From assembly GCA_021234155.1 (NCBI GenBank), contig JAJEKV010000038.1, forward strand, positions 3,460,810 to 3,524,809: DNA of 64,000 nucleotides, read 5' to 3'. Position 1 is the stretch's first letter. Each line of letters starts with the position of its first letter. Positions 1 to 64,000 of the stretch are shown one piece after another. The position numbers were made by a program, and so were the translations under genes. Source of the DNA: Isoetes taiwanensis (taxonomy: Eukaryota > Streptophyta > Lycopodiopsida > Isoetales > Isoetaceae). Below the pieces are notes generated by a model. That model searched no databases, was not told where the DNA came from, and worked only from the letters and a program-made list of their open reading frames with translations.

Positions 1-328
1 TCATGATAGAAAGTCTATGTCTTAAGGTCTGATAGATTTGAAGGTTATAAAATTGTGCAAGACCTTATTAAATTTATTTCTAATTTGGAGCACCATGCAT
101 TAAAGAATATGCAAACATACCCTCAGAGGCACTGGATGACAACCCTCCTGTGCAGCACCTTGTTACGAATAGAAAATCATAATTTTTGTACCCTAAAAAA
201 GGGGTATTGCCTAGATGTAGCTTCAAATAGATTTCAGATTCAGAAGAGGTAATTTTTGGGAACAGGAAATTTTGGGGCAAAAGCTTGGCGAGTGGCAGCA
301 GTGGCGTCGTGAACTGGGTGTGCGCGAA
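1..328. other. Left flank of the MULE, no gene seen
   Basis: No coding region is convincing here; the two short overlapping reading frames at 55-280 look like chance. Bases 132-171 (a stretch around ACAACCCTCC and GCACCTTGTTA) resemble bases 51945-51985, so both may be pieces of one dispersed repeat. The sequence just before 329 (TGCGCGAAG) and just after 33164 (TGACTGAAG) match at six of nine positions. That could be a decayed 9-bp target duplication of the MULE, but it is weak evidence. Confidence 0.4.
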
Positions 329-484
329 GAAAATTTCCTGGGCTCAGGATACATTTACCCTCGATTCGGTGATCCCGAGATAAAGATACCGATCTTCCCG
401 GATCCGGGCAGCGTCGGCGGTCCGTTGGGGAGACCCGTTGACGTCTGACACACGCCACGTCGGCCCGGTCCATCCCCGCCGTTC

Positions 485-489
485 AAACC
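485..489. repeat. 5-bp target duplication of LTR retrotransposon, left copy
   Basis: AAACC lies just before the 5' LTR and again at 25075-25079 just after the 3' LTR. The opposite MULE end is an independent empty-site control. Read on minus, it runs from the CCATCCCC region through CAAACC straight into GTGCCATCG, with no LTR element between. Confidence 0.75.
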
Positions 490-2079
490 TGTGACGTTCC
501 ACATATTTATACGCCTATTTAAGTATAAATACATGACACGTCACTATGAATAATTAATGGCACATTAATTATTCATAAGCTAAGGTTAGCTATGTTAATA
601 ATTAAATTATAAAGGTGGAAACCTAACCCAAAACCCTAATTTGAATTTAGGGCTTATCCTAATATTAAAAAGGGCTAAAATACCAAATTAGTTAATTAGT
701 GACATGCCACCTGGCCCAAATCGATTGGGCAAGGCAGGGTTTTCCATTTTGGACATCCAAGTTAGGGCTTTTGTGCCCCAATTCGAATTAGGAGCAATTG
801 GAGATGGGGGAGGAGGAAGCGGCCGACCGGGCACCCTTCAAAGAAATCGAGATGGAGCCATCCCAAGCCCGATTCGACCCGGTTGTCTCCAGTAGCTTAG
901 GTGTGTTATCGTAGGGTAAGCGCCTGGGCACTTGTTGTGTGTATTTCTTACGTTTCTCCGTGTTCTCTATGCTTTTGACTGTAGGAACTAACCCTTGATT
1001 GCAAAGGTGAGTTCTCCTTATCTCTGATTACGTACTTGCTCTTAAATGATGGATTGATAGTTCTTTGCATAGTATTACTCTTGAAATGGGGAATTAAGGG
1101 GGGTAGAGACCTCCTCGAGCCATGTTTATTAGTATGCTCCTAGGTAGATCCCTCAGCATTTCCCATTATATCGCGACTTTGTGCACAAAGAGACCACCGA
1201 GTCATGGATGCTATGGAATTGCTTAGCACCGAAGGGACGCAGTGGTGAAGTGGGGGTGGGGTCTTGCACGAACATACAAGGCTCTGGGACTCCTACAGCT
1301 AGGCCTCGATGGCCAATCATGTAGGGGCGGGTATGGGTCCCGACACTCCACGGAGTGCGGAGGTGTGACCCGGGGGGCACCACATTACTTTGTGTAGATT
1401 TAGGGGAGTAAGCTCTGGTGCGGATCGCGGGGTTCCCTGATGCGGCACGTATTCTCTAGCTCACCCATGGAACCCTTGCGATCACGGAAGGGGATGCTTC
1501 CCGACACCGCCTCATCCGACGGGGTCTTCATGAGAGCACAGGTAGGCTCGAAGGGTGATACCTTTGAGTCTGCGTCTCGGGAAGGCTATAGTGATGCCAT
1601 AGCATGATTCGACTCATCTGCAAAGTGTGCACAAGAGGGGCGGATGGAGTGGACAACCCTAGCCCGAAGTTCTATGCCCATAGCGCCATGCCAAGATTGA
1701 TACCTGTGATCTCTTTGAGACCTAGCCGTCGATGATCCTCAATTAGAGTCTGAACCAGGGTAGAACACGGGGTTTGGGGTGTTTTGCTTAGGATTAGATG
1801 CATATTCTTTGCCCTTAGTACTTGGATGGATGTGCCACCCTTCGTGGTGGTTATTTATATATGATTTATGTTGTGTGTGCGAACATGTATTCACGCCTTA
1901 ACTTAGGAGTCCCATTGAAGGCGTGGGCGAATGACACCTCCGTGTCCTTCACCCAGGGCATCTCTCCGATGGTCCGGAGTTAGGCGGAGAGGGCCACGCT
2001 CATGGTGAGCTGGTTGCCATGGGAGGAAGTCCACAGATGTATACGTCCCGGGCCCGTATATATATTAGGGGAGCATCCA
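490..2079 (+). repeat. 5' LTR
   Basis: Begins TGTGACGTTCC and ends GCATCCA, giving the usual TG...CA edges. It aligns along its length with 23508-25074. A TATA-like stretch (TTTAAGTATAAATA) lies near 516-530. Short reading frames inside it, such as 704-895, recur in the other LTR and look like chance. The two LTRs differ by many substitutions and by one- to five-base indels, especially in G/C-rich parts. Confidence 0.83.
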
Positions 2080-2082
2080 TGA

Positions 2083-2094
2083 TGGTATCGAGCC
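2083..2094 (+). other. Primer-binding site (Met-tRNA type)
   Basis: TGGTATCGAGCC starts three bases after the LTR edge. The usual plant initiator-Met-tRNA complement is TGGTATCAGAGC, so it is close but imperfect. It sets the element's orientation as plus. Confidence 0.7.
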
Positions 2095-3288
2095 ATGATT
2101 TTGGTTGGCCAGAATCATTGCTTGACAAAATCTTTAACCCAGTTAGTTTGGTAGTTGAGTGGGAGTTTAAGCTAGTTGGGTGCCTAACTTTTTGATTTAG
2201 TTTTGTGCTAGGTGGATGTAATAAATTGTGAGTTTGAAGTTAGGGGCGATTTTGGAGGGAAAAAGTTGTGACCTGAGGACCCAAGTTTAGATGGGCCATA
2301 ACTTTTTGTAGGTAGCTCAGATGAAGGCGAAAATGGTTCCAATGGATCGGGCACCTTCAAATACCCTAGGGGGGCACGTTTTCTGAGGTCGAAATGGCAA
2401 CACCAAGGCGAAAAGTCCAAAGGGGCGCTGCTGTCGGATAGGGTGTTTGTTTCAAAAAGTTATTGGCGATATAGCTTCAACGCTTCATATATACGGTCCG
2501 CCGTGTAAAAATACGCGTCCGTTTTAAAAAAAAAAAAGTTTTTCCTTTCTACCCGCGTTTTGTACCCATGACCAACCGCCTCCAACCCAACAATCTTTCC
2601 ATTTTGCCAACTCTCTTGATATGAAATATATATGTTTTATCCCTTTGTTATACATATATAATATTCTGTTTTATCCAGTTAGCAGTTTTTTTTTAAGCAA
2701 AAGGTACATCATGGGATTGAACCACTGACCTTCTGCACCAAAGCCAACACCTTTACCAATGAGCCAACTTCTTTCTTGAAGGGATTTAACCCTTTTCCTA
2801 ATATTTATAGTGCATCTATTCCATATTTAAATTAGAGGCGTGCCTTTGGTAAACCCACGTTGTGGAGGCAACAACTCCATCAGAGCAAGCTCTTTTGCCA
2901 TAGCCGCCGGAATAAGCGATCTTGCCATAGCCCGCGGAGTCGACCTCTCTACGCCATAGTAGGCCTCCCATTAGGCCGGTCATGCACTATCGTTTTCTTC
3001 CTGCGCGCCTTCCAACACTTACGTCGACATGGCCATCTTCCGATGTTAATCTAAAGTAATGTCGCTGAAACGGACCAGCGATTAGAGGAAGGAGACGAAT
3101 TCTTCATTTCCCCGCCAAGACGGATGCTCGTAGTGGAACTTCCCACCGTGAGACGGCATGACCAATATCTTATCCATGAACACTTAGAATGCAACCTTGT
3201 CCTTTTATTCTACCCCATTCACTCACGATGAGGAAATGCCTCCTCTCCCATATTCAATGAATAACCCATCTCTCTACTATTCAAGAGT
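2095..3288. other. Internal region of LTR retrotransposon, 5' part
   Basis: No recognisable coding sequence. It contains a tRNA-derived SINE at about 2683-2779. The copia insertion begins at 3294. Confidence 0.5.
2683..2779 (-). mobile_element. tRNA-derived SINE
   Basis: On minus it reads as a polymerase III promoter: an A-box-like TGGCTCATTGGTAAAGG (2750-2766), then a B-box core GGTTCAATCCC (2713-2723), then GATGTACCTTTTGC and an A-rich tail at about 2687-2697. A related copy lies at about 55896-55975. It is not a working tRNA gene, because the acceptor stem does not pair. Confidence 0.6.
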
Positions 3289-3293
3289 AGCTC

Positions 3294-3922
3294 CTCGAAG
3301 AAAATCTATAGAGGTAGTCACGCCAAGTGCCAACCACAGTTAGAATCAACCGTTTTTTCAATATTGAGACAACAAGAGCAATTCTCTAGCACATTTTAAA
3401 ACCAATAGCATTTGTTTAAATAGTTAAACCATTAACCATTGCCCAATGCACATATTCAAACACTATTAGATAAACTCCGAGAGCCCAAGCACTTAATATT
3501 CGATTAGTGTCAACCCTCTCCAGATTCGTCAATCCGAATACACAAACATCTATTTTTTCCCACCCATTTATTCACAGCTCCGTGGGTTTTAGATGCGTGT
3601 AGCGGCTTTCGGCAAGAAGCGAAGAACCGCGACATTCTATTTTACGCTTGCGGCTTGCAATATCCTTACGCATTAACATTTTCTTTGGGATCTTTCAAAC
3701 AATATCCCACATGCTTTTACAATAATTCAGCCCCAAACCATTGAATCAATTTGCATTAGGTATATTGAGTTTTCTAACTCAATACACTTGATACCTTCAC
3801 CTACATGAAGTTTGAACTTCAATTGAATCAATCAACCTCCCTATAGTCATCTGAAGCAGTCAATACTGTGATTATCTGGACCTGCCTTCAATATGCACTA
3901 TAACATGACAATACTATTAACA
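3294..3922 (-). repeat. copia 3' LTR
   Basis: Matches 8294-9164 once the 235-bp insertion there is removed. On minus it begins TGTTAATAGTATTG after the polypurine tract at about 3923-3933 and ends near AGATTTTCTTC. The last bases (TCGAAG against TGAAG) are slightly altered. Confidence 0.85.
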
Positions 3923-3933
3923 TTCCCCCTTCA

Positions 3934-6900
3934 TGTTATGTAATAATGCATATTGAATTAATCTTCTCGGTTCACAAATCTTCCTTCGAGCAAGACCTTT
4001 TGTTAAAATGTCTCGCTAAGTTGTACTACTAAGATTAACATAGATCAACTTTGCTAGTCCCTTCTCGTGACTTCCCTAATAAAATGTAATTCTAATCCAA
4101 TATGCTTGGACCTCTCGCATTTAAAACTTGGATCCTTTGACATTGCTATACAACTTGTCTTTGTCACAATATATCCGAGTAGCCTCGGTTGTGGAAATCC
4201 AAATTCAATAAGCAGTCTTCTTTCCCAAATGAGTTCTCTCACACAAGAAAGGCGTGAAAGATATTACGCTTCAGCACTAGATAAAGCAATTGAGCTTTGC
4301 TTCTTGCATTTCCATGATATTGGTCCTCCACCTAATAACATTAAATATCGGATGTGGATCTTCTAGTGTCTATGCAACCTCCCCTACGCATCACAATGAT
4401 GAGCTTAAAATCATATTCTCTGTGCAATAAGTTACCCCTACATCCATAGTCCCTTTGAGATATCGAGAACACGTTTTTTGCTTTCAATGATCCCTTCCCG
4501 GATCATTGTTATATCTACTCAACATATTTCCAATATGAGATATGTCTGGCCTTGTGCAATTTGCAACATAGGATAAACACCCTACTAATGATCTGTAAGG
4601 AGTCTTAGCCATTTCAGATCTTTCAGTGTCATCTTTAGGACTCATGTGCTCAAATAATTTATGACCTGATGCTGCGCAGTGTGTTTTTCGTGTATTGCCT
4701 TTGCTCCAACTTAAATTTTTTAAGCATGCTTTCAATTTGCCCCCTTTGAGTGAGAGTAATTATTTTATTTTCTCGATCCCTTTTGACCTCAACACCCAAG
4801 AACTTCTGTAATTCTCCAAGATCGACATTTTGAATCTCACATTTAAGATATCTTTGCACTGCTCTAGACATGTTTTACCCTTTGCTATCATGATGTTGTC
4901 ATCAACATAAAGTGCAATAATGCACCATTCATTCCCAGCCACAAATTTATAGATATTTCCATCATTATTAAATTTGTTGAATCCCTGCTCAATCAAATAG
5001 GAATCCATGCATTTATACCACTCTCGAGGTGATTGCTTGAGTCCATATACTTCTCTTTTTAATTTCCAGACTTTACCTTCCCCTTCCTCAAAACCAGGGG
5101 GTTGTTTCATGAATATCTCTTCTTCAAGCTTAGCATTTAGAAAGGCAGTGTTAACATCCATGTGATGTATTTCAAGGTCACAAGCATTGGCTATTGACAA
5201 CAACATTCGGATGCTATTCATTTTGACAAGAGGCGAGAAAGTCTCCTCATAATCAAGGCCTTTTTTCTGTGAAAAACCTTGTGCTACTAGCCATGGCCTT
5301 ATACTTTGGGGTTTTCCCATCAGGGCCAGTTTTCAGCTTGAATAGCCACTTGTTACCTACTATGTTTTGTCCTTCAGGTGCATCTACCAACTCAAAGGTT
5401 TCTGTTCTTCTGAAAGAGGCCAATTCATCATTCATGGCTTTTATCCATTCAGCTTTATCATGTTTAGTTAATGCTTCATAATAAGTCTTTGGAACATTAG
5501 TATCTAGATGCATTAGGATTTCAAACAATTCATGAATCTCACCTTCATTCTCCTGAAGTCTCTTGCTCCTTCCAAATTGGTCTCGTCCATGTTGGCTTGT
5601 ATCTATTGCTAATCCTTCCTGCAACCTTTGAACTTCGTTAGCCTCTTTTTCCTTGTGCAGCGGCGGTTGCTCGCGATTATCTTGCACTTTGGTATGATAT
5701 TATTCTCCCTCATCAACATCAAGTTTGCGGCATTCTCTAATTGATTAGCAACATCCGTCTCATGTGAAGTTGACCCTAACTTCATATGCATCGATTCTAT
5801 ATCGAATCGAATATGTTAGTTGCTCATTTTCTTGAGTAGCTTTGACTTCATCACTTCCTTCTTCTTCTTTTTATTTCGATGATTTGCACTCTCATCAACA
5901 TCCACGTGTATTCACCTTTGGTATTAATTTATAAAATTGGTCTTCATCAAAGATAACATCTCGACTTATTACCACTTTCCTTTTGTGTGGATCATACAAT
6001 CTATAGGCCTTTGATCTGTGCATCATAGCCTACCATATACGTTATCAATGATTTGTCATCTAGTTTCTTTTGAGCTCATCGGTATGTGTACAAATGCCAA
6101 GCATCCGGTATGCCTTTAATTTTTTCATATTGAGGTACTTTCCCAGACCATAACATTTCGAATTGTACCTTGCACCGCCAATGAAGGTAGCATGTTTTGT
6201 ACATGAACAAAGCTAACTCGACGGCTTCATCCCAAAGAAAATTTGGCAATCCCGAGTATTTTAGCATACTTCCCAATCGCATTCAAGATTGTCCTGCTCT
6301 TCCTTTCTCGCTATCCCATTCTCATGAGGTGAGTACCGCAAGTAAGTTGTCTTTTAATTCCTTTCTTCTTGCAATTATTGTTTGAATTCATCGGATATGA
6401 ACTCCCCTCTCTATCCGACCTCAAACACTTAATTTTTTCTTCCTGTTTGAGTTTCAACTTCATTAACAAACCGCTTGAATGTTTCAAATGTCCGCATCCT
6501 TAGTCTTTAAGCAATAGACAAATGTCTTCCTGCTAAAATCATCAATAAGAGTCATGAAGTATCTTTTGCCACTTAGACTTGTCACATTTAATGGTCCACA
6601 TAGATCATTGTGAATCAGGATCTAGCATCCTTTGGCCCTTTTTAAGAGATTTTTTAAAAGGTAGTCTCTTGATGCTTCCCCTAATATACATCCTGCACAC
6701 TTTAGCTCTTCAGCACTTTTGCTAGCATTAATCATTCCTTTTTTCATCAGGAGTTCAATAGTTCTGGAGTTCACATGACATAATCTATGATGCCAATTTT
6801 TCAAGGTTGGGAGACCAACATAATTAATGTTGGGCAGTATATGATCATTGCACAAGCCAAACAAATTGCCAATTCTTTTTCCCAAGAACATCATTTTATT

Positions 6901-8280
6901 ATTGAGAAAAACCTTACAATGTAACTTCTCAAATAGGACCTTGTAGCCTAGGTCCACTAACCCAGAGACAAATCGAGATTCCTTACTAACCTAGGTACAC
7001 AAAGAACATTTTCTAATTGTAACTTCTTCCCCTCTAAATCAAACAATTCCAAAACACCAACGTCTTCTATTTCTTGAAGATCCCCATTCCCTAGTTGAAC
7101 ATGTCCACCTTTTCTTCCTCCTTGCAACTTTGAGAATATTGGAGTTTGTCACATCGTTTTTTTCAGCTCCAGAATCTATGATAATTACATCATGATCAAT
7201 GTTATCTTTAACAAGAGAAAACATTTTAGGTATGCTTACCTCAGCATCTTCATCGAGCTCCTCTTCCTCAGTTTGTTTGTCTTCAGTAAGATTAACTGTG
7301 GGATTCCTTTTTTGTGTTCCTCTCCCCGTTCTCATACCCTCTCTTGTAATTAGGATTCTTATCCTTTCTCGTACTTTTTAGGACTTGGACAAACTTTGTC
7401 GCCATATGACCTTTACCTTCACAATTATAGCATATTATTTTTTTCTCAGTTCTTGGGCAGTCAGCTTTAAGATGGCCATAGCTATTGCAATTATAGCATG
7501 GTCCTACCTTCTTTTTTTCCTTATTTCTTTTGTATCTTCCAGTGTACAATACTTCAGAGTTATCCTCATCATCATCATGCACTTTACTCTGCTCAAACTC
7601 AGTTCGTACTATTTTAATGGCATGCTCCTTGGACTTTGCAATATTCCTTTATCGTGGTTGCAAGATGGAAATTATGAGCTACTTGCGCAGATATAGCCAA
7701 CAACTGATATTCTTCATTGAGGATGACTCCAAAGACCCTCAAGGTCGCAAATAATAGAGTCAAACTTTTCAAAGAACTCATATGTTATCCTTTTTCATGC
7801 AGCTTTAACCTTCTCAACCGCTTCTCCAATACATCAATTTGAGATGAAGTCTTGGCTTCATACTCTTTAATTAAATACATCCACATTTCTCTTGGAGTCA
7901 TACCCCTCCGCCTTCAACAAATTGCAGATCCCACTTTGCAAATCGATGATTGCCCGGGCCTCCATACTTTTATTTTTTCATCTTCACCAATCTCAGTTGC
8001 GGTCTTTGGATGAGTTCAGCGGTCCACTTTCAGCAGGTTTGCCCTTTAAGGTAGACCCTTCACCACTTGAGCTGGAGCTTGTTCCCCTTGATAGAAGTCC
8101 TCGCTCTTACAATCACAAAGAATTACTAGCGGCTTTGGATCAACCAAGTACCATAATTTTTCAAACTCGGCACTTCTCTAATGCTCTTCGCCCAAATTTG
8201 AAAGCCTCCATCTCCTTTGAATACCTCTATGGAATTTAGCAAATTAGCTCCAAAACGAGTAGCCATGCTTCTTCAACCTA
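3934..8280 (-). pseudogene. copia gag-pol remnant
   Basis: Reading on minus from 8.2 kb down. Gag has two CCHC-type zinc knuckles at about 7510-7420; the first is CYNCNSYGHLKADC, and the second has lost its last Cys. The aspartic protease motif DSGA is near 7165. A pre-integrase region with His and CxxC residues lies at 6957-6622. Part of the integrase core is at 6282-6076. Reverse transcriptase spans 5687-4760 with the DVNTAFLNA, YGLKQSPREWY and YVDD motifs. RNase H spans about 4735-4060 with the TRPDI and RSKHI motifs. These pieces lie in different frames with stops between them. In life the polyprotein would package RNA, copy it to cDNA and insert it. Length and order fit a full-length copia element. 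Confidence 0.9.
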
Positions 8281-8293
8281 GCTCTGATACCAA

Positions 8294-9164
8294 TGAAGAA
8301 AATCTATAGAGGTAGTCTACACAAGTGCCAACACCCGGGGGATTCACCTTTATCACATGAGCATATGCCACCTGCGTGCTTAAGGTGAGAAGAAACACCC
8401 TATATCGTGCATAAAAAGTGTTGGAAAAAACACCCTTCCGTGGAGAAAATACACTAGAATGTCGCGAAGAGGGGATTTAAACCCTAGTATCGTCTGAAAA
8501 ACATCGAGAAAAAACCCCCTTCCACACACTCATTAGGTTTATACGGGTCTTCTGTGTGAATCCCCCGGGTGCCAACACAGTTAGAATCAACCGTTTTTTT
8601 CAATATTGAGACAACAAGAGCAATTCTCTAGCACATCTTAAAACCAATAGCGTTTGTTTAAATAGTTAAACCATTAACCATTGCCCAATGCACATATTCA
8701 AACACTATTAGATAAACTGCGAGAGCCCAAGCACTTAATATTCGATCAGTGTCAACCCTCTCCGGGATTAGTCAATCAGAATACAAAACATCTATTTTTC
8801 CCACCCATTTATTCCGCGCTCCGCTCGGTTTAGATGCGTTAAGTAGTGCCTCGGCAAGGCGAAGAACACGACATTCTATTTTCTGCTTGTAGCTTGCAAT
8901 ATCCCACAGGCATTAACATTTTCTTGGGATCTTTCAAACAATATCCCACATGCGTTTTTACAATAATTCAGCCCCGAACCATTGAATCAATTTGCATTAG
9001 GTATATTGCGTTTTTCTAACTCAATACACTTGATACCTTCACCTATATGAAGTTTGAACTTCAATTGAATCAATCAACCTCCCTATAGTCATCTGAAGCA
9101 GTCAATACTGTGATTATCTGCACCTGCCTTCAATATGCACTATAACATGACAATACTATTAACA
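8294..9164 (-). repeat. copia 5' LTR, carrying a small insertion
   Basis: Pair of 3294-3922. It is longer because of the inverted-repeat element at 8335-8569. The primer site follows directly on minus. Confidence 0.88.
8335..8569. mobile_element. 235-bp element with inverted ends and 9-bp target duplication
   Basis: The ends are CCGGGGGATTCAC and GTGAATCCCCCGG, a perfect 13-base inverted pair. TGCCAACAC flanks both sides (8326-8334 and 8570-8578). The other copia LTR has an uninterrupted GTGCCAACCACAG at the matching place and so serves as the empty site. A 9-bp duplication points to a non-autonomous Mutator-like element. No coding sequence is visible. It must be younger than the copia insertion. 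Confidence 0.8.
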
Positions 9165-9569
9165 AGCTCTGTTTTCCTAATGTAAACCATTCTAGTTTAT
9201 AAATTCTTGTCCTTAATCTTCAATTAACTAGATGCTTCTTCCATGTATCACTTTGAACCGCCACATGACTCTACCTACTGTTATCTCGACTTGCAGTACA
9301 TCTTCACTCGTTCCAATTCTACACAAGAATATTCTACCATACTGGAATTCCTTTTAGTCGATCACTTAGAATTCTTCTAGTATATTAATCTAATGCAAAC
9401 CAACCATTGTTGTCCAGTCAACTCTCCCTAGGATATCCCGACGTGGTCCGGGCAAAGTATTTCCAACCATTATTTTAATGCCTAAACGTCTTTAAGTTCC
9501 AAGAAAATGAACTTAACGTGATTCCAAGGGATTATGTGAATATCCCAAAGGACAATACCACCCAAAGAC

Positions 9570-9715
9570 CCCTCAAATTAGGCCTCCTCTATTCAGAGAT
9601 CTTGTGTTCAAGTCTCTGGGGGTACGTCATGTGTCCTCATGGACGCTGCTAATGTGCCATGACGTATAGCTGCTATCTACCTATCTATCTATATAAAAAA
9701 AAAAAAACAAAAAGG
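9570..9715 (+). mobile_element. Probable SINE with poly(A) tail
   Basis: A B-box-like GTGTTCAAGTCTC (about 9604-9616) is followed about 80 bases later by a TCTA-repeat run and an A-rich tail (9694-9713). The A box is not clear, so the 5' edge is uncertain. Confidence 0.4.
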
Positions 9716-12700
9716 GTCCTTTGTGAATTCAATTCACCATATTGTCCTAAGACATCGACGTCTTCTTCCCTAAGCCATACACCAAATCTTTAAAGAGTTT
9801 TTTCGACTCTTGTTGCCTTTCAAGGCTGCGGGTATATCTTTGCATGTTAGCAAAGACTAACCTCCATGTTAGAAAATAACCTTTCTATCCAGATTGCTAA
9901 ATATCATGCATTAAGGTCCTTTATTCCTTCTCTTCTTCAATATGTTTTCTAAGTCTATGATCAATTTTCAGTATTCCGACCCTTACGTCTACCATAGCGT
10001 ATACAAATCACCCTTTTGTTGTGATCTTTATTCAGTAGAGTCACCAATCCAATTACTCCTTTTACGTGATCCGTTAACCGCCTTGTAGCTTCTAAGCCGC
10101 TATTATATGCTCCTCGCTGTTGTCAACCCACCTATCATTGGGGTTATGATTCAACATTGTCCTACATCCACGGAAATGTTAGTCATTACATTTCTCTGTC
10201 CTGATGATGCTATAACTTGTTCGGCATTCCAAATAACTTGGCATCCTCATTTACGCCATAGTCATGGCCTAGGAGCGGTGAGCCTTAAGTAAGTTACACG
10301 GAGTCATCAAGGTGCTTGCCTTGTATTTTGTGAGCCTTTCTACAATTACCTACGTTTAATATAACCCGGCTTGTATCAATGTTCAAGTCCTCAGATATGT
10401 TAACTTGCACCTCCATGTAACCCATGGCGTCACCTCTCCTGATCGATCCGGTATGGATCATGTGGGAAAGCTAGTCTTAGGTGTCTATGCAAGATACATT
10501 CAACATTTAGCGGTAACTACTATTAAGCTACTTATCCTGGAATTGTACTATTGTACTACTCAACCCCACTACCTTAAACTTTATTCTATTGGCCGTTGAC
10601 ATTTATTTCAAGTGCCAACTACCACATCATACCCTAGCATGCAAATCTTTGACAGTCCTTTTGCACATTTCAAACGTATCTCCGGATCCTTCATCGGTAA
10701 CTTTAGGATACCCTCGTCTTTTCTCTCCTTGCAGGCCGCCACCTAAATTACCTCCCTAAGATGTTTATCGTATATGTACATGGTATGTACATAATAAACA
10801 TATCTCCACATTCCACAATGCTAGAGCTCTGCTCTAACTTAGCTAAAGTGTAAGCTTGGTAGTTCCTTGAAACAAAACCTATTGCCTATGTACCTTTATA
10901 ATGTGGGTCGAGCCACCGACTTCCTAATCAAGTGGCCAACTCTATGTTGGAAATCTATATCTTTGCCTACATTTTTTATAGGATCCCCTACTACTTTAAC
11001 CATCCCTTTAGTGCCTTATGGTATTCCAAATGTATATACATTATGATTACCATCCATGGATTATGCCATAATTCCGAAGGTTTACTACCCCAGATGAGGA
11101 GCTTTTCTAAAGGTTTCGTTCGCTAAGGATCTTTTGTGTTCCATATTACCCATGCTTAGCTACAATTTACCTATTTTTCTTAAGTTATCATGTGGACTTC
11201 AGCTTTTGATCAGCTTCAAATGCTGTCATCTTTGGCTCCCTCATAATGAAGTCGAAGCACTAAAACCTCCTGGTCTTCTAATAGGAAAACTCAAACTCAA
11301 TGTTTCAATCTTCGTTAGTAACCGCCATATGGTTATCCAATTCCTTGCCCTCTTAAGCGTTTCAAACTCAAAATCTCTAACGGGTCTATGCCTCAAGGCA
11401 ACGGATCCTCCACCTTCTACTTCAGTACCTATAATTGTTCCCCGCGAGTAGGGTAACTTTTAGGATATATGGACTACTAGTCTATATAATCTCACTCCTT
11501 GTAATCTATACACCTCGTCTTGATTTTTTTTATCGGGACTTAGAGTTCATATGTATTGCCCCTTCTCGGTTACCCCTAAAGACATAATCGCCAAAGTCAT
11601 CATACTCCTTCTTTTCTTCCATCAGGGGGACGCGATATTTTTATACATCTTTTCATTCCCAAAACCAAATAAATGCTCTCAGCTTATAATAATTAAGTAA
11701 TTCATTGGTATCTAGAACCTTTGAGTGGCTAAGCTCTCATTATCGTTTATTCCAACACCATTCCAACCATCCTCGGGATGTTTTTGAATGTAACATCACC
11801 GTATATGCTAGACTTACTCTAGCTATTCTCACTGATTTAAACTTTTCTCATCTTCCTTGGTACGACGTATCTAAGATAGTCAACTCCAAACATTGGGATA
11901 ACTTGAATGCTTATCTCTGGTAAAGCATACCTAATCCAATATCTTCGTATATAACCATATCATTACTTCCCTCGCCTTGTACGAATATTCTACTATCTTT
12001 TAATATGATATACATCTGAATATCACAATTGACATCCTCGATATGATCACCACTATAGTATTTGATACTACTAAATCCTTCCTACATCCAAGACCGCTAC
12101 GTTGTTATTATATGATATAGTAACATGTGTGCACCAATCCTAAGTCTAGACTCCTATGTAACTTGTTGACATAGGCATCTAACTATATTCAGACTTGCGG
12201 CCAACTTAATTCCCCAACTTGGTTATCTAGTACCCTACACATGTTGTGGTTTTGACACCACTAACCTTACTTTGCCTTCGTCCTCAAGCTCTAGACTTTG
12301 GTACATTCAACGTGTTATTTGAAACGTTGTTTACAACAACTTTCAAGCAACTCTTGTCTCCCACTTGTCGTGTGGGTATATTACTTGCCTTCCTAATGTA
12401 TCATTAGTTGAAGGTCAACTTCCCTTCATAATCTAGCTTCACCAAAGATCCAACATACCTTGCAGCTTTTCGATGGTTGCGCCTGTTCCTACCAATTGTC
12501 GTTTTCTCTTGACCTTATGTGGAAACTACGTTCCACACTATTCTCCAGTCTGTTATACGGCATCTCGATGCTCCCAACAGACATAACATGTGTCCATTTC
12601 CTTAATTTATACTATCCATAATGGTCATGCATTTCACCAACATCATTAAGCATATCCACGAGGCTACGTGGTCTTCTTAGTCGTCTATACTCTTGCATCT

Positions 12701-12805
12701 TTCATGCCTCAGGAACACAATGTATATGTGATTTTATAATCCATAGCTTATGGATCGATATCCTCATACACCATGACCTTCAAGGTCCCATGGGGGGGTG
12801 ACTTA

Positions 12806-12836
12806 ATATATTTATTTATTTATTTATTTATTTATT
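12806..12836. repeat. ATTT microsatellite
   Basis: About seven tandem copies of ATTT, following a G run. Confidence 0.9.
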
Positions 12837-14116
12837 CTCCACCATTTCGCGAATCATACCTCGATTCAAGTAGCAATAGTTATAAAGTGTCGCACTTGCT
12901 ATACCTTCACCACCATTGTCAAAACCTACACTTCTAAAGTGATCTTCCTGGGTACTTATAATCCAGTTTCCACCTTAGTATAGTACCTCCTTAACATGGT
13001 CTATAGTAGATAATCATAAACCACTTCTCCATCAGATATATGGTGCTATATCCAGTCTCCTTCTACGTTGAATGGCAACATATATGCCGCATGCTAAATT
13101 CATCCTCGAAATTATTAGGTCCAGTGTTTCAATCGCATAATAACCATATCAATTTTCTCCAGTATCCATCCAAAATAAGGATACCTTACCACTCCTTATT
13201 CCCATAATTCAGCACTTCTACTTCAAGTAAGAGCCCAGGACCTGCTTAACCACCATTATATAATGGCCTCAAGAAGCACTAGGCATGCTTTCTATGCTTC
13301 CGTCGTACCTGTGCCATGTCAATGTACGAATGTCTAGATATCTAATAAACGTATAGATATAACTAAGGAATTAATATGTGTGCTCATGTGAGGTAAAGCC
13401 CGTTTTAGTATTAGTTCACCTCGAAATTCCGTTGGCCAATTAACCTAAGGAATCATCTATTATTCCAGGGTAAATTTTAACGGCCCCAAATGTTTTTCTA
13501 TTCAAATTAAGATTGGCTAAATCTATGAAAAACAAAAGTTCTCAGATTTTTTTCTTGGCGAAATTTGATAAAATAAAGCCCTTTAGTTATCTTCCCACTT
13601 GGCTAAAATGTAAAATTTATATGACATGAAATTATGATGTTGGCGAATTTTTCTTGGTCCCCAGCTAAAGTGCAACTATTTAACTTCAAACTTTGAGCAC
13701 TGATTAGTACATGAATGCCATTGATTCAATGACAAAGTTGTTCAAAGTACAATTAACAAAGTTGCGTATTAAACGGGAGCAAATCATTGAAACGAGAACA
13801 AAAGGAATATTCCTCAAAGATTCCCTTTTTTTTACAAAAAAGGGGGTAAAACGAGGTTAAAAAAAAAAGATGCATGAAATTCTATTTTGACCCCCCACCC
13901 CCCCCCCAAATGACTAATTTTTTTTTGCAACGAAAGAATTGACTTTTTTAAAGTGTCACTTTTCTTAGCAAATAGAATGTTCTTAAAGTATGTTTTAAGA
14001 GAGAAACTCTAATTTCAGAGGATAAAATATTTAACAAAAAATTGAAGTAAGTATGTAACTGAAACTTTAGTATTCTCAAAATTTGAAGATAGAATCTTCA
14101 TATTCACATGCAAAAT

Positions 14117-17100
14117 TTACAGTCTTTTTCTAAGACTTTTATTGTATGTGATGATGAGAGAGGGATCTAGGGCGCCCTCATATTCATTTATGCCATCGCC
14201 ATCACCTTCACTTCTTTCACTTTGCCACCGAGGAAGTGCTTGAGTTATCTTCCTCATCACTATCAACAAACGGTGAAGCATTGTCACCACCTTCTTCATC
14301 ATCTTCTTCGTAAATTACAAGCTTTTTAAGCAAATTGATAGTCTTCCGGCATGACGCGATTGTCAAATTTCAATTTAAAATCATCATAGCACAATATAGT
14401 CACGCCATTAAGGTTCACCTTTCCCTACAACCCACCTTCTTGGACTTTCTCCCTTTTCCTTGGCTTCTCATTTCTAACTCATATCTACCTTCAAAAGCAT
14501 TTTCTGAGCGTGTTGCAAGCCAATGAATCTTGAGTTTAGTGACTAAGCCTTCCTCCTTGGACTTTGTCAAGCACTTTTGCTATCCGAATCGGTGACCTTT
14601 GTCATCCTCCTCGGGAAGAGCAATTAGCATACCTTTGGTAATTTCTGTGATATTACCTTGAGGCTCATTCCCTGTCTTGGTCCGGGCACATGACTCGGTC
14701 CTCCTCATCTTCTCACTGCGGTGCAAATGTAGCACCGCTTGGACCTGCTTGGTGCTGGGGTTGATGGAAGGTGTTAGGCCATTGAAATGGTTCTTGCAAC
14801 CGCCTTAGAGCTATATTTTGTACAACAATTTTACGTTCGAGAAAGAAATTACTCCACCACATCCGATCTTCTTCTAAGAAGTACTTAAAGCTCGAGGAAA
14901 TTCCATTTTCAATGGCTTTTAAGGATGACTCGGGGTACTTTTCTTCTTTTCTTGGACTCCTTAGGATTTTTGAGAGGAAGTTGCTCAAAGACGTTCTATG
15001 AAGGAAGTGTCCGGAATATATTTAAGGAAGCATAATCCCTCCTCGTGGACTCTAGTCCTTAGTTGTGGTATACTTCTTCCCTGTAAGAAGCTTTGGCCAT
15101 CCTTCAAGTAGAACTTGATATGATGTTGAAAGATGAGATCATTCAACTTGTTCACGCTTGGTTCTCTGCTTGAACGTTGAGAGAAAAATAAACTCTCTCG
15201 AAATCAGCAAAATCTCTTTAAGAAGATCGACCAATCGGAGTAGGAGTGTAAGAATCTTCAATAATTCGAACTAAAGAAGGAAGACGTAGCCTTCTTCCTT
15301 CTAAGGCTACGTAAAAAATCTGGCTTGAACATTTGGTCAATCTGATCATGAGTGTGGCCTACAAGTAAGAAAACCGAGCTTCACTTTTCTAAAGATCCCT
15401 AGCTCCACTAACATGGCACAAGACACAAAGAGTGTTTGATTCTTGTTCTCCCTTGTAGTATTGTCAAGTTGCGAGATAAAGCACCGGTGGTAATTGCTCT
15501 TGCTCGCACAGACCTTGTTAAGAATTGTAATTGTGGAGGTTCGGTCACCATGCAAGTTTGGATACGTCCAAAAATACTTTGCACTTTAGACTTCCTTTGA
15601 AGACCATAGCTCCTACAAGGTGGACCTTAACAAAACATTCCTCCTCGCACATCTTTAGGAATGTTCAAGAAATGTGGTAGAGTTGTTTTTTTTTTGTCCA
15701 TTCCATCAATCACAAATGATATGTATTGCGATGGACGCTCAAGAGCTTTTTTTTTCTATGCTTGGCAAGCTTTCTTCTCTCTCGCTTTGTTGTTCACGAT
15801 GTTCCGCAAGGTTTTGTTGCACAATATCCGTAGAAGAAATCGGGTCAAAGCATTTTCTCTCAAACAAGTGAGAGATTGGAGAACATGAGCTTACTTCTTT
15901 CGACCTCTGTCTTTGCATTAATTCTGCACACCTCGAGCAAACAGACATTCTATGTTTTCTAGGAATTTTCACAAGACCGAATTCACTTTTCCACAGTCTG
16001 GTGAAGTGTGAGTAAGAGATGTCTTTGAAGCCGAAAGTGCAAGTCTCTTTGTAGTCATTAAAAACATCTTTTTGGTGATGTTATCGCTTAAATGATACAT
16101 GTTGCTGTTAGGTAGCTTCTCACATGTTTCTCTAAAATATTTCTCCATCCATGACACAGCAGCAAGGGCATGCATGGTTACAACTCTTCTTGGTCCACAA
16201 TGATCATCGATTGCTGGATTTTTGTCCAGTCTTTTGTGTATTCTAGACATTCTGGTGGACCCTAAACGGTGGACAACCATAAAGCATTTCGCAAACTTTG
16301 ACGGTTAATGTAGTGCAAGAAGGTGTTGCGGTCTGGTCTTACATGATAAGCTAAGTAGGCATTCTAGGGTTCCGCCAATGTCATGGAACCAGAAGTTGTC
16401 TCTAATCGCCAGTAATTTAGCCATGTTAAATCTGTTGATGCAACCCAATGAGCAGCATTTAGTTCTCAAAAGTCTCCTCATTTTGTGTTCATCCATAAGA
16501 TTTCTTCTTCTTACAGAGGAGCAAGCCCTCAAACCAAAATCCACCTTGAATTTCTTTTGAAGATTGGCCGGAGAACATGTAATCTCTTTGTTCCTCGTTG
16601 GTGTCTTCATCTTCCTCGATGAAACTTCTACTCTGGGGTGACTTCCTCTGTCTCCGAGTGGTGTGCTTGTAGAGGAAAACAGACCCACGGAAGTTGTTCC
16701 CCGAATAGGCGGGGTACAGTGTTAAAGGATGGTGATGGCCCATAAGAGGTTGTGGCATCACCGTTCTTGTACCATCTTGAAAAGGAGTTCTTGCAAACAT
16801 CTCCTTTAGAGCCGGACCGGAATTTCAGAATCCATGTGTCACAACCGTTGTTGTGTGAAGAGGAGTGCTTGCTGGAGCGTCGTCCTCATTTGTAGTGAAG
16901 TCCTGGTGAGAGAAATTGTAGTGAATCTCACAGTCTTCTTTACTTTCTGTGTTCCTTGTATGTTTGGATGAAGGGGGCGAAGCAACAAATGGGGGGTAGC
17001 TTGTTCTTGAACACCCGTTGTTGTGGAGCTTCTGTAGGTTGTCCCGGGGATGGAACAAAGGGTGGTGGCAACATGTTCAACCGTGGTGATTCTTTGGAAG

Positions 17101-17332
17101 GAGATGCCAGTGTGCTGTCTACAGGACTTGGTGACGGTTGGAAGGGTGGTGGAAGTCTGTTACGTGCTGGACTCGGTGTGTCTTCGAGAAGCAACAACGA
17201 TGAAGCAGAGGTAGGAGTCGGAGAATGCCGGTCTTCACTAGAAATGACGTTGTTCCCAAGCGTGTCCTCAGAACTAGACGAGCTTGAGACAACAAAAGGT
17301 GGTGGAAGCTTGTTCACGAAGCGGTTCGTCAT
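14117..17332 (-). pseudogene. Transposase-like protein (IDGMD / LDN-TRENKN / GHTHDQID family)
   Basis: The reading begins at ATG 17332 with an N-terminal low-complexity part carrying repeated LPPPF motifs and Ser/Thr/Pro. A Cys-rich segment CCSLGC follows at about 16459-16440, then a helical basic region with CSRCAEL near 15930. Next come three motifs in order: IDGMD (15710-15696), LDNTTRENKN (about 15471-15437) and GHTHDQID (about 15370-15335). The C-terminal tail is acidic and ends near 14.2 kb. Widely spaced Asp and His motifs suggest an RNase H-fold DDE-type catalytic core. I recall this signature from uncharacterised proteins of mosses, lycophytes, corals and oomycetes, catalogued I think as DUF7869, but I could not search. 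Frameshifts break the core, so the copy is probably dead. Introns are likely but not mapped. Confidence 0.6.
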
Positions 17333-18585
17333 CTTAACAACTGCAAAATAGTAAAGAGATTTGAGAAACTTTCTGTAGTGCAGAGCTTTTCTTATTCCCG
17401 AATACACGCCCACGTAGTACAAGTAGAAGTTCCAGTACTAATCAAGTGAAAGTCAAAATAAAAGCTATTCTGGAATACACAAGAGTAGGATAGTAAAGCT
17501 AAACATATTCCGCATCACATAGAAAAAGAGCAAGACGAAAATGATACCTTTAAAAGGAAATTTCTCGCCTTGCCTTTTCAGCCTTCGAGCCTCTCAAATG
17601 CCGCAAAGATTAACTTCGATTATAATATTCGTTTTCGTATTCCGATTCACATAGAGAGAACATGGACAAAGTCAAGAAGAAAGTACAACGCATAATCATT
17701 TGCATGTCTCAAGCTTTTTATTCCCAATACACTTTGGCTTTCCCTCGAAACACTTTGGCTTTTTGCCTATTCTGAATACCGAGAAAGTGTATTCCACTTT
17801 TGTTCGAATACACTTTGGCCTTCACTTTCGACCGAAAGTGTAAATACACTTTGGCCTTCACTCGAAGGCAAAAGTGTATTCCGGAATACACTTTCGTGTT
17901 TTTAGGTTTTAAGAGGTTACTTTTCCATCCGTTTTTTAGTTATTCTAGGCGTTTTTGCTGCATTTAAAGCTTGTTTAGACCAGTTTCTTTGTCAAGATTG
18001 CAGTGCTTTTTTGGCATTTTTGTCCTCTTTTTTCCCTCTTTTTTCCCTTTTTGCAAGACATTTTGTATTCTGGAATAGTTTTTGGCCACTGTTTTCTCTA
18101 ACAAGGTCGTGTTTACAAACAATTTGCACAGACAAGACAATAGCAAGAAACAACAGAAAAGGCCCCTTAAAGTCGTACAAAAACCGCACCCACACAGAAG
18201 GCTTGAGGAGTCAGCTGCGCCTACTATCTACTTAAAACTTCCGGACTCAATGGTTCTTTACAAAGGGGTACTTCGAAAGTACAAAGACCACGACTTTCCT
18301 ACATGTCCGGTTTGAGCCCGGAACCAAAAGGTACGATGATTGGGAATTTGTCTCGCATGGGCACCATCCGGCCCGCCGCTGAGGTAGCCGGGAGTCCGTC
18401 GTGGAGGGAGACTGCCTTTTCAGACATCCCAAGGCTTTATTCATGTTGATGAATCCTACCTTAGAGTTGTGAAAAGTAAATCCACATCCTCTTTATAAGT
18501 ATGTTTCTCACTACTTCGAACAAGAGGTCGCCTCTCGCCATCATTAACTACGCTCGGGCACAACGAGCGAGGACTTCCCCTACAA
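17333..18585. promoter_or_regulatory. Divergent intergenic region with TATTC/GAATA palindromes
   Basis: This 1.25-kb gap separates the starts of the two divergent genes. It holds many half and whole sites of the element's palindrome: near 17467-17485, 17770-17776, 17795-17818, 17873-17892 (GTGTATTCCGGAATACAC) and 18066-18078. Between 17740 and 17900 the words ACACTTTGGC and GAAAGTGTA also alternate. The region would be expected to hold both promoters. No TATA box is clear enough to name. Confidence 0.5.
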
Positions 18586-21500
18586 ATGAAGTCAAACAAG
18601 GGGAAGAGGATAACCCGTGAGAGCCCGAAAGGTGCATCATCACCATCCGGGAGTCCATCGTGAGTCCCAAGAAAGGCCACCGCCACCACCACCAAAGCGG
18701 CAAAGGCAAACCGCTGTCGCTAAAGAGCCTAAAAAAAGCAAACGGGCTTTGATTGCAAATGTAAGATGCCCCCGAGGCACATAAGAAGAAGAAGGGGAAA
18801 GGCAAAGCACCTGGTGTTGCTATCAAAGAAAAAAAAGTTGATAAAACATCTGAGAAAATGGAGGAGATTAACCTGCACAAGTTTGTGCAAGGTGTCATTT
18901 ATTTGTCACCACTTGTATGAAGCTTCCAATCAAAAAATGAAGCCGGGTGAAAGGCCACTTCAGGTTCGCAAAAATCTACGCCGATCACTTGAGGAACCCG
19001 AAGACGTAATAAGGAGCAATCCAAATGCTCATGGGCCCCAATAGTTGTCCTTGTTGACAGGGAGCAGTGCAAAACCCCCAAGGACTATGACAGAGAAAAC
19101 GCAGACACCTACACTCACTACGTCTTGGGAGGCAATCACAGCTTCAAGGCAAGAAGGCAACTTTATAAAGAGAAGAAGAACCCGAGGTACCTCTCCCTCC
19201 CTCCTGCCCGCTTTCATCGCGGGTCTTACCGATGAAGAAGCCAAAAATCGCTGCCAACACCCACAATGCCGACAACGAATATAAACTAAAGATGAGCTTC
19301 GGCCGACAAGATCCGTTCATGCACAGGAGTACGTAATTTTCAAGGAAAAGTACGGTGAGGACCTGAAGAAGCCCGGCGTTTTTGGAGCTTAAGGAGGCGC
19401 GGTGCCATTGAATGTCGCCGAAATATGACGAGGCCAATAAAAGGCGCCCTCTCATTGGCCACTTATAACTGGTTCCAATTAGCTTTAGAGATGGCAAGGT
19501 AAGCACAAAACGTATTCCAGAATAACAAATCAACTATCTCACGTGAAATCTTTTTGAACAGATTTGGGAACTCCAGGACGAGATATTTTCAATGTTCGAA
19601 CGAGGGGAGTTAAAGAGCAAGGGCAAGGAGACAGCCAAGAAAAAATCATCTGACGTGCCCAAAAAAGAAATGACCATTACCGCCCCGGGCGAAATGCAGG
19701 GGCTTCTCCGACACGTAGATTCGAGCGGCTTCTCCAAAAAAAGTTGTTGATAAGGAGTTTAGCCTAGAAGAAATGTCAAAGGAATTGCACAAGTTTACTC
19801 TTTAGACGTTAGAGTCCCAAAAACATCGGGGTAGATAGTGTATTCCAGAATACACATACCTTTCTTCACATGGGCACTGTGTATTCCGGAATACACAATG
19901 CTTTTCTAGAGACAAGCAATGTGTATTCCGGAATACACATTGCCCATGTAAAGGAAGGCATGTGTATTCTGGAATACACATGTCCTCTTCTAAAAAAGTA
20001 TTGTGTATTCCGAATACACATTGCTTCCTTCGAGAGAAGCAATGTGTATTCGAATACACAATGCATTTTGTTTCGAGATGTATTCCTTCGGAGAAGCATC
20101 AATACCAATGCATTTTGTTTAGGTAGCATCACCAATTAACCAGTTTGTATTCCGAATACATTTAGCTTGACTTTTATTTGTTTTTCTTCTACTTTGCCTT
20201 GTTTTCTTACTTTTTAACTCATTGTTTCCTTTAACGCCTTGCAGCCAAAAAGAACGTCATAACATGTCAAACATGTTTGATGGAGCAGCTAAACGTAGAG
20301 ACATGGGAAAGGTGCAAGGAACTCTACCCAATAGCCACTTCTGACGAGCGATTGTGCAATATGCACCAAATTTTGAGGGCTGGGTAAGTACTCTCAACAT
20401 TCCTCGCCTTTGCACACCACGATCTCCTTACAGTTGTTGTTATGTTTTTCCTCGTAGCAAAAAGAAAACAAAGACCTTCCCGAGGGCTTTATGCATTTGG
20501 TTAGAACAAAGACGGGAAGAGAGGTCGTTAGTCGAAAGAAGAATCGCTGAGCCGAACCATCCGACTACTTAGAGATTTTGCATGTTTGATCAAAACAATT
20601 TATATTCAATCATTCATGGTGATTGCACTAACCTTGTCGGAACGGTTAAGCCACGTGGACTTCACTTTGGTTATTCTTTGATCTTCCCTACGGGTTTAAG
20701 CTTAAAGACAGCAGATATAATTTTACCAGCCCTTCAAATTTTCAGAGTTTAATGCTTTTATTGATGGAATCAAGCAGATCACAACGGCTAAACATTGGCG
20801 TTTAGTTACTTTCCATTCGAGCATGCAGTCTGGCTTGGTAGAATCAGCTTTCAAAAACCACTTTGGTTCTCCAGTTCAGGCAGGATATGAAAACCTTGTC
20901 TGGTAAGTCTTATTCCGTAATCTGCTTACTTTTCTCTTTGATTACGTAGTGTATTCCGGAATAGTATTTCCTGTTTCTGGTTTTCGAAGTGTTTTCTTGT
21001 TTTTGCTAACATCACTTTAAATGTTTCACTAGGTACAAAACGAACATCAACTACCATGGTGGAGGACCAAGGTTGCTTAGCAAGGTAGAGTACCTTCATG
21101 TAGCTTATTGGAGTTTTGATGGGAAGAGGACCATGGAACACTTCAACAACTGCTGCTTTGTCAAAACTTTTCAAACGTCCTTGAGTTTCCAGCAGTCTTA
21201 CGTAAATTGCGGGACCTTAACCGCACAAAGCAAAATGATTGTGAATCACTACCAAAAACCACAAAAGCTCATCAACCATCTCCTGGACATGTTCTCGCGT
21301 CCAGGAGATTGGGTGCTTGATGCTTTCTCTGGTTCTGGTACTACTATCGCATGTGCACTTAAGAAGGGCCGCAACTGTGTAGCCGTGGATATTGATAAGG
21401 ATGCTGTTAATTTTGTGAAGATGAGACTGGCTGCCTTACCTACTTTACCAGATGAACATCAAGAGCTAGGGGCCAAGTCTTCATCTGATTATGCTAAACT

Positions 21501-21708
21501 AACGTCCTCAGAGATACAGCCTCCATTCTCCAGCTCACTAGACGATGAGGCAACCTTTGCAGAGCTTAAAGAAGTAGCTTTAGCTACCATTCCAGAGGAC
21601 AAGGAGGATACAAAACTTAAGTCTCCAGCAAAGGAGCAGACGGCACAGAAGGACGAGACGGCAGAGAGCAGCAAAAAAAATGATGAGGACTATGATGTAG
21701 ATCTTTGA
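18586..21708 (+). CDS. ParB-like domain fused to N4/N6 amino DNA methyltransferase
   Basis: A multi-exon gene with a tentative start at ATG 18586. The early part is Lys/Arg-rich (18.6-18.85 kb). A ParB/sulfiredoxin-like domain follows at 18930-19200, with a basic VRKNLRRSLEEP stretch and the motif YVLGGNHSFKARRQL. Introns look to be 19501-19560, about 19800-20243, 20384-20457 and 20903-21033, with GT...AG edges. The methyltransferase domain has GDCTNLV, then a motif-IV-like FTSPS (about 20722-20736), and then the AdoMet-binding motif DAFSGSGTT with VAVDID in the last exon (21034-21708). This order (IV before I) is that of beta-class amino methyltransferases. The tail is acidic. ParB-methyltransferase fusions are common in bacteria and phages. 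The product would transfer methyl to cytosine N4 or adenine N6. Motif IV lacks the second Pro and aromatic residue, and several frames shift, so activity is doubtful. Confidence 0.72.
19838..20160. repeat. Regularly spaced palindrome array inside a methyltransferase intron
   Basis: The palindrome GTGTATTCCGGAATACAC or a close variant starts at 19838, 19879, 19921, 19962, 20003 and 20044, so the steps are 41, 42, 41, 41 and 41. A seventh partial copy lies at 20146-20160. The ~23-base spacers differ but several begin or end with TGC or GCA and pair weakly with each other. The array lies in the intron that ends at the CTTGCAG before 20244. Confidence 0.9.
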
Positions 21709-22017
21709 CTACTGCATATTAAAATTATCATTATTTATTACAATGAATCTTCCATATTGATGTACGAAAATTTATTAAAAACATATTACTTTTTTTTCCT
21801 CTCTATTCTGGTGCTTGTTTTTTTTCATGCTTTCAGTCTCTTCAAGTCTCTGCCTAAATTTTGCTATTTGTATGATTTCTGTTTCATAAGTACAAAGTTA
21901 TCGCCTAATAATGGCCCAAAATTACACGAAAAAAAATGCGAACCTCTAGAAATTCTCAACAACTTTCAAAAAAGGCTTATTTTAGAAACATGGTGTTTTT
22001 TAAAAGGGAATCTTTGA

Positions 22018-22041
22018 AACGGGAGTGATGCAACACTCCCG
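22018..22041. other. Strong hairpin near the transposon's right end
   Basis: ACGGGAGTG and CACTCCCGT pair around a short loop. The same TTAAACGGGAGCAAAT wording occurs inverted at about 13764-13780 near the left end, so this is subterminal inverted sequence of the transposon. Confidence 0.55.
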
Positions 22042-22567
22042 TTTAATTTGCAATCGTGTTAATTCATAAGGAACAAACAATATCGTTTGAAGGAATATGC
22101 ATGTTTAAATTGGGGTCAAATGTATCCAAATGGTGAATTTGGTGATGAAGCACTTTAGGGTCAACAATTGCAAGAAGAGATCACTATTATTTAAAGCTTA
22201 AAATGCGAATCATATAACATTCTTCGTAGCATTTAACCTAAACAACATATAGATACAAATTCAAAATATGATTGAGGTAGCTAATGGCAATTCCTAAATG
22301 AAAGAGGTCCCTGAATAGAATTGGCATGGCTATTTGAATTGATCAGGGTTCTCCTAATCAACTTTAGAGAAGGCGATTTAGTACACCATGCAGCAAACAA
22401 TCCCGGCTAAACTCTAAGCGTTCAGAATTTACCCCCTTTTGCAGTGGCTAAATTATAGTTTTTCTAAAAAATTTCCCTTTATAAACTTTAGCCATGAAAT
22501 TTGACAAAAGGTCTAAACAATCGCCATTTGGCGAATTTTAGCCACTCTTTATTACCCTGCATTATTC

Positions 22568-23494
22568 TATTTTGCAGCATTATCAAATACAAGCCTTAGA
22601 TCCATGATAGATTTAGCGCCACAAAGGTTTTACCCATGGTTACTTAAAGCCAACAATACAGCAATTGGAGTTTTACACCTTAGAACTTTATTTGAACTTA
22701 AACCAACATTTAAATCGACAATGTAGTCTCACTTTGTAAGGGTCTTTAACCCTCGCATATCAGGGTCTGGCTATCAGTTACAGCTAAGTCTAAACTATGG
22801 ATCGAGAGTGTGAGTGTGGAAACATTGAAGATACTCAAAAGGGGAAAGCTATTTAAACACATAGTCAAATATAATACAAGGATATCATTATGTATGTCTT
22901 ACACAAACTCCTAAGGGAATAACGAGACTTAGATAATGTTATAACAAGGTTATGAATAATAAATGAAGAACGTCCATGCGTAATTAATATTAAAGTATAT
23001 AGGTCAAAATGGCAAAATCAAATTTACAATATATAATTCTATTAAAGGGTAACTATTTAGAATGACTTTCTACTAAGCAGTCTTGAGGTTAATAACTACG
23101 TATTATAATATAACAACAAATAGAAGTTCTTTATATCTATACACATCTTTAATATATAATCGAGTTACATGTATATAGAAAGAATCATTTCTAAATTAGA
23201 TAAACTCTGAACTCGTCACCACGAATGAAACAGTCAGACTTCCACAAACCTTGACTGTTGACTTTTGACAGCCCAAAGCCATGATCATGTCTGATCTATA
23301 CCTCTACCTTCTATATTCCAGAGTTATAAATTGCACATTACAAGTCATTTCAAACTTAATCACTTTGAACATAACAACGTCTGTGTGACTTATAATCTCA
23401 CGCTATCTCTTTAAGGAGGGGAGACTTCCTTCCAATATATGATGTGTTGCCCGCAACAAGAGTAGTCTTGATCTTTGAGGGCGGCATCATTTTT
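22568..23494. other. Internal region of LTR retrotransposon, 3' part
   Basis: AT-rich, with no coding sequence seen. It runs up to the polypurine tract. Confidence 0.5.
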
Positions 23495-23507
23495 AAGGTG
23501 GGTAGAA
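23495..23507 (+). other. Polypurine tract of LTR retrotransposon
   Basis: AAGGTGGGTAGAA directly precedes the TGTGACG start of the 3' LTR, where plus-strand priming would occur. Confidence 0.7.
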
Positions 23508-25074
23508 TGTGACGTTCCACATATTTATACGCCTATTTAAGTATAAATACATGACACATCACTATGAATAATTAATGGCACATTAATTATTCATAAGCTA
23601 AGGTTAGCTATGTTAATAATTAAATTATAAAGGTGGAAACCTAACCCAAAACCCTAATTCGAATTTAGGGCTTATCCTAATATTAAAAAGGGCTAAAATA
23701 CCAAATTAGTTAATTAGTGACATGCCACCTGGCCCAAATCAATTGGGCAAGGTAGGGTTTTCCATTTTGGACATCCAAATTAGGGCTTTTGTGCCCCAAT
23801 TCAAATTAGGAGCAATTGGAGATGGGGGAGGAGGAGCAGTAGCCAGGCACCCTTCAACAAATCGAGATGGAGCCATCCCAAGCCCGATTCGGCCGGTTAG
23901 TCTGTAGCTTTGTGTTATTATAGGAGGGGCCCTGTTGGGCACTTGTTGTGTGTATTTCTTACTGTTTCTCTGTGTTCTCTATGCTTTACCTGTAGGAACT
24001 AACCCTTGATTGCAAAGGTGAGTTCTCCTTATCTCTGATTCTGTACTTGCTCTTAAATGATGGATTGATAGTTCTTTGCATAGTATTACTCTTGAAATGG
24101 GGAATTAGGGGGAGGGGGTAGAGACCTGCAGAGCCATGTTTATGAGTATGCTCCTAGGTAGATCCCCAGATTTCCCATTATATGCGGCTTTGTGCACAAA
24201 GAGACCACCCCAGTCGTGGATGCTATGGAATTGCTTAGCACCCGAGAAGGGACGCTTGTGGTGAAGTGGGGGTGGGGTCTTGCTGCGAACATACAAGGCT
24301 CACAGGACTCCTACAGTGGGCTAGGCCTGATAGCGGTCCCACGTGGGGGGGGCGGGTATGGGTCCCACACTCCACAGGTGGAGAGGTGTGACCCGTATGG
24401 GGCACCCCCTGTACTTTGTGTAGATTTTAGGGAGTAAGTCCAGTGCGGATCATGCGGGTCACCGATGCGCACGTATTCTCTAGCTCACCCATGGAACCGG
24501 CTGCGATCCCGGAAGGGGCGCTTCCCCGACACCTGCCTCATCGGGACAGTCTTCATGAAACCCAGGAGTAGGCTCGAAGGGTGATACCTTGAGTCCGCGT
24601 CTCAGGAAGGCTATAGTGATGCCATAGCATGATTCGACTCATCCGCAAAGTGTGCATTGCCGAGGGGCGGATGGAGTGGACAACCCTAGCCGAAGTTCTA
24701 TGCCACCAACGCCATGCCAAGATTCGGTCTGGCGATCTCTTGAGACCTAGCCGTCGGTCGATCCTCCTTTGGAGTCCGAACCCGGTAGAACCGGGGTTTG
24801 GGGTGTTTTCTTTAGGATTAGATGCATATTCTTTGCCGTTAGTACTTGGATGGATGTGCCACCCTTCGTGGTGGTTATTTATATATGATTTATCTTTGTG
24901 TGCTAACATGTATTCACGCTTCAAACTTAGGTGGGCGAATGACACCTTGTCCTTCACGGGCATCTCTCTCGGATGTTCAGGAGTTAGGCGGAGGGCCACG
25001 CTCATGGTGAGTGGTTGCCATGGGAGGAAGTCCACGTATGTATCGTCCCCAGCCGTATATATTGAGGGCGTCTA
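23508..25074 (+). repeat. 3' LTR
   Basis: Aligns with 490-2079. Its last bases (GCGTCTA against GCATCCA) have diverged. AAACC at 25075-25079 is the right target duplication. The 160-residue frame at 24553-25035 on minus is not preserved in the other LTR and I do not treat it as a gene. Confidence 0.83.
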
Positions 25075-25079
25075 AAACC

Positions 25080-26230
25080 GGTGCCATCGGCGGCGTCATC
25101 TCGAGACCCGGCCTCACGGGATCATCGGCGATCCTTTCCTCGGGGATCCCCGCGGTCGGTAGGCGTGCTTGGCGAAAGTTATCGGCCGTGATGATCCCGC
25201 CCTCAGGGATCCCGGGCATGAGCGCGTGGATCCCCTCCTCGGATCCCGGCCCATAGGCGATAATGGCGGGGCGCTATCGTAGGTGATCCCCTCCTCGGGA
25301 TCCCGGCACCGGGGCGTGGATCCCCTCCTCGGGATCACCGCCAGTGCTGATAACGCCGGACACTATCGGCGTGGTGATCCCCTCCTCGGGATTCCGATCG
25401 GTGGCGTGGATCCGTCCTCGGGATCACCGGGCGTGGCCCGGCGTGGATACTCCCTACGTGGAGGGGTGGCGTAAATCATGTCCTCGGGATCACTTTCGCC
25501 CGTGTCTTTGATAGCGGCCCGGACACTATCATTGGTGGTGATCCCTCCTCGTGATTCCCGTCGGGTGATGTGGATCCGTCCTCCCGGGATCACCACAGGC
25601 GTGGCGGCGGCGTGGATATCCACGGCGTGGAGGGTGGCGTAAATCATGTCCTCGGGATGCGCCATCGTTGCGGGTACATTAGCGGTGATCCGGGCCGGGT
25701 GATCCCCCCGGGATCCCCCTACGGTGGCGTGGATCCGTCCTCGAGGGATCACCCGGCGTGCGGCGTGGATACCCACGGCGTGGAGGGGTGGCGTGGATCA
25801 TGTCCTCGGGATCACCATCACGTTCGTGGTTTGTGCGGCGGCGGGCTATCCGCAGGAGGTGATCCCCTCCTGAAGGGATCCCGGGCGGGTGGCGATGGAT
25901 CCGTCATCCGGGATCACCCGTGATGGCCCGGCGTGGAGGCGCCGGCATACGTGGATCTGTTCTCTGCGGGATCACCCCGGGTCGTAGTACATTCTGGCCG
26001 GGCGCTATCCGTTGTGGTGATCCCCTCCTCCCGATCCCGTCGGTGACATGGATCCCTCCGGGATCACCCGCCATGACCGGCGTGGAGTCCTTGCGGCGTG
26101 GAGAATTACCGCCCGGCGTGGGCCCAGGGAGTTATTCTTAGCCGTTAGATGCACTCCGAGGTGGTTTGGCTTTGTAGCCGTTAGATCCATTTGATTTATA
26201 AGTCCTCCGGGATCCCGAAGGGGAGGACGC
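25080..26230. repeat. Left MULE inverted end: GATCCC palindrome array
   Basis: GC-rich tandem blocks of GGATCCCCTCCTCGGGATCAC and variants alternate with words such as GGCGTGGAT and GGACACTATC. It is the inner continuation of 329-489 after the retrotransposon. The first ~100 bases align with the reverse complement of about 32890-32990. Long reading frames through it (for example 25363-25776) are repeat translations. Confidence 0.75.
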
Positions 26231-26563
26231 GTTTATTTTAATTAAATTGGACGAGCCATTAATGATGCGTACATGGCCAGTCATTGTCCGCCACGTAGCG
26301 GCTGGGGATACCAGAGGACGGGAGAGCACTCCGTCGATGTCGAAGAATCCAAGTCTGGGCGCCAGAACTCTCGCTGTTTTCAATCCCGGATTCCTCTGTG
26401 CACAGGTCTTTTTTCGAGGCAAGGCGACCGCTTAATTGCCATTTAAGTCCTTTACCTCCCCGTATTTACGAGTTACGGAGGTAAAATCAACCCTTTCACT
26501 CTATTTTATCTAGTTTTTTACTATTTCCTACTGTTCTTAACTAAATCTTACTGTGGCTTGCAG
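26231..26563 (+). promoter_or_regulatory. Upstream region of the MULE Ulp1 gene
   Basis: Lies between the left array and the first recognised ATG. It ends in a good 3' splice site (a pyrimidine-rich run, then TTGCAG at 26558-26563) directly before ATG 26564, so a 5' untranslated intron is likely. Confidence 0.4.
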
Positions 26564-28924
26564 ATGGACGAGTCCATAACCCTGGAAGTCAGCCTGAACA
26601 CCAGTTTTGGCGAGAATGTTTGTCTTGATGAGGGCGTTTCTTATCCATTCAAGATTCCGGAGTTCTTGCGCACTGAAGCGGAATCGGAGGCCGAGGTGGA
26701 GTCTCCAAAGCGGACAGGGCAAGAAAAATCGGATGTAGGGCAGGAAAAATCGGATGTGAGGAAGAAGCCAGAGGTGATCCCTGGAATTTCTGTGGACGCT
26801 CAATTGCTGGGTGATTTGAATGAGCAAGGGGGTATAGACGAGGGTAAGGATGCAGCAAAGGGTTAGGTCATAGACAACGAGCCAGAACCTGCTCAAGAGT
26901 TTTTCGGGTTCGAAGAGGCCCCTGATTACAGTTATGATCAGCTGGCAAGGAGATGGAAGTGCTTAATTGAGGACTGCACCAAAACTTACTCCAGGAAGGT
27001 TGAGCTCGAAAATCATAGGTTCAGAGTGCATGAATTGTATGATAAGTTCAGGGTTCCTGATGCGCCGAGGGGGAGGATTCCAAATCGAATACTTTTGCCC
27101 AATGCAAAGCCGGCCAAGACTAATGCCAATCAGCGGAAGAGGAGTTATGGAAAAGTGTCTGTGGCCAGAAGCTTGGATCCAGATTATAAATATGCCCACA
27201 ACCTGACCCGAAAATTGCAGAGGGCCAGGAAAATGGCTGGAGTGGTGGCCGATGAGCAAATTAAAATGGGTCTTCTGGATAAGAGCCAAAGGGAAACCTT
27301 CATTAATTTGCAAGTCCAGAGGAAGAAAACAAATGAATTGGAATGCCAACAATTGCAGATCGAGGAGATAAAGTCACGGATCAGGAACATGACTAAGCAT
27401 TTAATCTCTGATGATGAGCTTTGGCCTCCTCTAACCAAAGAACAGGAGCAAAGGCAATTGGACGATGACGATGTGAGCGAGGAGGTGGCTGTCGAGGCTG
27501 CAGCAAGAGGTAACTTTTCATCCCCACAGCCTAAACCTATGTTGTCAAAGGTACACCCAAAAACTTCTCTGAAGCGTACCCTCCCGTAAATCCGCTGAAT
27601 ACATGGCCCCTAACTGGATCCTGGTTGAAACTGCTCAAGAAATATTCTTCCCAAGCCCAGCAAGATTATGCTGTATCATCTCTATTCGATTGATCCACAT
27701 TTTCTAGATTCAGTGGGGGACTACCAGAAAGGTGTTGATGCCGATCGATGGCAGTGTCCCTTCACTTTAAATTTCCCTGTCGTGGTTGAGAGCCCCTTCA
27801 TCAAGGTCGGTAGCAAGTCAGCAAATGTCGAGTTTTACATCCAGGAAGCCGAGGCCCTTAAATTTATGACAATTCCTTCTGGCCTCGGGGAAGTGGAGAG
27901 CGATGTGGACTCGGATTGCATTGGTTCTTATCTCCTGTAAGTTCTTAAATTCTTAAGTTTCTTGAATTTCAGTTGATCATTGCACTAAATTCGTTGTACA
28001 GGGTAATTCTCCACTCAATTCCTATCCAGAAAAGGTGCCATCATGTCTTCCTGCATCCTGCTGCATTCGGGCTGTTCTTGAGTGGAAGCAAGGCCGGGTT
28101 GGCAGGGGCTTATGACCAGTTTGCCAAGCTCATCCCTGATAACACGTTTGGTAGGGCATGCTGGAAGATCCAGACAACACAATTCTACTATATTCCTGTC
28201 AATGCTGGGTAAACTCTTTGGCTTGATTAATTATGTTTTCAATCTATTTTAAATGCCTTTGAATTTGCTATTTCTTAGTGGCCATTGGAGCCTTTTCATC
28301 CTAGTAACTGATGGCCTAGCCTATGCTCGGCTTGGAAAGCCCTGTCCTTGCATCCTGCACCTTGATTCCTATGATCCCTTGCATGCATCTACCCGAGAAT
28401 TTGTCACACTGTAAGTATTCCTCCCTATCTTGAATTATTCAATCTTTTGCCTTATGATTTAAGCTAATTTGTTATTGATACTCGCAGATTCCTCACAGAC
28501 GTGTTTAAGAGGTGGAGGCATGAGGAAAGTGCATTGCATAATGCACCCTGCATTTCATTAGAAACTCCCCAATAGCACAATAATTCGGACCGTGGTGTGT
28601 ATGTCATATATTATGTGAAGAAATTTGTTAGAGACATCAGTGGCAAGGAGGATAATGTGAGTCTCTTAGAGTTTATGTAATTTTTTGTTTCTTTTTTGTG
28701 TGTGCATGTTATCAGTTCATGGCTAAATGCATGTTTTAATGCAGGTTCTGATTAACCGTGATTGGTTCAAAAAAGAAGATATAGATTGCATGAGGTCAGG
28801 CTACAAGATAATGCTCCAGAAACTGCACGATTGCTTGGCTGCAGGGAAGTCCACCTTTCACTTACCCCAGAGTGGCACGGGTGATAGTAGACCCCAGACC
28901 CGCTTACTGGTTCATGGTCCTTGA
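26564..28924 (+). pseudogene. C2H2 zinc finger plus Ulp1 (C48) protease, MULE-encoded
   Basis: The first exon starts at ATG 26564. It has an acidic N-terminus and one C2H2 finger (C-x4-C-x12-H-x4-H, 26960-27031). A basic part and a Gln/Glu-rich coiled coil follow (about 27180-27460). After frameshifts near 27587 and 27670 comes the protease domain, spread over exons ending at 27936, 28002-28208, 28279-about 28411, about 28488-28657 and about 28745-28924. HW (His 28283-28285) and LHLDSYDP (Asp 28364-28366) are the expected catalytic His and Asp. The nucleophile position in SDRGVYVIYY is Arg (CGT 28591-28593) where the family has Cys. In-frame stops lie at 26864 and 28573. Ulp1 enzymes cut SUMO or similar conjugates. 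This copy is inactive, and why plant MULEs carry such a gene is unknown. Confidence 0.83.
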
Positions 28925-29224
28925 CATTTTGGTAAAAATCTGTGAATGTGATAATCTGAAAACTTTTAATGTGAATATTTGCTTGAACACTTGAATGTGA
29001 ATCTGTATGATAAGAGGTGTATAAAAACTGAAACATATAATCTGACGAGGGCCCTGATTTTGGCTTTTGAGTTAGTGTAATTGTATTGGTTTATAAATGG
29101 CTCAATGCTTGAAAGTTTAATGTTTCAAAGCTTATTAAAAGTAATACTTCAATGTTTCATTGTTTCTAAGGTCTATGAAAAATAATAATGAAGAATTAGG
29201 TTCAATGCATATTAACATATTCCG

Positions 29225-29690
29225 TGTGATCCCGGAGGAGGGGATCACAATATTCCAAGACATATTTCAATGGTTAAGGTCGGGCTATGAAAAATAATTA
29301 TATTAACATATTCAATGCTGTGATCCCGGAGGAGGGGATCAACGATGAGGCGGACGCGGGATCCCGGAGGACGGAATCCAGTTTTAATTATTGTGTCCGG
29401 AGGACAGGATCACCAAGCAGGCGGCCGCGCGATCCCGGAGGAGGGGATCCCGTATGAATTATTCTGTGATCCCCGAGGTCGGGATCAATGATGAGGCAGA
29501 CGCGGGATCCCGGAGGACGGAATCCCGTTTTAATTATTGTGTGATCCCAGAGGACGGGATCACCAAGTAGGCGGACGCGGGACCCCGGAGGAGGGGATCC
29601 CGTACGAATTATCCTGTGATCCCGGAGGCCGGGATCAACGATGAGGCAGACGCGTGACCCCTGGGGACGGGATCACCAAGAAGGCCATCA
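29225..29690. repeat. Internal GATCCC array with ~147-bp higher-order unit
   Basis: The palindrome GATCCCGGAGGAGGGGATC and variants alternate with GATGAGGCAGACGCGG and TTTTAATTATTGTG spacers. Matching phases start at 29321, 29467 and 29617, giving units of 146 and 150 bases. It sits between the 3' ends of the two convergent MULE genes and resembles the arrays at the MULE ends. Confidence 0.85.
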
Positions 29691-29699
29691 CAATTTGTA

Positions 29700-30110
29700 A
29701 ACGTAGGTAAACTCTAAACTCTATGTTTACCTATGGTCTTAATTACCTATGGTCTAAACTCTAAACATTAAACATTAATAAAAAAACATTGGTAAGTTAG
29801 GTTTAACATTAATATAATATTTATCCTAACATTATTATTTTTATTACTTTTTTATCCTATGGTCTAAACTCTAAACATTAAACATTAAACTCTAGGTCCT
29901 AACTTATCCTATGCTAGGTAAGTTAGGTTTAATATTTACTTATCCTATGCTAGGTAAGTTAGGTTTAATATTTACTTATCCTATGCTAGGTTTAAACATA
30001 AATATTGATAACATTAACAATATTTATCAATAGGATAAGTAATTAGTAAATAGGTAAACATTGATTTATTTATACCTATTGTTTATAAGAAGGACATAGG
30101 TAAACTCTAA
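29700..30110. repeat. AT-rich tandem repeats
   Basis: Repeated words TAAACTCTAAAC, AACATTAA and TATCCTATGCTAGGTAAG. A unit of about 36 bases is clearest at 29908-29990. No coding sequence. Confidence 0.75.
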
Positions 30111-30379
30111 ACTTGAACCTTAACAAGACGATTATGAGATTATGACCTGAACAATTAACAAGACAATGAAGCCCAATGAATTCAGATTTTTCACACCCAG
30201 TATAGAAACATCACCATGAACTCAAAACTTATCCAAGTGCAATACATCCATACGCTCATGAGTGGCTTCAAAAGGTGTCAATGAACAGTAAACAACAACA
30301 AACTCACAATGCACTCCCCAACAAACATTCTCACAATAGGCCCTCCATCTCAACTTGCTTCCAACTCTTCTTGGTTTCC

Positions 30380-31930
30380 TTGTCTTTCCTCTTCCCAATT
30401 TCTATTAGAGGCTTGAGCCTTGCCAAACTATTACCACACTCCTCTTCGACTGCATTAGTGCGGATACAAGTTCCTTGAACAGATCGTTACGTGCCACCTT
30501 GTTCTTAATGTTCTTCTGCAACCACTTGATCCGTGCCATATGCAAATTTGCACGGGCACACTAGGAAAAACCTATGGAAATAAACAATGTTAGTACATAT
30601 GGAATGCTTCCAAGGATTAGAGTTTGACAAGTTACTTTTTTCACGGCCTTTATCTCAGCATGGGCATCATCTGTAATGATGCAAGAAGGTTGCCAATCAG
30701 GATCATCTTGGCATAAGGATTCTTTTAGTGCTTGCATCCACTTTGTTATAGCTCCACTCTTTTGAGAATTGGTAATAACGTAAGCCAATGGTAAACCATT
30801 GGAATACTCATCAAAGGCGATAAGTGTGAAAAGATAGAACCTGCATTAAACCATACACAATAATCAAATCAACTCAATGTACGAGGAGCACACACAATAA
30901 AAGTTGAGGAAGAACGGCACCTCTTGTCGTTTGTTTTGAAAGTAGAGTCCATGCAAATGCTCTGTTCTTACCAAACCTCAACATGGACTCCCTTTGGATT
31001 GGAGTCGTAACTCCTAATTGAAACAAGTCTCCGTGCTCATGCATGAACACAGAGTCTTGGTGTTGTTGAACCCACATGTGAATGCTAGTGGGAAGATCTT
31101 CATGTAGCTTCCATGTGTTACGAACAACTCCCTTTTCAATATTGTACACGTCCCCAATTTTCAACACATCATCCCTACACATGCTTCCCTGTCCATTCAC
31201 TTCAAGTCTCAACCTCCACCTCTCTTCATGCAATGTTCATGACACTACGTGGCGTGTGCCATTGGACAAGCTTCTCTCTTACCCATTCCTTCAATTCTTG
31301 TGAGATCCAGGGTGCTAGCTTGAACTTAATTCCGGAGGATGGGTCAATGGACCTACCATGGCAGTGGCAAACCTTGGATATTCTTGTGATCAAACCCATA
31401 ATAAGTGATATGTGAAAATGCGAAGGAAATAGAGTTGCCCTCGATTGTGAAATGGCACCGCAGCCCCCCTACGTATGCCCTCTCCCTCTCTCAACCCTTT
31501 TCCTCGTGTGCCCGGTGGACGTGGTCTATCCTCAACCACATGAGTGTTTGCTGTCTTGTCTTGAGGTCCATATGAACACCAATATACTGTATTGTGCATT
31601 ACAAGTTAGTTTTGATCTACTAGGTGTAATCCTAATGACAAGCACATCAAATGACTTAAAAAGCAAGAATTATAATCAAACACATAACCTATTGAATCTT
31701 GGACTCATGATTTAAAAAAACAAACACATGAATCAAACCAATACCTCTTCAACGTCATATAGGAATCCTTGTAGGGTCTTTTTAACACTCTCATGCACTG
31801 AACTCCTTAGATAGAAATTGGCAGGTGCTTCACAATTCCTCTGCTCCCCAAGAACGAAATCTTGGACCCGATGCATATGGATGTAGCAGGTCCAAACAAG
31901 CATCCGCCACCCCTTGAATACCAGGCAAAT
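30380..31930 (-). pseudogene. MULE transposase
   Basis: Read on minus. After a degraded N-terminal part (31.9-31.1 kb) comes ICMDSTF (Asp at 30950-30948), then an intron of about 80 bases. The exon at about 30838-30600 carries FTLIAFDEYSNGLPLAYVI and CIITDDAHAEI (Asp pair 30671-30666), then ICIWH further down. These match the first and second Asp blocks of the MULE transposase core, which cuts the element ends and joins them to new DNA. The final catalytic Glu region is not recognised and the reading is interrupted several times, so it is non-functional. It converges on the Ulp1 gene, with the internal array between their 3' ends. Confidence 0.75.
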
Positions 31931-32214
31931 TATGCTCTTGAGATATCAATGTACGTTGCCATATCAAATGTGCCATTTGGAGGTGATTCGGGCTGTATTT
32001 CAGCCCTAAGGTGAAAAAAAAAAAAAAACATTAAACACCAAATGACAATGCTTGTTTTACGGCCCTTGAAGATTGCTATGAATGAATCGAATACTTACCT
32101 CTTCTCTCTTCTCCTCTAATTAGTCCATAGGCGCAAAAAGCGGCTGGCGCATTACGCTCCTCCTCCATGCCTCGCTACATCGACATCAACACGCGAGCGG
32201 GAAGAACCACACTT

Positions 32215-33164
32215 TCGGATGGTGATCCCGGAGGGTGGTCTCGGAAACGTCCCGTGTTTTCATTGTATTGGTTTGTCCGGTGCATGGGTTGGCAAATTCA
32301 AACTGGACCACTGTTAGTCCACGCCGCTATCTCCAATCGTCCAAAGCGTTCTCATATCTTGGCCTCCCGAATCACGGTGTGCAAATGGCGTGGTGATCCC
32401 GGGAGGGGCGGTATAACTCAGCGGATCTAGCGGCTGCCAACAGAAGCCACCTGGGGTGTGCATCTAGCGGCGAAGAATAACTCCGGCCTCCCGCGTGGCT
32501 GACCTCCCGTCGTGATCTCCGCGATCGGCGGTAGGGTGATCCCGGGAGGCGGGATCCCGTCCGCCTGCCAGGGATCCCGGGAGGAGGGAGATCACCGCAG
32601 TGCCGGATAGTGCCTTGGGTTAGGCCACGGCAGGGGTGATCCGGGAGGGCGGGATCCGTCACCCGTCCGGGATCGGGAGGAGGGATCCTACAGCCGGATA
32701 GTGTCCGCGGATTGCTCCGGCTCCGCAGGTGGGTGATCGAGGAGGGATCCCGCGTCGGGGTCTGCGGGATCAGGAGGATCACCTCGGCCCGGATAGCGTC
32801 CGTACATTATCGACCCACTGGCGAGGATCCGGAGGAAAGTCCGATGCTCATGCCGAGGGGATCGGGCGAAGATCATCCGCGGCGGATAACTTCCGCCGTT
32901 AACGCACCGCGGGGGATCCCGAGGAAAGGATCGCTGAATGATCCCTGAGGGGCGGATCTCTCGAAGCGGACGGGCCGCGATGGCACGGGGGGGTTTGGGC
33001 GGTGGGGATGGACCAGGCCGACGTGGCGTGTGTCGTACGTCAGAATGGGGTCTCCCCAACGGACCCCGTCACGAGCGGCCCGGGATCCCGGAGGACGGTA
33101 TCTTTATCTTCGGGATCACCGAATCGAGGGTAAATGTATCCTGAGCCTGCCGGCAGGAATTTTC
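32215..33164. repeat. Right MULE inverted end: GATCCC palindrome array
   Basis: A GC-rich array of GGTGATCCCGGGAGG-type blocks. Its outer 170 bases are the reverse complement of 329-489, ending in the tip GGAATTTTC. It gives the uninterrupted version of the site where the LTR retrotransposon entered the left end. Confidence 0.8.
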
Positions 33165-34379
33165 TGACTGAAGAAACGCAGGTCTGCTATTGCCGGCACG
33201 TCAAAAATATTTTCCGGGCCACAAGGCAGTCGACAGAAATTGCTGCTTAAGTCAGGGTTCAAAAAACTCCCCAGCGTTCACCAGATAATTTTTCGCCTAT
33301 ATACCGCCAGCTATCCGACATAACCAGTTCCGTCGAACATATGAAGCGTGCTCGTTCCAGTATGGAGACCATTGCTTGCCCGCCTATTCCGACAATGGTT
33401 ATGGCCTATTCCGACGAGAAAAGTAATCACGGTCGTTACTTGCAATACGCCAAAGCTCGAGTGCTCTCTTCCATCCATGTCCGGCACCGGCGTGCTTCTG
33501 ATGATGGGTCTGGCTTCTCCTTCTTTGATTTTTACACCGTCTCTTAAAATAGTATTGTCGCTGCAAAACTGTTAAATCCTCAATTAATAAAGGATTAGGT
33601 TGATTTATCATGATTTTAGGTTTATACTTATCATTGTCTGTTTTCTAATAATCTAGCTTAAAATCGTCGTCAAGCTCAGCTGTGTGGGCTTTGAACTTAA
33701 TAATTTTATGATAATTGATGATTTGATTTGTTGCATTAAATGATATGTGCAGCTTTGAGTTTTTTATTGCAGGGATTTCCAAACCTTGCTTGGGATCCAA
33801 TTTCTATCACGCACATGGAAGCAAAGCATGTCACCTTAAACGAGCATACAAGCCGGGCCCATGTACTGGCGTTTTCAGACACGGTAAAGCCATCTTTCCC
33901 TCTAGACTTTTGCTCCTTTCAAGATTTATAAATGCAAGCATATCTCTATCCAACAACTGCTAAACCGAAAATGGAAAACGGCCACAAGAAATTCGGCAAT
34001 ATAGTTGGAGAAAATCTTGACCAGTAAAGTAATATTTCTCAATTTACCGGCTCCAATAAATTTATGGTACATTGATATAGATATCACAACACATCTGCAC
34101 CAGCAGTAATTGCATAGTAGGAAGGAAGACAGTCAATGTCTTCAGTTGCTGCTGATCGAGGTTGCTACTGTAACAAATAATCCAAGCATGAGAATTGATC
34201 CTTGCTTAGCCAGGGACCATAGAAATTAGAGTACAATTTGTATAGTTTTAAACATGTGGCATCAGGATGATGCTGACTTAGCTGCTGTATAGAATCAGTG
34301 TATAAGTTTGTCCTATAAATTTTCCGCCCATGATTTTTTTAGCAAATCTAGAGGCTGCCATGAATAGTTTTGAGATGCT
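33165..34379. other. Intergenic, with one small candidate reading frame
   Basis: Between the MULE and the 3' end of the pectate lyase. A TATA-like CCTATATACC at about 33297 stands 45 bases before ATG 33341, which opens a 68-codon frame to 33547 with no recognised domain. A wider transcription unit could continue to the right, but nothing identifies it. Confidence 0.25.
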
Positions 34380-36012
34380 TCAGCAAGCAGAACCTGCACT
34401 GCAGGAGATGGATCCAGCATTGGCAGTAAGGAACTGAACATATGCAGCAGGTTTGACATAGAGGCTGGGACTGGATGCTTTCCCATAAACAGCCCCTGAC
34501 TCTGAACCAGATGGAACAAAATAAGCTCCATTTAAGAACAGGTTCCCCTCCGATCTCCAGTTCCAGCTTTTCCATATCCCTTCATCTGTATATTCTCTTT
34601 TTGTGACCTGCCCATAATAAAAATCCCAAGTAAGAAAAATGGCAGAAAGACCCTCAAGGACACTCAACAACCAAAGGTAAAGTATTTACTTCTTTTGCGT
34701 CTACGTTTATTGGTGCCAAGAATCGATTTCCCTCCACATTAATGGTAGGATTTGCACTTCCTCCTACCGCATACATCTCCCACTGCGTATAATCATTGTT
34801 TACTACATGGAAATACCCATGTCTGCACCTGCATTTTTATAAACAGAGGTCAATCAGTATCAAAATGTGAAGTTTTGAAACAGTGGTCAACTATGAAAGG
34901 ACTTGAATCAATCAATAACCACCTTGGCATGCGCTCAATTAGGCCTTGTCCAAAATGGTTGTATGCAACTGTGACCTGCATTATCTTGTCTTCTGGATAA
35001 TCATCACTATGGCCTAATAACATCACCTGCAGAGCATTAAAACAGAGCATAAGATATAAGAGGATTTCAGTCTTTGGGGATTAATGAAAATGTGGGAAGA
35101 ATTTAAACCTTATCATGTTGGCTGAAGTGGTTGTTGGATATTGTAATGGCAGTGGATTGCATGATGGCATCGATCAAGCCATCTGTGCATCTTGCAAGGG
35201 TGCAGTGATCTATCCAAACATTAGTTGCTCCAAACAAGGAAATTCCGTCTCCATCTGAAATAGTTCTCCAACCAAAATGGGTAGGAGAGTCTCTAACCAT
35301 GGCATTGCCAGCAGGTTTGCAGTCATGGACATTGATACCATGGATGATGACATGAGAAACATACTGCACTGTTATGCAGGGGCCATTTGAAATGTGGACA
35401 TTGGCTCCCCTGCCATCTATGGTCTTGTAGCTGTTCATGATCAGCTCCTGTGTCAGCTGAATGTTCATGTCCCTCTCAAAAATGATCCAGAGGGGCTCGG
35501 ATTGGATTACTCCAAAACGGAGTGTTCCAGGCCTAGGATTCACAGCATCATGATCACTGGGATCTGTGACAACGTAGATCTCTCCATTCTTACCCCCAAT
35601 TGCATTTCTTCCAAATCCAATTGCACAGTCTGCTAAGCGCTTTCTGTTGTTGTGCCATTCTGGGTCACAGCGCCAGCAATCATCAATTGGGTTTCCTGTC
35701 ATCTCGCAGCCTCCCAGCCCCCTTCTTGAAGAATTGAACAAACTGTGATGTTTTACACAAGTTAGCAAATTTTAAAACCAAGAACTGTATTGAGTTTTAA
35801 TTTAGTATTCACCTGGAAGATAGATTGGTGCTGTCCTTATTCTCAGATCCAGAATCAACAGACATAGTTTTTTCTGGATTGGTGCTGTCCTTATTCTCAG
35901 ATCCAGAATCAACAGACATAGTTTTTTCTGGCTTCAACAGAGGCCTAGAAGCAGAGGCTCTCAATATGAGGACCAGCAGGAATAGCACATGAAGCAGAGC
36001 AAATGCAGACAT
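34380..36012 (-). CDS. Pectate lyase (family PL1), five exons
   Basis: Exons on minus: 36012-35813, 35742-35109, 35026-34923, 34828-34690 and 34607-34380. All have GT...AG introns and together make 435 codons including the stop, so the gene looks intact. The product has a signal peptide (about residues 1-22), a variable linker with a duplicated 18-residue unit, and the lyase domain. Recognisable motifs are the Cys-rich NPIDDCWRC start, VWIDHCTL, the [12 protein letters not shown] junction with a Ca-binding Asp, and [15 protein letters not shown] holding the catalytic Arg, then [14 protein letters not shown]. The enzyme would be secreted and would cleave de-esterified homogalacturonan in the cell wall by beta-elimination. 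Length (434 residues) fits plant PL1 enzymes. It is the only apparently complete host gene in the window. Confidence 0.95.
35813..35938 (-). repeat. 54-bp tandem duplication in pectate lyase exon 1
   Basis: Two nearly identical 54-base units encode a repeated 18-residue segment ([18 protein letters not shown]) between the signal peptide and the catalytic domain. The copy keeps the frame. Confidence 0.9.
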
Positions 36013-36315
36013 ATTTAAGGATTTATGAAGACTTCTAATAAGAGGCAACTGGGAGGATCCCAGAGAGACTGAGCAAGAAACAGCAAAATACAATATTCTC
36101 TATAGCAAAAATGGTCAGGTTGGAAGGCCAACCACCAGCAGGGGCCAACCAACAGTTTTCTTGGCAGGCTACCACTGATTCAAATGGCAGATGCAAATCT
36201 TTCTCCAAAGACAAACACAAGCAGATAATAGGCTTCCAGATTAGATCCAGAAGCACAAGAAAGGTGCAGAAGAAAGATGCAGGAAGGAGCTCTGCTAGAT
36301 CAGGGAAAGAGGAGG

Positions 36316-36325
36316 GTATATATAG
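36316..36325 (-). promoter_or_regulatory. TATA box of pectate lyase
   Basis: CTATATATAC on minus, about 305 bases upstream of the start codon, which allows a 5' leader of roughly 270 bases. Confidence 0.55.
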
Positions 36326-36329
36326 GGCT

Positions 36330-37689
36330 AAAGTATGCATCTCTCTCCTCCCTCCCCCTTTTTTTTTTCATGTTTTACAAGTTGTGAATAAGCATGCAAA
36401 TTGAATGATGGTTTGGGGTACATAACAATAAGTTCCATCACTTTGGGATGGAAAAATAAGGTGCACCCAAGCATACGCATGGCCCAATTGTTTGCAGCAT
36501 TATGTTTTTACGGTATGGCCTGCCTTCTGGGTCAGTGGTTGGCATGCTAGTCACAGTTAACTTATGTAAATTAGACTTCCAAGCATGTTCGGACGGACTG
36601 AAGATGTTTTTACTTATTTTTCTTTGTTGTTTTCCCTTACGTGCCGTTTTCATTCAACTTGATATTTGCACTAGTAGGATGCCGTTTTACAGGAAGGATT
36701 ATATTGACTTGTCGCTAATATAATAAGAGTTGGAGATTTAGTGGGGACTACAAATAGTGTGCCATGTGCATGTGGCCAATGGTTAAGTTTAGGCGATGGT
36801 GTTTGTCCCCAAGGCCCACTTCAATAGCAACATCATCTCTCGACAAAGCCATGTTTTATTATGACATGTTGCTTTATGGCACCTTGTACGCTTAATACTC
36901 ATGTTGCCTCTTGTACACTTGTGATTTATAGATAGCTACATCAAAAAATAAGTGTATTATCGCTTAAGTGTGTATTATCGCTTCTTAACCGTTAGATTAA
37001 GTGTTTTTAAAAAAAAATTCAATGGTGCACAAGTCAAGATGCTCTCTCCTGCAATCCTGTGCAATAGTCCATTCTGAGTCTTTTCGAGTCAAACTTGGGG
37101 TGTTTGACACGCACATAAAATACACACAATATACATCGGACCATCTTTGTATTATGGCAAGAAATACATCCATGTATTATACATGTTAAAGAGGACCTGG
37201 GGAATCGAACCCCAGTTAAACCTGAACCTGAACCAAATGAATATAAGGAAAACCAGAAACTAGGAGTCTGAGGAATTGAACCTCAGTTACTAGCCATTAC
37301 TCAACCAAGCATAAAGAGGCTTCACAGTGGGAGCCTCGTTATCTAAGGCCAAAAACCCTCTAAAAATTTGAAAGGTAGCGTCGAAGAACAAGATACATTT
37401 GAATAAAATCAAAAAGATGTCAATATCATTCATTTACCACACCACAAGAAAGAAGAAACGTAAAAGTTAACATAAACCGCAAGTCAAGCGGGCTGCGGGG
37501 ATCGATCCCACGGCTCACACCAAAGAATAACCATCGGGCTGCGGGATGAGGTCCCACGGCCCACTAAAACAAAGACCATAAAACAAACACGTGGCTGCCA
37601 CCATAAATGGCGACCAAGATAAAAGTTATTTTCAGCAGATTCAACATGTTTCATTATCGATCAAAAGCGACCAAAGTTCAACAAGTTTA
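36330..37689. other. Intergenic with T-arm-like repeats
   Basis: No gene seen. Four phrases resemble tRNA T-arms on minus: GGGGTTCGATTCCCC (about 37202-37216), GAGGTTCAATTCCTC (about 37271-37285), and two CCGTGGGA...CCCGCAGCC blocks (about 37490-37565). They are probably debris of tRNA-derived repeats, since no complete cloverleaf forms. Confidence 0.45.
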
Positions 37690-39358
37690 TCAATTTCTAG
37701 CCCGCCCAACCATAGCATCCCTCACCAACAAGTCAATTTGCCGGATCTCCTGAGTCAGTAAAGCCCTGGCAAGGCTCATGTGAGAGCGTAAAGCATGGAT
37801 ATCCGATGGCAAAACACCAAGGCGATCCCAACTGACTGCAGATAAGGCAGCATCCATAGCCCCATAGAGGCTGCGAAGCTGCCTCTTAAGTATCCGCAAG
37901 GAAGCAGCTATGCGGTGAGCTTCAGTACCAACCTGTATCACACAATTTAAAAACTCCTCGGCCAGTTGAATGTCTCTTCTTCTTCCTGAGGATAAGCAAG
38001 AGGATTTGGATGAGAGTCATCCACACCGCACCCTACAAACCTGGGCTTATATGCACATCAACAGAGTCACATGCACAGAGTTACATGGACTTCGAGAAGC
38101 TTCCGTCTCCATAGCACGAAATCAACACGAAAATTACAAAGCAAACAAACAAACAAGCAAGAATTAGAAACCTGTACATAGCTCGCCCACAAACAGATCT
38201 CATCCGACTGCCATTGTATGATCTCCAGTATGAATGGGGATGAAATCGGCACCAACATCAGGTACATTGGCCTGAGAACCAAAAGACCTTTCATCCAGGT
38301 CCTCAAAGTTCTCGTCCTGCTCGTCTGCAGGGATGCTATCATCCCAATAGCGGCGCCTGCCAGGCCCATTCCTCTCAACTGGAACATACCCCACTGGCAG
38401 CCCAAATATAATAGCCCTGACATCTGATGGCAAACAAGAGGAAGGATTCAGAAGTACACGCCAAGCAGCCCTTACTCTATGCTCATTAATATGAGCAGAA
38501 TTAGAAGGGATGATCCAGGAGCTGCTGAGCGTATATTTAGAAGACCTCAACATCTTACATACGGTTATAAGTTAGACTAGGTGTATGCCTCCGTCCACAT
38601 GTGGTAAAAAACAAAGTGAGCACCTTATTCATCGAGTTTACAATTATCAAGAACACACAATCCTTTAGTATCACCTGCCCCCCATCTAAGGTATAGATCT
38701 TTACCCCTTTCAACCATTCCCTCGGATACATTGTACAGATGACAAGTATAATGCACTTTGCCGATATCCTTCATACAATACCCGACCATGCCCTCAAAAC
38801 AATGGAGCTTGGTGTTTTTTAAGGCCTTGCAGATCAAAACTACGCCGGGGCTTGGGCTTCCGTTAAAAAGCGGTTTAATAGCCTCATTCACGCTCTTTGG
38901 ATTTCTAAAACGACATCTTAAAACGGCTGTACATGCGGATGGTCGGTGAGGACCCTCTTTCTAATGCCCGCGACACCCGGCCGGGGCATTTAGAGTTCTC
39001 GTAACAAAACAAGGCCATCATAAAATGATCTTGGCACATCTTGGCGAAAAGACCCAAAGGGCGAAAACATCAAGCCAATCCAGTTCATATTCAAATCCAC
39101 AAATTGGAACAGACCGGGTTGCTGCCCAGGCGATGGGAAGGAAAGCATCGGCGGGCTTCTAGCAAGCCGACCACTTACATTTTGCTTCGGCGCAGGGACA
39201 TGGCAACAAGAACAAAAGGGACCAAGACGGCAAAAAGCAGAAGAACGGGATGGCGCAGCGCTTACCTTCAAGGGCGATGAAGATATGTGAGCAAGATCAT
39301 CGGCTCCATGCCTATCCTCTGCGCCAAATTTAGAATCGCCAAATGCGCTCTCCTCCAA
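37690..39358 (-). pseudogene. HUH endonuclease (Rep-type, Y1) remnant, replitron-like
   Basis: Read on minus. The N-terminal part is Ser/Pro-rich (39358-39050). A decayed HUH domain follows: HPHVQ at 38941-38927 fits the two metal-binding His of motif II, and GYCMKD with Tyr at 38780-38778 fits motif III (Y-x-x-K), the DNA-attacking Tyr. Next come conserved-looking NVSEGM and WGAGDTKGLCVL blocks (38740-38640), then a region with SSSWIIP, WRVLLNP and DERSFGSQ (38553-38200). After an intron (donor 38171, acceptor before 37932) a helical C-terminus ends at 37690. Motifs II and III are in different frames, so the gene is broken. Eukaryotic transposons encoding such Reps have been described as replitrons. 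I infer kinship from motifs only. Terminal sequences were not identified. Confidence 0.5.
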
Positions 39359-41556
39359 AGAAAATAGGAAGGCAAGAAAGGAACCATCGAAATAAAACTA
39401 AACCCTAAAATACCCTTTCTCGCCAAACTCGGGTATTTTATCGAAGATTTATCTGGTTTTAATACAAATACATTCCAAAAACCTTTATAAATCTTATGTA
39501 AGAAACATACGACATTTCAACCAGCAGACATTATTGCTTTGTTACCATATATCAAATGGAGGCTCTTGCTTTGTCTTAATATACGAAAAAGTTTCAAAAT
39601 GGAGGCTTTAGTTTTATAATCTATTGGTCGGCTCAATAGCTTGTTACATGTACATACCTTCAATTCTTTTCAATTGATTTGGTTAGGTATATGGTGCATT
39701 GTCACATATGTATTGAATGTGTAAAGGATCTGGGTGATTTGTCTTCTCAGTTGTAATTAGATAAAGAAAGAAAGTGAAAGCACCACATGTAATAGAGATG
39801 GATAATTATATTAGCTTGCAAGTGCGCTAAGCACTTCCTTTTTGTTGTCTAAGCCTTTTTGTTGTCTAAGGTTAATATAAATTATCTTGTTAATGCAAAA
39901 TGACAATAAGAGTTAACAAGGCATGTCAAGTACAACATTTTACAAAGTTCGCAACTATTTTATCATCCAGTTAGTCATTTTCAGATTTTGATAAGGTTTT
40001 CATCATGTTTGAAATCTCATGAAGAAATTTTACAAATCGTAGCAACTTTCCATCCAAATGCACATCAGACCTAGCATTAGAGAATTCAAATTTTGAATTC
40101 AAATTTTGAGTAATTGCTAACAGTGCATCTGTGAGGTGGTGTATATGTTTAATGACACTAACGAGCATGCATGTTAGATAAGAAAAAGAACCACCAACTA
40201 TTTTTTTTAGCAGGCTTGCCTAACCTCCCCTACAAGAATTCCTGCAATTCTACCCTATCCACTTGGACTGTCACCTCATCTACATTTGTTTTAGACTATT
40301 AGATCTTCCAATTTTACCTCATCTACATTTGTTTTAGACTATTAGATCTTCCAATTTTACCATCCACGACTGAGAAAATTCAAAAAACTCTGAGAAATTA
40401 CCTTCGAGACTATTAATGCATATTCTTTGTGGTGTGATATGACCACTTTGTGATTTGTATTTGTGATCAGGGGATATATGTCAACCACCAGCAAGATATG
40501 TTTCTCTGGCACTCTCATGTTCTTTCCCAAAGCTTCAATTTGTCATTGAGCAGTACAGTACATTCATATGAGACATTGTTCGAAGGGTCTACACAAGTTC
40601 TACCATTGTGTGAAATCGAAAAGGCATACAAAACCCATGTTTGGCTGTTAAATGAATAGTAGATAGAATACGTGAAGGCACATGTTTGCAAAAGCTTGGA
40701 AAATCTGGTAATGCATATCATAGAGATGCCATGGTAAACAACTGCAAGAATAGATTATTACGTAAATGAGGGAAATATGGAGAGAAACGGAGCACCATAT
40801 GTACAGGTTAAATCTTTCCTTTTTTGTGCAGATTGCATGTTGCTCCAATCAAACAGGGGTTTCTCATTCCGACCAAATCACATAGCAGTCCAGGATAATA
40901 CTCTAATATACGAATGCAAGAAGGGTGGGCTTCTGTAGCTAGGTGGGTTTGCAGTGGAAGGGACAAAGGGGACAAGCATGGTAAGTATTTATCTTCTACA
41001 TGATGTGTCTGTTCCTCAATAGTGCCAGATTCATTGCAACAGGAATAGCTTGATGCTTCTCTTGAGGCCTAATCAAACATCCTTCAAGTCTCCTCCCTTC
41101 ATTCTTTAGACAAAGTTTTGGCACTTCACCTATACAACATAGACAGAATTATTTCTACTTGTGTAAGAGCTTTACGATTTGTGCTATTATCAAAGAATGC
41201 TCCTTTGTGAGAGAGTACATGGATGAACTGTGCCGTATATTTCTGATCATAATACTCCACAAGCTGCTACAGGATTCTTGATCAGCTAAGGTTTTTGAGG
41301 AAATATATGCTAACCATAAAAGTCTCATCTGGCCTTCTTGCATGTTAACAAAATGGAATAACTTATGCATCTAGATCACTGCTTGAAAGGCCACTTCGAG
41401 CTATAGGGGCTTAGCATTGAATTAGCATTAATTTCAGGAAGGAAAATATCATGTGGCACCTAAGGTTCAAATGACCCATAGAGCTATAGCTGACATGTCA
41501 AAGAGAAAGAGATTCATGTGGACTTTTTTTTTTCATCGAGCGTCTACAGTTACTGC
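39359..41556. other. Intergenic, AT-rich, no gene seen
   Basis: Only short frames with no domain. A 43-base unit is tandemly duplicated at 40273-40315 and 40316-40358. Confidence 0.5.
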
Positions 41557-41559
41557 TTA

Positions 41560-41971
41560 GGCCCTTTTTCCACAACAGTCACAAAATATGGCTGTCATAT
41601 ACCATATAAGACACCGTTTGTGACTCCAAGGCTAAAATGAGACACACAAATCTAAACTTATTTTTCCACTGCATGATAGTCATAAAATATGACACCACTA
41701 AAATGCTAGTGGAAAAGCTTGAAAAAATAAGACACGTCTTATTTTTAGTTATTTTTAGTTATATATTCAAATAAGACTAGGTGTCTTATTTTACGGCTTC
41801 CCCCGGAATAAAATAAGACTCAATTTGGTATCCAAACCTATTCCGAACCTAAATAAGACACGTCTTATTTTTATAGTGGAAAAGTGATTTACTTTTAAGA
41901 CAATAGGTGGCCAAACATCATTGGATCAAATATGTGACTTTTAGAGATAAGACTACTGTGGAAAAAGGGCC
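41560..41971. mobile_element. Tourist-like MITE (PIF/Harbinger type)
   Basis: Inverted tips GGCCCTTTTTCCACA and TGTGGAAAAAGGGCC enclose 412 bases without coding sequence. TTA flanks both sides (41557-41559 and 41972-41974), the 3-bp duplication typical of PIF/Harbinger elements. Confidence 0.8.
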
Positions 41972-41974
41972 TTA

Positions 41975-44250
41975 TATCAAGACAACATGTCTTGGTTTTC
42001 CTTTGTCTATGAAACCTCAGTCTAGTTCATTTCTCCTATTTGTTTGTAACCGGGGTTTCTTCTGGCACCTGCAATTGGAAATGGGATTCCAGTGGCATTG
42101 ACCTAACTATAGTTAAGAATGGGTTTCTTGTCATTTATGGTTCAGTGTACTTGTTAGAAATATGTCTAGAGAGATTCATCAAATATGAAATTTGACCATC
42201 ATTATTTACAATTAGCTATTTGTGGTGGTGATTTTGAAGAATCCAATTGAATCATCTGCTAATGGGTAGTTTTGCAAGATTGTTTTTCTTGCTCACAGAA
42301 GCCATGTAAAAGCTCTGCCCTGTTTGGTGGTTTTGCAACAAGGGCCTGCTAGAAATATGTAAATTCGACCTATCCTGCATCTTCATTCCAGAAAAATCCA
42401 AGAAATGTATTAATGAAACTGAATTTACACCTGTATCTGTTCTCAGTTTAGATGTATATGAGGAGCTCTTGGGGTTATTTTCCATGCCAGTATGCTTGAA
42501 ATGGTTATGATGTTTGCGTGTTAAAACCAAATGCATTGGTCAATATGTATGCATTTGGGACATATCGTAGACTGTGTTGAAGCTTATATTCAATAAATGG
42601 ATTAGAGTTATTCATGTTTTATCTTAGTTGTTTGCAGCAAAATTCACGCTTTTATTTGGAAATGATTTGATCCAATGGAATCAGATGTTCAAGTGCATGT
42701 CTAAATTGGTTGTATTTTCACAGATTGAAAGATTTCTCAGACAAAGAAACTAGAAACTATGCCTGCATGGAAGGAGACTTATGATATTGATCAAAAGAAC
42801 AAGATACATTGACCTGATTATAGAGAATGTGCATGTTCTTCTTGTGAAAAGCACAATCACGAGGAGTGTACATGTCATTTTTCCTCAATTTTTTTGACAA
42901 ACACCATGTTCATAATTACATGGTTATGAACACCAGACTTTGATATTGGACTCATCTACTTATTTTATAGCTGACTTAGGGGAAACATCATATATGACTT
43001 ATGCCGGTGGACTGTTTTGCTATTCGACTACTCTTATGCAATTTATTTATGGAAGATTCAATTCTTTTATGTCTTAACTAAATATCGATATGTCATTGCA
43101 TGGCGTGTGATATGGTTCTATTAAACAATTTTGGCATCTGATATGCAAACAAAACCCTTGCTCGGATGCCGGAGCTCTTCACATCGCCACATGGCTAGGT
43201 CAGGTCTAGGGTAACGGAGCAACAACATTTTAGCTTGCCAGAGATTTTGCATTTGCTATGGCTGGAGGCAAAAAGGACAAGGGCTATTTGAAGGAGCGGA
43301 AGAATTCAATAATTTATTAATTTTTTGTTGCGTGGCATTTGAATGGCATCACAACTTACCTTCACAACTTGCTTTCTTTTGAGTACTATGGTTAGAACCA
43401 TGGGCCTCACTGCAAAGCAGGTTACGAAGATCGGAGTTGATGCTTTTGAAATGCGTGTTGTGCGTAGCATGTGCTACTGACTACTCCGCATGCAAAGATC
43501 CCTTCACAGTGAAGGTGCTTAGGAAGGGACAATCAATTCAAGAGGTCAAGACGAGGGAGTATGGTGAGATGGTTCTCATAGTTGCGACATGTGGTTGTAG
43601 CTGATTACTTACAGAAGTGGTCGTATATTTGTATACTGTGCTTGGGATATGGTAGGACTTAGCTGCATGAAAAATACACTAACGGGTATATATTATGTAT
43701 AAAAATATGTAAAAAGCTTGAATATGGGCAGAGAAAACATATAAAAGTTTACTAGTTAATATTGTATGGGGTATACATGCATAGGAATGGATAGGAGTAT
43801 GAAAAAGGGATTTTTTGTTAGAACAATGGTAAATAAGGGGTTTTTACCTGACCCAATCCTCATAGTTCGTATATCCAATATTTATATAGGTGAATTCCTT
43901 GGGCGCTTGCACAGACGTGGTTTAGTGTTTGTTGTGCTAATTGGAGCTGTCACCTAAAACAATTAGGAAAAAATATCATCTAAAAGATAGATAGATAGAT
44001 AGATAGTTTTTTTAAATGTTCGGGAGACCAAATAGGCTATGGGACCTAAACAACAAAAGAGGCATGAAGCCAAAAGTACCAAAAAAAAATGATAATGCCA
44101 ATGCTCATGGTAATTTTGTTCTATTTAAATTATTTAGACATTGCCAATCTAGGGATCGGAAGGCCATTGATTTAGAATAATTGTTGCGTCTCCTCTGTAC
44201 ATCGCCCATTTCTTTTGAAGGCAGGTTTCCCTCACCTTGCAAAGCTCCTC
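41975..44250. other. Intergenic, no gene seen
   Basis: Low-complexity, AT-rich DNA. A GATA microsatellite lies at about 43986-44006. Nothing else is identified. Confidence 0.5.
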
Positions 44251-44641
44251 CTAGGTTACACAATTGAAGAGAGGAGAGTCCTGTACTGAGAAACTAGTAC
44301 TCCTGAGATAGTTGCCATGCTGAAGAACATGTTCCTCGAGCCGATGTCGCATCTGTGGCAGGGCAAAGCCTTTTGGAGGGGCTGAGAGCATCTTGAAACC
44401 GAACCAAAAGATGTCGAGGACGATCAGGTCTTGCCTCTCCCATGCGAGTAGCAGAGACAACTCCAACAACGTTCACATGCATGATGTCAGTCAAGAAATA
44501 TAAAGCTTCATTCAAATCTGAAAGGGCATAAGTCTCTATCTGTGTAACCCCTACAATACGCAAGTTTAGAGACCTGGTAGCTGCAAATACTGAGGCAGCC
44601 TGCTCCTGTTTACTAGCTTGACGTCGCAGCTCCTGTTCCAC
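44251..44641 (-). pseudogene. Possible LINE ORF1-like RRM fragment
   Basis: On minus, an N-terminal Gln/Arg-rich helical stretch is followed by LNLRIVGV, a segment ending HVNVVGVVSATRMGEA, and RPRHLLVRFQD. This pattern (R-x-h-G, then an acidic helix, then A-x-R-h-G, then RPR-hhhRF) recalls the RNA-binding ORF1 protein of L1-type LINEs. The reading then shifts frame. No reverse transcriptase is visible nearby, so it is at most a 5' fragment. Confidence 0.35.
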
Positions 44642-44649
44642 TAGGGAAT

Positions 44650-46800
44650 GTGGAGATGTCTATACTCCCACCTCAACATGTGTGAGGTTCCCCTAAAATA
44701 TACGATATAAATATGTATATTTCTAGGCCACGTTACCATACAAGCCCACCTTGGTAGCCTTGTATTCCGTATAAGTGTGGAAGGGAGCATGGCAAAGTTA
44801 TTCACATAACTTAGCCAACCTTAGGGATGGACCATTTTCCACATGGGCCATACTATTGGGCACCCGCCACATGGACGCACCCCATTGGAGCCACGTGGCT
44901 TTTTTTTTTTGTATTTTCATATGCAACTTCAGACCTATCCCTAGATATTATTAGTTACTTTGATTTAAAACCGTCAAGAAATAATGGAAGGCAGAGGAGG
45001 AGAATCATCTCACATACTATGTCGGGTATGAGTACAAATTTTAGAGAGGAGAGATATTTAAAGCCTTTCTAACTGGGGCCATTGATCAGCCCACAAATCA
45101 ACAGCTCGAAACCCTTGCTTCAAGCTCTAGACATGCAGGGTAAAAAATGATTCTTTAAGCCTGAGATATGAACGTGAAGGGTAAATATTCTAATCAATAA
45201 GAAAAGCACAAAATTTTTGCCCGGAAACCCAAAACTCGGCGTTACAGCTGCCGGGAAAGCATTAGCGCCGGAGCAGGGAAAAGCCCCAAAAACATTTTAA
45301 ATAAGTAGATTCCGAATCAAAAGATGCAATTAGATTAGAGTTCTGCAATCATTTTTACTCTCAAGTTTTATTTTTTTTTTTTTGTTGGAAAACACGATAG
45401 CAGTTAGATTGGCTTGTTGTTTCAATGGTGCTTTTGTGCGGCTGAAGATCATATTGTTTCTATTTTGGGTTGTGCAGAATGAAAACCAAGTGTCTCTTCT
45501 TCGATCTTAGTTATGGAACAAAATGAAATGGGCGCTTGAGGGAGACAGGAGAGGTGCGATTGTTTTGCAAAGAATGGAATCCGCCAACTGCAAGAATTGC
45601 CGATTGGGTAAGATTTGAAGATGGAGCGCTTGACAGAGATAGAACAGATAGGTTTGTTTGCCTGAAGGTCTTGAATTGCCCCGGATTTTGCACAAAACAG
45701 GACGCAATGCTGAATTTGCACACGTGATGATGGGTCGCGATGTCAGAGACTAAATTTACAGCACTCGGCCGTCTAGCTTGGTCGTCAAACTTGGTTGCAA
45801 AGGTGAGACATCATAACGGATCAAATAGAACTGGGTTTGGAGAGTCTGTGCTCTTTTGCTAAACGATTCTTCCTTCTCCTTGTTGCAGGACTTGAAGCAG
45901 GATTCAAAGCTTGTATTCTAAAGTTAATTCGGCGCCAAGCGTGGCTCCACCGTGCTTGCTTCAAGTCTGAAGCTTTCTTGCTTCAACGCCATGGCTTTCT
46001 TGCTTCGATGCCATGGCTTTCTTGCTTCAATGCACCGCACCGCCATTCTCTCCATGGAACTGCCACGTTGGTGAGAGGTCATGCCACCTGTATGGCATCT
46101 GAGAGGTGATGCCACCAGTACGGCATCTAGACACCTCTGCATAAAACCATAGGGGAGCAAGCCAAAACCAATGGCGCACATCTTTTTTGGGTTGCCCCTA
46201 GGGGGGCAAACCCTTGTTTATGTGGATTTGTGGAATATCCAAGCATGCTAGCATATGCCTAGGATATTCTTGATCGCTAAAACTGGCCGCTGCCCGAACC
46301 GGGCCAGCCACCTGTCAAATGGTGGTGTTCGAACCGCCTAACCGGAATGAAGCCTTCAAGGAGCCATGGATTATCGCCATTACCACTTTCTTTGGTCGTG
46401 GGAGTTTTTGATCCCATTTACAAAGGTGTGTTTATAGCTGAGGCGGGGAAATGAATTTTGAAATTATAGATGTGCCCAGTCCAACGATATTCCTCGGTTA
46501 AGAATACGGTGTAGTTTTGACGTGCAGTCATTGCTATTGCCATATCGAAAGATGTGCAATAAGCTGGCGCCCGAAGATGCAATTAGAAGAGCTGATTCCA
46601 AAAAGAAGATGTGCAATTGCCGCCGAAGATCCAACATAGAAATAAATTACCCGTAAGTAACCCGCATTGCATGACACTCTTTAGTGTTTCTTTCAGAGTT
46701 TCAAAGCAAATTGCTTTCGTGAGTTTAATGTAGAAATGGCTATGTCTTTGAATGGGATCGGATAAAGTATTGTGTTGAGCACCGTGAATGGCCATGGCCA
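44650..46800. other. Intergenic with a short tandem repeat
   Basis: No gene recognised. The words CATGGCTTTCTTGCTTC recur three times at about 45971-46033, and ATGGCATCT/ACGGCATCT blocks follow at 46090-46130. Confidence 0.45.
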
Positions 46801-46805
46801 TGAAT

Positions 46806-47390
46806 ACCGCTCAAGGTCCGGCATATTTACATGAAGGATGCTCTCACCGTTCTTCATCTAGACATCAAACCCCAAAACATCTTCTTTGGGGAACATTTTA
46901 GGCCAAGGTCTCGATTTTGGTATGGCCAAGCTCATCAACCAAGAAGTCAATACCATGACATCAACATGGACTCCGCCAACGTCGTGATAATGATAATACT
47001 GCTGCAATTACACACGAAGAGAGAACTCCCGTTACCTTTGCTCCGTGAATGCTTGCTAACTTTACAATCGAAGAAGAAATGTCAAGTTTTATAGCTATGG
47101 CATCGTACTTCTTGAAATCATAAGTGGAAAAAGAGTTTATGGTTCCCGGAAAACCTCGTACCTTCCTACTTGGGTTTTATGAAAGTTGAATCGGGCAACA
47201 TTATGGACATTGTGGATCCTAGACTGGATCGTAATTTTGAGTGTGACAGAAAGGGAGCGCACTATTCGATTGGCATTGGTGCATTCATGAAAATCCGTAA
47301 GAAAGGCCTCCAATGCCACAAATCATACAAATGTTGCAGGGGAAAATGGAGGTGCCTAAGCCCACATTCATAGAGCCTTATGTTAAATAG
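46806..47390 (+). pseudogene. Receptor-like kinase C-terminal remnant
   Basis: The kinase order is preserved across several frames. LHLDIKPQNI (catalytic loop, about 46855-46884) comes first. A degraded activation segment follows that still spells MAKL-like wording near 46920. VYS-type and II-SGKR wording is near 47100-47140. The SGNIMDIVDPRLD block lies at 47190-47230, and RPPMPQIIQMLQGKMEV near 47305-47355. This matches the C-terminal half of a plant receptor-like cytoplasmic kinase domain, of the kind in lectin and S-receptor kinases. No ectodomain, ATP-binding loop or intact frame is present. It is a dead fragment. Confidence 0.75.
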
Positions 47391-47549
47391 TTTGGTCGCG
47401 TAAAAATGACTTTATGAACTTCCGCATGGTAATGGTATGAGCAACCGCCAACAATCTTTTTCACCATGCCTATCGTTATAATTTCCGTAAGGGACTCGGT
47501 TCTCTAACAAGACGCAAGAATTATATAAAGGGGTGGCGGAGCATGGGTT

Positions 47550-48230
47550 CGGAAGAGATTTGGGAATATGATGCTTGGCGGCTTGTACTGAGAATGGAGA
47601 AATCAAAGAAGCATTTCGTTTTCCAGAAATGCCTTATAGAGATGTGGTGCCATGGAACTCTATGCTTGCGAAGATATATCCAATGGCTACTTGATTCAAA
47701 GATTTGACATTTTCCGACAAATGCCCGAACCCGATGTTGTTTCATGGAATTCTCACGATTCTTTGGTTGCATCCAACATGGTCGTAAATAAAGCCCTTAA
47801 ATTTTTGAAGGCAAAATTTATTGTCTCCCTTCGCCATTTTTTTTTTTTGCTATCGCGCAGGCAGGATATCTTGATGAGGCTTTGCGGTTATTTGAAAGAT
47901 GCCTTCAAGAAATGTTGTCTCTGGATGGCAATGATCTGCAGGTATGTACAAATTGGGCCTCCTTAAGGAAGCTCTTTAACTCTTTCAAGAAATGTACTAC
48001 AAGGGTTGACACTGATGGGATTGCATTTGTATGCATTTTGGAAGGATGCAAAGATTCAGCAAACTCTAGCGGAAGGCAAGCGATATACAAACTTGTTGAA
48101 AAGTATAGATTTCACCATGATGTCATCATTAATACAGTTTTGATCAATATGTATGGAAAATGTGGCAGCTTGGTAGATGCCCATCTTGTGGTTTGATAAA
48201 ATGTCATCTCAAGTCCGGTTTCATGGAAAA
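47550..48230 (+). pseudogene. PPR protein remnant
   Basis: Fragments in shifting frames show PPR hallmarks: RDVVPWNSMLAKI near 47640-47675, the QMPEPDVVSWNS core near 47720-47750, LDEALRLFERCLQEM at about 47870-47915, and INMYGKCGSLVDAH at 48140-48185. The spacing between VxWN and MYxKCG motifs is that of plant PLS-type PPR proteins, which bind organellar RNA. Stops and frameshifts throughout make this a pseudogene or retro-derived piece. Confidence 0.7.
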
Positions 48231-48915
48231 CAAATTCTTTGGAGGTGATTATCACTATTGATTTGATAATCCTTCCGATTAAGCCATGGAACGAGAATGG
48301 CGGGAGGAGCAATAGCTCATGGAAATAAACTCCATTGCCAAGATGCTGATCCAAGGGTGGAGGTTACCACATTTGATAATCACCACGACATCACTGTTTA
48401 AAGACAACATAATTGCCTTACCAAGACAAAGATTTTACCTTATGGTGCCCTCTTTTAGCACCTTTCAAAGCGAGCATTAGGCGGTATGCCCTTGGAAAGA
48501 GTGCAACAAAGATAATTGTAGACCTTTCATGAATATATCAATAAGTTGTGTTTCGCCACTCTCTCCATCTTTTTGAGTTACGCATGTCTAATGCAGTTTT
48601 GCATGGTCTATAGCAATGTAACATTAAGCATTCTTAGTGAACATTATTTCTTTCATATTATTTAATGCACAAAAGAAAGCAACACCTTGTATTCACTAGC
48701 AAGAAAGCTTTGTAATCTTTTTCAAGATGTCAACATTGGCTTTGGCGGAGATCGGATAGTTGGCTTCCGTTCTCTAGTTGGTCATTCTTTGCTTGGGTGG
48801 CTTTCGGTTTAAGGGAGATCCTTCACTACATATTTGGGACTCCAAATGTTTTACGAAGCTATATATTAGAATCTGGATGTCATGGATATCTTATGTTTTG
48901 ATTTTATTAATTTCT
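48231..48915. other. Intergenic between PPR and FolD remnants
   Basis: Nothing recognised on either strand. Confidence 0.4.
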
Positions 48916-49310
48916 TTTGTAGGCGACGCAGAGCTTATGAGTGGGATTGGAATTCGGAGAAGCATGCGGTGGTTGGAAGAAACAACACCGCTGGTCTTCC
49001 AGTGGCAATGTTTTTAAATAAGCTAGATGCAACCGCCACTATTGTCAACTTACTATAAGCTTTAATGGTAGTAATTATCTTTTGGAAAATTTGTAATTCC
49101 AAAGATTGTGATATCTATTATTCGGCTTTCGTGATAAAACAAGATCGGCTTAAGCCAACAAGGGCGATAATTGATGTGGATACAAATATAGTGACTGACC
49201 CAAGCAAGAAGTTTGGATATAGAACGATTAGTGACATAGATTTTGACAAAGTAAAAATTGTGGCGGGGATGGAGAACACTGTTCCCGGAGATGTTGAGCC
49301 CATGATTTTT
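48916..49310 (+). pseudogene. FOLD: FolD-type folate enzyme remnant, copy 1
   Basis: Two exon-like pieces remain. ELMSGIGI and, one frame over, GRNNTAGLPVAMFLNKLDAT (about 48935-49040) match the NADP-binding loop of methylenetetrahydrofolate dehydrogenase/cyclohydrolase. IIDVDTNIVTDPSKKFGYR with the SDIDFDKV and EPMI wording (49160-49310) matches the following conserved C-terminal block. A TTCTTTTGTAG splice acceptor precedes the first piece. The enzyme interconverts one-carbon folates. No N-terminal catalytic part is present. The block is repeated immediately downstream. Confidence 0.8.
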
Positions 49311-49850
49311 ATTTTATTAATTTCTTTTTTTGTAGGTGCGTGTAGAGCTTATGAGTGGGATTGGAATTCGGAGAAGCATGCGGTGGTTGGAAGAAACAAC
49401 AACGTTGGTCTTCCGATGGCAATGTTTTTAAATAAGCTAGATGCAACCGTCACTATTGTGCATGCTGAAGTGTTTCTACCATAGAGTAGAATCTTGGACT
49501 TACTATAAGCTTTAATGGTAGTAATTATCTTTTGGAAAATTTGTAATTCCAAAGATTGTGATATCTATTATTAAACTTTTTCGATAAAACAAGACTGGCT
49601 TAAGCAGTGCGGCCCGAATTGATGTGGATACAAATATAGTGATCGACCCAAGCAAGAAGTTTGGATATAGAACAGCTTAGTGACATAGATTTTGACAAAG
49701 TAAAAAATTGTGGCGGGATGGAGAACACTGCTCCTAGAGATGTTGAGCCCATGATCATTGCTATCTTTCTTGGCAAAACATTGTGGGCCCAGGTAAAGCT
49801 ACGGTTTTTCCAACCAAGTCGCGTAGATTCAACAACAGATGGCCTCGTTG
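49311..49850 (+). pseudogene. FOLD: FolD-type folate enzyme remnant, copy 2 (tandem duplicate)
   Basis: Repeats copy 1 almost base for base: the TTTTATTAATTTCTTTT lead-in, GRNNNVGLPMAMFLNKLDAT (about 49393-49450), then the DVDTNIVIDPSKKFGYR block (about 49620-49670). It continues further, with IIAIFLGKTLWAQ near 49755-49795 matching the MTxxMLLxNT helix of the family. It also has an extra ~60 bases (IVHAEVF region) that copy 1 lacks. Copy 1 probably arose by unequal duplication or lost that part. Confidence 0.8.
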
Positions 49851-52800
49851 AGCTTATTGCAAATATTTTTCTACAGAGCATGTCAAGAGTGATCGTTTGT
49901 GATTTATCTGGAAAACGAAATGAAATAATGTGCCACAGCACTATTATGAATTCTGATATTAAAATGACAAGGATAATAGAAAGCAGGGCATGCACAAGAT
50001 TCAAGTGCACCACCATAATAAGAAAATGACAATAATATACATGAAGCAGAACAATGCACATGATTTAAGAGCAACAGCATCACTGATAAAAACAGATTGG
50101 ACTTCCCAAGCATTATCCATTCGTGATCTTATGATGAGTAGTATGACAATCGAAACAACTATTTTATGGACATCTCTTGTTGGCGATTCAGTTATATTAT
50201 AATGTGTCCATGTCGATTTTTTTGAAAAAAGCGGATAAAACTTTGGAGACAAAGTGTAGCAACAAGGAAGGTGAGAACATCCCGTTGATGTAGTATGGCT
50301 AGAAATGTGTGTTTGTCTACTTGCCGAGAAAAAGGCATAAGGATAAAGGCATGGCTATAAATTGTAAGTAGAATTAATGGCGATTATGACAGGGCTCCTT
50401 TATGATGTTATAGTTGGTCTCTATATCTTGTAATTAAAGGCGTAAATCAAACCAATTACCTTAATGTCGAGAGGCTGAATAAGTATGGTGTTTTGACCAT
50501 TGCAAAATCTATCATGCACATATGGAGGGCAATGATAAGAAAACAACTCTACCAATTAGTTGATCCGTGGAAGTCCTATTGTCGTCATGTATTGTCATGT
50601 ATTTCTGTTAACTTGTAAAAGTAAATGATTGATTAAACTTATTAATCATTTGTATCATGATGTTGATCCAGGATCGATAAGCAATTTGGAAGCAGTTTGC
50701 TAAGGAGGCAATTGAGCGCATCATAGTTCACTTAATCTTGGATCCATTTTGGTATGTTGAAATATTTAGTTTGATCTTATCTTTGCGATGGTTACAACAT
50801 ACAATAGAAACCCCATTGCGGAAGGAAGAATACCAACACACCGCGCATATACAACAAATGCATATGTTATGATTTGGACCTCGAGCAAGGTGCTTCTTGA
50901 AGATAAAAGCATGTTGCATGTTATATTTACCTTTTGAATTTTAAATCTGAACAAAGTGGCAAGAAACGAGAGGCATGAGTACATGCTTTCGACAAGATTC
51001 GCCAAACTTGCAAATGAGCATGGTGCATTTTTTCCTTATGTCGTTTATCATCGCAGACACATTTCTATGCTCTCCATTAAAAAGCCTTCTACGTTGTCGA
51101 GGGTCTTTGTTACATTTTCTTACGCTTGAATAAGTTCTATCGTGCAATTCTCACATATTGTATTTATTTTTCGTAGGGTCGAGGAAGTGATCTAAAAAGA
51201 AAAATTGAATGCTATGGTGGCGAATATTTTGGGGCCATAAAGGATTACCTTTGAAAGAAATCCAGAAAGTTCCAATGAACATTCTTGGGTTGACACAAAG
51301 GCGAAACAAAAGCAACTATTGGTAAAAAGGAAATGCAACTTAAATAGGAATATATAATGTAGTTTGCATGAATTATGCCTCAAATATGTCTCATTTTATA
51401 ACGACACCCAACCCCCAAGATATAGATACATTATATTTTTGACAAACCTATTGTGAGAGGTGTAATCTACCACCGAAGCATTATGGGGAATGGCATTCTT
51501 TGCAAAATTGTGAATGCCATTGTTTTAGGTTTTTTTTAATTATTTATTAATATGGCAATGACCGTATTTTTTTTGTGATAATATTAAGCTACATGACACA
51601 GCTTTCTTTGATGTACCTAAACAGAGCGCTAAAGGGGAAAATTGACCGGTTAGCTTATCCTTAATATCACAATCGGAAAGTTCTTTTTCCGAAATCTTTG
51701 TGTATTTGCTTGTTCTTCATCAATTTGATCACCATAGCGAATTGTTTATAGGAGGCAAGGACGAAGGAAAAACTTGATTGCCGATTTTATTTCTGACGTG
51801 TTTCCAAAATCTTTGGCTGCATTTTGGAATATAGAGGTAATTCCTCTGGCTACAGAGAATTTTGTTCCCAAATGTTCAGGGTTATGGATTTCCAGTTAAA
51901 CATGACTTTGAACTATGATTTAAGCCACTTCACCCTCCGGCCATGGAGGGCAACCCTCCGTGCGTAGCACCTTGTTAGTTTTTTTTTTAAACCCAATAGA
52001 GTCCAAGACCTATTGATAATAAAAACTGTGATTTCAACATGTGCGTTACCAAATGCATTTGAGGAAATTGGTATCTGGTTAGTTTTCCCTAGAAAATATT
52101 TTGAACAAAGGCTTATTCTGGTACAGGTGTCTTTCAGAGAGAGCCGTTTTTGCATGGATTACCCAGATATGTTCATTGCTTGCACTTACTGTCTATGGTA
52201 AAATATTGTTGGAGATAGTTAAAAGTAATTTGCATACATTGTAGGCTCGCAACTCATTTGTTGGTGCTTTTGTTTATCAGAGAAAGTTCTCCGTCGAAAT
52301 CTGACTGAAATAGTTTACTTGGGAGAAGAAGTCATATAGCCATTTGAAGGAAAACGATGTTGTCACTTGCAGGGGAAGTTCACCATAATAGAAAAAGTAT
52401 TTAGCTATGTCATAGCTCTTCTAAACCTAGCCACGGCTAGACGTAACAAGAAGAGGTGCCGTGCTTTACAAACAATTCTATTGCCATAAATCCTATACCA
52501 GGTGGGGACTCTTGAGAAAGAAAATCCCATTAAATCCCAGTCCGAATCTCCTTATGGCGACACTAACTGGTAGCACAAAAACTTCCTGTGTTTGACTCTT
52601 TCAAGAGTTTTAGCTTTTGAAGTTTAATTTATCCATTCTAAACAGCGAGACTAACTGCTTAAATGGAAACAGGCAACAACTCGGACTGCATTATAGAAAA
52701 CATCCTCCTTAGACCTCAATATCAACGGGTCCCGATTCTTATTGTCTGAGATCATCATTCCCAGGTATATCTGGACTTCAAAGTCAGGGGACGTGATATT

Positions 52801-53011
52801 AGGAAGATTATGTATGGCAAGATAAGAGTTAGTGAAGAAAAAGTCTTTGGGCAATGGCCTTGGAATATGTCACGATTGCTTGAAATGGTTATTTTATGGT
52901 GCCTGATGATGCTAACTGAAGAAAAGGTCTCCACAATATGCTTACTTAACTAGTTGATTTCTGATGTGGAGTTGGAGAAGCAAAGCAAGTTACAAGTTGT
53001 AACAAGAGTTC
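49851..53011. other. Intergenic, no gene identified
   Basis: Short frames only. Bases 51945-51985 resemble 132-171 (shared dispersed repeat). Nothing else can be named. Confidence 0.45.
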
Positions 53012-55556
53012 ATGATGGCACCACCTTTTCTTCATAACATGATCATGATCTGCATAGTCATCTTGTTTACCAATTTTCCAAATCTTGTTCAATCTGTAGA
53101 TTCAGAAGCTGAAGCACTGAAAGATTTCAAAGCAAATATTGTAGCCGATCCGCGTATGTTTTTGGCAAATTGGACCAACAACAGCCTCGTATGCTATTGG
53201 AAAGGAATCACATATACTCTTCATCATGTTTCTTACTTGGATTTAAGTAATGCTCAGTTGAGTGGCACAATATCTCCTCAGATTGCAGGCTTGCGTTACC
53301 TCAGGTACCTCAATCTGTCCCTCAACCAATTTTCTGGTGCTGTACCTTTGCAATTATCTTTCTGCTCATTACTTCGAAGCATCGATTTCAGAAGTAATTC
53401 TCTGGTTGGTTCTTTACCTGAAGCTCTTGGCAATTGGTCCAGACTTGAGTACTTAAATATTTCTCATAACCAGCTGAGTGGTAATATACCAGGCTCCATT
53501 GGAGATTTGAGCAAGTTGAAGGTTCTAGATTTAAGCTACAACATTCTGACAGGTTCTATACCTGCATCATTGAGCAACTGTTCTATGCTCAATACCCTCA
53601 ATTTGAGTGCAAATATGCTGACAGGAAATATACCAGAGGAGTTTGGGAGGCTCCAACGTTTGCAGGAACTCACCTTAGGCGCCCAAGTAGGTTATGAATT
53701 TGACTCCAGAAATTTTGCCAACTTGCTAAGTGGACCAATACCTGCATCCCTCTCTAATTGCACCCATCTTAGAACGTTGTCGTTGAATCGCAACAATTTA
53801 AATGGCACAATTCCTGACGTTTGGGCCAATCTTAAAGCACTACAGAAGTTCCATGTTTGGCAAAACAACCTAACTGGAACAATACCACTTTCTCTCACCA
53901 ATTGCACCCAACTCCTTTCTCTCGATTTGGGTAACAACCAAATTTCTGGCACAATTCCTCATCAACTTGGCTACTTGTTCAATCTAAACGCTCTACATTT
54001 GGGAGAGAATTTACTTCAAGGTCCCATTCCTGCTAGCCTTGGAAATTGCTCTAAACTGCAGGAGAGGTTCTGGTTGTCGACAAATAACTTGTCTGGTCAT
54101 ATTCCTGATTCCATCTGGACATTATATAGTTTGTACAACTTGGACTTTAGTAGTAACCGCTTAGTCGGTGAACTTCCTCCTGAAGTTGGAAATCTTACTC
54201 AGTTAACCGGCCTTTGGCTATACTTGAATTACTTCTCTGGTAATCTGCCTTCTAGCTTCGGCCAGTTAAAACAACTGCAAGATCTAGCTTTGACTTGGAA
54301 CAAATTTGAAGGACCAATTCCAGAGACACTCGGATTCTGTAGCCTGCTAAATCGTATTTATCTTCAACGAAATAATCTCAATGGCCTGATTCCTTCTAGC
54401 TTGGGCAATCTTACTCAACTCACATCTCTATATCTTTCTTCCAATAATCTGACAGGCAGTATACCAAATATATTCCAAAATAAACTGCAGTATGTTTATT
54501 TCCAGAGAAATAGACTCGTTGGAACTGTTCCTAGCGTGGCTAGACTTTCAAGTTTATTGAACCTCGCTTTTGTCCTATAACTTGTTATCACCGGAGATGT
54601 ACCTTTTACGTAAAGGGTCCAATCTCTTTCAACCGAGTATTTGAATATTTCTCATAACGGTCATTTGGGTTCTATCCCCCGAAAGTTTAGAAAATTGCCT
54701 TGCTTTGGAAACTTTGGACCTTTCCTCCAATAATTTATCTGGTGAAATACCTGCATTCCTCGGCACAATGAGAAACCTCGTCTTCCTTAACCTTTCCCAC
54801 AACATGTTGTCGGGGCCTCGTGCCTAATCAGCATTTTTTTCTCAATGCAAGTGAAGTATATCTAAATGGTAACTCTGGGATCATGTGGAAGAACCATCAA
54901 TAAAACTTGTCCTAACACCACCACCAACAATGGCCAATAACCACCATGCTAGGCATTTTCATAAGACATACATCATATACATTGTTGTAGGGACTCTAGC
55001 AATCCTATCAATGATGACATGCATTTTATATCTTTTATGGAAATATCATCCTCAAGCTACAAGTGACAATGGATACATTCTTCTTCCTCAACACATGAAG
55101 TTTACTAAGGATGAGCTTTGCATGGCAACTAACAGCTTTAGTGATGGTAACATTCTTGGGTCTGGTGGATTTAGCATTGTGTATAAAGGTATTATGGATA
55201 ACGAACAATTAGTTGTTGTCAAAAAGCTTACTATGACAAATTCGCACCAAAGCAAAAAAGTTTCTTGAGAGCTTGAAACAACTGGGCAAGCTCGAGGCAT
55301 AGAAAATCTTGTCGACATTCTTGGATCTTTGAACACTTTGGATATGATGGCTATTGTATTAGAATTTATGCCAAATGGAAGCCTCAAAGATCATTTATAT
55401 AAGTTAGATCCGACCTTGTTAGATTGGAAGAAACGCCTGAATATTGCAATAGGTGTGGCACAAGGCCTATTGTATCTCCATCATGAAAGTAGAGAGGCCA
55501 TTGTCCACTGTGACATCAAGCCAGAAAATATCCTTCTTGACCACGCATTTGAAGCA
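53012..55556 (+). pseudogene. LRR receptor-like kinase, truncated within the kinase domain
   Basis: ATG 53012 opens an intact 522-codon frame. It encodes a signal peptide (about residues 1-28), an LRR N-terminal cap (ALKDFKANIV, LANWT), and about 17-18 plant-type LRRs of the xxLxxLxLxxNxLxGxIP form to 54580. After a frameshift two more LRRs follow (54690-54810). Next are a transmembrane segment (about 54955-55045, YIIYIVVGTLAILSMM) and a kinase start with ILGSGGFSIVYKG (Gly loop) and VVVKKL (Lys). A stop at 55266 interrupts it. LPNGSL-like wording and IVHCDIKPENILLD (catalytic loop, 55498-55542) are still present. Similarity ends near 55556, before the DFG motif, at an unrelated insertion. 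Intact relatives sit in the plasma membrane and sense extracellular ligands. Confidence 0.9.
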
Positions 55557-55888
55557 CATATATACGTAAAAATAAGAAAAAGATGCGAAGAATACGCGAG
55601 AAATACAAAATAAATACACCAAGATTGAAGAATCTAATACATAATGAAGAAACAAGAATACAATAGCCAAGTAGGAACATGAGAAAGGCCCAAGATTGGC
55701 GTTGAACTGGAATGGTTCGACAAGAAGGAGGTGCCTCTATATACATCTAGGCCAACGGACAAGATTGCACCACTTTAATGGACAAGATCGTGCCAGTGTC
55801 ACGCATGCATGTAGGTTCTAGAATATTTTAGAACCTTCTAGAAACAGCCCTGCATATGGAAAAGACGCGAATGCATATCTTTAACAAG
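55557..55888 (-). mobile_element. Probable LTR fragment with heat-shock-like elements
   Basis: Unrelated sequence interrupts the kinase gene. Read on minus it starts TGTTAAAGATATGC, like a copia LTR. At 55815-55843 it has GTTCTAGAAT and GAACCTTCTAGAA, that is, TTC/GAA modules in heat-shock-element spacing. No partner LTR or inner region is nearby, so a solo or partial LTR is likely. The boundary near 55557 is uncertain. Confidence 0.4.
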
Positions 55889-55895
55889 TATTGAA

Positions 55896-55978
55896 AGCAC
55901 ATTTGGTAAAGGTGCGTGATTCACAATTAGAAGATTGCGAGTTCACATCCTATCTTGTGCAACTACCCTTTTGCATCC
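55896..55978 (+). mobile_element. tRNA-derived SINE fragment
   Basis: An A-box-like TTTGGTAAAGGTG and a B-box-like GCGAGTTCACATCC, then a CCCTTTTGCATCC tail. The wording follows the SINE at 2683-2779. The 765-bp transposon entered just after it. Confidence 0.45.
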
Positions 55979-55986
55979 GTGTGATG

Positions 55987-56751
55987 CAGGGTAAATTTTA
56001 ACGGCCCTAAATGTTTTTCTATTCAAATTAAGGTTGGCTAAACCTATGAAAAACAAAAGTTCTTAGATTTTTTTCTTGGCGAAATTTGATAAAATAAAGC
56101 CCTTTAGTTATCTTCCCACTTGGCTAAAATGTAAAATTTATATGACATGAAATTTTGATGATGGCGAATTTTTCTTGTCCCCAGCTACGATGCAACTATT
56201 TAACTTCAAACTTTGAGCACTGATTAGTACATGAATGACATTGATTCAATATGCTTCTTTTACAAAATGATAACAAAGTTGTTCAAAGTACAATTTATAA
56301 GGAACAAACAATATCGTTTGAAGGAACATGCATGTTTAAGTTGGGGTCAAATCCATCCAAATGGTGAATTTGGTGGTGAAGCCCTTTAGGGTCAACAATT
56401 GCACATTATATAATATTCTTCATCGCATTTAACCTAAACAACTTATAGATACAAATTCAAAATATGGTTGAGGTAGCTAATGGCAATTCCTAAATGAAAG
56501 AGGTCCCTGAATAGAATTGGCATGGCTATTTGAATTGACTTGGGTTCCCCTAATCAACTTTAGAGAAGGCGATTTAGTACACCATCAGAAAACAATCGGC
56601 TAAACTCTAAGCTTTAAAATTTACCCCCTTTTGGAGTGGCTAAATTATATTTTTTCTAAAAGAATTGCCTTTATAAATTTTAGCCATGAAATTTGACTAA
56701 AGGTCTAAAACATCGCCATTTGGCGAATTTTAGCCAATCTTTATTACACCG
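55987..56751. mobile_element. 765-bp non-autonomous relative of the methyltransferase transposon
   Basis: It starts CAGGGTAAATTTTAACGGCC like 13466 and ends in wording matching 22060-22559. A perfect 8-bp duplication GTGTGATG flanks it (55979-55986 and 56752-56759). It is the two ends of the 9.1-kb element joined, with both genes missing. It has about 20 bases near the left junction (around TATGCTTCTTTTACAAAATG) that the 9.1-kb copy lacks. It therefore descends from a sister element rather than from this copy. Confidence 0.88.
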
Positions 56752-56994
56752 GTGTGATGGTCATCTTTTGTACATACGAGTATAATGCTTGCATGATACA
56801 AATACCCGTATGGTCCTCATACCATCCTCCTCCTCTAGGGTAAAAGAAAGCTAGGGTGTCTTACATTTGGCCAAATGTAGAGTAAGAGATGTATCACATT
56901 TCAAATACATAACCCGTTTTTCAAAATGTACATAATAGCTATATTATGGAATCTTTTTTTTCGAACTACTTGCCACGTCAATTAAAACGCAATC

Positions 56995-59640
56995 ATGAAG
57001 CGATTTCAATTCCTTGTTGTAGAATCCTCCAAGAAACGCACGAGCGTTAGGAGAATTTCCACTTTACGGCTAAAACACCCAGCTCAGGGTTTCCCTCCTT
57101 CTTACCCGAAATTCCTCCAAACTAACCCTAAACCACGCAAGAACCATGATGAACAACGAAGGAACAGAAATGGCGCAAGAAGATTGCAATATCGAGGAAT
57201 GTGACAAAGAAAATGAAGCATAAGATTGATGAAATTTGTAAATTTATATATGATCAGGTTCAAGATTTACGCCCCGTGCAAAGGAGAGCTTTAGCAAGAA
57301 AACCGTTTCTCGATGAAAGGCTGCACTTCTTTTTGAACCCGCCATTGGAAATCCAAAAGAAACAATGGAGGATACTATGCTAAAAAATATCCGTGAAGGT
57401 CTGCAGAAGTGAAACAAGCAAATAGCAATGATAAATTAGCAAATAAGCATTCCACAAGATCAATGATTGTTGGTGAGAATGGAAAAACTTCGGGCAAAAG
57501 GAGTAGCCTCCAGAATTCTTCAAGTGCAAGCAAGAAACCTCACAAAGCCGCAATTAGAAGAAAGCGGATGTCATTATCAAAGCTAATATGTAGGCACGGC
57601 GAAGGCAACCTGTAGGCATACATGCTTCCTAATCAACCAAACAAATGGTAAATGAGTTTTGGTTAACCCACACAAAAACTTCCAAAGTACGGGGATGTCG
57701 GGAAGAAAAGGACACTTCAATCCAGTTTTTGGACATGCCCCAAAGTGGGTTTTAAGTCTTTTTAATCCTCTTTCTTGCAAGCTTGATGAAGCTAGCTTCC
57801 GCATGCATCCCGATAAGTTTAGTAATCCTATTTGCATTCCATGTAAGGGATGTATCGATACACATTGAAGTACATCCAACTACAATAATTATATTTTTAC
57901 ACTTGAGGTGCTTGAATGAGCTATGTTTAATGAAAAGTACTTGGATGTACTTCGGTTACATCCAATGTGGCACTAAAGCGAGAAAATGTGTTGAAAGTCG
58001 GTACATGTTATTATAGTCTTGCTTTTTGTAGTTCCCAAGTACATTATATATTACATTTAAGCTTTCCTCGATCTCAAGATAGTTTTTAAAGATAGGGTGA
58101 TACATAAAGTATTTAAATGTGCTTCCTTCCATAAGAAAAGTATGAAATACATACATACATGTCTGTTGATACTTGCGTGACACAGTTACATATTGAGTTT
58201 GTTTATGTACATCCGGGAACTTCGTTGGAGTACATGATTTATACATTTATACATATCGTATGCAGGTAAATCTGATGTTGTAGTATAGTAGTTGAATGTA
58301 TATCAAATCATGATCCGAGTGCCATAGAACTAATGCAATGTATGCGCAACATCTTTGAATTATTAAGTAGTTCTAATTTATATCTTACTTATACATGCCG
58401 TTTTTTCCTTCGCGAATTGTATGAGATGTTCAAAGATGAACATCCCGGCGAAGATTAGCATCGAAAGTTCAGCCGCTTAAGCCTACGGTGTGAGAAGGTT
58501 GAAAGAGAGGAACACATGCCGCTTTCTGAAGCATGAAACAAGCTGATCTATACAAAGAAAGCTTTTAGCGCCCGGAGGAAAAATTTGCCAACCGTACATG
58601 TTCTTGTGGTGTTTGTGGCAGCCAGGATGAGAACAATGGCGCTCAGCTAAGCTCCTTCTAAAAACATTTCAAAATGTTGGTGCTATGTGGCTACTTGCCT
58701 GATGACAAGGAAGGCTAAGAGTGTGGCATAGTTTGATTTGTGTCAAGGGAGAGTGCCGAAACGGTGGCGAAAATATTCAAATCGCCCTAAGGAGAAAGAG
58801 TCTAATGAGAACATTGAATGGCAAGTTTAAGGCACGCATTGAACGAACCTTTCCAAAGCCGGGCACTTCGGAGGTTGAAGCTTGTTACCGGCGGGACTCG
58901 GTACATTGCTTGACAAGATGTTTTGAAGACCTTACAAAGTTCACTATTCACAACTTTTCAGCAAGTTGGCGAGCAAACAATTCAGAAAAACTCGCAAAAT
59001 TTGAGGGATGATCTGCTTATCGTAAGTAATGGATTCCCGTGGCAAGAACTACACTTTGCGTGCCTTATCCGTGGGAGGTTCACCGAAAGATTGAACAATG
59101 ACCGATAACTATTCCGTGCATATAACCATGATGAAAGTCAATGGCGAGCTGAAAAATCGTTTACTTGCTGCTCGATGTTATGAAGCATGATGCTTTCTTT
59201 CGTTTCGTGCCGCATCAAGAAGCACCATTCGATGATGCAAAAGGTTTTGGCCACATCAAATTATGTCATGTGGTCTGATGGGTGTGCTGCTCGGCTTTAA
59301 GCAAGGTTCTCGAAGCCTTTATTTGAATGTGGCCCAATATTATAACAAAATGATGGAATTATTTTGGCTCGTGCCATGGAAAAGGAGAACATGATGGGCG
59401 CGTGTCATTGGAGAAAAGGTTCCTAGCGCATCTGTTGTGCTGAAAGAGAATGGTGTTCCCATTTTGGGTGCCAACTCGCCAGTAATTGCTGAGACAAAGA
59501 AGTGCAAATGGACAGAGTCATGGGAGGTGATGGCAATATTTATTAACAGGACCTCGCTCGTAGATTGTGAGACATTGCCCGGGTACTCTAGCTATACATT
59601 GTGTGGTTCGCTTATTAATCCAAATTGACCCAACACTTGT
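56995..59640 (+). pseudogene. Decayed transposase-like gene (WSDG / HGKGEHDG motifs)
   Basis: Upstream short frames (56995-57615) are Lys/Arg-rich and could be a degraded N-terminus. The core lies at 58.7-59.5 kb in shifting frames. A helical stretch with TIHNF-QQVGEQTIQKN comes first (about 58930-59000). Then come WSDGCAA at 59271, a Tyr-rich stretch, and HGKGEHDG at 59375, followed by VIGEKVP and NGVPILGANS. I recall a WSDG...C-QFKS plus FGSGHGKGEHDGAGA pattern from uncharacterised transposon proteins of mosses, oomycetes and cnidarians, with Asp/His residues that may be catalytic. I cannot name the superfamily. The gene is non-functional as read. Confidence 0.42.
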
Positions 59641-60253
59641 CATGTATAGATCCTCATTATGTTTTTGCAAAATGGTTGCTTGAATTTCCATGGGGAGAAT
59701 GTGAGAATCTCGGAGCATCGTGGCATGGAATGAACCGAGCCTAGTTCTACCAAAAATGCATTTAACAAAAGAGCTTAGTTGGTTTTATGCAGCCTGATAA
59801 GCAAGAACTATCCTATTGCAATTCCAAATTGGAGACATATTTAGACCTGCTGCCCTGTGGAATCATGAAAATGTTCCATACTGGCCCTCCTATGCTGAAG
59901 GAGATGACATTCTTCAGAAGATGATTTCACCTACTATGGAAATAGAATGCTTGTCGCGACGTATTATAGGCTGGTCATTACTATCAACTCCATAAAGGCA
60001 CAGCTATCAAGTACAAGTTGGGCCGGATGACAAAGGTTAGTATTGGTACCACCGACCAGAATTGAGCAAAGTTCACGATGCAGCCAGGTCAAGCATAAGT
60101 TGAAGGGGGCACGACAAAGATATATGATCATTAACGGTAGAGGTGCATGACATGCCATATCGCTTCCAATTCGAGATTGTTGAGCACATGACCAAGTCTC
60201 CAGACAAAGGAACTTTCATATTTTACCATCATCTTCATATGTTGAGAAAAACT

Positions 60254-60583
60254 AGTCGATTGTCGTAAGTTTTTGTTATTTACTTATTTTTTAATCCGCG
60301 CATTTGATACTTCACTTCAAAGACGTATCATCTTCTCGTGACTACAAAATGTATACCTAAAGTACAAAATGTTTATCAATTGTTGCATGAAGAAGTTAAA
60401 CTAGTCTCAGAGCAGGTTGAGAAACGAATATTGTCGCAAGTTTTTCTTATTTACCATTTTAACCAAGTGCATTTTGATACTTAAATTTCAAGATCACACA
60501 ATATCTTCTCGCTTCAAGTACAATGTTATCGAAAGTACAAAATGTCTATCAATTGTTGCATGAAGAAGTTAAACTAGTCTCAG
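60254..60583. repeat. ~175-bp imperfect tandem duplication
   Basis: GCATGAAGAAGTTAAACTAG, CAAAATGT-TATCAATTGTTG and TATCTTCTCG words recur at about 60330-60410 and 60500-60583, with a period of about 173 bases. Confidence 0.75.
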
Positions 60584-61668
60584 GAACTTGTTCTCGTTAT
60601 AATGCATATCAATAGCTTTTTCTTTTGATTCATGAAACAAAGCGTAGTGAAATATGTATGGAGACAAAACTCTTGTATTATATATCACAAGATATACAAC
60701 CCGGTCAGGCATCGCATATGATGCCAATATATACAAGTCTCTGTTCATGTTTTATATTAAATAATTACATTCAAAACTGGGTCACGTACCGCATGTGAAG
60801 CCAAAGACATACTATTCTCGGCCGTTTACAATATGTTACTTTTGCAGCCTTGTCCATAGCCCTGACATATCTCGCCCCTCGAGCTCCTCCTCTCAAAGAT
60901 TTGCTCAACAAATTAAGCAGTTAGTACATCGGATGGATTGCGTAGCGGGATTTTGTCAAGATCGCTGCGTGTCCGGTAAGCAACCTTCTAGCTATGGTTT
61001 CCGTATACAAGAGATCTGCGGTCTTCAACATCACTTTCCGCCATGAAGGTGGGCATATGCAATTTTCATGGGATTGAAGAGCATCTGTACTGTGAAATGC
61101 TACTATTAGTGTGTGTTAGTCGGCTATTCCCTCGGCCCGATACTTCGTGATATAAACTCAATTGGCTTCGAGCACAAAGGTTTGTCTTCACTTGTCGCAA
61201 TCCCAAAGGCAGCCCAAACAAGGCTTCCATCAAAGGTGAACTTAAGTCCTCATCTGCCATTGTGAAGATTTTATCCACTACTCTTGATAGGTTCCATGAG
61301 CTATTGATGACCATATTCCTACTTCAAAGTGTTCAAATACAAATTCCGTGAATTGCCTGTGTGGGGCCTTTAAAACAACACTTTGCCTATTATGTCATAA
61401 TTTCCAACTAGTCGATCATCCGATACCAAAGTCCTATGTATTTGTTTCTCTTTTGCCAAAACATTATTGATATCAAACACTATCAACCTTTTTCAAGTAC
61501 ACCCGACATGAAAGAACATGCAATTTATCAATAAAGTATGGTGGAGTTGAATAAAAAGAGATTTTATTCAAATTCAATGAAAAAAATGTGTATTTTATAA
61601 TCAAAATAGTGTTTAGCATTGACATTAGGTAGAGGTCAAGCTTCAGCCACATTTATTAGTACCGTGGT
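60584..61668. other. Between the two decayed genes, nothing named
   Basis: Short frames without recognisable motifs on either strand. Confidence 0.4.
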
Positions 61669-62674
61669 CTAATAGTTTCGGGTGCTTATGTGAATGTGGT
61701 CTAACTCCTGAAGTAGTGTCGGTGAGAACATCACGACGACGATGCATACTTTGGCAAGAACCAGCTTCGCACTGCGAATGTGACAACAATACTTCACATA
61801 ATAAGTATTAAAACCATTTGTTTGTAAGACAAAAAGAAGTGAGACACTCACATTGGTAGTTTTACTCCACACACGCATTGTGTCTACAAACTTCGCATAT
61901 GTTGCAACATAGAGGCCACATGAACTCTTCATCTTCTGTCAGTGGGATACTTATGAATCTTCACAACCTGTGAAGGATTTTGTCCATGCTTCAAAAGGGA
62001 CACTCCTCGACACAACCTCACAAGTATATAGTGAGGATATGGAGCCCTAAAAGACCAGACTATTTTGTAGCAAAATGAATGAAAGAAGCCGCTTAACATG
62101 GTATCCACCCACTAACATTAATAAAAGGAGATGTGAAATACAAAAATACCTCTTAAGTGCAAGCATGTCAACGCCAATGTCCTCTAATTGAAGATCCTAA
62201 TGTTGATGGTGTTCTTACTCTAGTAAGTGCCATGCTTAAAGATGCACAAAGTGATGTTCAAGAACTCTACATAGCATTGGAATCATGATCCATCCGCATC
62301 TCCAGCCATTCCCATCCCTCAGAAGAGCTACCTTACAATATCTCTTTCCACGCCGAGGCCGCCATAGATTTATCTTTTTCATTGCCTGGCCTATGCCGCA
62401 ATTCCATGAAGCTGTCCGTGGGAAGAACCGTGATGTCGGCCTTCTTATCATCCGAACACGTATCGTTATGCACCTATAACAGTTGAAAGGATAAAACATT
62501 AACTTGACTACACATACAAATGAACAAGTTCAAAGTCCAAGACCGCATACATATCCACATGCCGTGTTGGAAAATTTCCCCACATCCATGTCCAAAGACA
62601 TCTTGTTCAAATAAATAATACTCCATTTCAGGCAAAGATCCTGAAAATCCCCTTGCCTTCTTGAGCTTCATCAT
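61669..62674 (-). pseudogene. Ulp1-like protease fragment
   Basis: On minus, SSCGLYVATYAKFVD (about 61929-61885) matches the D-CG-Y/F-V catalytic Cys block of C48 proteases, with Ser in place of the usual Asp before Cys. Upstream (about 62030-61960) the reading YTCEVVSRSVPFEAWTKSF is the sort of segment that separates the catalytic Asp from the Cys block. Degraded exon-like pieces lie at 62674-62474 and 62470-62236. The His and Asp blocks were not found. It faces the transposase-like gene at 57-59.6 kb tail to tail, as in the MULE above. Confidence 0.42.
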
Positions 62675-64000
62675 TCGTTCAAGAAGGCATCAGATGGTTC
62701 AGGATTCGACCGGCAATTGGTTCAGCCGACCAAGAGCATTTACACAAATCATCTACATTCGTCTACTACCATCCATATTATTTTTAAAGTTTTAACTTGA
62801 ATGTAGACCGCTACCGTGAGATCATTCTTCGCTCACGATACCGCTTTCGAGTCGCGATCCATTTCCTCTTCCCTACTCTTTTGGTTTCACCGTGATTCTT
62901 ATTAGGTCCGTAATCCTCGCTCTTCAACCTCTCCTGATTTCTCATTGTCAGGAAATTCAGTCATTCTTTGCTAAGGCGTCAGAGTACATTTGATACAAAC
63001 TTAAAAGTATCCCCGCCGACATCTTGATGCTCTAAAGATTCCTCTCTTCATTAGGGACCCAGAACATAGGATGTCATGGATTTCTCACCGTTGTACATCA
63101 AATAAAATGCTTTCTTAATTGCTTTCTACCGCTAAAATTGTCTTCTTCTCGTGGCTTTTAGGCGGGTTCTTGAGTCACATTTCTGCCGGCCGCTTTCACT
63201 CTTGAAGCAAGATGTGGCCTTAGCCCTTCCCCTCAATCTCTCGAAATTTCGCCATAATCCTCGAATAAATACCATGCACTGGCGCCGCCTTCCTCAACCC
63301 GTATCACCGCAGGAATAGTGATTTTGCTTTTCCTTCAATCACCGCTCTCGCCATACATCTTGCACCTCTAATTTTCTTGAACCTCCAAACCGTGGAAAAC
63401 CAACCAAGAATAAGAAATTACCGACACAATGTACCTGAATTTGAAAACAAGCGACTGATCTCGTGGTGTAATTTCGGCCAGTAGTTTTTTTTGGCACTTC
63501 TTTGAAGCTCTGAGCGAATCACATAACAAATGTGATACATCGGGCCTCAAATCCAATCGGGCTTCTAACTGTTTCAGACATATCAATAGCTATACATATT
63601 ACTAGGAACTCATCTACATCATACTTTGAGTACATACACATGTAAACAGCCTATTTATCTAGATAATGTACATGTAATGTACATGAATGTGCTCCAAATG
63701 TATGCACATGTATTGGTCGACATTACATAAAAATAATTTAAATGTTCTCGCCACAAACTCAAAAAGACACAACTCAATTTTATGTATTTAAGTTCTACAT
63801 TTAGGACTTACACCGAATGTACAAATATGTATGTAAGAAACACATATATGTATGACATGCAAGCCAAGGAACTATAAGTATAAAATAACCAAGACACTTC
63901 TACATGTCAGAAAGGCAAAACCTTAAGTGCAGCAATCTACATGTAAATGGATTCTACATGTAAAATGGATTCTACATTGCAGCAATCCCTGGAAAAGAAA
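62675..64000. other. Right edge of window, no gene named
   Basis: A minus-strand frame at 63586-63368 is open but matches nothing I know. From 63590 to the end the DNA is rich in GTACAT/ATGTAC words, much like 57850-58260. Confidence 0.35.

Follow-up and report, generated by a model that had tools for sequence, protein, structure and literature searches.

The question raised by this 64,000-nucleotide stretch of Isoetes taiwanensis DNA (hereafter the window) is whether a plant DNA transposon carries its own DNA methyltransferase and, if so, which element owns the gene and which DNA the enzyme might act on. A first-pass annotation had read positions 13466-22559 as one such transposon.

Nesting of two elements at the locus

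The matching inverted tips that it reported, CAGGGTAA and TTACCCTG, are present at 13466 and 22559, and the flanking octamers, TATTATTC and CATTATTC, agree in 7 of 8 positions, in line with the near 8-bp target site duplication (TSD) it described. We also recovered the derivative with a perfect duplication (TSD GTGTGATG) that it had placed elsewhere, a second, 765-bp CAGGGTAA element at 55987-56751 on the plus strand, the right tip of which is however TTACACCG. From the 8-bp TSDs and the CAGGG tip, we take the CAGGGTAA element to be hAT-like.

The boundaries of the gene-bearing element, however, had been misplaced, two nested elements having been read as one: an inner, gene-bearing element is inserted into a short (~0.79 kb), non-autonomous CAGGGTAA element, which is split by it and spans 13466-22559. 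At 9,094 bp, the window copy stands alone against 14 other two-ended copies (those with both ends among the 40 scored matches per end), all of which are 784-805 bp long. None of these 14 contains the methyltransferase, contrary to the expected co-occurrence of the genes within CAGGGTAA ends, and the genes belong to another element. Homology among relatives of the genes spans at most positions ~290-8604 of the CAGGGTAA-delimited element, and at these limits lie terminal inverted repeats (TIRs) unlike CAGGGTAA together with a 4-bp duplication. Moreover, the 765-bp copy retains the uninterrupted target CAAAGTACAATTTATAAGG, an empty site of the inner element at 56274. A single CAGGGTAA transposon carrying both genes would agree with the tips and the near-perfect 8-bp duplication that enclose them, but the short length of all other copies, the different ends and flanks of the gene-bearing relatives and the empty site make it extremely improbable, and it was rejected.

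The inner element occupies 13755-22060 (8,306 bp), as defined by homology limits at 290-8595 of the CAGGGTAA-delimited element, the AACAAAGTTGCG ends and the TSD AATT, the two copies of which lie at 13751-13754 and 22061-22064. Its left TIR, AACAAAGTTGCGTATTAAACGGGAG (13755-13779, plus strand), is identical in two copies of the family (L001 and L003), and the 25-base pattern of its right TIR (22036-22060, minus strand) occurs 661 times in the genome (339 + 322), compared with 0 for the reversed control. Complete copies are 8.1-9.6 kb long, and the 4-bp TSD is perfect in all 11 elements whose ends were both located in normal relation. The inner element represents a large family, numbering at least in the hundreds genome-wide. 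The AACAA.. TIRs and fixed 4-bp duplications identify it as a cut-and-paste DNA transposon of the TIR order, most likely an autonomous-type one. The 4-bp TSD agrees with the Sola superfamily and separates the element from hAT and from KDZ elements (8 bp in each case, the latter as in Zisupton); TET/JBP was absent among the Pfam matches of the inner-element pieces tested. The CpG observed/expected ratio showed no consistent trend between elements and flanks.

The gene pair of the inner element

Two divergent genes lie inside the element, as had been annotated, and both are frame-broken in the window copy except for exon 5 of the methyltransferase. The first, on the minus strand (14105-17332, approximate limits from frames and matches of relatives), carries the previously noted motifs IDGMD (within 15630-15755), LDNTTRENKN (within 15349-15585) and GHTHDQID (within 15261-15380). 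In an intact relative, the L009 copy, its product matched DUF7869 (PF25273) with 118.1 bits against a curated cut-off of 26. This protein is most likely the DDD/E transposase of the element. A PDB sequence search with it gave 0 matches up to E 1, DUF7869 was found in 0 of 14 control genomes, and a literature search found no paper on the domain. The dN/dS of this gene was 0.22-0.70 in pairs involving L033 or L034 and 0.21-0.49 in the close trio L001, L002 and L003.

The second gene (18079-21708, plus strand, 5′ end approximate) has introns and had been described as joining a ParB-like domain to a beta-class amino-methyltransferase. The methyltransferase and the introns were borne out. Exon 5 (21034-21708, plus strand), the SAM-binding part, is an open frame that matched PF01555 (N6_N4_Mtase) with an E-value of 5.8e-16, and pieces of relatives matched with 3.8e-17 and 3.8e-18. 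The preceding exon 4 (20459-20904, plus strand, approximate limits, frame broken) contains motif IV as DLPYGFK; all four aligned copies have ADLPYGF or ADIPYGF ahead of the SAM motif, and this D-x-P-Y motif order together with the domain characterizes a beta-class amino DNA methyltransferase. The intron preceding exon 5 starts with GT in all seven relatives shown. By profile, the best four named solved relatives were CcrM (the best PDB match), MboIIA, RsrI and DpnA; adenine specificity is annotated for CcrM, MboIIA and DpnA, and RsrI is likewise adenine-specific.

The ParB-like assignment fared less well. TIGR03764 matched in the L001 stretch with an E-value of 1.1e-4 and 21.9 bits, far under its cut-off of 143.75, and a tblastn search of plasmids gave a ParB family protein as best match (E 0.1). 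No family matched the L008 piece in the profile search, no Pfam ParB match was found up to E 1 for pieces of the fusion protein, and the nine PDB matches of the ParB-like exon (best E 0.12) included no ParB protein.

We found 43 pairs of transposase and methyltransferase within 30 kb between the best-150 lists of each, compared with 0.8 expected; the transposase lay upstream on the opposite strand in 40 of these, and 29 were spaced 4.5-5.8 kb. Seven of the eight transposase matches without a listed partner had the fusion gene at the expected place (at L045 its ParB-like part only), and in contigs C1-C907, 13 of 16 methyltransferase matches were followed downstream by a right end at a distance of 327-343 bp, with no exact right end near the other three. 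No transposase was found within the 10 kb stretch at three loci (L006, L007 and L010). The fusion gene lies within the element on the strand opposite the transposase and is a core part of it. The central proposal of the first-pass annotation, a plant DNA transposon in which a transposase-like protein is paired with a methyltransferase belonging to the element, is upheld, and the genome-wide case for it is stronger than any single locus could make. An ordinary single host gene was rejected as the source of the methyltransferase: exon 5 has 3,415 candidates in the genome, of which the best 150 were scored as relatives, and the gene is paired with transposon ends. Bacterial contamination was likewise rejected on account of the introns, the transposon context and the megabase contigs. 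A search for close donors in prokaryote and viral contigs gave 127 and 75 pattern matches, of which 0 were confirmed, and all 619 phage relatives of the methyltransferase were below 60% identity (24-27% for the 15 listed).

Among 31 copies, all chosen to be stop-free in exon 5, the median dN/dS of this exon was 0.085 for 403 unsaturated of 465 pairs (62 saturated pairs excluded) and 0.038 for the catalytic part. Medians were 0.04-0.12 in bins with dS > 0.3, and 0.335 and 0.323 in the 58 close pairs (26 + 32, dS ≤ 0.3; range 0.10-1.25). These ratios indicate that the methyltransferase has been kept functional by purifying selection.

Palindrome arrays and their possible reader

Arrays of GTAT-N6-ATAC palindromes lie between both genes and within the methyltransferase introns. 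In the window, TATTCYRGAATA occurs between the genes at 17393, 17466, 17877 and 18066 (17393-18077) and in the introns at 19513, 19841, 19882, 19924, 19965 and 20952 (19513-20963). Complete lineage-1 elements have 10-18 palindromes, and none of 133 lay inside protein-matching sequence. Two deletion derivatives that are flanked by perfect TSDs, and that gave no match to either protein, also retain palindromes. Parts of the inner-element family were present at all eight palindrome loci extracted; of the 50 lineage-1 palindromes listed, 15 had none of the listed transposase, methyltransferase or right-end matches within 9 kb. Of the neighbour distances below 130 bp, 43 of 78 are 41-42 bp. Homogenisation of the arrays could come from tandem duplication without selection.

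The arrays are lineage-specific. The centres in the three lineages are GTAT-TCCGGA-ATAC, GTAT-GAATTC-ATAC and GTAT-AAATTT-ATAC, and the three motifs have 2,585, 7,218 and 30 exact genome matches (reversed controls 0), where 7,218 refers to the lineage-3 motif, counted by sequence alone across the genome. In one sister lineage both genes are retained and the centre is different; the third has yet another centre, and its fusion gene is decayed (L049 only) or was not found (L050, within 10 kb). No lineage-2 or lineage-3 sites (≤2 mismatches) occur in L001, L008 and L009, and no lineage-1 sites in L047-L050. Because the lineage-2 copies L047 and L048 each carry one exact lineage-3 palindrome plus intermediates, there is no clean separation between the lineage-2 and lineage-3 centres.

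We assign a probability of about one half to the reading that the fusion protein binds and marks the palindrome arrays of its own family. The protein would act in trans on family members: its DNA-binding part would dock on the phased palindromes, intergenic as well as in its own introns, and its catalytic domain would write N6-methyladenine (6mA) there, N4-methylcytosine (4mC) being less likely. Family members might thereby stay expressed, or transposition might be timed, against host 5mC silencing, and different lineages would address different palindromes. Marking of the element's own DNA, which the first-pass annotation had suggested, would be part of this.

That the palindromes are instead bound by the DUF7869 transposase, or serve host factors as promoter/enhancer elements, with the methyltransferase acting elsewhere (genome-wide or on transposition intermediates), seems unlikely to us. 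They do flank the transposase gene at its start, and they persist in derivatives without matched proteins, as any site bound in trans would; furthermore, because the two genes have both diverged between lineages, either could track the change of centre. However, in full-length copies the palindromes are neither terminal nor subterminal, and many sit in the methyltransferase introns. It is improbable that the methyltransferase is a captured passenger without a role and the arrays are junk tandem duplications, even though the 41-42-bp spacing fits unit duplication, several copies (including that in the window) are broken and constraint is weak in close pairs (medians near 0.33), as expected after insertion. 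This explanation is at odds with the low dN/dS medians at dS > 0.3, the presence of this gene in a sister lineage that is deeply diverged, the retention of isolated, non-tandem intron palindromes and the lack of cross-lineage sites between L001/L008/L009 and L047-L050.

The more specific form of a self-marking fusion protein, in which each lineage's ParB-methyltransferase reads its own palindrome and marks the copies of that lineage and their non-autonomous derivatives with 6mA or 4mC, is offered tentatively. If true, the central hexamer would evolve like restriction-modification specificity, and plants would possess a sequence-specific, self-directed amino-methylation system, an addressable epigenetic code. 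As far as is known, the eukaryotic AMT1 6mA pathway was lost in plants, and a function of 6mA or 4mC in land plants is unsettled. The family supplies both a bacterial-type methyltransferase under selection and discrete candidate targets, so that this question is directly testable at known coordinates. Programmable epigenome tools would also find a natural source in related proteins with different palindromes.

Comparison with known systems

A 4-bp TSD is also the rule for Sola1. Because publications on brown, green and red algae already describe ParB-methyltransferase genes in transposons, the Isoetes taiwanensis family is a further variant; what is new here are lineage-specific palindrome arrays in such a family. 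The passages on Sola1-1_Ec32 of Ectocarpus describe a 21.5-kb DNA transposon with 4-bp TSDs and a protein with ParB-like and N4C/N6A methyltransferase parts encoded opposite the transposase, and its authors suggested that proteins of this sort bind the element that encodes them and modify it (PMC12477816). It is quite conceivable, at somewhat less than even odds, that our element is of the Sola1 type, inherited or transferred from algae, and that host range is the only plant novelty: the 4-bp TSDs, which Sola2 shares (PMC3627910), and the gene on the strand opposite the transposase are alike. Against this, the algal element, one family in a brown alga, is much longer than the vascular plant copies (~8-9.6 kb; 8.1-9.6 kb when complete), of which there are at least hundreds, and the description of it in those passages mentions no palindrome arrays (PMC12477816). 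The DUF7869 putative transposase, the measured selection and the arrays go beyond that description.

Other transposons also encode DNA-modifying enzymes. Fungal DNA transposons (KDZ and others) carry TET/JBP beside the transposase, according to the relevant parts of PMC12730594, and thus an oxidase instead of a methylase, with other transposase groups and another TSD length (8 bp in Zisupton). Multicopy LINE/DIRS-type retrotransposons of Symbiodinium and Klebsormidium carry C5-cytosine DNMTs, and Dam-like adenine methylases are mentioned in other DIRS elements (PMC5890265, in part); unlike these, our family has an amino-methyltransferase in a DNA transposon. CcrM, MboIIA, RsrI and DpnA resemble the enzyme by profile match but are bacterial and belong to no transposon of this sort.

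The arrays themselves recall the VANDAL elements of Arabidopsis, in which, as excerpted from PMC5735166, the anti-silencing protein VANC causes 5mC loss and its motif forms arrays in introns and upstream regions. Both systems have sequence-specific, mainly non-coding arrays that differ between lineages; unlike VANC, the candidate reader here has a bacterial-type amino-methyltransferase, and its sites are palindromic (PMC5735166). The VANC principle, whereby an accessory protein and its target motif may change together by lineage, seems to have a second example in these arrays.

Nested elements and their target sites

The first-pass annotation had placed both genes inside a single CAGGGTAA-tipped transposon, and the tips, together with an octamer duplication (7/8 identical), are indeed present at 13466-22559. 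We searched the genome (1,658,258,908 bases in 1,110 contigs; the window is G000:C1043:3460810-3524809) and compared ten 10-kb loci around methyltransferase matches (L001-L010), and the reading as one element had to be abandoned. Homology among these gene-bearing relatives extends at most over positions ~284-8604 of the outer element (290-8595 in the best-preserved relative), and the inverted repeats at its limits, AACAAAGTTGCGTATTAAACGGGAG and CTCCCGTTTAATTTGCAATCGTGTT, differ from the outer tips and are flanked by AATT on both sides. The uninterrupted target CAAAGTACAATTTATAAGG is present in a 765-bp copy at 55987-56751. Of 499 candidate left ends and 572 candidate right ends, 40 each were scored, and these gave 15 pairs representing one element each; the window copy alone measures 9,094 bp, and the other 14 span 784-805 bp, which tells against the methyltransferase being a regular part of CAGGGTAA copies. 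The distinct repeats with their AATT flanks, the uninterrupted site and these sizes show that the locus is an 8,306-bp element (13755-22060) nested within a short non-autonomous one.

The outer element belongs to a non-autonomous family of ~0.8 kb, for which the genome-wide numbers of candidate ends, 499 left and 572 right, are rough counts. A perfect 11-bp hairpin, AAACGGGAGTG / CACTCCCGTTT, lies at 22017-22044, where it extends into the right terminal inverted repeat of the inner element at that repeat's inner end; the right ends of L047 and L048, two related loci, carry an imperfect analogue. By eye only, open frames in the flanks of L003 and L008 resemble pieces of retrotransposon reverse transcriptase or RNase H.

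All 11 inner-type elements with both ends located in normal relation have a perfect 4-bp target duplication: AATT in the window, GCTA in L001, CCAC in L003, TTCT in L005, GTGA in L008 and CATT in L009 for the window family (lineage 1), ATAC in L038 and ATTA in L035 for its deletion derivatives, and CTAC in L047, AGTT in L048 and ACTT in L049 for the sister lineages (L047 and L048, lineage 2; L049 and L050, lineage 3). For the right ends of L047-L049, the search pattern was GTT joined to the left-flank sequence; for L047 and L048, one such find coincides with the end of their mutual alignment. Outside this count stand L002, L004, L007, L010, L031-L034, L036, L037 and L050, in which one or both ends were unlocated, cut off or not sought, and L006 (G000:C907:51140980-51150979), whose ends are in inverted relation and whose transposase and methyltransferase matches share a strand, 8.9 kb apart. 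The flanks of L006, AACA and TGTT, are reverse complements of each other, the arrangement expected after an inversion through a single element, and L006 is probably such an inversion.

A divergent gene pair under purifying selection

The minus-strand DUF7869 protein, which has a 541-aa open frame in the L009 copy (score 118 bits; cut-off 26), contains the IDGMD, LDNTTRENKN and GHTHDQID motifs reported earlier, and we regard it from these motifs and its place in the element as a putative DDD/E transposase. Its N-terminus (16943-17330, minus strand) repeats an LPPPF-x-x-SPSP-like motif several times; in L047 the corresponding place is occupied by a PPPMQ-x-(T/S)P repeat.

The plus-strand gene had been described as an intron-containing ParB-methyltransferase fusion. 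It does comprise several exons, with the ParB-like part first and the amino-methyltransferase second, and the methyltransferase matches PF01555 (E as low as 3.8e-18) and has motif IV ADLPY/ADIPY. For the ParB-like part, the L001 stretch matches TIGR03764 at E 1.1e-4, below the profile cut-off, and the L008 piece matched no family. Among 10 solved sequences matched by profile, CcrM ranked first (E 8.2e-11) and MboIIA and RsrI came next, ahead of DpnA and others; these best matches point to N6-adenine rather than N4-cytosine as the target, without proving it.

In scoring 150 of 3,415 methyltransferase candidates and 150 of 9,150 transposase candidates, which makes all counts lower bounds, we found the two genes together at other loci as well: between the two best-150 lists, 43 pairs lie <30 kb apart against 0.8 expected, and in 40 of the 43 the transposase is upstream on the opposite strand, with a spacing of 4.5-5.8 kb in 29. 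The fusion gene also occurs in the expected upstream region in 7 of 8 top transposase matches chosen for having no listed partner, one of which (L045) matches the ParB-like part only; in the eighth (L043), transposase sequence occupies the initial 4.9 kb and the expected fusion-gene place lies beyond the cut. Both genes fall within the cut in 7 of the first ten loci, and L006, L007 and L010 have the fusion gene or its parts only. The exact right-end pattern occurs 661 times in the genome (control, 0); of 16 methyltransferase matches in contigs C1-C907, 13 are followed by it at a distance of 327-343 bp downstream.

In the window copy the frames of both genes are broken, except for exon 5 (21034-21708), the SAM-binding part of the methyltransferase. 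Among 31 copies stop-free in exon 5 (20 chosen stop-free matches, 10 loci and the window), median dN/dS was 0.085 (403 unsaturated pairs of 465); the catalytic part alone gave 0.038 over 349 pairs and the tail 0.168 over 403 pairs. At dS up to 0.3 the ratio was 0.335 and 0.323 (58 pairs in two bins), and in rising bins of higher dS it was 0.12, 0.12, 0.083 and 0.043. Transposase dN/dS was 0.04-0.12 in 12 pairs (dS 0.46-1.06) drawn from L001, L002, L003, L005, L008 and L009 and 0.21-0.49 in the three close pairs of L001-L003; over the full set of 9 copies, some of them decayed, the 36 pairs have a median of 0.24. Active lineages are thus under purifying selection and single copies are in relaxed decay.

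In some copies the reading is split over two or three frames or interrupted by one stop, as in the ParB-like exon of L003 and L005 and in exon 4 of L005. Because the presumed source assembly is described as nanopore-based and Illumina-polished (PMC8566536), part of these breaks may be assembly error instead of decay.

Palindrome arrays that differ between lineages

Six complete lineage-1 elements contain 10, 17, 13, 15, 18 and 18 copies of the TATTCCGGAATA core (≤1 mismatch); all 10 in the window lie within the inner element, with none elsewhere in the 64 kb. Neighbours are 41-42 bp apart in 43 of the 78 distances <130 bp (eight elements, ≤2 mismatches). Genome-wide, there are 2,585 exact matches to the 18-mer GTGTATTCCGGAATACAC and 0 to its reversed control. 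Family parts were present in all 8 palindrome loci chosen without a nearby listed transposase or methyltransferase match: four encode the proteins, and four (including L035 and L038, with both ends) have element ends and no match to either protein, so deletion derivatives retain the arrays. Across nine complete elements, 0 of 133 palindromes fall within protein-matching segments (52% of the sequence), a count in which queries lacked small exons and gene ends, mismatch limits varied by lineage and sites are not independent.

At 259 TATTCNNGAATA sites (window element, L001-L010 and L031-L046), the centre is CG in 106, CA in 62 and TG in 53, so that 115 of the 153 non-CG centres are CA or TG. Because this is the decay expected if 5mC sits on the central CpG, it suggests host 5mC there.

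The sister loci L047-L050 came from a genome-wide search for DUF7869, in which 150 of 9,908 candidates were scored. In L047 and L048 the divergent gene pair is again present, the ParB-like part being 46-52% and the methyltransferase 42-66% identical; the fusion gene is decayed in L049 and was not found within the cut of L050. None of the four contains the lineage-1 palindrome (≤2 mismatches), and none of the three lineage-1 loci examined (L001, L008 and L009) contains the lineage-2 or lineage-3 type. Instead, at corresponding places, L047 and L048 each have 5 exact copies of GTATGAATTCATAC, besides one exact palindrome of the lineage-3 form and some intermediates, and L049 has 20 exact copies of GTATAAATTTATAC. 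The three lineages share the form GTAT-N6-ATAC, with TCCGGA, GAATTC and AAATTT as main centres. Genome-wide, GTGTATGAATTCATAC occurs 30 times (12+18) and GGTATAAATTTATACC 7,218 times (controls, 0). The lineage-3 palindrome is thus much commoner than that of lineage 1, which contrasts with a fusion gene decayed or not found in both lineage-3 loci seen.

A possible self-marking mechanism and a parallel

The fusion protein would dock on the palindromes of its own family and methylate there, and this methylation would keep copies of the family active, or time their activity. As the main alternative, these lineage-specific palindromes may be bound by the transposase or by a host factor. Brown, green and red algae have published examples of ParB-methyltransferase genes in transposons. 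Among the titles and abstracts listed from the open-licence literature, in searches directed at the element and not at palindrome arrays as such, none describes an element of this kind from a land plant, and no paper there names DUF7869; these absences weigh little.

In its anatomy the element resembles the VANDAL elements of Arabidopsis, whose introns and upstream regions hold arrays of a family-specific motif that are described as being bound by the TE-encoded protein VANC and as changing between related elements (PMC5735166); the palindrome arrays found here likewise lie in introns and upstream regions and differ between related elements.
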